A stretch of DNA of 40,761 nt, taken from Candidatus Methanoperedens sp. GTDB lineage: Archaea > Halobacteriota > Methanosarcinia > Methanosarcinales > Methanoperedenaceae. Of this stretch, positions 1 through 40,761 are shown in pieces. The notes beneath the pieces were generated by a model, which searched no databases, had not been told where the DNA came from, and was given only the letters and a program-made list of their open reading frames with translations. The stretch is taken from contig JAPMTX010000150.1 of assembly GCA_026552855.1 (NCBI GenBank), forward strand, positions 1-40,761, given 5' to 3'. How positions within the stretch are numbered: the stretch's first letter is position 1; each line of letters begins with the position of its first letter. Made by a program: the position numbers and the translations under genes.

Positions 1-115
1 TATAGATTTTAACGCCATTGTCACATTTTAACCGCATTGCAATATTATATACCGTCTGAAATATATACATCCTGTTTCATCCTGAAAGATAGGGTCTGTA
101 AAGTCTGAGGATAAG

Positions 116-292
116 GTGGTTTAAAAACTCAAATACCTGGATTTTACAGCCGTAAAAACGTGGGGTTCGGCTAAATCCTTGAGAGAGCAGCCGAGCCCCA
201 GCATTGCCCGAAGGCATGGTAAGATTGGCTTTGAGATAACTTAAATCTTGCCTGGTTTTGCCTCCGGGGGGAAAAAATTAAAGGAGGAAGAA
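116..292 (+). promoter_or_regulatory. Promoter and structured leader of the S8 protein gene
   Basis: A TATA-like stretch (tttaaaaac, about 119-127) would place transcription start near 145-150. The following leader can fold into three consecutive hairpins. The first is an 11-bp stem, 162-172 with 189-199 (one G-U). The second is a short TGCC-cgaa-GGCA stem at 205-216. The third pairs 218-226 with 244-252 (one G-U). A strong ribosome binding site, aaggagg, lies at about 281-287, directly before the ATG at 294. Further upstream, 7-20 and 26-39 are near-identical direct repeats (12 of 14 bases) 19 bp apart, a possible activator site. The regulatory role is inference; the pairing is visible. Confidence 0.4.
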
Positions 293-293
293 C

Positions 294-2219
294 ATGAAAA
301 TAAGTAAAAGAATCGCATTTGGCGCACTGCTGGCTGCGGCGCTGCTGATAGCAGTTGCACTTGTGCCGTCCATAGGTGCGAATCCGAATGCAGGTCAAAC
401 GAAATCCGAAAAAGCCCTGGAGTATATATCGCAAAAGCACGCAATACCACAGGAACAGCTAATGGTAGTGAATGAAAAGGAAGCAAACTTTCCTTTATCC
501 AATAAAAAACTCTGGAGTGTAAAAATTCTGGATCCAATAACTACAGAAACATACATCGTGGACATTGATGAGGCGGGCAGTGTTGCAGATATTAAAGCAG
601 CAAAGGCATTGGAGATCGCCAAATATAAAGAAAAGTACGGCAAGAAGGAAGTAGATCTTCACGAAAAACTGCAAAAATTGAAGCCAGATGATACAGTGGA
701 AGTTGGAATCTGGTTATCCTCAATAGCAGATACACCAAAACCTGAGCGTGAAATTAGCGAGAGAGAATATAACGGGATGCTGGATACAAAGAGAAAGGCT
801 TATGCACAGAAAGAGAAACCTGTTATAGATACACTTAAAGCAAAGAATATAAACGTAAGATATGCATCCCAGTATGCGCCCCTGATTTATGCGGAGGTAC
901 CTGCAAAATTAATGGCTGAGATAGAAAACATACCAGAGGTTGAAGGAATATATCTGGCAAGAGAGTTTAAACCAGCGCTAGATATGGTAGCATCAACTGA
1001 AAAAGTACAGCCAGTATGGAATGCAGGAGTTACTGGAAGCGGAATCAAAGTAGCAATAGTAGAGCATGGTAAAATAGTATCCTCACATCCCAATCTTGCG
1101 ACAGGAATTGCCTATAACCCAAGTGACGGTGATGATTCTCATGCAACTCAGGTCGCAGGAATCGTTGCAACTGTTAATGATCCCACATACAAGGGAATAT
1201 CATATGGAGTACCGGGATTATTAAGCGCAAATGCCGGATACGGTAATGACGGAGAGGAAGCTAGATTTATTGCGGCTACGGAATGGGCAATTGCCAGCGG
1301 AGCAAATATATTGAGCAACAGTTGGGGAACCGGTGACAACTTAACCATGAAAGGTATAGATAGGTACTTTGACCATGTTGTTTGGAGTAATTATAAAACA
1401 GTGACGGCAGTTGCGGGGAATAATGTCACTGGTACGGGTAACGTCGTTTCACCAGGATTAGCCTACAACGTTATCACCGTTGGTGGATTTGATGATAAAG
1501 ACACATCGACGTGGTCAGACGATGCGATGTGGGGTATAGGACAGAGCCCGGGTTCATCCTGGAGAAACCCCATATCGAGAGACAGAGAAAAACCAGAGGT
1601 AGTCGCAGTAGCTACACACGGTTCTAGGACTATTACAAGTTTGCACCCTTGGTATCCGTATTTAAGACCGACGCCAGAAGCTGGAACCAGCTATGCGTCA
1701 CCGGCAGTAGCTGCAGAGGCTGCACTGCTCATGCAGGCTAGAAGCTGGCTGACAGGCTGGCCTGAAACAGTGAAAGCTGTCATCATGGCATCAGCAGTAC
1801 ACAACCTCGAGGGAAGCAGCAGGTTGAGCGAATATGATGGAGCGGGCGGGATAGACATCTCAAACGCGTATAATATTGCATTAAACCAGCGTATGCTTGG
1901 CAATGTGCTATATGCCAGCAGTTTCCCCAGAGACTATCCATTTACAGCAACTGCAGGACAAAAGGTTAGAGTAGTAATCACATGGGATTCTCATCCAGAC
2001 AACAACCACCCGCCAACAAGTGATACCTTGCAGTCGGACTTAGATATTTACATCTATGATCCAGCAGGGAACCTGGTAACTTCTTCGATTAGTTTTGACG
2101 CCAACTTCGAGATAGTCGAGTTTACAGCACCAGCGACAGGAAACTATAAAGCAAGGGCAACGGCATCCAGATTCGACGGAACAAAGGAATATGTAGGGTT
2201 TGCGTACACATACGTATAA
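294..2219 (+). CDS. Exported subtilisin-like (S8) serine peptidase homologue with Glu at the catalytic Asp position
   Basis: A 641-residue secreted protein of the subtilase (S8) fold. Residues 1-30 form a Sec signal peptide: basic start, hydrophobic core, and Ala-X-Asn-type end. Residues about 30-235 look like a propeptide region. The catalytic domain follows. His283 sits in SHATQVAGIVA, Ser466 in GTSYASP, and the oxyanion Asn376 in AVAGNN. The strand that normally carries the catalytic Asp (VAVIDTG in the family) reads VAIVEHG, with Glu257 in its place. After about residue 545 there is a beta-sandwich region (RVVITWDSHPD, DLDIYIYDPAGNLV) like pre-peptidase C-terminal or P-type domains. The start is fixed by a strong aaggagg site. 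A T-run (2227-2233) follows the stop, and a PrcB-like lipoprotein gene comes 28 bp later. It may be an active protease or a degenerate binding protein. Confidence 0.85.
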   Translation: MKISKRIAFGALLAAALLIAVALVPSIGANPNAGQTKSEKALEYISQKHAIPQEQLMVVNEKEANFPLSNKKLWSVKILDPITTETYIVDIDEAGSVADIKAAKALEIAKYKEKYGKKEVDLHEKLQKLKPDDTVEVGIWLSSIADTPKPEREISEREYNGMLDTKRKAYAQKEKPVIDTLKAKNINVRYASQYAPLIYAEVPAKLMAEIENIPEVEGIYLAREFKPALDMVASTEKVQPVWNAGVTGSGIKVAIVEHGKIVSSHPNLATGIAYNPSDGDDSHATQVAGIVATVNDPTYKGISYGVPGLLSANAGYGNDGEEARFIAATEWAIASGANILSNSWGTGDNLTMKGIDRYFDHVVWSNYKTVTAVAGNNVTGTGNVVSPGLAYNVITVGGFDDKDTSTWSDDAMWGIGQSPGSSWRNPISRDREKPEVVAVATHGSRTITSLHPWYPYLRPTPEAGTSYASPAVAAEAALLMQARSWLTGWPETVKAVIMASAVHNLEGSSRLSEYDGAGGIDISNAYNIALNQRMLGNVLYASSFPRDYPFTATAGQKVRVVITWDSHPDNNHPPTSDTLQSDLDIYIYDPAGNLVTSSISFDANFEIVEFTAPATGNYKARATASRFDGTKEYVGFAYTYV

Positions 2220-2223
2220 CCCT

Positions 2224-2240
2224 TTGTTTTTTTAATTTGA
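2224..2240 (+). terminator. T-rich tract after the S8 gene
   Basis: The bases just after the S8 stop read ctttgtttttttaattt. Archaeal intrinsic termination needs mainly a T-run in the non-template strand, so this could end or reduce transcription before the lipoprotein gene 28 bp downstream. It has no obvious stem. Confidence 0.35.
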
Positions 2241-2247
2241 GATTAAT

Positions 2248-2895
2248 ATGAAAATAAAATTTCTAATCTTTTCGTTGTTTGTTTTGATAACAGTGGCATC
2301 TCTTGGATGCATAGAATCCAAAATACCACCTACCCCTAATCAAACAGAAATCGCCAAACCTTCTGTAACTGAGCAAAAATTACCTGCTTCTAATACGATA
2401 AAACCATTAATAATCAATGATACATTCGAGACATGGTCAAGGGGCTACTGGTCAAATTCATCTTATAAACAACTCTATTTTAAAGTGATTACAAATTATA
2501 GCCAGTGGAATGATTTCTTAGAGGAGCAGGGCTATTTCGCTTGGCTTAAAGAAGGGGGTCCTATGAGGTTAGAAGGACAACTATTTCCTGGATTGAACGT
2601 AATGCCAAAAACAATAACATCTGCTGATCTTAATAACTATTTTATTATAGCTGCTATGATGGGTATAAAAGCAGTTGCAGAGGGCCCTGAAATTGAAATA
2701 AAAAATATAAGTAGAATAAATGATGTAATAAATGTCACTGTTCGGATGTATGATCCGAGAGGAGGGGCTGCTGTTGTCAGTGCGCCCTACCACATAGTCA
2801 TAGTTAAAAGGGAGCTGCTGCCCACGGGAAATTCCACGTTTGTTTTTAGGGATACTGAGGGTAAGGAACTTGAAAGACTATATGTGAAGGTATAA
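2248..2895 (+). CDS. Lipoprotein with PrcB-like C-terminal domain
   Basis: A 215-residue protein with a lipoprotein signal: a hydrophobic stretch at residues 5-19, then the lipobox SLGC (Cys21), then a Pro/Thr/Asn-rich linker to about residue 55. The rest resembles the PrcB family: a 'sqWndFl' helix, then a Leu-Asn-Asn-Tyr-Phe-Ile strand, a Met-Gly turn, and near residues 175-187 the motif SAPYHIVIVKR, close to the PrcB hallmark 'tsPyhivki'. In Treponema, PrcB is a lipoprotein that stabilises the subtilisin-family protease PrtP (dentilisin). Here the neighbour is a secreted S8 protein, so a similar partnership is likely but inferred. No good ribosome binding site precedes the ATG; a T-run separates the genes. 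AT-rich compared with downstream genes. Confidence 0.6.
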   Translation: MKIKFLIFSLFVLITVASLGCIESKIPPTPNQTEIAKPSVTEQKLPASNTIKPLIINDTFETWSRGYWSNSSYKQLYFKVITNYSQWNDFLEEQGYFAWLKEGGPMRLEGQLFPGLNVMPKTITSADLNNYFIIAAMMGIKAVAEGPEIEIKNISRINDVINVTVRMYDPRGGAAVVSAPYHIVIVKRELLPTGNSTFVFRDTEGKELERLYVKV

Positions 2896-3014
2896 AAGGA
2901 ATAAAAATTTTGAGGAGGTAGACCTGGCGATTCAACTGGATTTTAAAGAGTGCTGAACTTGAAATTATCTAGAAGGCTATCCCATCCCTTCGAAACAATT
3001 AAGTAACAGAAACA

Positions 3015-3024
3015 TATTTAAATA
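3015..3024 (+). promoter_or_regulatory. TATA box for cdc48
   Basis: The sequence tatttaaata lies 45-54 bp ahead of the cdc48 ATG, in a 170-bp non-coding gap. A ribosome binding site (gagggg, about 3055-3060) follows, so a short leader of about 20-25 nt is expected. Confidence 0.55.
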
Positions 3025-3068
3025 CCTATCTTGAATAAACTATTCAAAATAACTGAGGGGAAATAAAA

Positions 3069-5564
3069 ATGGATGAGATAACGCTCACCGTAGCAAAAGC
3101 CTACCCGAACGATTCGGGAAGAGGGATAGCCAGGCTGGACCCTCACACGTTGATGGTCCTGCAGCTTACGCCCGGCGATATAATAGAGATCGAAGGGAAA
3201 AGGCGCACGTCAGCGAAAGTCTGGAGGGCTGACCGCATAGACTGGGACCAGGATATCATACGCATAGACGGATTTATCAGGCAGAACGCAGGCGCGGGCA
3301 TAGGCGACAACGTGAAGGTTAAGAAGATAGAAGTCAAGATAGCTAACAGGGTCGTGCTGGCGCCGCCTGAGGGCACGTCCATCCAGTTCGGCGGGGAGGC
3401 TGAAGAGATGGTAAAACGCCAGATAATGAAGCGTTCGGTCATCAAAGGGGATATCATACCAGTCATGAGCACCATGGCTCATCCTTTCCTGGGGCGCGTG
3501 GTAACCGGGCAGACCATTCCCCTTATCGCGATCGAGGCTGAGCCAGAGGGCATAGTCATGATCACTGAAAGTACAGAGATAAAGCTCAGGGAGAAGCCTG
3601 TCGTGCTGGACGTGACAGGAACGGGAATAACCTATGAGGACATAGGAGGTCTCACCGACGAGATTCAGCGCCTGCGCGAGATGATAGAGCTTCCCATGAA
3701 GCATCCGGAGATATTCGAGAAACTGGGCATCGAGTCCCCCAAAGGCGTTCTTATGTTCGGTCCTCCCGGAACGGGCAAGACGCTCATTGCCAGGGCTGTA
3801 GCGAATGAATCGGGTGCGAATTTCTTCTCCATAGCAGGTCCTGAGATAATGAGCAAATACTACGGTGAGAGCGAACAGAGGCTGCGGGAGCTTTTCGAGC
3901 AGGCGAACAAAGAGGCTCCATCCATAATATTCATAGATGAGCTTGATTCTATTGCGCCCAAGAGGGAAGAGGTGACCGGCGAGGTAGAGCGCAGGGTCGT
4001 GGCGCAGCTACTTACCATGATGGACGGGCTCGAAGAGAGAGGTCAGGTCGTTGTGATAGGCGCTACGAACCGCATCGATGCCATCGATCCTGCACTCCGC
4101 CGTCCTGGCAGGTTTGACCGCGAGATAGAGATAGGAGTGCCGGACAGGAACGAGAGGATAGAGATCCTCCAGATACACACAAGAGGCATGCCGCTCGCAG
4201 AAGATGTCAAACTTGATTACATCGCTGAAAGGACGCACGGGTTCGTAGGCGCGGACATATCAGCTCTTGTAAGGGAAGGAGCCATGAAAGCCCTCAGAAG
4301 GTATCTTCCCCAGATAAAACTCGACGAAGCCGTCCCGCGCGAGATACTCAACAGCATGCAGGTCACGGTAAACGATTTCGAAGAGGCGCTCAAGGAAGTT
4401 GAACCCTCAGCCATGAGAGAGGTGCTGGTCGAGGTACCGAAAGTCTCATGGGACGATGTGGGAGGACTTGACGAGGCGAAGCAGGAGATAATAGAGGCTG
4501 TGGAATGGCCTCTTAAGAGCCCTGAAAAGTTCAAAAAGATGGGCATCCAGCCTCCGAAGGGCATACTTCTGTACGGTCCGCCCGGCACGGGCAAGACGCT
4601 TCTGGCAAAGGCGGTGGCGAACGAAAGCTCTGCCAATTTCATAAGCGTGAGAGGTCCGCAGCTTTTATCCAAATGGGTAGGAGAATCCGAGAAAGCGGTC
4701 AGGGAGGTGTTCAAGAAAGCGCGCCAGGTCTCACCGTGCGTGCTGTTCCTTGACGAGCTTGACGCCATAGCCCCAATCAGGGGAATGGACCTGGGCTCAA
4801 AAGCCTCGGAGCGCGTAGTCAACCAGTTGCTGACCGAGCTTGACGGCATCGAGACGTTAAAGAACGTGGTCGTGATAGCTGCGACCAACAGGCCTGAGAT
4901 AGTCGATCCTGCGCTTATCCGCTCAGGAAGGTTTGACAGGCTTGTATTCGTTGGACCTCCTGGCAAAGAAGGAAGGAAAGAAATATTTGAGATACATTTA
5001 AAGAATCTCAATGATGAACCTTTTGTGTTTAGCTGGGACAATACCCCCGGAAATGATAACAATGGACTTATAAAATTCCTAAAGGAAGAACTCAATATAG
5101 ATCGCGCAGAAAACGTAAAAATCACTAAAAATGATAAAGATAAAATAATCCGCGTTATTAACGAGAAAAAATCAGTAGAAATAACACTTGATGAGATTAA
5201 CGAAACGGCGATATTAATATTCAGTAACGGACGAACATATAATCTTAATGTAAAAAAGGAAAAAGGCAGACTAGACATATACGATAGTAAAAAACTCACG
5301 GACGATGTAAACATAGATGAACTGGCAGATCTTACAGAGAATTATGTGGGTGCAGATATTGAGTCATTATGCAGGGAGGCTGTGATGCTTGCCCTGCGTG
5401 AGAATTTCGATGCTGAAAAGGTGGAGATGAAGCATTTCCGCGAATCTTTGAAGAAAGTAAGACCTGCTCTTGTTGAAGGAATGATCGAATATTACGAGAA
5501 GCTCCAGGAGCAGTTCAAAGGCGGGACAAAACAGGAACAGAAGTCTTATATAGGTTATAGATAA
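3069..5564 (+). CDS. cdc48: Cdc48/VCP/p97-type AAA+ ATPase with an extra segment in D2
   Basis: An 831-residue double-ring unfoldase that extracts and unfolds proteins, normally feeding the proteasome in archaea. Order: double-psi beta-barrel N-domain (about 1-85), second N subdomain (about 95-180), D1 with Walker A GPPGTGKT (231-238) and Walker B IIFIDE (286-291), D2 with Walker A (503-510) and Walker B VLFLDE (558-563). Both arginine-finger loops (PGRFDR, SGRFDR) are present. The usual archaeal protein has about 735-760 residues. The excess is one segment of about 96 residues (about 647-742, bases about 5007-5294) at the start of the D2 lid: D1 reads [13 protein letters not shown] and D2 reads EIHLKN, then the insert, then KLTDDV. 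The reading frame is kept. The C-terminus ends GYR, with Tyr in the penultimate place as in proteasome-docking HbYX tails, though the hydrophobic position is Gly. Confidence 0.96.
5007..5294 (+). other. AT-rich in-frame insertion in the D2 lid of cdc48
   Basis: About 96 codons absent from D1 and from ordinary archaeal Cdc48. I counted 31% GC (74 of 240) at 5041-5280, against 57% (34 of 60) in the D2 core at 4801-4860. The encoded segment is charged and Asn/Lys-rich, with FLKEELNID, two Lys-rich strands, then [11 protein letters not shown] and GRLDIYD: a small alpha-beta fold rather than a disordered linker. There are no intein splice residues at the edges. Junctions are judged by comparing D1 with D2, so they may be off by a few codons. 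Confidence 0.8.
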
Positions 5565-5621
5565 AAAAAGCAGGTAGACGAATCCATCTAAAAAAGCATC
5601 GGGTTCATAAAAGGGATTACT

Positions 5622-5885
5622 ATGGCGAAAATACTTGCAAAAAACTTGACAAATAAGAGGGTAATGCTTACTGACGGATCAGAACTCGGGACTGCGACCA
5701 ACGTTGTTATAGAGACACACACAGGAGAGCTTCTGTACCTGTTAGTGAGACCTTCTCCAGTGGTAGATACCTCAAAATACAAGGTACAGGATAGTTACAT
5801 AATGATACCGTTCGAAGCTGTCAGGGCAGCCAAGGATTACGCGATAGTTGATAAAAAACTTGTAACCGGCAGTGATTTTGATTAA
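5622..5885 (+). CDS. PRC-barrel domain protein
   Basis: An 87-residue protein that is a single PRC-barrel: a beta-rich small domain with LTDGSELGTATNVVIE near residues 17-32 and IMIPFEAVRAAKDYAIVD near 59-76, typical of the short archaeal family. PRC-barrels act as adaptor domains. Some archaeal members (CdpB in haloarchaea) link SepF/FtsZ in the divisome. Here the gene sits two places upstream of ftsZ in the same direction, which fits that role, but paralogues with other functions (RimM-like RNA contacts) exist. The aaaaggga site about 7 bp ahead supports this ATG. It lies 57 bp behind cdc48 and 29 bp ahead of dtdA, so it could be co-transcribed with both. Confidence 0.8.
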   Translation: MAKILAKNLTNKRVMLTDGSELGTATNVVIETHTGELLYLLVRPSPVVDTSKYKVQDSYIMIPFEAVRAAKDYAIVDKKLVTGSDFD

Positions 5886-5914
5886 TTTTTCGATGCGGTT
5901 TAGAAGGCAGTGTT

Positions 5915-7294
5915 TTGACAGGTGAAGCAAAGGTAACAATAGTTTGTTCAACTCAGGATAGAGCCAGCCAGAATATCAAAAAAAACCTTTTAGCCCTGAG
6001 AAAATGGGAGACCGGGTATCCGGAGTGCGGCTATTCTATTTTTGAATCAAGGAATTTCAGGATCGTAGAAATAAAAGAGCCTCTCATACTTCAGGACGGG
6101 CTGGATAAAAAGCTTCTCAAATGCGGTCTTCCGGCTGCGCTTTTAATCTTTGCGTCCAAACACAGGAGCAAGGACGGCAGGGCTATCCTGACCGTTCATT
6201 CTACCGGAAATCTCAGCGAGGCGAAGTTCGGGGGAAAAGAGAAGCGGCTTGCAGCGGCAGCGCCGCAGGCGGTTCGTTCGCTCCTGCGTTCCCTTAAGAT
6301 ACTGAGCGGGAACGAGGAGTACGAGGTCACTCTTGAATGCACCCACCACGGACCGAGCGATATAGAAACCCCTTCTGTCTTCGTTGAGATAGGAAGTAAC
6401 GAGGAGCAGTGGCTGGATGAAGCGGCTGGAAGGATCGTTGCGAACGCCATAATGATGTTGAAGGACGAAGACTCGCCCGTCGCTGTGGGCTTCGGGGGAA
6501 CGCACTACGCCCCAAGGCAGACTGCGCTCGTTTTAGAGACGGGTATCACTTTCGGTCACATCTTCCCCAACCACGCGCTGGATGAACTTGACGGGGAAAT
6601 GATACGGCAGGCGTTTAAGAGGTCAGCGGCTGATTTTGCGTACTTTGACAGGAAATCCATGAGAGCACAGCAGCGCGAAAAACTGGCTGCGATGGTTGAG
6701 AGCGCGGAGTTTGAGGTGCTTAAAGAGAGCGACATAAGGGACATGGACGGGATACCGTGGGAATTCTGCCTGCAGCTTCGCCAGAAGATAAAAGAAGTAT
6801 GCCCGAACGGTCGCCCCAGGATAACGGATAAGATACGGTGCGAGATACTATCGTGCCAGGACTGCATATGTCCCAAAGTGAAAATAGCCAGGATCAATCC
6901 TGCTCTTTTATCCGAAGCTGAGAAACTCGATAAAAAGAGGCTTGAGAAATTCCTCAGAGACCACAATATTGCGTATATCGAGTATGAGGACGGAAGGTTC
7001 GCGCATGTCATAATCGGGCTGGACAGCAACTGTGCAAGGCTGGCTGCAGAAGAATTGACGAACGAATGCACGGAGATCCTCAAAAAGCATTACGACTCTG
7101 GAGTGGATAGAGGAACGCTTGAAATAACGGAGAGAAAGTTCAGCCCTGAGCTTGCAAAGTCTCTCGGGATATCTGAAGGACCTCTCTTCGGGAGGCTGGC
7201 GCAGGGTAAATCCGTTGTTGTGAATGGAAAAACTATAAATCCAGATATGGTATATAAAACCAGTAAAAGAATTATTAAATTGAGTTACGATTGA
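5915..7294 (+). CDS. dtdA: D-aminoacyl-tRNA deacylase (archaeal DtdA type)
   Basis: A 459-residue protein starting with TTG (5915), preceded by a gaagg site. DtdA hydrolyses D-amino acids from mischarged tRNA (D-Tyr, D-Asp) with bound zinc. Family landmarks: the FASKHRSKDG segment near residue 85, LTVHSTGN near 98, CTHHGPSDIETPSVFVEIGS near 142-162, GFGGTHYAPRQ near 194, and FGHIFPNHAL near 213. The His-rich signature is therefore intact. After about residue 270 there is an extension of about 190 residues with a Cys-containing stretch (CEILSCQDCICPK) seen in longer euryarchaeal members. It ends 10 bp before ftsZ, so the two are probably one transcript. Confidence 0.9.
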   Translation: MTGEAKVTIVCSTQDRASQNIKKNLLALRKWETGYPECGYSIFESRNFRIVEIKEPLILQDGLDKKLLKCGLPAALLIFASKHRSKDGRAILTVHSTGNLSEAKFGGKEKRLAAAAPQAVRSLLRSLKILSGNEEYEVTLECTHHGPSDIETPSVFVEIGSNEEQWLDEAAGRIVANAIMMLKDEDSPVAVGFGGTHYAPRQTALVLETGITFGHIFPNHALDELDGEMIRQAFKRSAADFAYFDRKSMRAQQREKLAAMVESAEFEVLKESDIRDMDGIPWEFCLQLRQKIKEVCPNGRPRITDKIRCEILSCQDCICPKVKIARINPALLSEAEKLDKKRLEKFLRDHNIAYIEYEDGRFAHVIIGLDSNCARLAAEELTNECTEILKKHYDSGVDRGTLEITERKFSPELAKSLGISEGPLFGRLAQGKSVVVNGKTINPDMVYKTSKRIIKLSYD

Positions 7295-7304
7295 GGGATG
7301 AAAC

Positions 7305-8396
7305 ATGGAATCAATAATAAGTGAGGCAATAGCAAGGGCTGGAGAATCAAAGATGCCCCATGTCGGAGAAACGGATGAAGAACTTCTGGCAATTCTCCAG
7401 GAGCTAAAAACAAATATTGTGGTAATAGGGTGCGGTGGGTCCGGCTCAAATACCATACAGAGGGTATCTGATGAAGGGATTATAGGGGCAGAGCTGTACG
7501 CGCTCAACACGGATGCGCAGCATCTCCTCAACATCAAGGTAAGGAAGAAAATCCTGATAGGAAGAAGCAGGACGCGGGGTCTTGGAGCAGGAAGCATCCC
7601 TCAGATTGGAATGGACGCGGCGCAGGAATCAAAAGCGCAGATAGAGAAGGCGGTCGGGAATGCGGATATGGTTTTCGTGACCTGCGGTCTGGGAGGCGGC
7701 ACGGGCACAGGCGCAGCCCCGGTCGTGGCTGAAGTTGCGCGGGACTCAGGAGCGCTGACGATAGCGGTCGTCACACTGCCGTTCTCTGTTGAAGGTTCAA
7801 TACGCATGGAGAACGCTGAAGCAGGTCTTGAGCGGCTGCGCGATGTTGTGGATACTGTCATTGTCGTCCCGAACGATAAACTGCTTGAGGTCGTTCCCCA
7901 CCTTCCTCTCCAGGCAGCCTTCAAGGTATGCGACGAGGTGCTGATGCGTGCGGTGAAAGGGATCACGGAACTCATTACCAAACCCGGTCTTGTCAACCTT
8001 GATTTCGCAGATGTCAGGGTCATAATGCAGAAAAGCGGTGTAGCGATGATAGGTCTTGGCGAGGCAGAGGGCGAGAACAAGGCAATAGAATCCGTGCAGA
8101 AGGCACTCCGCAGTCCCCTGCTGGACGTCGATGTCTCTGGCGCGACAGCGGCTCTTGTCAACGTCGTCGGCGGACCGGATATGACCATATCCGAGGCTGA
8201 GAGCGTGGTGAATGAACTTTACACCCGCATCGATCCCAGAGCCAGACTGATATGGGGAGCCATGGTCGAGCCTGAGCTTGAGCATGTCATAAGGACGATG
8301 ATAGTCGTCACAGGCGTCAAATCCCCGCAGATACTTGGAAAGAACACGGGAGGAAATATAGCCACTGCGAGATACGGGATTGATCTTGTTAAATAG
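7305..8396 (+). CDS. ftsZ: Cell division GTPase FtsZ
   Basis: A 363-residue tubulin-family GTPase that polymerises into the Z-ring. N-terminal Rossmann motif [11 protein letters not shown] (40-50), tubulin signature GGGTGTG (130-136), the PFSVEG segment (159-164), and T7 synergy loop NLDFAD (231-236) with the Asp needed for hydrolysis across the polymer interface. A divergent N-terminal arm of about 35 residues precedes the GTPase, as in archaeal FtsZ1. The C-terminus is short and lacks an obvious conserved tail peptide. A gaggga site precedes the ATG. queE follows after 17 bp. The common archaeal partner secE is not next to it here. Confidence 0.97.
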
Positions 8397-8413
8397 GCTT
8401 AGATCGTATTTTA

Positions 8414-9142
8414 ATGGAAGCATACATAAGAGAGATTTTTAACTCGATCCAGGGCGAGGGACCTTACGCTGGCGTGCGCCAGGTTTTCGTAAGGTTCTGC
8501 CAGTGCCAGCTCCACTGCGAATACTGCGATACCCCGCAGACGAGGAGTAATGCGGAAATATGCAGGATCGAGAGAACACCGGGAAAGGGCGATTTCTACA
8601 GCATCGACAACCCCATCAGCAGGGATGATATCGTAGAAATAATCGGAAATCTATGGACGCCCTCGACCAGGCATATCTCCCTCACAGGTGGAGAGCCTCT
8701 TATTCATGCGGATTTTATCAGGACGCTTGAGCCAGGTCATCCCCTGTACCTGGAGACCAATTCAGGACTCCCTGAGCAGGCTCAAAAATTAAAGGATATG
8801 GTAGCTGTAGCTTCATGCGATATAAAACTGCCCGAGCATAATTCAACACGAGATTATAAAAAGCTGTTGAAGAACGAGCTTGAGACCATCTCTATCCTCA
8901 GCCGGACATCGCAGACTTTCGTGAAGGTAGTAGTGCTCCCTGGGACTACAGAACAATCAATATCTCCTGCTGTAGATGGAGTAGCATCGATAGATGAGAA
9001 TATCCCGTTCATCCTTCAGCCTGTGACATCAGATAGACCTGTTCCCCCGGAGCTGCTGTTCGGGCTGATGGACTTTGCGGGTAAAAAATTAAAAGATGTG
9101 CGTGCCATACCGCAGACGCACAAAATGATGGGTTTGCTCTAA
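8414..9142 (+). CDS. queE: 7-carboxy-7-deazaguanine synthase (radical SAM)
   Basis: A 242-residue radical SAM enzyme that contracts 6-carboxytetrahydropterin to 7-carboxy-7-deazaguanine, the precursor of archaeosine in archaeal tRNA. The start reads FNSIQGEGPYAGVRQVFVRF, the QueE signature. The cluster motif is C31-x3-C35-x2-C38 followed by DTPQTR, and SLTGGEPLIH gives the SAM-binding GGEP. An extra Cys29 precedes the motif. Length is typical. It is probably the last gene of the ftsZ cluster. Its stop overlaps by 4 bp the stop of the convergent lipoprotein gene, leaving no room for a separate terminator. Confidence 0.92.
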   Translation: MEAYIREIFNSIQGEGPYAGVRQVFVRFCQCQLHCEYCDTPQTRSNAEICRIERTPGKGDFYSIDNPISRDDIVEIIGNLWTPSTRHISLTGGEPLIHADFIRTLEPGHPLYLETNSGLPEQAQKLKDMVAVASCDIKLPEHNSTRDYKKLLKNELETISILSRTSQTFVKVVVLPGTTEQSISPAVDGVASIDENIPFILQPVTSDRPVPPELLFGLMDFAGKKLKDVRAIPQTHKMMGLL

Positions 9143-9639
9143 CGACCTGTCGCTGTAGCCAGAGCCATTACAACCTGCGGATCAGAGGATGAGCCTACCA
9201 GTATCATGTAGCTGCCGCTTGTCCAGATTATGGAATAGCGCGGCATGGTCTGTCCTTTTATGGTTGTGACCTCAGCAGCTTTTGTAGCTGTGTGTCCGTT
9301 GAAGGAAACCTCCTCGAAGGGGTTGTAATCATCCTTGTATCGATTCTTTATCTGCAATTTGTACTGAGCCAGGAGCGCCTCAGGTCTGTCGCTTTCGATT
9401 ACCTGGATGTAGATATCGTCCCCGCTGTTCTTGTAGACACCTTCAGTAGAGTTTATACTGGAACCGTCAATATCCACCGAGCTCTCATGGACGCCAAGGT
9501 AGGTAAAACCTTCAGGCAGACCGGTCTTGGGTATTAGTTCAGATGCAGCAGACTTTTTGTCGCCGCCTCCATCAAAAATGCATCCGGAAATAAAAACCGC
9601 TGTTGCGAACAATATCAGTAATATTACAGGTTTTTTCAT
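9139..9639 (-). CDS. Small lipoprotein, function unknown
   Basis: A 166-residue protein with a clear lipobox: a hydrophobic segment at residues 5-18, ISGC with Cys20, then a Gly/Asp/Lys linker. The remaining 130 residues look like one compact alpha-beta domain, with GLPEGFTYLGVHES, a Tyr-rich middle and a C-terminal SYMILVGSS strand. No catalytic motif is visible. It probably sits on the outer face of the cytoplasmic membrane. A ggagac site 7 bp ahead of the ATG supports the start. It is convergent with queE. A possible TATA (ttttttaagt) lies about 45 bp upstream on the minus strand. Confidence 0.75.
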   Translation of the reverse strand: MKKPVILLILFATAVFISGCIFDGGGDKKSAASELIPKTGLPEGFTYLGVHESSVDIDGSSINSTEGVYKNSGDDIYIQVIESDRPEALLAQYKLQIKNRYKDDYNPFEEVSFNGHTATKAAEVTTIKGQTMPRYSIIWTSGSYMILVGSSSDPQVVMALATATGR

Positions 9640-9930
9640 ATTCTGTCTCCTTTTAACCCCCGTATTAGACTGCGAACTTAAAAAATGTAGCGGTCGATTA
9701 CTTCTGCATTTCTATAGGAGGCGGTTTTGGCGTTTTACCGCAATGTATATATACCGTCGTTGATAAACCTACAAATTAACGGGGGTAACGCAGGTAATCC
9801 GCAGCGGGGGATATGCTATTCGATCAACACCGGAGCCTGCGGCGGGCGAACCTGTGGTTGGAATCGAGGAGTACAGGGGCTCGTATTCAATATTAATGGA
9901 CATATAATCGGACTGGGGGGGCAGGGAATT
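9640..9930. promoter_or_regulatory. Non-coding gap with divergent promoters
   Basis: A strong + strand TATA (tgtatatata, about 9743-9752) lies between the minus-strand lipoprotein and the small + gene. The minus-strand TATA is near 9680. From 9767 to 9907 a + strand frame stays open for 47 codons with protein-like composition (it ends GSYSILMDI) but has no ATG, TTG or early GTG start. It may be the out-of-frame beginning of the small gene that follows. Confidence 0.35.
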
Positions 9931-10119
9931 ATGGAGACAAGAGAAGTGCATGAGGTTATCCTGTGGATGGATGAATGCGCACCTGAGCGGCTTACGCCAA
10001 ATACTGTGATGCTGTGCACAAGGAACATGTTCATACTTGAGAACATGCGGGATTTTATTTACGATGAGTTCGTGGATATTATAAGGAGAAGCGGGAGCGC
10101 AGGGATAGTTAAACTGTAG
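9931..10119 (+). CDS. Small protein of unknown function, possibly the end of a frameshifted gene
   Basis: A 62-residue reading from the ATG at 9931, preceded by gcaggga. The product is acidic, with VHEVILWMDECAPERL then a second helix, NMRDFIYDEFVDIIRRSG. It has two Cys and no motif that I recognise. The same frame is open back to 9727, but that upstream part is Gly/Asn-rich and looks non-coding. A different frame at 9767-9907 looks more protein-like, so this may be the 3' half of a gene with a frameshift near 9905. Promoter: the TATA at 9743-9752. Confidence 0.45.
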   Translation: METREVHEVILWMDECAPERLTPNTVMLCTRNMFILENMRDFIYDEFVDIIRRSGSAGIVKL

Positions 10120-10156
10120 CTGGCGGCATAAGACTGTAAATCCGTTCGAAGTTAAA

Positions 10157-10190
10157 GTAAGTATTATATATTTCTATGGTTATTACTTAC
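10157..10190 (+). promoter_or_regulatory. TATA box inside a 7-bp inverted repeat; leaderless start
   Basis: GTAAGTA (10157-10163) and its exact complement TACTTAC (10184-10190) flank the TATA sequence ttatatat (10164-10171). The gene's ATG is at 10195, about 27 bp after the TATA centre, so the message is probably leaderless. A repressor bound to the two half-sites would cover TATA and start site; this is inference. Confidence 0.5.
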
Positions 10191-10194
10191 CTGC

Positions 10195-11040
10195 ATGAAC
10201 AAGAGATTGGTGGTACTGGCAGGAATCCTGCTGCTTGTAGCAGCGGCGGGATGCATAGCCTCTCAAAAATATTCCCAGCAGGTCCCTTCTGCGTCGGATT
10301 TTAGCTACAGCATGAGTGAGAGCAGGGATTCTTTAAAGACCAGTGGAACAGATGCTTACGACAAGAAAAGTGCCTCCCAGGATAGAAAAATTATCTCAAC
10401 CGCACATCTCCAGATGGAGGTGAGCAATGTTAAAGACACTTTTAATGAATTAACTAACATTACTCTGAGCCATGGCGGATATATCTCCAGTTCATCAGTA
10501 TATGATTCGGGGAATCGCAACAGCGGTCAGGTGGCTTTAAGGGTTCCCCAAAGGAACTTCTATTCAGCAATAGAACAGATAGAAGCCCTGGGAACTGTCA
10601 GGTCAAGGCAGATAGCAGGGCAGGACGTGACCGAGGAATTCATCGACCTGAACGCCCGCCTTGGGAACTTGCAGAAACAGGAAGTAAGGCTGCAGGAGAT
10701 ACTGAAGACCGCAGTAACAGTGAAGGACGTACTTGAGGTTGAGCATGAGCTTGAGCGCGTGCGCGGGGAGATAGAGCGCCTGACGGGCAGGCTTAACTAT
10801 CTCAACCAGAGCGTAGAGATGTCCACCATCATGGTGAACGCAGCAGAGCCTGCGCCCTTTACGGGAGAGGATTGGGGGATAGCAGATACGTTCAGCCAGG
10901 CTGCAAGAGGGTTCGTAGAGAGCGTGAGGGGATTGATCATAATTACAGGATATATCCTTCCCATACTGATATTCATAGTCATGATAGCCATGGCTGCACT
11001 CGGGATCAAAAGAAAGCTCCTGCCGAGGCTTAGAACATAA
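10195..11040 (+). CDS. DUF4349 lipoprotein with C-terminal membrane segment
   Basis: A 281-residue membrane-anchored protein of the DUF4349 family, of unknown function. Lipobox AAGC puts the lipidated Cys at residue 20. A Ser-rich linker leads to the family core: RKIISTAHLQMEVSNVKDTF, then GGYISSSSVYDSG, ALRVPQRNF, and DVTEEFIDLNARLGNLQKQE. A helical, heptad-like region (about 155-205: LQEILKTAVTVKDVLEVEHELERVRGEIERL) suggests a coiled coil. The C-terminal hydrophobic helix at about 246-272, followed by KRKLLPRLR, crosses the membrane with its basic end inside. Anchors at both ends fit a surface scaffold. The next lipoprotein gene starts 3 bp after this stop, so the two form an operon. Confidence 0.85.
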   Translation: MNKRLVVLAGILLLVAAAGCIASQKYSQQVPSASDFSYSMSESRDSLKTSGTDAYDKKSASQDRKIISTAHLQMEVSNVKDTFNELTNITLSHGGYISSSSVYDSGNRNSGQVALRVPQRNFYSAIEQIEALGTVRSRQIAGQDVTEEFIDLNARLGNLQKQEVRLQEILKTAVTVKDVLEVEHELERVRGEIERLTGRLNYLNQSVEMSTIMVNAAEPAPFTGEDWGIADTFSQAARGFVESVRGLIIITGYILPILIFIVMIAMAALGIKRKLLPRLRT

Positions 11041-11042
11041 AT

Positions 11043-11825
11043 ATGAACTCAAAAAGAATGAATAAAAAGATAATTCTCCTGTTGCTACTTTTTGTAATTA
11101 TTTCAGGCTGTATTGAACCAGGCTACCGTGCGGACGGAGATATCACCCCTTCGCCCGGGCGATATTCTGATGCATACTCAAGCACCAATACATCGGAAGC
11201 GGCAGGAGGTAACGGCACTCAGCCAGCGAATACCGGTTCCCAATCTCAAACCCGGGGAACTCAGGCTCAGGACATTTCTTCGGCAGCAGATCAAACCGGA
11301 AGTTCCCAGCCTGGGACTGCTGCACAGGCAGACAGGAGCGAACTTCTAATCGACAGGATATCCATGAACCTGAGTTATCTTTACGATAAGAAATGGAACA
11401 GCCTTTACCAGGAGGATGAGCTTGACTGCTCAAGGATGTCGGTATATTTGTGGGACTACATCAGGACAAATTACCATGTGGCGCCAAAAATAATCGTCTC
11501 GTACCAGAGGCAGCATGCCTGGCTGGCTCTCAAAGTGAGCGACGTAGGGAACTCGTCAAAATACATCCGCTGGAACATCAGAGGCGCAGATTATTATTAT
11601 CTTGAGGCAACGATACCGAAAATCGTTACAGATGATAACCAGAGGTTCCTGATAAACGGTCAGGAATATACTTCTTCCCAGTTCTACGATGCTGCGGTAT
11701 ATATCTTTGAAACACCCCAGGACGCGAACGATTTCCATGCCGAGAATTCATGGCTGCGCGGATGGAACCAGGAGTTCAGGTTAAAGAAAATGGATCTGGA
11801 TAAGATAGAGAGGTTGCTGGGGTAG
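11043..11825 (+). CDS. Lipoprotein with transglutaminase-like Cys-His-acid domain
   Basis: A 260-residue protein. Lipobox ISGC gives lipidated Cys23. Residues 24-98 are a Ser/Thr/Gln/Gly linker, as in archaeal surface lipoproteins. The C-terminal domain has a Cys at a helix start (DCSRMSVYLWDYIR, Cys129), a His at a strand start (RQHAWLALKV, His158) and an acid on the next strand (YYYLEATIP, Glu188). That is the order and spacing of transglutaminase-like cysteine peptidases, which usually end 'vDaT'. Peptidase or cross-linking activity is inferred. The ATG at 11058 is an alternative start giving a more ordinary signal peptide. It is translated together with the DUF4349 gene. A large palindrome lies 31 bp past the stop. 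Confidence 0.7.
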   Translation: MNSKRMNKKIILLLLLFVIISGCIEPGYRADGDITPSPGRYSDAYSSTNTSEAAGGNGTQPANTGSQSQTRGTQAQDISSAADQTGSSQPGTAAQADRSELLIDRISMNLSYLYDKKWNSLYQEDELDCSRMSVYLWDYIRTNYHVAPKIIVSYQRQHAWLALKVSDVGNSSKYIRWNIRGADYYYLEATIPKIVTDDNQRFLINGQEYTSSQFYDAAVYIFETPQDANDFHAENSWLRGWNQEFRLKKMDLDKIERLLG

Positions 11826-11856
11826 CGACAGGGTTCATCTGCGGTCCAGTTATAGC

Positions 11857-11940
11857 AACGAACTCGTACGAACTTATACGAACTCAAATCATTTTCAGAG
11901 TTCGTACGAGTTCGTATTAGTTCGTTGTTAATCTACATCT
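11857..11940. repeat. Dispersed decamer palindrome, copy 1
   Basis: The left arm, 11857-11885, and the right arm, 11898-11926, are inverted copies matching at 25 of 29 positions, with a 12-base loop. Each arm is built of GTTCGTAYNA decamers in tandem. The right arm and the following atctacatctt are shared with copy 2 near 20 kb. It lies between the convergent stops of the lipoprotein and mutL genes, where it could also act as a two-way transcription end. Confidence 0.9.
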
Positions 11941-11952
11941 TATCTGCCACAG

Positions 11953-13689
11953 TCAACTTCTCCTGAAGAGCTTATCCAGCTCCTGTCTGTTAAAAGATAT
12001 CATTGTTGGTCTCCCGTGCGGGCAGGTATAGGGATTCTCTGTCGCAAAAAGCTGCCTGACAAGGCTTTCCATCTGGTCCGAAGAGCAGTCAGCCCCGGCT
12101 TTGATCGCACCCCTGCACGCTATGCTTCTGGTTACCCGCTCAAAGATGCCGGTCTCGTCCTTTATCTTCCCCTCTGAGAGTATATCCGCCATTATGTCGT
12201 GTATCAGGTCAGGATCCTCAAGTTTTCCCAGGACGTTCGGGACGGCGGTGACTGCGAACGAATCCGGTCCAAACTCCGATATCCTGAACCCGAACTCCTC
12301 AAGGTAAGGGATGCTCTCCCTCATCAGGGCCCGCTCCCTTGAATCCAGTTTAAGGTTGAGCGGGACAATAAGCTCCTGCGAGTCCGCTCGATTTCCGCCT
12401 CTCACCTGCTCAAAGAGTATGCGCTCGTGCGCCGCGTGCTGGTCGATTATCATCAGGCCATCCTTTGTCTCCACGACGACGTACACGTTATCAACCTGAC
12501 CGAGGATCTTTACCTGCGGCATATCAGTCTCGCTCGCTTTATCTGCGATATACCGCTCTGTGCGCCGCAGCCTCCGTTCCGTATCCTTTGCAGGATACCT
12601 GAACACGCTCTCTTCTTCCCGCACGAGTGCCTGGCTCTGCGCCTGGCTCTTCTGGTCTTGTTCGTAAAGCAGGGATTGTGTGCTTTTTACGGGGGGCGTA
12701 AGGTCCCTGCCTGATAGTGCGCTCCTGACAGCCTCTGCCACAGCCTCCGAAACTTCCCTCTCATGGCTCAGACGCACCTGGTTCTTAGTCGGGTGTACGT
12801 TCACATCGACCTCTTTTGTATCTATGGATATTTTTAAGACCGCTACAGGAAAACGCCCTTTAGGGATGAGTGTCCCGTACCCTTCCCGCAGAGCCAGGCT
12901 AAGCACTCTTCCTGTGACGCTCCTGTTATTGATGTAGAACGACTGGGAATCGATACTGCCTCTTGTAATTTCGGGTTTTGATACTAACCCTGTGATGTGG
13001 GCGAACCTTGAGGTAAAATCCACGGCCACCATAGCTCTTGCTATCTCCTGCCCGTAGATGTGGATCACCGTATCCTTAAGCTCCGAGGCAGGCGAACGCA
13101 GTACCTCGTTACCGTTGTGAAGAAGGGTGAAAGATACGCTGTTATTGCCAAGGGCGTTCCTTGTCACAACATCGATCATATGCGCAAGCTCGGTGCTGTC
13201 TGATTTCAGGTATTTTTTTCTTGCAGGTGTATTGTAGAATAGCTCTTCGACCGAGACAGCAGTGCCATCGGGGGCTCCTGTCTCATTTATGCTGACCAGT
13301 CTGCCGCCGTGCACAGTGACCTTTGTGCCAGCCATGTCCTCCTTTGTTTTCGTGACGATCTCCACTTTTGCGACAGCGGCGATGGAGGAAAGCGCTTCTC
13401 CCCTGAATCCCATCGTGGCTACATCCTCGATATCCTCGATGCTGCTGACCTTGCTCGTGGAATGCTTCACAAAAGAGAGGGCTGCGTCCTCTTTGCCCAT
13501 CCCGCAGCCGTTATCGGTGACGCGTATCAGCTTTTTCCCGCCCTGCATCACTTCGACCCTGATATCAGAGGCTCCTGCGTCTATTGAGTTCTCGATGAGT
13601 TCCTTGACAACGGAGGCGGGGCGTTCAATCACTTCTCCGGCGGCTATCTTGTTAATTGTGACTTCGTCAAGGATGTGTATTTTTTGCAT
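11953..13689 (-). CDS. mutL: DNA mismatch repair protein MutL (endonuclease type)
   Basis: A 578-residue MutL. The N-terminal GHKL ATPase has ELIENSIDAGA (30-40), DNGCGM (59-64) and TMGFRGEAL (92-100). A Gln/Ser linker at about 335-390 leads to the dimerisation domain. That domain carries DQHAAHERILFE (416-427), the metal-binding endonuclease motif DQHA(X)2E(X)4E, and CPHGRP near the C-terminus (about 556-561). This is therefore the nicking type of MutL, as in organisms without MutH. MutL is patchy in archaea and usually accompanies MutS, which is not in this window. EndoQ, another repair nuclease, is encoded 176 bp upstream on the same strand. Confidence 0.96.
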   Translation of the reverse strand: MQKIHILDEVTINKIAAGEVIERPASVVKELIENSIDAGASDIRVEVMQGGKKLIRVTDNGCGMGKEDAALSFVKHSTSKVSSIEDIEDVATMGFRGEALSSIAAVAKVEIVTKTKEDMAGTKVTVHGGRLVSINETGAPDGTAVSVEELFYNTPARKKYLKSDSTELAHMIDVVTRNALGNNSVSFTLLHNGNEVLRSPASELKDTVIHIYGQEIARAMVAVDFTSRFAHITGLVSKPEITRGSIDSQSFYINNRSVTGRVLSLALREGYGTLIPKGRFPVAVLKISIDTKEVDVNVHPTKNQVRLSHEREVSEAVAEAVRSALSGRDLTPPVKSTQSLLYEQDQKSQAQSQALVREEESVFRYPAKDTERRLRRTERYIADKASETDMPQVKILGQVDNVYVVVETKDGLMIIDQHAAHERILFEQVRGGNRADSQELIVPLNLKLDSRERALMRESIPYLEEFGFRISEFGPDSFAVTAVPNVLGKLEDPDLIHDIMADILSEGKIKDETGIFERVTRSIACRGAIKAGADCSSDQMESLVRQLFATENPYTCPHGRPTMISFNRQELDKLFRRS

Positions 13690-13865
13690 TGTAGGGGTTG
13701 TTCCGTTATATGGTGTTATGAGTATTCAGTGTTTCGCATGGATATTGTAATTCTGTGTTTCGAGGATTATGTGGCGAAAAGGCTAATAGAAGAAAGAGAA
13801 GGAGTAATTACAGGTGGAAAACCGAAACCCTGTTCAGGCGTGCCTAAGGCTTAAATAATGAAAAT

Positions 13866-15074
13866 TCAGAAATCGAAAAGAGACTTCTGCGGTTCAGGCA
13901 CGGTCTGAGCTTCGGGCTTGGAATTCGATAACTCAACCCGCCCGTACTGTCCTCCGCCGCCGGGGTGCACTTTCACCCTCCCTTCCCTGAATGCGACTAT
14001 CGCACTGACGACGCGCTCATCCACTCCTGAGCCCCTGATATCGGCATCGACCAGCACCGCCACCTCGGAGCCGTACCGCTCTATGAGCGCATCCCAGATT
14101 TTCTTGACGCCCTTTGTATTCGTCCCTATTCCCAGCGCCATTGCAATGATCTCGGATAGCGGTATCAGGTGAAGGTACGGCGGTCTGTGCGGTGGATGCT
14201 GCGGCTTATCATATGTTGCAAGCTCATTGACCCTGTCCTTCACGCCTTTTTTTATCGTCCCGTCGCAGGAGCATGTCCAGTTCTTGATAATGCTCTCCCT
14301 CAATGTGTAATGCCTGAAGCACCGTATGCATGCGCTCTCGTTATATTTCCCCTCCTCTGGAGGCAAACCAACATTGATAACAGGCTTTCTTCCTTTCTCG
14401 CGTATTATCGCCATCTTCAATTCCTCAAAACTGATATCCTCCATCTCAAAGCGGTTGAACTCGCGCGCCAGTTTGTTCACGTAGGGGGAGTGGGCATCGG
14501 AGTTTGTGAGGAATGTGAGGCAGCGAAGCTCCGAAATCCTGTCAGCGTACGATGTATCTGCGCTCAGACCAAGCTCGATAAGATAAATATAATCCGCCAT
14601 GTCGCCATAGCATTCCCTCAGCGAATTGTGGTACGCGTACATCGCAGTCCAGGGCGTGAAGGCATGCGCGGGACCGATAAGCGCACCCGCATCTTTTGCA
14701 GCCTGAGCTATTTCAGCGCCGCCCAGCCTCACGTTCGGTCTCCCGTCAGAATCGATATTGTTCGACCGGTTTTTCATGAATTCGTACAGCTCCTCTGCCT
14801 TGGATATGGAAGGTACGAGCAGGAGATGGTGCACCTGGTTTATATCCTCAACCTCTGTCGTGAGGATGAAGCTCATATCATCGAACCTGAAAATCCCGTT
14901 CTCCTCCTTTAACTTTTTTATCTCAGACAGCCATTTCGGGTGCAGGCAGTCGCCAGTAGCCATAAGCTGGATACCTTTCCTTCCGGATTCAGTTGCAAGG
15001 GTAGGAAGGTCCATTTTTCCCGAGGTCGCCATGCTGTATTTCGAATGGATGTGCAGGTCTGCGTTCACGAGCAT
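13866..15074 (-). CDS. endoQ: Endonuclease Q, PHP-family DNA repair nuclease
   Basis: A 402-residue protein of the TIGR00375/EndoQ family. It nicks 5' of deaminated bases (uracil, hypoxanthine, xanthine) and AP sites. PHP metal motif DLHIHSKYS is at residues 6-14, with further ligands in TGDCLHP (40-46), TTEVED, GPAHAFTP and TNSDAHSP. A zinc finger, CIRCFRHY ... CSCDG, lies near 247-270. A helix-hairpin-helix-like IAMALGIGTNTKGVKKIW segment and the GGGGQYGRVEL strand follow. The last eight residues, PQKSLFDF, form a PIP-box-like tail for PCNA; PCNA binding is known for Thermococcales EndoQ. mutL lies downstream on the same strand. Confidence 0.93.
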   Translation of the reverse strand: MLVNADLHIHSKYSMATSGKMDLPTLATESGRKGIQLMATGDCLHPKWLSEIKKLKEENGIFRFDDMSFILTTEVEDINQVHHLLLVPSISKAEELYEFMKNRSNNIDSDGRPNVRLGGAEIAQAAKDAGALIGPAHAFTPWTAMYAYHNSLRECYGDMADYIYLIELGLSADTSYADRISELRCLTFLTNSDAHSPYVNKLAREFNRFEMEDISFEELKMAIIREKGRKPVINVGLPPEEGKYNESACIRCFRHYTLRESIIKNWTCSCDGTIKKGVKDRVNELATYDKPQHPPHRPPYLHLIPLSEIIAMALGIGTNTKGVKKIWDALIERYGSEVAVLVDADIRGSGVDERVVSAIVAFREGRVKVHPGGGGQYGRVELSNSKPEAQTVPEPQKSLFDF

Positions 15075-15171
15075 GAGGGGAGCTAATGGACTGGATGGCT
15101 TATAGGGGTTGCGTCACAAGGGACAGTTATTTAGCCTATAGGTGCCAACATAAAAAAGAGGGGAATCAAAA

Positions 15172-15816
15172 ATGGCACAGGATAAAGAACAGGTATCTAT
15201 ATCGAAGCGTATCAATCGCAGGAAGTTTTTGGTATGGCTTGGCATTTTACTTGGCATCATAATTGCATCCATAAGCATAATTAAAAAGAAGGCATTAAGT
15301 ATAACCAACCGGTTCCGCATACGGAGCGTGGAACAGACACCAGGGTTCAATCCGGGTACATGGAAACTGAGCGTGAACGGGCTTGTAAATATGCCTCTTG
15401 CTATCAGCTACGACGAACTCCTCAAACTTGAAAGCGAGGAGCAGGTAAGTGATTTTCACTGCGTGGAAGGATGGTCTGTTGATAATGTCAAATGGAGGGG
15501 TATACGGTTAAAGGTACTTTTCGACATGGCAGGCGTAATGCCTGAAGCGGGGTTCCTGACGTTCTATTCAGCAAGCGGCACATACTCAGACAGCCTCTCC
15601 ATAAAAGAAGCACTTGAGCCTGATGTTATGCTTGCCTACATGCTGGATGACGAGCTGCTGCCGGAGGAGCAGGGCAGACCCCTGCGGCTGGTGATTCCGA
15701 GGATGTTCGGGTATAAGAACGTGAAGTGGATAAACAGGATAACGCTTACGGCTGCGCAGGAGGGAGGATACTGGGAGAGGTTCGGGTATAAGATCGACGG
15801 AGTATCGTACCCCTGA
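15172..15816 (+). CDS. Tat-exported molybdopterin oxidoreductase, SUOX/MsrP family
   Basis: A 214-residue protein with a twin-arginine signal (NRRKFLVWLG, Arg16-Arg17) and a hydrophobic segment at 20-36. The oxidoreductase molybdopterin-binding domain follows. TWKLSVNGLV starts it, DFHCVEGWSV contains Cys97, the expected molybdenum ligand, and VIPRMFGYKNVKWINRI (about 173-189) matches the conserved end of the pocket. It lacks the dimerisation domain of sulfite oxidases, like small YedY/MsrP-type proteins. The substrate cannot be read from sequence; S- or N-oxide reduction or sulfite oxidation are options. The cytochrome b gene starts 14 bp after the stop, so the pair should form a membrane redox module facing outside. 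Confidence 0.88.
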   Translation: MAQDKEQVSISKRINRRKFLVWLGILLGIIIASISIIKKKALSITNRFRIRSVEQTPGFNPGTWKLSVNGLVNMPLAISYDELLKLESEEQVSDFHCVEGWSVDNVKWRGIRLKVLFDMAGVMPEAGFLTFYSASGTYSDSLSIKEALEPDVMLAYMLDDELLPEEQGRPLRLVIPRMFGYKNVKWINRITLTAAQEGGYWERFGYKIDGVSYP

Positions 15817-15830
15817 CAGCAGGAGCCTGT

Positions 15831-16424
15831 GTGAGAATACCGAGATTTGATACCTCAGCCAGAACCCTGCACTGGTCACATGCTGCGGTCTTTATCTGGC
15901 TCCTGGCAACTGGCATACGGATTTCTCTTACATCAAGCTCGCTTCTTGGAGACCCGCTGATAAGAAAGGCACACCTGTATGCTTCCCCCTTTTTTGTCAT
16001 ACTGCCTGTTATGATCTATATAACAGGCAGCCCGCAAACCAGAAGAGACGTAAAAGAGCTCATATCGTGGGACAGGGGAGATACAGGATGGCTCATGGAT
16101 ACCCTGAAAGGGAACAAAGCCGTTGCTGCCGGAAAATTCAATGCAGGACAGAAAATAAATTTTGCCGCTACCCTGCTGCTGCTTGCCGGTCTCTCATTAT
16201 CGGGCTCAGTCATCTGGATGAGATCAATGTTCAGCGTAGGCTTTGTAGAATTCAACTTCCTTTTACACGATCTCCTGGCGGTTTTAGCCATAATGCTGTT
16301 CGCAGGTCATATCGCACTCGCGCTTTATTATGGCGAATCGCTGCGCGGCATTATCTCCGGGGAAGTGGATGAAAAATGGGCAAAGGAACGCTACCCTGAG
16401 TGGTCCGAACGGCAGTCCAGGTGA
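15831..16424 (+). CDS. Cytochrome b561 / formate dehydrogenase gamma-like membrane subunit
   Basis: A 197-residue protein with a GTG start, preceded by an aggag site. Four hydrophobic helices are expected: residues about 15-35, 50-68, 105-125 and 145-165. Candidate haem ligands are His14 and His17 in RTLHWSHA, His in LLHDLLAV and His in FAGHIALALYY. FNAGQKIN (about 103-110) and the WAKERYPEW tail are hallmarks of the FdnI/FdhC gamma group rather than of the MsrQ family. It would pass electrons between the quinone or methanophenazine pool and the molybdoenzyme encoded just upstream. The direction of electron flow is not shown by the sequence. Confidence 0.87.
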   Translation: MRIPRFDTSARTLHWSHAAVFIWLLATGIRISLTSSSLLGDPLIRKAHLYASPFFVILPVMIYITGSPQTRRDVKELISWDRGDTGWLMDTLKGNKAVAAGKFNAGQKINFAATLLLLAGLSLSGSVIWMRSMFSVGFVEFNFLLHDLLAVLAIMLFAGHIALALYYGESLRGIISGEVDEKWAKERYPEWSERQSR

Positions 16425-16435
16425 ATAACTTTATA

Positions 16436-17059
16436 TTATGCTTTCTTCTCTGCGGCAATTTCAGCAAAGGCAAGGTTCCCGGCGATCTTTTTGATCTTTA
16501 TCTTGACCGTGTCCCCTTTGCTCGTACCCGGCACATAGATGGTATACTTATCTTTCTTGGCAATGCCGTCCCCTTTGCTCCCGACAGCATCGATCCTCAC
16601 TTCGTATATCTCGCCTTCGGTCAACGCCTCTGCTTTTACGATGACGGCTGCCTGCCGTTTCGCGACAGGTCTGTGGGCGCCGCATGCATCGCACCGGAGC
16701 GTCAGGATCCTGTCGACTTTAATAAGGTGCGTATCAGGACGCCCGCATTCGGAGCATGTTACATACTCCTTGATGTAGGCATCGATCAGCTCGGCGACCA
16801 CGCCAGAGGTGAACCTTCCATGGAATATGGCCCGCGATCCTTCCAGTTTACCTGCAGTACCCAGCTCTTTTAGCAGGAACTTGAATAAATGCTCAGGTTC
16901 GCGGTTCAGCCTGTCTGCTATGGCAGCAAAATTCTCAAGCACTGTGGTCTTGCCCTCTGTGAGCAGCCTTGGCTCGGGGACCACGAAACGCTCGCCTGAG
17001 CCCTTTATCTCAGGCAGCTTGGAGAGTGCTCTGTCCAGGTTTTCAAGATAATCGTTCAT
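16436..17059 (-). CDS. Translation initiation factor aIF2 beta-like protein with TRAM domain
   Basis: A 207-residue protein. Residues about 20-130 are the eIF2-beta/eIF5 fold: [12 protein letters not shown] and an alpha-beta core, then a zinc ribbon with C102/C105 and C123/C126. Residues about 145-207 are a TRAM domain ([26 protein letters not shown] ... [11 protein letters not shown]), an RNA-binding beta-barrel. aIF2 beta normally ends at the zinc ribbon, at about 135-140 residues. The extra TRAM suggests added RNA contact, and such fusions are known to me in Methanosarcinales. It lies one base downstream of the L10e gene, so the two are co-transcribed. Confidence 0.88.
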
Positions 17060-17060
17060 A

Positions 17061-17582
17061 TTAAGTTAAAATCAGCTCCTGACCCTTTTCCACGACAAGC
17101 CTTATCGGGGTGGGGAGCTTGTGTCCTGCGGATAACAGCGAATCCTTGGCGACCTTGAAACTGCCCGGATTAATAGATAATGTCATGAGCTTCTGACCTG
17201 CCCTTACCCGTGCAGCAGTGCCAACAGCCTTTCCGAATGCCTGGCGCATTCCCTGGGAAACGCGGTCTGCACCCGCTCCGGTAGCCTGCTTGTTCTCCCT
17301 GAGAACCTCGTGCGGATATACCCTGATCTTGAGATGGTAGCTGTTCGGTCCGATACCCTCAAGCAGAGGTCTGTTCGCTGCTATGCGTGCAGCCTCAAGC
17401 GCACTGTGCCTTATCTGGCATGCTTCTTTTGCTATGATGGATATCTCCACCGGGAACTCGTCCTTCAGGTTCCCTATGTCAAACGTTACTATCTTGCTTC
17501 CGGGCACACCGCCCATGTACTCCCGTCTTGTGTATGAGCGCTGGGTGATGTTCCTGTACATTCGTCCTGGTTTTCTTGCCAT
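17061..17582 (-). CDS. rpl10e: 50S ribosomal protein L10e (uL16)
   Basis: A 173-residue protein of the large subunit near the peptidyl-transferase centre and the A-site t[15 protein letters not shown] begins it; [58 protein letters not shown] and GQKLMTLSI follow, all typical of L10e. The frame is open 19 codons further upstream, but the ATG at 17582 has a cggagg site 8 bases ahead and matches the family start, so it is preferred. It is divergent from the thermosome gene and leads a two-gene unit with aIF2-beta-TRAM. Confidence 0.96.
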
Positions 17583-17805
17583 TGAATAATCCTCCGATAA
17601 TCTGGATATGCGTATGGAAAATGTATTACGCGATTTCATCCAAAATGACTTTTTAGCATATAAGCTTTATTGAATGCGATATGTATTAATACAGCTAAAA
17701 AACAATACAAATATGGTATAATCGCTTCGATTACGAGAGGAGGGATATTGTATTGCAGTAAATTTAGGTAGTGCCAGGAGGGAAACCGCTGCTTCTGCAG
17801 GACAG

Positions 17806-19416
17806 ATGGGCGGTATCCCCGTGCTGATACTGAAGGAAGGAACCCAGAGGTCAAAGGGCAGGGAGGCTCAGAGCGCTAACATCACTGCAGCCAAGGCTGT
17901 AGCTGCCGCGGTGAGGACCACGCTCGGACCCAAGGGTATGGACAAGATGCTTGTGGATTCGATGGGAGACGTGATCATAACAGGCGACGGCGCCAAGATA
18001 CTCAGGGAAATGGACATCGAGCACCCTGCAGCGAAGATGGTCGTAGAGGTGGCAAAGACGCAGGACGAAGAGGTCGGGGACGGTACGACGACGGCTGTTA
18101 TCCTGGCAGGAGAGCTGCTTGCAAAGGCTGAGGAGCTTTTTGACCAGGGCGTGCACCCCACCGTCGTAGTGATGGGCTACAGGCTTGCAGAGGATAAGTC
18201 AAGGGAGATACTTGGGTCGCTTGCAAAAGACGTTTCACCCGAGCAGGAGGATATCCTGCTGAACATAGCCACCACATCAATCAAAGGCGGGGAGGACCAT
18301 TCTGTGAAGATGAAGCTGGCAGAGATAGCAGTCCAGGCTGTAAAGGCTGTGGTGGATTACACAGACGGCAGGAGGGTAGACCCAAAGGAGATAAAGATAG
18401 AGAAGATAGAAGGGGGCAGCACCGAGGATTCAGAACTTGTGCTCGGCGTGGTCCTCGATAAAGAGCGCGCGAACATCAACATGCCCAGGAAGGTACAGAA
18501 TGCCAGTATACTGCTGCTTGACCGGGCGCTTGAGATCAAGAAGACCGAGATAAAATCAAAGATAGACATAACAACACCTGAGCAGATGATGCAGTTCCTT
18601 GACCAGGAGGAGAACATACTCCGCGAGACCGTGCGCAAGATAGAGAATATCGGAGCTAACGTTGTACTCTGCCAGAAGGGAATAGATGATGTAGCAGAGT
18701 ATTATCTTGCTAAATCCGATATCCTTGCAGCAAAGAATATAAGCGAGAGCGATATGGAGAAGCTGGCAAGAGCCACCAACGCCAATGTGGTGAACGATCT
18801 CGATGCTGCATCCGCCGCAGATCTCGGCAGCGCAGGACTGGTAGAGGAGAAAAAGAAAGCTGAGAAGAAGTTCATCTTCGTGAGCGAGTGCTCCAACCCC
18901 AAATCCGTTACGGTCTTACTGCACGGGGGAGCAAAGCATGTGGTGGAAAGCGCGGATATTATCTTCAACGATGCTGTGCGCGTGGTGGGCGCGGTCATAG
19001 AGGACGGGAAATACGTGGCTGGCGGCGGCGCTCCTGAGGTCGAAGTGGCTCTTCGGCTGCGGGAGTACGCAGCATCCCTGACAGGAAGGGAGCAGCTTGC
19101 GGTTTACAAGTTCGCCGAGGCTATCGACATAATCCCGAAGACGCTGGCTGAGAACGGAGGTCTTGACAGCATAGATATGCTTATCCGGCTCCGGAGCCAG
19201 CATGAAGAGGGTAACAGGGACGCGGGGCTGGATATCTATACAGGCAGTGTGGTCAACATGGCTGAGAGAGGCATAATAGAACCCCTGCGCGTGAAGATAC
19301 AGGCTATAAACTCTGCGGCTGAGGCAGCCTCCATGATATTGAGGATAGACGACGTCATAGCTGCAGGCAGGGGGGAGAAGATGCCTGAGATGCCGCCGGG
19401 AGGAGGGGGGTACTGA
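17806..19416 (+). CDS. thsA: Thermosome subunit (group II chaperonin)
   Basis: A 536-residue subunit of the two-ring ATP-driven folding chamber. [27 protein letters not shown] and GDGAKIL form the ATP site; [19 protein letters not shown] and the C-terminal [11 protein letters not shown] tail are family hallmarks. The ATG at 17806 leaves only four residues before [11 protein letters not shown], where relatives have about eight to ten. The frame is open upstream to 17722 with no ATG, GTG or TTG. An ATT at 17752 stands 7 bases after a strong gaggaggg site and would add 18 residues, so an unusual ATT start is possible. The stop is followed by a T-run. Confidence 0.95.
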
Positions 19417-19423
19417 GCCCCCG

Positions 19424-19436
19424 GTTCTTTTTTACG
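19424..19436 (+). terminator. T-run terminator after the thermosome gene
   Basis: The sequence ggttcttttttac begins about 10 bases after the stop. A T-run of six after a GC-rich stretch (gagcccccgg) fits archaeal intrinsic termination. Confidence 0.5.
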
Positions 19437-19455
19437 TGCGAGAATTTAAGTAATT

Positions 19456-19538
19456 GAACACGGATTGTACGGATGACACGGATATGCACAGATTAAAATT
19501 ATCCGTGGAGATCCGTCTAATCCGTGTCATCCGTGTTC
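19456..19538. repeat. Palindrome built of ACACGGAT-type units
   Basis: The left arm contains GAACACGGAT (19456-19465) and ATGACACGGAT (19473-19483). The right arm contains their exact complements, at 19520-19530 and 19529-19538. The centre is AT-rich. Units recur with a period of about 8-10 bases. Repeats of this wording are common between genes in many prokaryotic genomes. Confidence 0.8.
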
Positions 19539-20197
19539 CGTATCGCCTTGTTATCGCTTTTACATACCAGAGTGCAAAGTATAATAACAGAATTCTTTGC
19601 GAACTTTACCCTCTTGTGTGAAATGGTCATGAACAATGGTTCATGCATAAACTTTGAAAAACCATACTATATAGCGATTACGGTTTAAGTTTTTCATTGG
19701 GAAAGGAAAAATCACTGAGCATCATTGCGCCTTTGCTCAGTTTGTGGGATGCAGAAGTCGGATTCCATCCTCAACTCATGCATCTATCAGGACTACGATA
19801 ATGTGCCCTTAATACAGCAAATTTTCTATTTATTGTAAACAGGTAGCTCAATTACTTGAGCCTGTCGATTCTCATACTGTATGCGATAATAACCATAAGA
19901 AACTCAATAGAAAGACGGACTTTAAGTACAGCTTCATTACTTTAAATGCAAGTGCGACTTTAAGTGCAAAGCTAAAAAACCTAGAAATTATATAAACAAC
20001 GAACTCGTACGAACTGATACGAACTCAACTCATTCAGAGTTCGTACGAGTTCGTATTAGTTCGTTGTTTATCTACATCTTGTTGTTCTTTTTCATTGTAA
20101 TCCATGAATTTCATTCGTCGCTGGCTCTGCGGTGAGTTCTTTGTAATATGCAATAATTTATGATGTGGCGCATGGTACGTTTTGTATCAATACCCTC
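19539..20197. other. Gene-free stretch with several hairpins and a triple direct repeat
   Basis: No convincing gene is seen here. Perfect short hairpins are present: CATGAAC/GTTCATG (19628-19645, 4-base loop), CTGAGC/GCTCAG (19715-19740), and GCTCAA/TTGAGC (19846-19861, 4-base loop). A TATA-like ctatatag lies near 19664-19672. ACTTTAARTRCA occurs three times, at 19919, 19939 and 19957, followed by another TATA (attatataa, about 19987-19995). The longest start-to-stop reading in the hairpin area is 21 codons. A non-coding RNA or the remains of an element are both possible. Confidence 0.4.
19998..20080. repeat. Dispersed decamer palindrome, copy 2
   Basis: The left arm, 19998-20026, and the right arm, 20037-20065, surround a 10-base loop. 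The right arm is identical over 29 bases to that of copy 1 at 11898-11926. The left arm differs from copy 1 at a single base (gaactgatac against gaacttatac). Similarity continues through ttgtt and atctacatctt after the right arm. The loops differ in sequence and length. Confidence 0.9.
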
Positions 20198-20518
20198 TCA
20201 AAGCTCCTCCCCGAGCCGCCCTTTTTTGAACATGGTCCGAAAGCCAAGTGAGCCAAGCTCTATCTCATCAGCGATGACAGCCCTGCAAACTGCTTTTTTC
20301 TCCTCGCCGAGGACTTTGCGGATGCCGAAGCTCTTAAGCCGGGCCTCCATGCGGTCTGTCGGCTCTGATCTTGAGCGGACGTATAAAAAGTATCCGCTGT
20401 GCTCATAGCCCAGCAGCTCGCATTCTTTTATGACGCTGGGGATCTTTTTAAAATCCCTCTGCACGATCCCGTTTATCTCTTTTCCCACATCATCTTCATA
20501 GAAGTAAACAGATTCCAT
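20198..20518 (-). CDS. Hypothetical protein, 106 residues
   Basis: I do not recognise a family. The protein is soluble, mixed charge, with one half strand-rich (YEHSGYFLYVRSRSE) and the other helical (MEARLKSFGIRKVLGEEKKAVCRAVIADEIE). There is no signal peptide, membrane segment or metal motif; its two Cys are isolated. Codon use matches the window and the composition is protein-like over the full length. A weak gaggga site precedes the ATG. It stands alone between the palindrome-rich gap and hsp20, which runs the other way. Confidence 0.65.
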   Translation of the reverse strand: MESVYFYEDDVGKEINGIVQRDFKKIPSVIKECELLGYEHSGYFLYVRSRSEPTDRMEARLKSFGIRKVLGEEKKAVCRAVIADEIELGSLGFRTMFKKGRLGEEL

Positions 20519-20715
20519 GATCCCTCACTCAATATTAATTATGTGCGGATTTACCCTTATACTTTTTTCAGCGCAGATACCAGGTATAAGTGCAACCCGC
20601 ACAGGTAATATAGGCCCCAGGTACAAAATGAAGCAAGGCTGCCTTATTTTTATCAGATATGACATCGTTAACCTTAAGTAGAATCGTGAAAAGACTATCT
20701 TCTGGAGGAGTTGAA

Positions 20716-21183
20716 ATGGCAGATCACTGGGGAGATTTTAGAAGATTCGAAGAAATGATGAATAAAATGTTCGAGGAATTCTGGGAAAGACCTGGCAGGT
20801 GGCTCTTGCCTTCCAGCAGGCTTATGCTGCCGGGCGAAAGGGAGACAGCTCTTGCCGAGTACAGGAGACCGTTAATAGATGTTGTCGAGACTGATAAGGA
20901 GATCATTGCCACAGCCGAGTTGCCTGGGCTTGAGAAGGATGATATAAAGATCAATCTTACCGAGGACAGGCTTGAGATATCGGCTGAGGCAAGGCGCGAG
21001 GAAGAGAGAAAAGAGAAGGGGTATGCATACAGGGAAAGGCGCACCGGAGCTTTTTTCCGCTCGGTCACGCTGCCTGCACCCGTGGACCCGAATAACTCAA
21101 AAGCTACCTATAAGAACGGCATTCTTGAGATAAGGATGCCGAAGAAAGAGGTCAAGGAGAAAAAGCTGCTGCCGGTTGAGTAG
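20716..21183 (+). CDS. hsp20: Hsp20/alpha-crystallin small heat-shock protein
   Basis: A 155-residue holdase that binds unfolding proteins and hands them to chaperones such as the thermosome encoded nearby. An N-terminal arm with EEMMNKMFEEFWERP precedes the alpha-crystallin domain (about 50-145): PLIDVVETDKEIIATAELPG, LEKDDIKINLTEDRLEISAE, then RTGAFFRSVTLPAPVD and ATYKNGILEIRMPKKE. The I-X-I/V tail motif is weak. The ATG at 20716 is chosen because ggaggag lies 6 bases ahead; the open frame back to 20659 gives an atypical start. A palindrome lies after the stop, between this gene and convergent cobY. Confidence 0.95.
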   Translation: MADHWGDFRRFEEMMNKMFEEFWERPGRWLLPSSRLMLPGERETALAEYRRPLIDVVETDKEIIATAELPGLEKDDIKINLTEDRLEISAEARREEERKEKGYAYRERRTGAFFRSVTLPAPVDPNNSKATYKNGILEIRMPKKEVKEKKLLPVE

Positions 21184-21212
21184 ACCTTCCTGCTGTATTA
21201 ATCAAAATAGGA

Positions 21213-21281
21213 GCCGCAGATAAATATAGATGAACGCAGTTCATGGCTGTGCATCCGTATTTACCTGTGTTCATCTGCGGC
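21213..21281. repeat. Interrupted palindrome between hsp20 and cobY
   Basis: GCCGCAGAT (21213-21221) and ATGAAC (21230-21235) on the left pair with GTTCATCTGCGGC (21269-21281) on the right. It fills a convergent intergenic gap, with no coding sense, and may serve both genes as a transcription end. The wording (cagat...atgaac...) is typical of widespread short intergenic repeats. Confidence 0.7.
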
Positions 21282-21302
21282 TTTGTTTCTCATATTATTA
21301 CG

Positions 21303-21950
21303 TTATTTTCGAATCTCGTTATAGCTCAGGCCAGCGGATTTTTCTCTCAAATACCTCTCGCATACAGCCAGTTCCGCTTTCGTATTAACATTTAGCGCCA
21401 GTTCCTCGTCATCCAGGATCAGGTTGTAATCCTCCTGCTCCTCCCTGATCCTGTCAGCGCTGAGGATGTTTATCCCGCACGGGACTATGAAGCCGCCGTT
21501 CTTATGGAAAACGGTGTCGGGGCGGATGCCAAGCCTGGTGAAAACCTCAAGCCTCATATGCACTGAGAGGGCGGGCGAGTTCACTTCCCTGTATCTTTCT
21601 ATTATCCTGTCTATCAGTTGCGGGGTGATAAGCGGAAGGTCTGCCATTGTAATGAGCACCTGCCCTCCTATCCCGGCTCTCTCGACAGCCGATGCCATAT
21701 CGTTCACGAACCCCTCTCCCTCTGTCCTGATCATCCCTACGCTACGGTGTGATTTTATAAAATCAGAGAGCCACAGGTTCGTACTTTTGACTCCCGGAGA
21801 GGTGGCGACGAAGATGCTGCCTATGTTTTTTGAGCCAGTAAGGGCTGAGAGCACGTACGAGATCATGGGTCTTCCGCAGAGCATAGTGAGTGGCTTCTCC
21901 TCCAGCCCAAGACGCCTTCCCATCCCGCCTGCCATCACTACCGCGTCCAC
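21303..21950 (-). CDS. cobY: GTP:adenosylcobinamide-phosphate guanylyltransferase
   Basis: A 215-residue nucleotidyltransferase that activates adenosylcobinamide phosphate to the GDP form; it is the archaeal replacement for CobU and lacks the kinase activity. MDAVVMAGGMGRRLG (1-15) is the GTP-binding loop, EKPLTMLCGRPMISYVL (18-34) the following signature, and MADLPLITPQLIDRI (about 102-116) the metal-binding region. It is the last gene of the cobamide operon and overlaps the end of cobS by 13 bp, so translation is coupled. The length is close to that of Methanocaldococcus CobY. Confidence 0.92.
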   Translation of the reverse strand: MDAVVMAGGMGRRLGLEEKPLTMLCGRPMISYVLSALTGSKNIGSIFVATSPGVKSTNLWLSDFIKSHRSVGMIRTEGEGFVNDMASAVERAGIGGQVLITMADLPLITPQLIDRIIERYREVNSPALSVHMRLEVFTRLGIRPDTVFHKNGGFIVPCGINILSADRIREEQEDYNLILDDEELALNVNTKAELAVCERYLREKSAGLSYNEIRK

Positions 21951-22693
21951 GCAAGCCCTCCTATGAAGAGCAGCGCTGCAAGGCGTCCTATCTCGTTGGA
22001 TGCTCCGATTATATCCCCGCTCACACCTCCGAAATGGCGGTTGGCGGTATTGAGAACAAGAAGCCCGGCAGTCTGGGATATTACCAGCGCCTCAATCCCA
22101 AAAATACCGAGGGAAAGGTAGCAGACTATCCCTGAGAACACAAGCCCTATTAAGAAATCGGATTTCCTGGTATTATCCACGGTCATTGCCCCGAAACCCT
22201 CATGCATCCTCCTCCCGAACGCAGCTACTGTTACCATTGCCTGCTTTGCGCCTGTCTCTGCGGCAATGAGCGCGAAGGGAAGCAGAAGGTTTCTTCCGGC
22301 AATGGAAAAGAGCGATGAGAAGATGCCTAAAAGAACTATTACGCAGAATATAATGCCCCCCGTCCCGACTGCAACGTCGCGCATGGCTGCTACCTTTTTC
22401 TCCCTTGTGCCGTGGGCGGCTATGCCGTCGCCAAAATCAGCCAGTCCGTCGATATGGTTGATCCCTGTGAGGTAATAGATGGCAATGATAATCACAAGTG
22501 CAGTTACAGCCGGGGTAAACACCATCGAGGATGCATAGGCTATCACAGCGAAAAGCACGCCCAGGACTGCCCCGACCACGGGGAAAAGGTATATGTGCTT
22601 CATCAATTTTTCAATGCCTTCCATGGTTATGCCTACAGGTATGGTCGTCAGGAAACCAAAACCTGAACGCAGGGCATAGAAAAACCCGGTCAT
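21938..22693 (-). CDS. cobS: Adenosylcobinamide-GDP ribazoletransferase (cobalamin-5'-phosphate synthase)
   Basis: A 251-residue integral membrane enzyme that joins adenosylcobinamide-GDP with alpha-ribazole phosphate, closing the lower loop of cobamides. GFGFLTTIPVG (11-21) is the usual start. The catalytic segment INHIDGLADFGDGIAAHGTREKK (about 78-100) has the conserved Asp cluster. Several hydrophobic helices follow, and GGVSGDIIGASNEIGRL (about 222-238) is the C-terminal signature. Its start overlaps the end of cobZ (ATGA-type) and its end overlaps cobY. It would act together with CbiB at the membrane. Confidence 0.95.
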   Translation of the reverse strand: MTGFFYALRSGFGFLTTIPVGITMEGIEKLMKHIYLFPVVGAVLGVLFAVIAYASSMVFTPAVTALVIIIAIYYLTGINHIDGLADFGDGIAAHGTREKKVAAMRDVAVGTGGIIFCVIVLLGIFSSLFSIAGRNLLLPFALIAAETGAKQAMVTVAAFGRRMHEGFGAMTVDNTRKSDFLIGLVFSGIVCYLSLGIFGIEALVISQTAGLLVLNTANRHFGGVSGDIIGASNEIGRLAALLFIGGLAWTR

Positions 22694-23358
22694 CCGGCGA
22701 ACCCTCTTTTGATCTTTCTGGGGAGGGGGTTTTTCTTCTCTTTTCCTGGTACTTCTGGTTTTCCTCCATCTGTATTTATACCTTCCACACCTGTCCCTCC
22801 CTCTTTTATATCCTCTGCTTTTATCTGCTCCCTGCCATCATTTTTTCCTCTTGAGTACATGTTCGCCGACACTCCTCCTACGAGCCCGGCAATCACGTCA
22901 TCCATGAAGGGTCCGAGTTTTGACAGGATGCCAGGCTTTAGTTTATCAAACCTCACGTACTCAAATATCCCTTTATCGCCGCTGATATATTTTGCTATGC
23001 TCATACCCAGCACTTCGTCCACTATCAGGAAGGTCAGGTCCTTGACGAACGTCTCCCTGCTCATGCCGGGCAGTTCTCCTTTCTCCCCTTCTTTTTCAAG
23101 CAGCACTCCGGCGTATAACAATATACAGAGGTTTGCGTCTGAGAGCGCGTGTTCCAGCTCCCTTTTGAAGACCTGCTCTGCAATATCCCTGTTCTCGACG
23201 CCTGGATGGGGGACGTAGAGTTCCATGGCTGTGGATACGAGTACATCCTCGGAGATGCCTGCTTCCTCAAGTACGGTCATTATGCTTTTGGTATCCGTAT
23301 CTTTGATCACTTCAGGTTGATTTTTTTTATTTTTCCCTTTAACGGTTGACAGCTTCAT
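22690..23358 (-). CDS. cobZ: Alpha-ribazole-5'-phosphate phosphatase (PgpA-like fold)
   Basis: A 222-residue protein with the phosphatidylglycerophosphatase A fold used by archaeal CobZ, the non-homologous replacement of bacterial CobC, which removes the phosphate in late cobamide assembly. ILEEAG-type N-terminus (TVLEEAGISEDVLVSTAMEL), ILLYAGVLLEKEGEKGELPG, then FLIVDEVLGMSIAKYISGDKG and GPFMDDVIAGLVGG with the conserved Asp residues. The last 45-50 residues are a charged, Gly/Lys/Glu-rich tail, absent from short homologues and probably disordered. Its place between cbiB and cobS supports the phosphatase role over lipid metabolism. It overlaps cobS by 4 bp. Confidence 0.88.
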   Translation of the reverse strand: MKLSTVKGKNKKNQPEVIKDTDTKSIMTVLEEAGISEDVLVSTAMELYVPHPGVENRDIAEQVFKRELEHALSDANLCILLYAGVLLEKEGEKGELPGMSRETFVKDLTFLIVDEVLGMSIAKYISGDKGIFEYVRFDKLKPGILSKLGPFMDDVIAGLVGGVSANMYSRGKNDGREQIKAEDIKEGGTGVEGINTDGGKPEVPGKEKKNPLPRKIKRGFAG

Positions 23359-23367
23359 TCTTCCTCC

Positions 23368-24291
23368 TTAAAATCGAACTAAAGGCACACTCCCTAACAA
23401 AAATATTCCTGCTACTGCCAGAAACGACGAGAATCCCACGATTCTGACAGCTTTTTTTATCTGGAAAGCCTCAGGCGCGTTATACTCCTCACCCAGTATA
23501 TGGTATCCGATCTTCTCAAGCCTTACCCCGAGCGCGCCGGATACAGCAGCCATGGACCACCCTGAGTTAGGCGATGCAGTCTTATAGCAATCGCGGAAGC
23601 AGACTTTAGCCGCTCCCATGGGTTTACCGAAGAGAGCGGAAGCCATGAAAATAAACGCCATAGATAAACGCGCAGGTACAAAGTTCGCAATATCATCAAG
23701 GCGCGCGGAGGCGTAACCCAGCTCAGCATACGGCTCCTTTTTGTAGCCTACCATGGAATCCAGTGTATTAGCCATGCGGTATGCAAGTGCACCTGGAAGC
23801 CCAAAGAGAAGAAAATAAAATAAAGGCGAGAGGATGCCGTCAACAAAGCTCTCAGCCACAGATTCTATGACCGCCGAGGCTGACTGGTGCTCGTTGAGCT
23901 TTGATGTATCCCTGCCCACAAAGGTCTTGAGATCCCCCCTTACTTTCTCGATTCTCCCTGCTTCAAGGTCCTTTTTTATGCTGAGCGCGGAGACAAGAAG
24001 CATGCGTATGGAGAAGCTGGATTTCAAGAAAAAGGCTGCTGCGATGAGAGCAACAATCCCTGTTCCCATTGATGCTATCATCCATCCTGCAAGAGCGGCT
24101 GCCCCGACACAGAACCCGGCCATGAAAAATCCGTACAACCTCCTGTGCCTGGACGGTGCATGCCGGACAAGCAGACCTATCAGTTTCCCCATCCAGACGA
24201 CGGGATGAATAGATGCAGGCGGCTCCCCGGACAGGATATCGAACAGCAAGGCAAGCAGCAGGACCTGAAGCCAGAAATCAATATCTATCAT
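23368..24291 (-). CDS. cbiB: Adenosylcobinamide-phosphate synthase
   Basis: A 307-residue membrane protein that attaches aminopropanol phosphate (made by the CobD decarboxylase encoded just upstream) to adenosylcobyric acid. LLALLFDILSGEPPASIHPVVWMGKLIG (about 8-35) is the family start. SVAESFVDGILSPLFYFLLFGLPGALAYR, ANTLDSMVGYKKEPYAELGYASARLDDIANFVPAR and SPNSGWSMAAVSGALGVRLEK follow as signatures. The ATG at 24291 overlaps the TGA of cobD (ATGA), so this start is preferred over an in-frame ATG at 24318. About five membrane helices are visible. Confidence 0.95.
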   Translation of the reverse strand: MIDIDFWLQVLLLALLFDILSGEPPASIHPVVWMGKLIGLLVRHAPSRHRRLYGFFMAGFCVGAAALAGWMIASMGTGIVALIAAAFFLKSSFSIRMLLVSALSIKKDLEAGRIEKVRGDLKTFVGRDTSKLNEHQSASAVIESVAESFVDGILSPLFYFLLFGLPGALAYRMANTLDSMVGYKKEPYAELGYASARLDDIANFVPARLSMAFIFMASALFGKPMGAAKVCFRDCYKTASPNSGWSMAAVSGALGVRLEKIGYHILGEEYNAPEAFQIKKAVRIVGFSSFLAVAGIFLLGSVPLVRF

Positions 24292-25697
24292 AGGGCAGGC
24301 TCCACCACAAGCTCCCATACTTCCCCGATCTTCCTGCCTTTCATAAGTGCTTCAAGCACCCTCTCGGCTACCTCTCCCTCGTGTATAAGGCTGCATTTAG
24401 CACAGCTCCACACGCTTCCGCCGGCTGGTCTCTGGACAAATTCCCCGCCTGTCCTTTTATTCTCGCACGGGTAGAAAGGGCAGAAGCAGAAAGTGCAGTC
24501 CTGTCCCTCGAAGTGGCAGGGGTAATACTCGCAATTCAGCCTGCTCCTGGCTGCAGTCCCCCTCTCTAATGCCATGCCGATCTCTTTTTCCGCAAGTTCG
24601 CTGCCCCGTTCCGATATTACGTTCAAGACAGCCTTTATCAGTTTCTGGTTCTCGCTCCTCCTCCTGACAGCCACTCTTATATGGTTCGTAAGCCCGAAAG
24701 AGGCGCAGTCCCGGACAATGATCCCGTGCTTCAGCAGCCTTTCCGTAAATTCTGCGGCATTTATCAGGAATCCGGAGGTATCGATAAGAATGAAATTTGT
24801 GTCGCTGCGATAAAGTTTGAAGCCGCGTATGGAGCTCAGCTTTGAAGCCAGCCACTGCCGCTCTTTTTCAATCAGCTCAAGCGACCTGCTGATATAATTC
24901 TTATTGTTCCTAAGAAGCTCTTCCCCGACTGCAAGAGCTACAGAATTGAGGTTCCACGGCAGGCGGATATTGTTCAGGAGTGAGGCAATATCAGGGGATG
25001 CCACGGCAAAGCCTGCCCTGAGCCCGGGGATAGCAAAGGTTTTTGTAAGCGAGCGGAGAACGACGATAAAATCATTAGAAGATGCAAACTTTGCGATTGT
25101 TTCCTTGGGGTCGGATAACTCGATGAACGCTTCGTCCACGAAAAGGAACGTTTCAGAGTTCTGGCATATTTCTGCCAGTTCCAGGATTTTTTCCTGCTTT
25201 ATGAGATCCCCGGTGGGATTGTTGGGATTGCACAGGAAAACAGCTTTACAGCCATCCGGATCAAGCCCGGTTATGCTGCTGTGCTCCACATGCTCTATCT
25301 CTGCCCCGAACAATCTGCACTGGAATTCGTACTCACTGAACGTCGGATGCGGGATGATAACCCTGTCGCCTGGCTCTATTACGGTCTCGGCAAACAGCCG
25401 TATCAACTCTGAGGAACCGTTCCCCGGCACTATGTTCTCAGGAGCGATGTTGAAGTACTCAGCCGCAGCCTTTTTGAAGCCGGGGTAGCGGTTGTCGGGA
25501 TAGCTGTTTACGGTCTCATACGAATTTTCGAGAATTCTCTTCAGTTTCGGCGGTCCAAGCGGGTTGAGATTGACGCTGAAGTCTATCAGTTCGGCTGTGC
25601 TCTTTCCTGAATCTTCTGCACTCTCCTCTATCCTTGCGCCGTGGATGCAGGGGGTGAGTTCGATGGCAGCTTTCCTTACTCGGTCTTTAAGGGGCAC
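24288..25697 (-). CDS. cobD: L-threonine-O-3-phosphate decarboxylase with Cys-rich C-terminal domain
   Basis: A 469-residue protein from a GTG at 25697; a further GTG at 25769 would add 24 unlike residues. Residues about 40-375 are a fold-type I PLP enzyme: DFSVNLNPLGPP, CNPNNPTGDLI, FVDEAFIELS, and SLTKTFAIPGLRAG with the PLP lysine. It makes aminopropanol phosphate for CbiB. The last 85 residues hold eight Cys in CEYYPCHFEGQDCTFCFCP ... CAKC, a metal or Fe-S binding domain. The Methanosarcina mazei homologue MM2060 is known as a bifunctional L-threonine kinase/decarboxylase with such a tail, so the same is likely here. It is the first gene of the operon cobD-cbiB-cobZ-cobS-cobY. Confidence 0.9.
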   Translation of the reverse strand: MPLKDRVRKAAIELTPCIHGARIEESAEDSGKSTAELIDFSVNLNPLGPPKLKRILENSYETVNSYPDNRYPGFKKAAAEYFNIAPENIVPGNGSSELIRLFAETVIEPGDRVIIPHPTFSEYEFQCRLFGAEIEHVEHSSITGLDPDGCKAVFLCNPNNPTGDLIKQEKILELAEICQNSETFLFVDEAFIELSDPKETIAKFASSNDFIVVLRSLTKTFAIPGLRAGFAVASPDIASLLNNIRLPWNLNSVALAVGEELLRNNKNYISRSLELIEKERQWLASKLSSIRGFKLYRSDTNFILIDTSGFLINAAEFTERLLKHGIIVRDCASFGLTNHIRVAVRRRSENQKLIKAVLNVISERGSELAEKEIGMALERGTAARSRLNCEYYPCHFEGQDCTFCFCPFYPCENKRTGGEFVQRPAGGSVWSCAKCSLIHEGEVAERVLEALMKGRKIGEVWELVVEPAL

Positions 25698-25842
25698 ATG
25701 ACCTGTTTTGTTTGAAGGTAATATTAAGGTGTGCTGTAGGAGGTATCCATGTTTGATAAGATGGTTCACCCTGTTGCAGTGGGAGGATTTAACCTGAACT
25801 GAGCTATAGCATAAAAGTTAAAGTTCTGTACTTTACAGTTAA

Positions 25843-26796
25843 CTATCTAACTGAGATCTCTAAAATCATTTCGGCAAGATTCTCTATCAGCTCTCTGTTC
25901 TCAAGCCCTTCCAGCCACCTCTTCGGGAAAGCGCCGGCGCCGTGCCCCGCTCCGCAAAGCGCCCCTGTTATGCAGGCTATGGAGTCCGTATCCCCTCCCG
26001 CATTCACAGCCTCGATGACAGCCTTCTGCGGCGAATCAAAATGCCTTGAGAAGCAGTAGAACGCGGCAGGAACGGTCTCATATACAAAATACGAAGTTCC
26101 CAGTTCAGCGAAAGCTTCATCCGGCTCTTCGTCCCGTCTCCTGTATGAAAGCTCTATCTTTCCGGCAAGAGCTTCGTCGTATTTTGATGCTCTGGAGCAC
26201 GTCTCTTTTATGATATCACTGCATTCCATATCAAGAATCGCGCATCTTACCCCGACCGCTACTGCCACAGCGCCAGCTATCGCGCCTTTGCTGTTGTGGG
26301 TGGGAAGCGATGACAGAGCCGCATTTGATTCTACCTCGTCCATGTCCTTGTAGAAAAGCCCGACAGGCGCGACCCTCATGGCTGAGCCGCATGACGGTAT
26401 ATCGCTCCCTGATTCTCTCCAGCTTACGCCGGAATTTAACCTGACTATTGCAGCGCGGCTTGAGGGACCTACCAGGGATTTCCTCACAGGGTCTGCCAGA
26501 GCCCCGGCTCCCCATTCCGCTATCCTTATTGCGAAATCCTCAATATCAAAGCTGCCGCACTCTATAATGGAGCGCGCCAGTACGATCATCTGCTCCGTAT
26601 CATCGGTATATTGCCCAGCCCTGAGCTTTTCCCCCGGACTTCCAGTATGGGCGCCTGCATAGTCCACTGCCCTGCGGCGGATATCGCTCCTTCGTAGCCC
26701 CTCGTTCTGCTTCCCTAAAGCGTCGCCGATAGCAGCACCGAGCATGCAGCCGGTGTATTTATCTTTTGTTTTTATATGCGCGGAGAAAAAGAACAT
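25843..26796 (-). CDS. ADP-ribosylglycohydrolase family protein
   Basis: A 317-residue enzyme of the DraG/ARH fold, which removes ADP-ribose from proteins or small molecules using two Mg ions. GCMLGAAIGDALG (16-28), YTDDTEQM (about 63-70), SCGSAMRVAPVG (about 134-145), THNSKGAIAGAVAVA and NAGGDTDSIACITGAL (about 265-280) give all expected metal ligands. It is on the same strand as the cobamide operon, about 145 bp upstream of cobD, so it may be transcribed with it or apart. No ADP-ribosyltransferase partner such as DraT is seen in the window. Confidence 0.93.
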   Translation of the reverse strand: MFFFSAHIKTKDKYTGCMLGAAIGDALGKQNEGLRRSDIRRRAVDYAGAHTGSPGEKLRAGQYTDDTEQMIVLARSIIECGSFDIEDFAIRIAEWGAGALADPVRKSLVGPSSRAAIVRLNSGVSWRESGSDIPSCGSAMRVAPVGLFYKDMDEVESNAALSSLPTHNSKGAIAGAVAVAVGVRCAILDMECSDIIKETCSRASKYDEALAGKIELSYRRRDEEPDEAFAELGTSYFVYETVPAAFYCFSRHFDSPQKAVIEAVNAGGDTDSIACITGALCGAGHGAGAFPKRWLEGLENRELIENLAEMILEISVR

Positions 26797-26907
26797 CTCT
26801 TATTGCATCCAGTGCCCGGATAACCCCTGCAACTTTATGAGGGGCTTATCAAAAGCCTACTGCCCTGTGATCTCTCAGATTAAATTGAACTAAATGGTTT
26901 ATATTCG

Positions 26908-26927
26908 ATCTCTATACTCTTAGAGAT
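26908..26927 (-). terminator. Hairpin after mfnA
   Basis: ATCTCTA (26908-26914) and TAGAGAT (26921-26927) form a perfect 7-bp stem with a 6-base loop, one base past the mfnA stop. The following minus-strand bases are AT-rich. It may end mfnA transcription or protect the 3' end. Confidence 0.45.
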
Positions 26928-26928
26928 A

Positions 26929-28062
26929 CTATCTTAGGTTCTTCAGGCATTCCCCAAAATCAGTGATGAATGCTTCAAGCGCCTCATCGCTCAGGTGCGG
27001 CATGACTATCAACCTCATGGCTCTCGGAGAGCGGGTTATCGAGGTGTACCAGCCCCTCTGCCGGAGTTCTCTCCTCATTCCTTCCAGATCCGGCACTGGC
27101 AGTGAGACTATGTTCATTACAGGCTCAATGAGCGGATGTATGCCGAACTCTTCTACACCTTCTACGAGCCTGTCGGTCAGTTCCATGCATCTTTTGATGA
27201 TCTTTTTATACCCATCCTTGCCCAGATGCATCATCACAGCATAAGCAGCAGCCGCTGCAGCGCCGCTCCTTGTACCGGTGAGGGAGTGCTGCGCCCTTAT
27301 CGTAAGATACGGAGTGTCGATTTCAAGAGGCGAAAGACAGGTTTCGTCCCTGAACAGGAGACCTCCTGCGGGTATGGTGGACATGCCCATCTTGTGAGGA
27401 TCGGATGTTATCGATGTTACGCCTCTCACTGAGAAATCAAAATCGTATTTCTTATCAAGGAACGGTATGACGAACCCTCCAAAAGCAGCGTCCACATGTA
27501 GGAAGAGGTCACGGGATAAGGCAATATCGGCAAGCTCGTCTACCGGGTCGATCTGCCCGAATTCGGTCGAGCCTGCAACACCGACAAGTGCGATCGTACT
27601 GTCATCGATCAGGCTCTCCACAGAACCTGCATCAACTTTGAATTCGCCATCCAGGTCTGCTTTTCTCACCTCTATTCCCAGGAGGTCTGCTATCTTGTCG
27701 AACGAGAAATGGGCTGATGAGGGCACGACAACATTAGGATGCTTCTTATTTACAAGATTCCTCGCTGTCCGCAGCGCCTGGATATTTGATTCCGTGCCCC
27801 CTGTAGTGATATAACCGCACGCTCCCTCACAGCCAAGCAGGCTTCCCATGAGCCTGATAACCTTTTCTTCGAGTTCTTTTGTCCCTGAGAACAGACCAAA
27901 GTCGCCAAGATTCGATTCGATGAACTGCATATGGGCTTTTACTGCTACCGGGTGTGGTTTTGTGCACATCGAACTCAGCACCCTCTCGTACGGGATGTCC
28001 CTCAGCCGGGCTGATCTCAGTAAAGATAATACTTTTTCTTCGGAAAGCCCTCTCTGATTCAT
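26929..28062 (-). CDS. mfnA: L-tyrosine decarboxylase, methanofuran biosynthesis
   Basis: A 377-residue PLP enzyme. In methanogens MfnA makes tyramine for methanofuran; in other archaea the family makes beta-alanine from aspartate for CoA, so substrate is inferred from the likely organism. FLFVDAAFGGF-type segment (LHVDAAFGGFVIP), GYITTGGTESNIQALRTARN (about 82-101), TSDPHKMGMSTIPAGG with the PLP lysine, and LTGTRSGAAAAAAYAVM. The length is normal. It runs with the DUF116 and DUF362 genes on the minus strand but with its own spacing (41 bp after DUF116). Confidence 0.93.
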   Translation of the reverse strand: MNQRGLSEEKVLSLLRSARLRDIPYERVLSSMCTKPHPVAVKAHMQFIESNLGDFGLFSGTKELEEKVIRLMGSLLGCEGACGYITTGGTESNIQALRTARNLVNKKHPNVVVPSSAHFSFDKIADLLGIEVRKADLDGEFKVDAGSVESLIDDSTIALVGVAGSTEFGQIDPVDELADIALSRDLFLHVDAAFGGFVIPFLDKKYDFDFSVRGVTSITSDPHKMGMSTIPAGGLLFRDETCLSPLEIDTPYLTIRAQHSLTGTRSGAAAAAAYAVMMHLGKDGYKKIIKRCMELTDRLVEGVEEFGIHPLIEPVMNIVSLPVPDLEGMRRELRQRGWYTSITRSPRAMRLIVMPHLSDEALEAFITDFGECLKNLR

Positions 28063-28103
28063 AAGCTAAACACACTGATTCATGTTAATAAAGGGTTCGG
28101 ATT

Positions 28104-28754
28104 TTAACCTGCAGCTTCGATGAATTCATAGAACTCATCCCAGTTAAGCAGGGTGGATACACATCCAGCCCTGTCAAGGACAAGCCCGATGCCGTAGAGG
28201 TTCAGTTTCTGGCACATCTCAAGCCCTGCCTTCACTTCTGTCATGCACCCCACACCCAGTATTGCCGTGGGCTTATGTTTTCGCACAAGCCGTTTTATAA
28301 AGCTTGAACCCGGGACGATGAACACCCTGTAACCGAGCGCCTCAGCGCACTTCCTTGCATTCCCTATTTCGCAGCTTCCGCAGTTGATGCACTTCATGCC
28401 CTCAGGACTTAATTTTGAGGGGCAGTCGATAGCTCTCAGGCACTGGGGCAAGAATATCATCCGCTTATCCACAGGCGTATTCCTGAATTTTTTAAAAGAA
28501 ATCTTGTTCCGAAGAGCTATACCGACATCATCGACTATGCCGTCATCAGCCCCGACGAGGCGGAACAGCGCTTTGACCAGGTTCTCAAGGATAGTGATGG
28601 AGAAGAGCATGAAATTCGGAAAAATGAACCGCTCGGTCCTGAAGGAATACGCAATCAGCAGTGAGCCAAGCACTGCGATCACCAGGAGAATTATTACAGC
28701 ATAAACTACAGACACACCTATTATCGCGAATATCGGGTCAGTCTCAAACGCCAT
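28104..28754 (-). CDS. DUF116 membrane protein with Cys-rich domain
   Basis: A 216-residue protein from the ATG at 28754; an in-frame GTG is one codon earlier. One long or two short hydrophobic helices (residues about 8-50) anchor it. The soluble part is DUF116: FLPQCLRAIDCPSKLSPEG, CINCGSCEIGNARKCAEALG, IVPGSSFIKRLVRKHKP, AILGVGCMTEV and DRAGCVST. About nine Cys suggest a metal or Fe-S site. The function is unknown. A TATA-like cttatatta (about 28782-28790, minus) fits a leaderless start. DUF116 proteins are common in methanogens near cofactor genes; here mfnA follows. Confidence 0.88.
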   Translation of the reverse strand: MAFETDPIFAIIGVSVVYAVIILLVIAVLGSLLIAYSFRTERFIFPNFMLFSITILENLVKALFRLVGADDGIVDDVGIALRNKISFKKFRNTPVDKRMIFLPQCLRAIDCPSKLSPEGMKCINCGSCEIGNARKCAEALGYRVFIVPGSSFIKRLVRKHKPTAILGVGCMTEVKAGLEMCQKLNLYGIGLVLDRAGCVSTLLNWDEFYEFIEAAG

Positions 28755-28831
28755 CACAGACTATAACTATATACCGATTATAATATAAGTTTATCCCGGA
28801 ACGTCCTGCTGATTACTTTTCCCTGTTTTAA

Positions 28832-29749
28832 TTAAAACCGCTCCTCAAGTTTCTGCTCTATTCCGGAGCATATCTCCTCTGCCTCAGAGTTCACAGGTAC
28901 GACCTCTACCTCATCAGCCCCGGAAGCGCCCAGTCCCAGCTCTGCCGCCCTGGCTATCTGTTCCTGCTCGAACACACCGCCTTTTCCGACCTCTTTTGTT
29001 GTTCCATAAAGCCTCAGAACAGAAACGCCCACAGCATCTACAGCGACCCTGTCTTTACCTGCGATCATGAGCTCAGGCTCAACCAGCGTCCCGCTCTCAG
29101 GACCGCCTTTTGAGAAGCCCTGTATACCGTCCATGATCACGAATGCCGGCTCATAGGCTGTATTGATCTCGGCTATCATTCGCCTCTGTAAACGTGATGA
29201 GTGAAGCTCATACATGTAATTGTAACCATCCCCAGGGTCGCGTGCAGCCGCCATGCCTACGCTGTTCTTGAGCGACATGGTAAAATGCCCGCCGAACCTG
29301 TGGGTCTTAAGGCAGCAGGTCTGCACCACTGCATCCGCATCCCTGAAAAGCTTCGGGAAGAGAAAGCCTCTCTTCCAGTGGCTGCTCTCCAGAGCTTCCT
29401 GTATCCACCCGCTTCCCTCAAGTTCATCAAGTATGACCACATCGAACCCCTGCTCCTGTGAGAGTTCCATGACCCCCATCTCCTCAAGCACCTCCCGGGT
29501 CTCCCCCATACCGCTCCTTTCTGCCAGGACCATGCTGTTCCCTCTCTCTTTAAGTTCCCCGATTATGGATGACAGGGTATCTATATGCGTTGAAGCAGGG
29601 AAAGGGTCGGCGCTATTGTAGTTAGCCTTAATCGCAATCCTATTTCCTGATAAGCCCTTCAGTTCCGAACGGTTCAACAGTTCTTTAACTCCCTCTCTCC
29701 TGTCGCTGGTTTTAATCACATATACTTTTGATCTGCTGGCTTTTTCCAT
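28832..29749 (-). CDS. DUF362 family protein
   Basis: A 305-residue protein. The frame is open 32 codons upstream, but the ATG at 29749 follows a ggggggaa site and starts the conserved domain, so it is preferred. DUF362 landmarks: VKELLNRSE, GNRIAIKANYNSADPFPASTHID, VVQTCCLKTHRFGGHFTMSLKNSVG (about 148-172) and AFVIMDGIQGFSKGGPESG. Related proteins carry a ferredoxin domain; none is present here. The function is unknown; a redox or metal-handling role is only a guess from the family. It lies 77 bp upstream of the DUF116 gene on the same strand. Confidence 0.85.
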   Translation of the reverse strand: MEKASRSKVYVIKTSDRREGVKELLNRSELKGLSGNRIAIKANYNSADPFPASTHIDTLSSIIGELKERGNSMVLAERSGMGETREVLEEMGVMELSQEQGFDVVILDELEGSGWIQEALESSHWKRGFLFPKLFRDADAVVQTCCLKTHRFGGHFTMSLKNSVGMAAARDPGDGYNYMYELHSSRLQRRMIAEINTAYEPAFVIMDGIQGFSKGGPESGTLVEPELMIAGKDRVAVDAVGVSVLRLYGTTKEVGKGGVFEQEQIARAAELGLGASGADEVEVVPVNSEAEEICSGIEQKLEERF

Positions 29750-29954
29750 TGGCAATTCCCCCCTGGTTACTTCCTGTTTTTCCCCGGCTGTCTCATCTCT
29801 GGACAGACGCCTGAATTGATAGAAAAGAACAGCGCTGCAAACCACCTGAGAAGTTCTCTTCTAAGTACCATATTTAATAGTGAAATCCTTCCTATATTAA
29901 ATTTGTTTCATTGCAGGATAAGAACACTTAAATAATTATTTTATGATGAAAACA

Positions 29955-29997
29955 TTTATATAGAGCAAATACAAATGATTATGATTATTATAATAAT
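29955..29997 (+). promoter_or_regulatory. TATA box and palindromic operator at the start site
   Basis: TATA sequence tttatata (29955-29962). About 25 bases on, where transcription should start, is the perfect 14-base palindrome ATTATTATAATAAT (29984-29997) within a longer AT-rich run of atgatt repeats. The layout fits a repressor, for instance of the Fur/DtxR metal-sensing kind; the regulator's identity is inference. Confidence 0.45.
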
Positions 29998-30024
29998 GAT
30001 TTAACAAAAAGTTCAGAGCCAGAT

Positions 30025-30207
30025 ATGTCAGGAAATGGGTGCAAAGAGCGTAAGTGTCCCTGCAGGCTATGGGTCAATTGTGTAAATTATGTGGATATGC
30101 AGAAGCAGGCGTATAGGCTTAAGAGAAAAGAATACGACTTCTCTGAGTGGTACAGGGATAATTTCAGGTGCGAAGTGAAGATGGGCGATATATTTGGGAA
30201 TGGGTAG
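30025..30207 (+). CDS. Small Cys-rich protein, 60 residues
   Basis: I do not recognise it. It has five Cys: Cys6, Cys11, Cys13, Cys19 and Cys49. The N-terminal group, CKERKCPCRLWVNC, resembles a zinc or Fe-S binding knuckle. The rest is basic and aromatic (YRLKRKEYDFSEWYRDNF). It has no signal peptide. A weak gagcc site precedes the ATG. A TATA box and a palindrome at the expected start site lie upstream, which argues that it is a real, regulated gene. It stands alone between the divergent DUF362 gene and tRNA-Val. Confidence 0.55.
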   Translation: MSGNGCKERKCPCRLWVNCVNYVDMQKQAYRLKRKEYDFSEWYRDNFRCEVKMGDIFGNG

Positions 30208-30275
30208 CCGCTGTAATCAATAGAGATAAAAGGCGGGGAATGGGTAAAACAAATATCGCGGCGGAGCTTAAGTTA

Positions 30276-30349
30276 TGGGCCCGCGGAGATTCGAACTCCG
30301 GATCTCCGCTGTGTAAGAGCGACGTCATAACCGACTAGACCACGGGCCC
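30276..30349 (-). tRNA. tRNA-Val (anticodon UAC)
   Basis: A complete cloverleaf of 74 bases with discriminator A. The acceptor stem GGGCCCG pairs with CGGGCCC. The D arm has GTC/GAC around AGTCGGTTA. The anticodon arm TCGCT-CTTACAC-AGCGG gives UAC. The T arm CGGAG-TTCGAAT-CTCCG is standard. CCA is not encoded and there is no intron. Confidence 0.97.
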
Positions 30350-30412
30350 TCTGGGCTTAGATGTTGTTTGGGGTATATAGGTTTTATGAGTTGGGTTAGC
30401 AGAAATCACAAG

Positions 30413-30420
30413 TTTTAAAT
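30413..30420 (+). promoter_or_regulatory. TATA box of the DUF296 gene; leaderless start
   Basis: ttttaaat is centred 26 bases ahead of the ATG at 30443, and no ribosome binding site is present, so translation probably begins at or near the first base of the message. Confidence 0.45.
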
Positions 30421-30442
30421 CACGCATGGATATACTCAGTGC

Positions 30443-30874
30443 ATGGACTACCGCAAGGGCTCGTTAGGACGCGTATTCATCGCCAGGGTCGATCACGGCG
30501 AAGACCTGCTGGCAGAACTCTCCGCACTTGCTCTCAAAGAGGATATAAGGTCGGCTTTTTTTATCATGCTCGGCGCGATGGGTGAGGCAAAACTGGTCAC
30601 TGGACCAAAAAAAAAATCAGTCCCGCCTGAGGTCGTCTGGTCTGCATTCGACGACGTGCGCGAAGTTATCGGCGCGGGCAATATCTTTTACGAGAACGGC
30701 GCGCCAAAAATACATCTTCATGCCGCGGCTGGCAGCAGCAAAGGTTTAACGATGGGATGCATCAGGAAAAAAGCGGAATCGTTCATGGTGCTTGAGATAT
30801 TCATACTGGAGATGGATATCCCTGCTGAGAGGGTATTTAACGAAAAGATCGGATTTTCGCCGATAACATTCTAA
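30443..30874 (+). CDS. PPC/DUF296 domain protein, putative DNA-binding
   Basis: A 143-residue single PPC domain, a trimeric beta-barrel fold related to plant AT-hook partners. FIARVDHGEDLLAELSALA opens it; FIMLGAMGEAKLVTG, NIFYENGAPKIHLHAAAG (with the two His that bind metal in archaeal structures) and GCIRKKAESFMVLEIFIL follow. DNA binding is assumed for the family but not shown by any visible motif. Its end overlaps the stop of the convergent rnp4 gene by 4 bp. Confidence 0.88.
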   Translation: MDYRKGSLGRVFIARVDHGEDLLAELSALALKEDIRSAFFIMLGAMGEAKLVTGPKKKSVPPEVVWSAFDDVREVIGAGNIFYENGAPKIHLHAAAGSSKGLTMGCIRKKAESFMVLEIFILEMDIPAERVFNEKIGFSPITF

Positions 30875-31170
30875 TACCGCCGCCGCATCTGTTCCCCGCA
30901 GACCAGGCATGTCGTTGTTATGTGATCCCCCTCAAGTCTTGTGCGTGCGGTCACGCCCTGCATTAAATAAGCGTGGCAGCGCTTGCATACTTTATGTTTT
31001 AGCTCAGCCGGGATCCTGATCCTGTATCGCATGCCGATGCGCCGCGCCAGTTGCACGTACCTGTTGCTGCGCTCAGGATGCGAGCTGAACTCATGCTCCG
31101 CAAGCTCAAAGAGACGGGTGATGCGCTGGTACGCCATGTCCTTTGCCCAGTCTTTCTGCTTTTTGCGCAT
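30871..31170 (-). CDS. rnp4: RNase P protein component 4 (Rpr2/Rpp21)
   Basis: A 99-residue subunit of archaeal RNase P, which trims tRNA 5' ends. An N-terminal helix pair (WAKDMAYQRITRLFELAEHEF) is the Rnp1-binding part. YVQLARRIGMRYRIRIPAELKH leads to a zinc ribbon, VCKRCHAYL and CLVCGEQMRR, with four Cys. Length and order are those of the family. A tRNA gene, its substrate type, is encoded about 500 bp away by chance or otherwise. It is convergent with the DUF296 gene. Confidence 0.95.
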   Translation of the reverse strand: MRKKQKDWAKDMAYQRITRLFELAEHEFSSHPERSNRYVQLARRIGMRYRIRIPAELKHKVCKRCHAYLMQGVTARTRLEGDHITTTCLVCGEQMRRRY

Positions 31171-31270
31171 GGGCGTTAATTGGTGACCTGCTACAAATAG
31201 GTGCGGATTTCCCGCAGAAAGCTTTTATCTAATCCTCTCCAAATATCATGCTTGTATTGGGGGCGGATAA

Positions 31271-32575
31271 ATGGCAGATAAAGTGACTTTCAAAAATAAC
31301 AGGGGATTTAAGCTTGTTGCCAGTATTATGGGTCTTGAAGAAGGAACGGCTAAGCCCGTTGTGGTTTTCGCGCATGGGTTGAGGAGCGGTAAGGACAGTC
31401 CCAGGAATCTCTATATAGCCGAAGGTCTGGTTGAAAAGGGGTTTTGCTGTTTTCTCCCTGACTTTACGGGGCACGGGGAGAGCGAGGGAGAAAGCTATGA
31501 TGCCACAGTCGAGCAGTTCGCCCATGACCTGGGTGCATCGCTTGATTACATAAGCAATGTAAAAGGTATCGACCCTGAGAGGATGGGCGTATGCGGCTCA
31601 AGTTTCGGAGGAACTGCTGCTCTTATCAGGGCAGCAACTGATAGGCGTATCAAGGCTCTGGCTCTGCGCTCTACACCTGCAGAGGGATATTACCATTACG
31701 CAGACCAGATCAAAATCCCTGTTCTGGTAGTGCAGGGTGATGCCGACCCAATGATGAAGGAGAGCTTAACCCTGTACGAGCGCCTGCCGGGAGAAAAAAG
31801 ACTGGCTCTCATCAGGGGTGCAGACCACCTGTATTCGAACGAGCAGCATCTAAGGGAGGCGCGCGAAGCGATAGTGCAGTGGTTCGTCGAGAATCTCGGT
31901 CCCGAAGACCCGGTAAAGATTTTCAAGGACAGGAAGGAGGCGGGCGCAGAGCTTGCATTAAGGCTAAAGGATTATAAAGATAAAGCTGGAGTCATGGTAC
32001 TGGCGCTTCCCAGGGGAGGCGTTGTTACAGGTTATGAGATCGCCTCTTATCTCAATTCTCCTCTTGATGTGCTGATTATCAGGAAGCTGGGTTTTCCAGG
32101 TCAGCCTGAGCTTGCCATCGGCGCGGTATCTGAGACAGGTGCAGTTGTTTTGAACGAAGATATAATTTCAGCCTACGGGATTACGCAGGATTACATCCAG
32201 GGTGAAATATCCCGCCAGAGGGAAATTATTGAAAAAAGGATCGAACTGTACAGGAAAGGACAGAGGCTGCCTGACCTGACCGGGAAAACCATTATACTTG
32301 TCGATGATGGAGCCGCAACAGGTGCAACGGCGAAAGCAGCCGTCCTGACATTGAAAGCAGAGAATATAGGGAAGCTGATAGTAGCCCTGCCTGTAGCTCC
32401 TCCGGGGACGGCAGAGGAGCTGCGCAGGATGGCTGATGAATTGATATGCCTTGAGACCCCTTACGATTTCATGGCTGTGGGGTCGTATTACCGGGATTTT
32501 ACCCAGGTCACTGATGAGGAAGTAGTAGAGATCCTGGAGAGAGCGAGGGCAAGGAAGGCAATTGGGACTGATTGA
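31271..32575 (+). CDS. Alpha/beta hydrolase fused to a phosphoribosyltransferase
   Basis: A 434-residue two-domain protein. Residues about 1-210: alpha/beta hydrolase with VVFAHGLRSGKDSPRN (oxyanion strand), nucleophile elbow GSSFGG (Ser about 117), acid in VVQGDADPM and His in RGADHLYS. Residues about 215-425: type I phosphoribosyltransferase with VLALPRGGVVTGYEIA, RKLGFPGQPELAIGAVSE and the PRPP loop ILVDDGAATGATAKAA (about 340-355). The PRT part is like stand-alone proteins of unknown substrate annotated near stress genes. The fusion suggests two linked steps on one metabolite, but neither substrate is known. A strong gggggcgg site precedes the ATG. Confidence 0.88.
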   Translation: MADKVTFKNNRGFKLVASIMGLEEGTAKPVVVFAHGLRSGKDSPRNLYIAEGLVEKGFCCFLPDFTGHGESEGESYDATVEQFAHDLGASLDYISNVKGIDPERMGVCGSSFGGTAALIRAATDRRIKALALRSTPAEGYYHYADQIKIPVLVVQGDADPMMKESLTLYERLPGEKRLALIRGADHLYSNEQHLREAREAIVQWFVENLGPEDPVKIFKDRKEAGAELALRLKDYKDKAGVMVLALPRGGVVTGYEIASYLNSPLDVLIIRKLGFPGQPELAIGAVSETGAVVLNEDIISAYGITQDYIQGEISRQREIIEKRIELYRKGQRLPDLTGKTIILVDDGAATGATAKAAVLTLKAENIGKLIVALPVAPPGTAEELRRMADELICLETPYDFMAVGSYYRDFTQVTDEEVVEILERARARKAIGTD

Positions 32576-32604
32576 AAAGTTCCAGGGGCTTAGATTATAA
32601 CAGC

Positions 32605-33021
32605 TCAACCACCATTAGTTTTACAGCAGATAGAGCAAAGGTACTCCTCTCCCCTCCTCACAAAATCAACGCACCCGCACTGCTCGCACATGATCAGTTC
32701 GCCAGTCTCGTCGTACAACCTCTCAGCCGGCGGTATCTCTTTCTCAAGGAGCGCACGCGCCTCCATTTCCTTTGCCGTATAAGGTATGTAGATGTTCGTC
32801 CATACACCCTTTGCCTTCATGCGGATGTTCATTGACCTGGAAACGGGTCTCTCACCGTAGTCGATAATAAATGTCGTTTTAAGATTCTTATTCTCGAACA
32901 CGTCCAGCGGATAAGGGACTTTGACGAGCTCGTAGCCCATATCCTGAAGGCATCTCCTGAACCTGTCGGCTACTCTTCTAAAATCGTCACGAATTTGCCT
33001 CTCTGACCTTACCTCTTGCAT
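32605..33021 (-). CDS. Hypothetical protein with C-terminal zinc ribbon
   Basis: A 138-residue protein that I cannot place in a named family. Residues 1-100 look like one alpha-beta domain: an N-terminal helix with RQIRDDFRRVADRFRRCL, then strands VKVPYPLDVF, TFIIDYG and VWTNIYIPY. Residues 110-135 form a zinc ribbon, Cys112/Cys115 and Cys129/Cys132 (MCEQCGC ... YLCSICC). No signal or membrane segment. The pattern suggests a nucleic-acid-associated archaeal protein. It faces the hydrolase-PRT gene across a 29-bp convergent gap. Confidence 0.7.
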   Translation of the reverse strand: MQEVRSERQIRDDFRRVADRFRRCLQDMGYELVKVPYPLDVFENKNLKTTFIIDYGERPVSRSMNIRMKAKGVWTNIYIPYTAKEMEARALLEKEIPPAERLYDETGELIMCEQCGCVDFVRRGEEYLCSICCKTNGG

Positions 33022-33148
33022 GTCCGATCCCCGCTGTGATATATCTAAACAGTATGTAGTATGTATTTCTTTGTTTGTTTAAATACGTGCGGTAGTGTGG
33101 TGCAATATACGCCATTAAGACCGCAGGGATTAATAACAAACACTGGCT

Positions 33149-35785
33149 TTAACCCTGACCTGAGCGTCTCCTCATCAACCACTTCCTCACCTCATCCGCA
33201 AAAAGCAAAAACACTGCAAAAGGCAAAAGAAAAATCCAGTCCTGCAGCCCAAGCGGCGCGGTACTGAATACATCCTGCAGCGGCGGAGCGTATACAATAA
33301 GCAGTATCAGGATGATCTCTATCGCTATACCCGCGACGAGGTAGCGGTTTGTGAAAAAGCCCACCTTGAACAGCGACTCCTTCGTGGTGCGGCAGGTCAG
33401 GCTGTTGGCTATCTGCATTACGACTATGGCTGCGAGGGTGGCGGTAGTTGCCTTGAGGTAGAGAGGATCAGCCTCGGAAAGGGGCATCCCGAAGCTCCAG
33501 CCGCCGCTTCTCAGCACGTGGTAATAGCCGCTCATGGCAGCAACAGCCTCGATAAGACCGAGGAAAAGATACGCGCGCAGGAGTATCGGCAGCGTGAGTA
33601 TCCTCTCGCCCCTCCTGCGGGGCTTACGGCTCATCACATCTGGCTCAGGCTTCTCAGCTCCGAGAGCTATGGAAGGCGCCATATCCGTGCCGAGATCTAT
33701 CGCAAGTATCTGTATGACCTTCAGGGGCAGGGGTATCCGCAGGAGCACGAAGAGCAGGAACGGCACCATTTCGGGAACAAGGTGCGAGAATATGTAGGTT
33801 ATAAACCGCCTGATGTTGTCGAACATCGCTCTTCCCTCCTCAACCGCAGATACGATGGTCGCGAAGTTGTCGTCCAGCAGTATCATATCAGCGGATTCTC
33901 TTGCAACGTCCGTGCCTGATTTTCCCATTGCCACGCCGATGTCAGCCTCTTTCAGTGCAGGCGCGTCGTTAACGCCGTCGCCGGTTACTGCCACTATGCT
34001 GCCCGCATCCCTTAATGCCCTCACGATGCGAAGCTTATGTGCAGGCGCGGCTCTTGCGAATATTATTTCGCCCTGCAAAACCCCTTCAAGTTCGCGTTTG
34101 CTCATCCTGTCAAGCTGGCTGCCAGTGACTATCGCGGCTTCTTTCGCTATTCCCACCTCTCTTGCTATTGCTTTTGCGGTGAGCGGCTCATCCCCTGTTA
34201 TAATTATGATCTTTATTCCTGCCTTTTTACATTTCTCAACAGCCTGAGGCACCTCTTTCCGGGGAGGATCCCGCAGTGCCGCAAGCCCCAGGAACACAAG
34301 TTCTTCTTCTACGGTCTCTCTTCTATACTCTTTGTCAATGTTCTTCTTCGCAAAACCTATAACACGCATGCCCCTTCCGGCATAATCAGATACCTGCGCT
34401 TCTATCCGTTTTTTATCTTCATCCGTGATGCGCCGTATGCCTGTTCCTGTTGCTATGTAAGCGCATTTCTCAAGCACGGTCGCCGGGGCGCCTTTGGAGA
34501 ACAGCACCATAGCGTTCCCTTTTCTGTAGAGGGTGCTCATCATCTTCCTCTCAGAGGAGAAAGCGATCTCATCCACGCGCTCCCACTCGCCTCTCACTTC
34601 GCCCATAACGGCTGATGCACCAAGGAGCAGCGCCGTTTCCGTAGGATCACCGATTATCCTTTCGCCCTCTTTTTTCGCGTCATTGCACAGCATGGCAGCA
34701 AGCAGCAGCTCGTTCGGCTTCGCTGCCGCAATTTCCCTGCTCTCAAAGGGCACGTAGGCGTACTCAAGCGTCATCCTGTTCTGGGTGATGGTCCCTGTTT
34801 TATCCGTGCAAATCACTGTTGCGCTGCCGAGAGTCTCCACTGAAGAGAGCCTTTTTATCAGGGCGTTCTTTTTCGCCATCCTCTGGCTTGCCATAGATAG
34901 CGATAGCGTCACTGTCGGCAGCAGTCCCTCAGGCACGTTTGCCACTATGATGCCGATCGCAAAGAGGAAATTATCGCGGATGCTTATGCCGATAAATTCT
35001 CCTACTGCAAAGAAAATGAAGCCGAGACCGATGGATATGAGTGTTATTACGCGTGTCGCGAAGGTGAGCTCCCGCTGAAGCGGTGTTGGCGCCTCCTCGA
35101 TTTCCTGTGTAAGGTGTGCGATCTTCCCAAACTCTGTCGCCATGCCTATTGCGAACACAACTGCGATGCCGTACCCTTTTACTACAGTTGAGCCTGCGTA
35201 GAGCAGGTTTGTCGGCTCTACGTTCCCATCTTCAGGGAGGTCTTTCCGTATCTGCGGCTCGGATTCTCCTGTAAGGAGCGAATTATCCACAGCCAGGTCT
35301 ACTGCTTTTATCACCCGCGCATCCGCAGGCACGCGGTCCCCCTCTCTTATTATTATCACATCCCCGGGCACGATCAACTCGGCAGGTACCTGTTTTTCTC
35401 TACCCTCATGGACTACGCTCGCCTGGTATGGCATCAGTTTTTTCAGAGCCTCAGAGGCTTTCTCAGCGCGGTATTCCTGCATAAAGGTAAAGAACGCGTT
35501 TATGAAGATCACCGCGAACAGGGCATATGCCAGGTGCGCCATGCTCGCGTCATTGCCGAGCCTGCTTGCAAGGATCGCAAGCCATCCCGCTATCCACAGC
35601 AGGATGGCGAACAGATCGAAAAGATGTGAAGCAAACCGGAACAACCTGGAGGTTCTTTTTCTCTCGGATATCCTGTTCTCCCCGAAATCAAGAAGCCGCT
35701 TCTGTGCTTCCCTCTCTGTGAGACCCTGCTCCGATGTATTAAGTTCCCTGAAAATATCCTCTTTCGATAGAGCCTGTATTTTCAC
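33149..35785 (-). CDS. P-type cation-transporting ATPase, P2C (Na,K-ATPase-like)
   Basis: An 878-residue ion pump from a GTG at 35785, which overlaps the uspA stop (GTGA) and follows an aggaa site; the open frame runs 10 codons further up. Actuator loop LTGESEPQ (about 171-178), phosphorylation site DKTGT (Asp328), nucleotide site with FSKGAPATVLEKC, and TGDGVNDAPALKEADIGVAMG hinge. Ten helices fit the P2 layout. The helix-4 motif VANVPEGLLPTVTL is that of P2C pumps (Na/K, H/K), unlike the PEGLP-V form of Ca pumps. Na+ export is the best guess in a sodium-dependent archaeon; ion choice is unproven. It is translationally coupled to UspA. Confidence 0.9.
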   Translation of the reverse strand: MKIQALSKEDIFRELNTSEQGLTEREAQKRLLDFGENRISERKRTSRLFRFASHLFDLFAILLWIAGWLAILASRLGNDASMAHLAYALFAVIFINAFFTFMQEYRAEKASEALKKLMPYQASVVHEGREKQVPAELIVPGDVIIIREGDRVPADARVIKAVDLAVDNSLLTGESEPQIRKDLPEDGNVEPTNLLYAGSTVVKGYGIAVVFAIGMATEFGKIAHLTQEIEEAPTPLQRELTFATRVITLISIGLGFIFFAVGEFIGISIRDNFLFAIGIIVANVPEGLLPTVTLSLSMASQRMAKKNALIKRLSSVETLGSATVICTDKTGTITQNRMTLEYAYVPFESREIAAAKPNELLLAAMLCNDAKKEGERIIGDPTETALLLGASAVMGEVRGEWERVDEIAFSSERKMMSTLYRKGNAMVLFSKGAPATVLEKCAYIATGTGIRRITDEDKKRIEAQVSDYAGRGMRVIGFAKKNIDKEYRRETVEEELVFLGLAALRDPPRKEVPQAVEKCKKAGIKIIIITGDEPLTAKAIAREVGIAKEAAIVTGSQLDRMSKRELEGVLQGEIIFARAAPAHKLRIVRALRDAGSIVAVTGDGVNDAPALKEADIGVAMGKSGTDVARESADMILLDDNFATIVSAVEEGRAMFDNIRRFITYIFSHLVPEMVPFLLFVLLRIPLPLKVIQILAIDLGTDMAPSIALGAEKPEPDVMSRKPRRRGERILTLPILLRAYLFLGLIEAVAAMSGYYHVLRSGGWSFGMPLSEADPLYLKATTATLAAIVVMQIANSLTCRTTKESLFKVGFFTNRYLVAGIAIEIILILLIVYAPPLQDVFSTAPLGLQDWIFLLPFAVFLLFADEVRKWLMRRRSGQG

Positions 35786-36594
35786 TTCCTGGGCCTCCAG
35801 ATCAGAACATCGCAAAGAATGCTGGAAAGCATCCGCTCAATCGGGTTGCCGTAAACCGCCTGTTTTAAAATGCTCCTCTGGCTTGCTCCCATGAGGGCAA
35901 GGCTGTGCCTTCCGATAGCAGCTTCCTTGGGTATTGCGCTTATGCTGCTCTCAGCTACCACCGCGCGCACGTCAGCCTCGATACCCAGTTCCCTCAGCGC
36001 TTTCGCGACAGGGAGTATTTTTTCCTCGCCCCTGTGGCGCAGCTCGACCAGCTTCTCTATCGGGAGGTTGTACCAGCGCGGGCGCTCCACAACACGGAAT
36101 ACCTCCACGCTGTAGCCATAGAATTTAGCAAGGCTTGCAGTAAGAGTTATCAGTTCGCCCGTGGTAAGCTCTTCACGCGCCACCGGCAGGAGCATGCTTT
36201 TCCCTCTTTTTGCCACTCCTGCAGGTTTTACTGCAAGTACGGTGCAGGGTGCTTTGAGCATAAGTTTTTGCGTAACGCTCCGAACGAACATCCTGCGCCC
36301 CCCATGCCGTGTCGCCAGGACAAGGAGATCGGCATGCTCTTCTCTGATAACATCAAGGATAGTCCCTACAACCTCCCCTTTTCTGATGATGCCATTTGCC
36401 TTTACTCCATAGGTGCTGGCATGCTGGCGCAGGCGCTCAATGGCATTGGATAAATCCTCCCGCTCTATCTCCCCGTTATCAACAGCAACGATAGCCAGTT
36501 CACTGCCCAGAGATGAGGCTATTGCCACGGCATGGCGGGCAGCAAGCTCAGAGTGAAAAGAGCCATCTACCGCAGAAATTATCTTTTGGTACAA
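35782..36594 (-). CDS. uspA: Tandem universal stress protein
   Basis: A 270-residue protein with two Usp domains (about 1-125 and 130-270) and a TTG start at 36594. IISAVDGSFHSELAARHAVAIA opens the first; DLLVLATRHGGRRMFVRSV and APCTVLAVKP close it. The nucleotide loop G-x2-G-x9-G-S is degenerate in domain 1 (Arg for Gly before Ser). Domain 2 ends with GASQRSILKQAVYGNPIERM, closer to the ATP-binding form. It lies 3 bp after the acs-like gene and overlaps the P-type ATPase start by 4 bp. The tight coupling hints at control of the pump, which is inference. Confidence 0.88.
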   Translation of the reverse strand: MYQKIISAVDGSFHSELAARHAVAIASSLGSELAIVAVDNGEIEREDLSNAIERLRQHASTYGVKANGIIRKGEVVGTILDVIREEHADLLVLATRHGGRRMFVRSVTQKLMLKAPCTVLAVKPAGVAKRGKSMLLPVAREELTTGELITLTASLAKFYGYSVEVFRVVERPRWYNLPIEKLVELRHRGEEKILPVAKALRELGIEADVRAVVAESSISAIPKEAAIGRHSLALMGASQRSILKQAVYGNPIERMLSSILCDVLIWRPRK

Positions 36595-36597
36595 ACA

Positions 36598-38487
36598 TCA
36601 TTCCCGTTCCTTTATCAGCTCTTCGATCACAGACTGGTTCTCAATATCAGAGAGATTGCCGAGCCTGTCTATATCACCAGAAGCGATTTTTTTTAGTACC
36701 CTCCTTGCTATCCCGTCCGGTATTGCTCTGGGGAGCGCATCCGCGAACTGTATCTTCTCCGGCACTGCTATCGGACCTGATGTACTCCGCACACGGTCTC
36801 CCAGTTCATCCTTAAGCGCACTGCTCCTGCTCACTCCTTCTTTAAGCACAACAAAAACGTATATCGATTCTCCCTTTATCTTATGCGGGTACCCGACAAC
36901 CACAGCCTCAGCCACCGCATGATGTGACAGGAGTGCGCCCTCTATCTCTGCTGTCCCAAGCCTGTACCCGGAGACCTTGATCACCTCATCAGTCCGTCCG
37001 GTTATCCAGAAATAACCATCCTCATCCCTCCGGGCATTATCGCCTGTATAGTATATACCTGGAAAACGCTCGAAGTACATCTCCTTAAAACTTGAATGGT
37101 CCCTATATATCGTCCTCATCATTCCAGGCCAGGGTTTTTTGATCACAAGCATCCCCTCTTCGTTGACATCAGCCTCTGTCCCGTCGGGTTTCAGGACTGC
37201 GGGCTCTATTCCGGGAAAAGGGAACGCGACAGAGCCCGGCTTAAGAGGTACGGCGCCGGGAAGAGGAGCGATAAGTATGCCTCCAGCCTCGGTTTGCGAC
37301 CAGGTGTCCACAACAGGGCATCTCCTGTTCCCCACTGTGTTATAGTACCACATCCAGTCTTCAGGTCCTATCGGTCCGCCTCCTGTACCTAGGAGGCGGA
37401 GGCTTGACAGGTCTCTTGCCTTCGGCAGATCATCGCCCCATCTCTCAAGCGCCCTGATAATGGTTGGGGTGGTGTAAAGGGTCGTGACCCTGTACTCTTC
37501 TATCAATTCCCAGAACCGGTCGGGCTCAGGATAAGTTGGTGCGCCCTCGTACATGAGAATGGTCGCCCCGCATGCCAGGGGTCCATATACCGTGTAGCTG
37601 TGCCCTATTATCCAGCCGCAGTCCTCGGTGCACCAGTAGATGTCCCCATCGCGGTGATCGAATACCCATTTAAAAGTCTGCATCACATAAAGCAGATATC
37701 CGCCCGTGGTATGCAGCATACCGACCGGCTCACCAGTTCTTCCGCCCGCGTACAGTATGAACAACGGGTCCTCTGCGTCCATTATTTCGGATTCGCATTC
37801 CTGTGATGCGTCCTCTTCCTGCCATATGGAATCCCTGCCCTCTTTCATCGTAATTGATACGTTCGCGCGGTCGTATACTATCATGCTCTCAACTGTACTG
37901 TCGAGCGCGCGATCGACATTTTCTTTAACCGGTATTGTCTTACCGCCCCTCAGGGTGGAATCAGCAGTAATTACCATTTTGCATGAGCTATCCTGGATAC
38001 GGTAGCGTATGGAATCCGCGCTAAAGCCTGTAAAAATCACATTATGGACCGCGCCTATCCTCGCGCATGCAAGCATAGCAATAACGAGCTGCGGTACCAT
38101 GGGCATGTATATCGCAACCCTATCTCCTTTCCTGATGCCTTTTCCTTTCAGGACGTTCGCGAATTTACATACCTCACGGTGAAGCTGCCTGTAGGTGTAA
38201 CTTTCTGTATCCCCTATCTCGTTCTCCCACAGGATCGCAATTCTGTCGCCACGTGCCTGGAGATGACTGTCAAGGCAGTTGTAAGCAGCGTTCAGTTTCC
38301 CGCCTTCAAACCACATGCATATTGCGTTCTCCTTGTCCCAGGAATAGGTATTGTCCCACCCCTTGAACCAGATAAGCTCTTCTGCCTTCTCTGCCCAGAA
38401 GGATGGGGGGTCTCTGACGGAGTTTTCGTATATCTGCCCGTATTCTTCGCGACTTTTTATATCCACTTCGTTCCACCCTCCAATCAT
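36598..38487 (-). CDS. Acetyl-CoA synthetase paralogue with degenerate catalytic motifs
   Basis: A 629-residue AMP-forming acyl-CoA synthetase fold from the ATG at 38487 (the frame is open 30 codons more). The whole Acs length is kept: FKGWDNTYSWD, GDRVAIYMPMVPQLVIAMLACARIGAVHNVIF-type core, HSYTVYGPLACGATI, TGRTDEVIKVSGYRLGTAEIEGAL. Key motifs are changed. The P-loop TSGSTGKPKG reads AGGRTGEPVG (247-256). GEPI reads GGPI. TWWQTETGG reads TWSQTEAGG (395-403). The catalytic and acetylatable lysine in RSGK is Ile593 (PDGI). It is therefore unlikely to make acetyl-AMP; a binding or regulatory role is inferred. It heads the unit acs-like, uspA, P-type ATPase. Confidence 0.88.
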   Translation of the reverse strand: MIGGWNEVDIKSREEYGQIYENSVRDPPSFWAEKAEELIWFKGWDNTYSWDKENAICMWFEGGKLNAAYNCLDSHLQARGDRIAILWENEIGDTESYTYRQLHREVCKFANVLKGKGIRKGDRVAIYMPMVPQLVIAMLACARIGAVHNVIFTGFSADSIRYRIQDSSCKMVITADSTLRGGKTIPVKENVDRALDSTVESMIVYDRANVSITMKEGRDSIWQEEDASQECESEIMDAEDPLFILYAGGRTGEPVGMLHTTGGYLLYVMQTFKWVFDHRDGDIYWCTEDCGWIIGHSYTVYGPLACGATILMYEGAPTYPEPDRFWELIEEYRVTTLYTTPTIIRALERWGDDLPKARDLSSLRLLGTGGGPIGPEDWMWYYNTVGNRRCPVVDTWSQTEAGGILIAPLPGAVPLKPGSVAFPFPGIEPAVLKPDGTEADVNEEGMLVIKKPWPGMMRTIYRDHSSFKEMYFERFPGIYYTGDNARRDEDGYFWITGRTDEVIKVSGYRLGTAEIEGALLSHHAVAEAVVVGYPHKIKGESIYVFVVLKEGVSRSSALKDELGDRVRSTSGPIAVPEKIQFADALPRAIPDGIARRVLKKIASGDIDRLGNLSDIENQSVIEELIKERE

Positions 38488-38558
38488 AAATCTATCGTTA
38501 TCCTTAAAATAGGTGATGGAACCCCGGAAAGCTTTATAAAATGGCAGGGTACAATTCA
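38488..38558. promoter_or_regulatory. Divergent promoters, both apparently leaderless
   Basis: Plus strand: tttataaa (38533-38540), centred 23 bases ahead of the ATG at 38559. Minus strand: tattttaag (38503-38511), about 20 bases ahead of the ATG at 38487. The 71-bp gap is enough for both and supports the shorter starts chosen for the two genes. Confidence 0.55.
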
Positions 38559-38729
38559 ATGAGTGATATCGTGGCAAAAAATGATTCCTGTACAGCCCTT
38601 ATCTGCACCCGCTGCGAGTTCTTCAAGGAAGACGACATAGAGCTTGAGTGCGCCGCGTTCAAAGCCCTAAAGAGCATGCTCCGGAAAGGCATAATCACGC
38701 CGGAAGAGATAAAAGATGCCCTCGGTTGA
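38559..38729 (+). CDS. Small Cys-containing protein, possible radical SAM substrate or partner
   Basis: A 56-residue protein. The ATG at 38559 is chosen because a TATA box ends at 38540, so an in-frame ATG at 38541 could not be transcribed. Four Cys: 11, 16, 19 and 31, in SCTALICTRCEFF and ELECAAFKALKSML. The C-terminal third is a plain helix pair (RKGIITPEEIKDALG). It overlaps the radical SAM gene by 14 bp, so the two are translated together. Two readings are possible: a precursor peptide modified by the enzyme, or a small zinc/Fe-S partner protein. It has no clear leader/core split. Confidence 0.7.
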   Translation: MSDIVAKNDSCTALICTRCEFFKEDDIELECAAFKALKSMLRKGIITPEEIKDALG

Positions 38730-39906
38730 GTTTTTCCCGGTGCTGGCTTCTGGTTTTGTTCTCCGGAGGCTTGAGAGCCCGTATGTTTATAACACGGCTG
38801 AAGACCAGTTGTATGAACTGGACGAAGAAGCGTTCTCTTTCCTGAAGAGATGCAACGGTATTGCCCCATTCTCGAAGCTGGTCCTGGATGCCGGGGAGGA
38901 TAGCCGTGAATCTATAGAATATATGCTCAATGAAGGGATTATCTATCTTCAGGAAGCAGCCGGGAGAAGAAGGATCAAAGCCGCGCGTTCGCCTGTCCCA
39001 TCCCTTCGTTACCTTTTATTGAATATCACGAACAGGTGCAACCTAAAATGCAGGCACTGCTATCTCGGAGAATCCGGCAATAAAGAGATAGGTGCAGGAT
39101 CATTTGAGAGAACGGTCTTACAGTTTGAGGATATGGGGGGACTGAAGCTTTTGATCTCAGGCGGAGAACCGCTAATGCATTCGAAGTTCTGGGAGTTAAT
39201 GGATGTCCTGCCTTCCTGTGAGATGAGGGTTGTGGTTCTATCAAACGGGACGCTGATAGGTGAAGATGAAGCAAAAAAACTGGCTCGGTACGCGGACGAG
39301 GTACAAATCAGCATTGACGGCATCAGATCGCATGACCTTTTACGCGGAAAAGGTTCGTACGATAGAGCTATGCGCGGAATTTCCGCGCTTCAGGACTGCG
39401 GCATACCAGTCTCTATCGCCACCATGGTGCACAGGTACAATACCGGGGAGTTTCCAGGGATGCAGGAGCTTTTTTCTGACCTCGGCGTCCTTTCGTGGAG
39501 CGTGGGTGTGCCATGCGCGGTCGGGAACATGAGGGCGAACATGGACTTTACCCTGCCCCCTGAGGAAGCGGCATCCTTCCTGGGATACGGTTTCGGCGCA
39601 GGAGCGCATGAGAGCACCGGGGATTACACCTGCGGCTCGCATATGTGCTCCGTATCCCCTGATGGAGCTGTCAGTAAGTGCGGTTTCTTTGAGGATGAGC
39701 CTGTGGGGAGTGCAAATGACCTCAGGGCAGCGTGGACAAAGCTCTGCAGGGATTACCTGTGGGACATTGGCGAGCTTGAATGCCATGGTTGTGAGGTAGT
39801 CCATGAATGCAGGGGAGGATGCAGGTTCAGGGCAAAACAATATGGGGGGATGCTGGCTCCGGACCCGCTGTTATGCCACGCAAACGGTGTCACGTCATTT
39901 CTATGA
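38716..39906 (+). CDS. Radical SAM/SPASM protein with PqqD-like N-terminal domain
   Basis: A 396-residue enzyme. Residues 8-80 (SGFVLRRLESPYVYNTAEDQ, LDEEAFSFLKRCNG, ESIEYMLNEGIIYL) look like a PqqD-type peptide-recognition domain. The radical SAM core has C108-x3-C112-x2-C115 (CNLKCRHC), GGEPLMH and VVLSNGTLI. A SPASM domain at about 300-390 carries further Cys: CGSHMCSVSPDGAVSKCGFF and CHGCEVVHECRGGCRF. Such architecture is typical of enzymes that modify ribosomally made peptides, though haem d1/AhbC-like and cofactor-modifying relatives also have SPASM. The overlapping small Cys gene upstream is the natural candidate substrate. Confidence 0.88.
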   Translation: MPSVEFFPVLASGFVLRRLESPYVYNTAEDQLYELDEEAFSFLKRCNGIAPFSKLVLDAGEDSRESIEYMLNEGIIYLQEAAGRRRIKAARSPVPSLRYLLLNITNRCNLKCRHCYLGESGNKEIGAGSFERTVLQFEDMGGLKLLISGGEPLMHSKFWELMDVLPSCEMRVVVLSNGTLIGEDEAKKLARYADEVQISIDGIRSHDLLRGKGSYDRAMRGISALQDCGIPVSIATMVHRYNTGEFPGMQELFSDLGVLSWSVGVPCAVGNMRANMDFTLPPEEAASFLGYGFGAGAHESTGDYTCGSHMCSVSPDGAVSKCGFFEDEPVGSANDLRAAWTKLCRDYLWDIGELECHGCEVVHECRGGCRFRAKQYGGMLAPDPLLCHANGVTSFL

Positions 39907-40515
39907 CTGCTGGGGTATTGGTTCTATGACCTCGGCTTCAGGGAACAGCCTTTTGGTCTTCATGAATTCCCTTGCTTTTTTCATCGCTGTCGCATAGGCG
40001 AACATCCATCCCTCGTTGATCAGAATAGTCCCATCCCTTATGGTCTCTCTATCGAGGGCTCCACCCCCGAATTCAATAAGGAGTTGTATGGTAGCCACAC
40101 AGGCAGCGGAATACTCGTCCATATCTTTGTTCTCGGTAGCAATATCGTGGAGCAGCATTTTGAACAGGCTTCTGAACTTATTTGTGGGTATGAACTGCCT
40201 GTCACCTGTCCTTATGAGGACATTGATCTCAATGAGGGCGTTGATCAGTTTATCTATTTTATCGTCTCCCCATGCTTCGGTGGGATTGTCGGTAAGTTCG
40301 TAAGCGCCCCATACTTCTCGCAGTATTTCGTCTATCTCTTCCTTATTTTCAACCCTTTTCAGCGCATATTCCGATGATTTAAGCTCAGGTATGGTTGAGA
40401 TATAGAGCCTCAGAAGATTCCTCAGTTTTTCGCCGTTCTCACCCTCGACTACTCTCATCTTTTTAAGGATTTCATACTCGATGTCGCTGAGGGTCACGGT
40501 CAATTCTTTGGACAT
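39901..40515 (-). CDS. Hypothetical protein, 204 residues
   Basis: I do not recognise a family. The N-terminus (LTVTLSDIEYEILKKMRVVEG) has a strand followed by a helix, as in ribbon-helix-helix DNA-binding proteins, but the match is weak. The rest is helical and acidic, with WGAYELTDNPTEAWGDDKIDKL and FGGGALDRETIRDGTILI. No signal, membrane helix or Cys motif. A TATA (gattatatatag, minus, about 40526-40537) and an aaaggtg site precede the ATG. Its stop overlaps the convergent radical SAM gene by 6 bp. It may belong with the V4R-like gene upstream on the same strand. Confidence 0.7.
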   Translation of the reverse strand: MSKELTVTLSDIEYEILKKMRVVEGENGEKLRNLLRLYISTIPELKSSEYALKRVENKEEIDEILREVWGAYELTDNPTEAWGDDKIDKLINALIEINVLIRTGDRQFIPTNKFRSLFKMLLHDIATENKDMDEYSAACVATIQLLIEFGGGALDRETIRDGTILINEGWMFAYATAMKKAREFMKTKRLFPEAEVIEPIPQQS

Positions 40516-40582
40516 TTCACACCTTTCTATATATAATCCGTTTTTTCAGGAAGTCTGAGGGATAACGAACTGCTACACATAT

Positions 40583-40761
40583 TCATTCAATCAGCTCCGC
40601 CACGAAAACACACTCCTCAGCACCCTCAAGAGCACAATCCGCCTTCTTGCAGTAGTAGCGGTTATCGAGATGCTTTCTGGCTACCCCCCCAAAAAACCCT
40701 CGCAGGATGTCGCAGTACGCGCATTTTTTCCCTTTCAAGGGCAGACCTTTGACTCTGAAGG
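40583..40761 (-). CDS. Partial gene: C-terminus of a V4R-like Cys-rich protein
   Basis: The minus-strand frame is open from the window edge to a TGA at 40585-40583, giving about 58 residues. The end contains KKCAYCDILRGFFGGVAR, then YYCKKADCALEGAEECVFVAEL. This resembles the C-terminal part of V4R (4-vinyl reductase) domains, where a Cys, a 'GllaGll' helix and a final C-x-GxxxC-F strand bind ligand or zinc. Five Cys are visible. The N-terminus lies outside the window. It lies 67 bp upstream of the 204-residue hypothetical gene. Confidence 0.55.
   Translation of the reverse strand, partial: FRVKGLPLKGKKCAYCDILRGFFGGVARKHLDNRYYCKKADCALEGAEECVFVAELIE

Follow-up and report, generated by a model that had tools for sequence, protein, structure and literature searches.

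Near the end of the 40,761-nucleotide stretch of DNA analysed here (hereafter the window), which comes from a methane-oxidising archaeon, Candidatus Methanoperedens sp., is an uncharacterised two-gene unit specifying an oxygen-sensitive radical enzyme and a tiny cysteine protein. As the same pair is present in many archaea and bacteria, sometimes in fused form, our best reading is that this is a conserved system for modification within the cell, not a gene cluster for an antibiotic peptide. Enzymes with a RiPP recognition element (RRE) and a radical SAM domain are usually interpreted as natural-product maturases; the pair suggests for them a possible housekeeping role too, in the maturation of proteins or the handling of metals. 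No prior description of it was found in the literature searched, to which most subscription papers did not belong, and no curated family in Pfam or NCBIfam names either protein. What does the enzyme do with its small partner? The answer that we favour, with confidence close to even, is that it modifies the small Cys domain once this has docked, and that the resulting metal- or thiol-active protein remains intracellular.

Both reading frames given in the preliminary description are borne out (Table 1), as are the 14 bp (38716-38729) that the 3′ end of the small gene shares with the start of the enzyme gene. An overlap of this length is found in most Methanoperedens loci. The small protein had further been described as having 56 residues and as being expressed from its own leaderless promoter. 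A TATA-like sequence does exist and implies a transcription start near 38559-38563, and in several relatives a comparable box is 70-78 nt 5′ of the codon for the first invariant Cys. Translation from an ATG at 38559, in the same frame, would give the 56-aa alternative. However, the window's two nearest relatives (L009 and L010) lack that ATG and have nearby only a GTG equivalent to the one at 38571, while in most other relatives the start is 36-39 nt before the first invariant Cys. For these reasons the protein is probably one of 52 aa that starts at GTG 38571, with a short leader. Leaderless use of the ATG, to which conservation gives no backing, was set aside as doubtful. Divergent from the pair, with a short common upstream region, is an acetate-CoA ligase gene (36598-38577, − strand) that is not a recurrent neighbour in related loci. 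A partial gene at the window edge (40583-40759, − strand) has a product similar to the V4R domain of MsvR, a redox regulator of methanogens, the matches to Pfam V4R (E 4e-7) and to NCBIfam MsvR both being under cut-off.

Table 1. Positions of the pair and its parts in the window, and of recurrent neighbouring genes in related loci
Feature	Position or loci	Strand	Basis or remark
Putative TATA-box-like element TTTATAAAA	38533..38541	+	Sequence, upstream of pair
Small Cys-domain protein, conserved start GTG 38571, 52 aa	38571..38729	+	Homologue comparison
RRE-radical SAM-SPASM enzyme, 396 aa (1,191 bp)	38716..39906	+	ORF, Pfam, AlphaFold2, Foldseek
Predicted RRE (PqqD-like winged helix-turn-helix), enzyme residues 14-72	38755..38931	+	AlphaFold2, bbb-aaa order
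Radical SAM cluster motif C108-NLK-C112-RH-C115 (CX3CX2C)	39037..39060	+	Pfam Radical_SAM, 58-sequence invariance
SPASM domain, seven-Cys ligand set	39631..39876	+	Invariant columns, SPASM/Twitch fold matches
Cupin-like gene	L120:7159-7500, L141:5062-5406, L112:3302-3643, L123:5257-6003, L381:6195-6557, >20 more		
cutA next to small gene	L303-L306, L308-L311		hisD nearby
beta-CASP/RMMBL gene before enzyme	L313, L314, L316, L318, L321		PF10996 and PF07521 tested for L316

Is the N-terminal segment of the enzyme really PqqD-like, as had been proposed for residues 8-80? A strict definition of an RRE is three strands followed by three helices (PMC12710340), and in the AlphaFold2 model (alignment of 58 sequences; mean pLDDT 94.1, pTM 0.92) there are strands at residues 14-18, 22-26 and 31-34, then helices at 37-45, 52-59 and 61-72, so that by this definition the segment is predicted to be a true RRE. 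The order of radical SAM and then SPASM that had been read from the sequence holds also. The enzyme matches Pfam Radical_SAM with an E of 7e-23, and its CX3CX2C motif is unchanged throughout 58 archaeal and bacterial sequences; in the same set all seven SPASM Cys residues (C306, C322, C356, C359, C365, C369 and C387) are invariant, and the Pfam SPASM model gives no score. Over nearly the whole chain the closest PDB folds found with Foldseek are those of SkfB (6efn), SuiB (5v1t) and CteB (5why), with TigE (8vpo) lower. A genuine RRE-rSAM-SPASM architecture is thus supported by the structural model, though family membership is another matter. The enzyme passes the Pfam gathering score solely for the broad Radical_SAM and Fer4_12 models and is under the cut-off of every listed NCBIfam model. 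Among its best-scoring curated models are those of the rSAM/SPASM proteins ScmE (TIGR04250), ACGX (TIGR04340) and GeoRSP (TIGR04303), but even the best of these, ScmE, gives 110.5 bits against a cut-off of 400, with only the radical SAM core aligned; mycofactocin and PQQ rSAM models are also among the sub-threshold scores.

In 28 order-level sequences the invariant residues of the small protein are Cys16, Cys19, Phe21, Glu30 and Cys31 (56-aa numbering), a set that shrinks to Cys16, Cys19, Phe21 and Cys31 in 25 single-domain homologues from several phyla. Of the four cysteines considered earlier, three therefore keep their standing, but Cys11, found in just 3 of the 28, is ruled out as a functional residue. 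The architecture is C-x2-C-x-F, a later C and then a SHOCT-like helical segment, SHOCT models matching the C-terminal half with scores under their cut-offs and no Pfam or NCBIfam family reaching cut-off for the protein. There is no separable leader and Cys core, the minimal homologues of ~46 aa being entirely conserved domain, and, unlike a variable RiPP core, the small protein is conserved to roughly the level of its enzyme.

In Halobacteriota (Methanoperedens and Archaeoglobi), Desulfobacterota and Nitrospirota the two proteins are almost always found in the same genomes. At order level the small protein is in 30 genomes and enzyme matches at E<1e-30 are in 33, four of which were excluded as distant (28-32% identity) members of another family; the enzyme adjoins the small gene wherever the contig allows, which is more than chance. 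In a sample of 393 Halobacteriota genomes, 24 have the small protein (E<1e-10), always with the enzyme adjacent, and 25 the enzyme, the odd one having a partial enzyme at a contig end with no match to the small protein; 24 have both. Among 138 Nitrospirota genomes the small protein is in 49, the enzyme in 50 and both in 47 (Fisher p 1e-30, relatedness ignored), and there only 18 of the 47 pairs are within 1 kb. The other 29 are unlinked, 7 being farther apart on the same contig (by up to 1.2 Mb) and 22 on different contigs. Twenty-six of 247 Desulfobacterota genomes have the enzyme; profile A6 detects the small domain in 20 of these, and the six that it missed have an adjacent single-domain copy (G663 being locus L097). 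Loci are also present in Asgard archaea and Actinomycetota. The lineage of the enzyme thus spans archaeal and bacterial phyla, with many anaerobes, and its Cys-domain partner has been co-inherited even where unlinked. Neither a curiosity of one genus nor a speciality of methane-cycling archaea is involved.

The preliminary description had staked its case on the small protein not being widespread without the enzyme, and it rarely occurs alone: the small domain lacks a close enzyme in two Nitrospirota and in five Desulfobacterota genomes, the latter perhaps of one lineage, and a sixth Desulfobacterota case (G633) is the broken remnant of a fused gene. The five (L247, L250, L253, L255 and L257, of G767, G699, G723, G746 and G544) specify a seven-Cys protein, beside whose gene there is, where read, an RluD-like gene and, in two, a serA-like gene. 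All five have an RRE-rSAM match elsewhere in the genome, QhpD-like where read, which is perhaps a one-lineage coincidence, and a frame upstream at L301 reads, as judged by eye, like the alpha subunit of QHNDH. From by-eye reading rather than a family model, these QhpD-like enzymes are probably a different system.

In archaea one three-Cys domain is specified upstream of the enzyme (downstream in Helarchaeota). Bacteria often have a two-domain seven-Cys protein, with C-x3-C-x12-C and then C-x2-C-x5/6-C...PCGG, whose gene is upstream of that of the enzyme in Desulfobacteria and divergent from it in Nitrospirota; Actinomycetota and some other bacteria have the single-domain form. The three-Cys domain is homologous to domain 1 of the seven-Cys form (hhalign 97.3%, E 2.6e-11). 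In eight MAGs, several of Desulfobacterota among them, the small domain, whose seven invariant Cys are arranged as 3+4, is fused to the N-terminus of the enzyme (L102, L107, L117, L120, L121, L126, L128 and L141). An AlphaFold model of a fused protein (pLDDT 90, pTM 0.90), for which alignment A8 was used as the free small proteins were misaligned in A7, has helical Cys domains that lead straight into the RRE. On the enzyme tree, where archaeal and bacterial enzymes form separate groups (SH-aLRT 95), the fused proteins represent two state changes: either fusion arose twice, or it arose once and was lost once. The fused Desulfobacterota proteins are single-chain constructs for direct tests of docking and modification.

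In the flanks examined, no gene other than that of the small protein was found to be conserved beside the enzyme across phyla, and neither an exporter nor a protease is a recurrent neighbour of the pair, in keeping with the earlier remark that none was adjacent. The idea of a larger operon was dropped, the flanks being without conservation across phyla and a downstream 204-aa gene recurring in Methanoperedens loci only. Within bacteria a recurrent companion is a cupin-like protein of ~113 aa that has a His-rich tail and in which THACY and GHEE motifs are conserved; its gene is next to or near that of the enzyme in >20 Desulfobacterota loci and overlaps the small gene in two of Nitrospirota (L112 and L381). 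In one Nitrospirota lineage it is fused in-frame to the small protein (L123 and L364, of identical sequence). Its Cys31-Tyr32 and His53-Glu54-Glu55 are invariant, it is sub-threshold for Pfam Cupin_2 and it belongs to no curated family. Of 14 Nitrospirota genomes having the pair, 9 have the cupin as well, against 0 of 12 genomes lacking the pair (p 6e-4, relatedness ignored). The cupin is also in 4 of 7 Methanoperedens genomes tested, where it is divergent and unlinked; it is absent from the window's own genome and from the Archaeoglobi tested. Ten Nitrospirota loci with an unlinked small gene were examined, and in 8, all of one lineage, cutA (PF03091) is directly upstream of, or overlaps, the gene for the seven-Cys small protein. 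In four lineages ZIP-like transporters are specified close to the pair or to the small gene, and one lineage has, divergent from the pair, genes for a Fur-like regulator and a ZnuA-like protein. Together with the cupin these neighbours are a pointer to divalent metals, with the ZIP and Fur cases being few and cutA confined to one lineage. The single Fur case is L327:10411-12258 of Desulfobacterota G568, where what the pair diverges from is a Fur/Zur-like regulator and the gene of a ZnuA-like zinc-binding lipoprotein, labels that come from sequence reading and phmmer only. For the enzyme itself, 5 of 10 unlinked Nitrospirota loci examined have its gene directly after one for a beta-CASP/RMMBL metallo-hydrolase.

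How might such a pair work? The two genes would be a self-sufficient protein-modification unit, with the small protein, a compact Cys-x2-Cys...Cys domain, docking on the RRE of the enzyme. Docking would be in cis for fused proteins and in trans in archaea. SAM would be cleaved at the C108/C112/C115 cluster, and the docked Cys domain would be modified with the help of two SPASM clusters, a Cys-based crosslink being the simplest outcome. Neither cleaved nor exported, the product would be an intracellular folded protein, probably one that binds divalent metal or Fe-S; in many bacteria it may work with the His-tailed cupin, and in one lineage its gene is directly after cutA. As the enzyme has an RRE, the small protein is its expected ligand, and that the best folds are those of RRE maturases that act on a co-encoded peptide was counted for modification of the small protein, as were the family-wide co-occurrence, the fusions and the homology of the three-Cys domain to domain 1 of the seven-Cys form. 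Conservation without leader, protease or exporter, and the fusions, speak for a resident protein and against release of a peptide, and the presence of the small gene beside cutA or the cupin gene when away from the enzyme fits a client with a function of its own. A working analogy may be QhpD, whose client, the small subunit QhpC, is modified within a stable complex of the two and in a single turnover (PMC7876137), so that fusion of a client to the enzyme acting on it is not absurd. Alike in the two cases are an rSAM enzyme and a small Cys protein that remains cellular. However, QhpC carries a leader of 28 residues, comes with a protease, QhpE, and has a known home in quinohemoprotein amine dehydrogenase, whose gamma-subunit it is. 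No such leader is on the small protein, and no QHNDH subunit or QhpE is beside the pair in the ORFs of the window or recurs in the flanks examined.

Against modification of the small protein are this want of a leader-like conserved N-terminus, the lack of an invariant acceptor residue besides Cys and one Phe, the seven genomes noted above (five Desulfobacterota, two Nitrospirota) that have the small protein without a close enzyme, and the absence of the cupin from the Archaeoglobi tested and from the window's own genome. Moreover, the 3- and 4-Cys patterns resemble metal sites, and an overlap of 14 bp is suggestive of subunits in a 1:1 ratio. Each of these fits equally well a close rival: that the small protein is unmodified and acts as an accessory subunit, binding Zn or Fe-S and holding, reducing or presenting the true substrate. 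We regard this as quite plausible, if less probable than modification. The position of the small domain N-terminal to the enzyme in the fusions, with seven invariant Cys as 3+4, is in its favour, overlapping genes are compatible with coupled 1:1 translation, and a protein about as conserved as its enzyme and without leader/core organisation is what a subunit would be. Yet RREs normally bind the peptide that is modified (PMC12710340, PMC6231123), and a pure subunit would not predict either that an unlinked small gene adjoins cutA or the cupin gene or that a few genomes retain the small protein without the enzyme. The fallback of the preliminary description, a product acting inside the cell or a metal-binding partner, fits better than the sactipeptide or ranthipeptide layout with which it led.

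That layout, in which a leader-bearing precursor acquires a thioether-linked core and is then cleaved and exported, now appears very improbable. It drew on a small Cys protein being adjacent to an enzyme whose RRE-rSAM-SPASM fold is closest to those of SkfB, SuiB and CteB, and the domain order (RRE-radical SAM-SPASM/Twitch), the top Foldseek matches and the co-encoded small protein are indeed shared with these systems. However, in structural alignment the enzyme is only ~15-21% identical to theirs, and its partner is a Cys domain without leader or core, with no exporter or protease beside it, that in eight MAGs is part of the enzyme chain and elsewhere of the cupin. Conservation across phyla rather than patchiness, and Cys11 not being conserved, also tell against it, and the lack of a recurrent protease or exporter in the flanks examined itself makes a classical secreted product unlikely. 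We give equally little credence to the enzyme making a peptide-derived redox cofactor, of the PQQ or mycofactocin kind, from the small protein as precursor. The pair is conserved in anaerobic respirers and, like PqqD/PqqE and the mycofactocin rSAM maturases, has PqqD-like and SPASM domains and is not patchy, and the models for such maturases are among the sub-threshold NCBIfam scores. But the enzyme is far under those cut-offs, other genes of the pathways are not seen beside the pair, no peptidase or later-step enzyme recurs in the flanks examined, the Cys domain is duplicated in tandem, and fused forms would not permit easy release of a cofactor. A wider and more doubtful proposal, put forward tentatively, is of an undescribed system, conserved widely in both archaea and bacteria, whose rSAM enzyme constructs a metal- or thiol-active site post-translationally on a small Cys protein resident in the cell, in cis when fused, with the His-tailed cupin as partner in many bacteria. 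If this is true, RiPP chemistry would have a counterpart that is intracellular and handles metals.

In Borrarchaeum a tandem three-Cys small protein is specified ~20 kb from the enzyme (L193:1240-1668), and directly downstream of its gene is that of a ZIP metal transporter (PF02535; L193:1698-2468).
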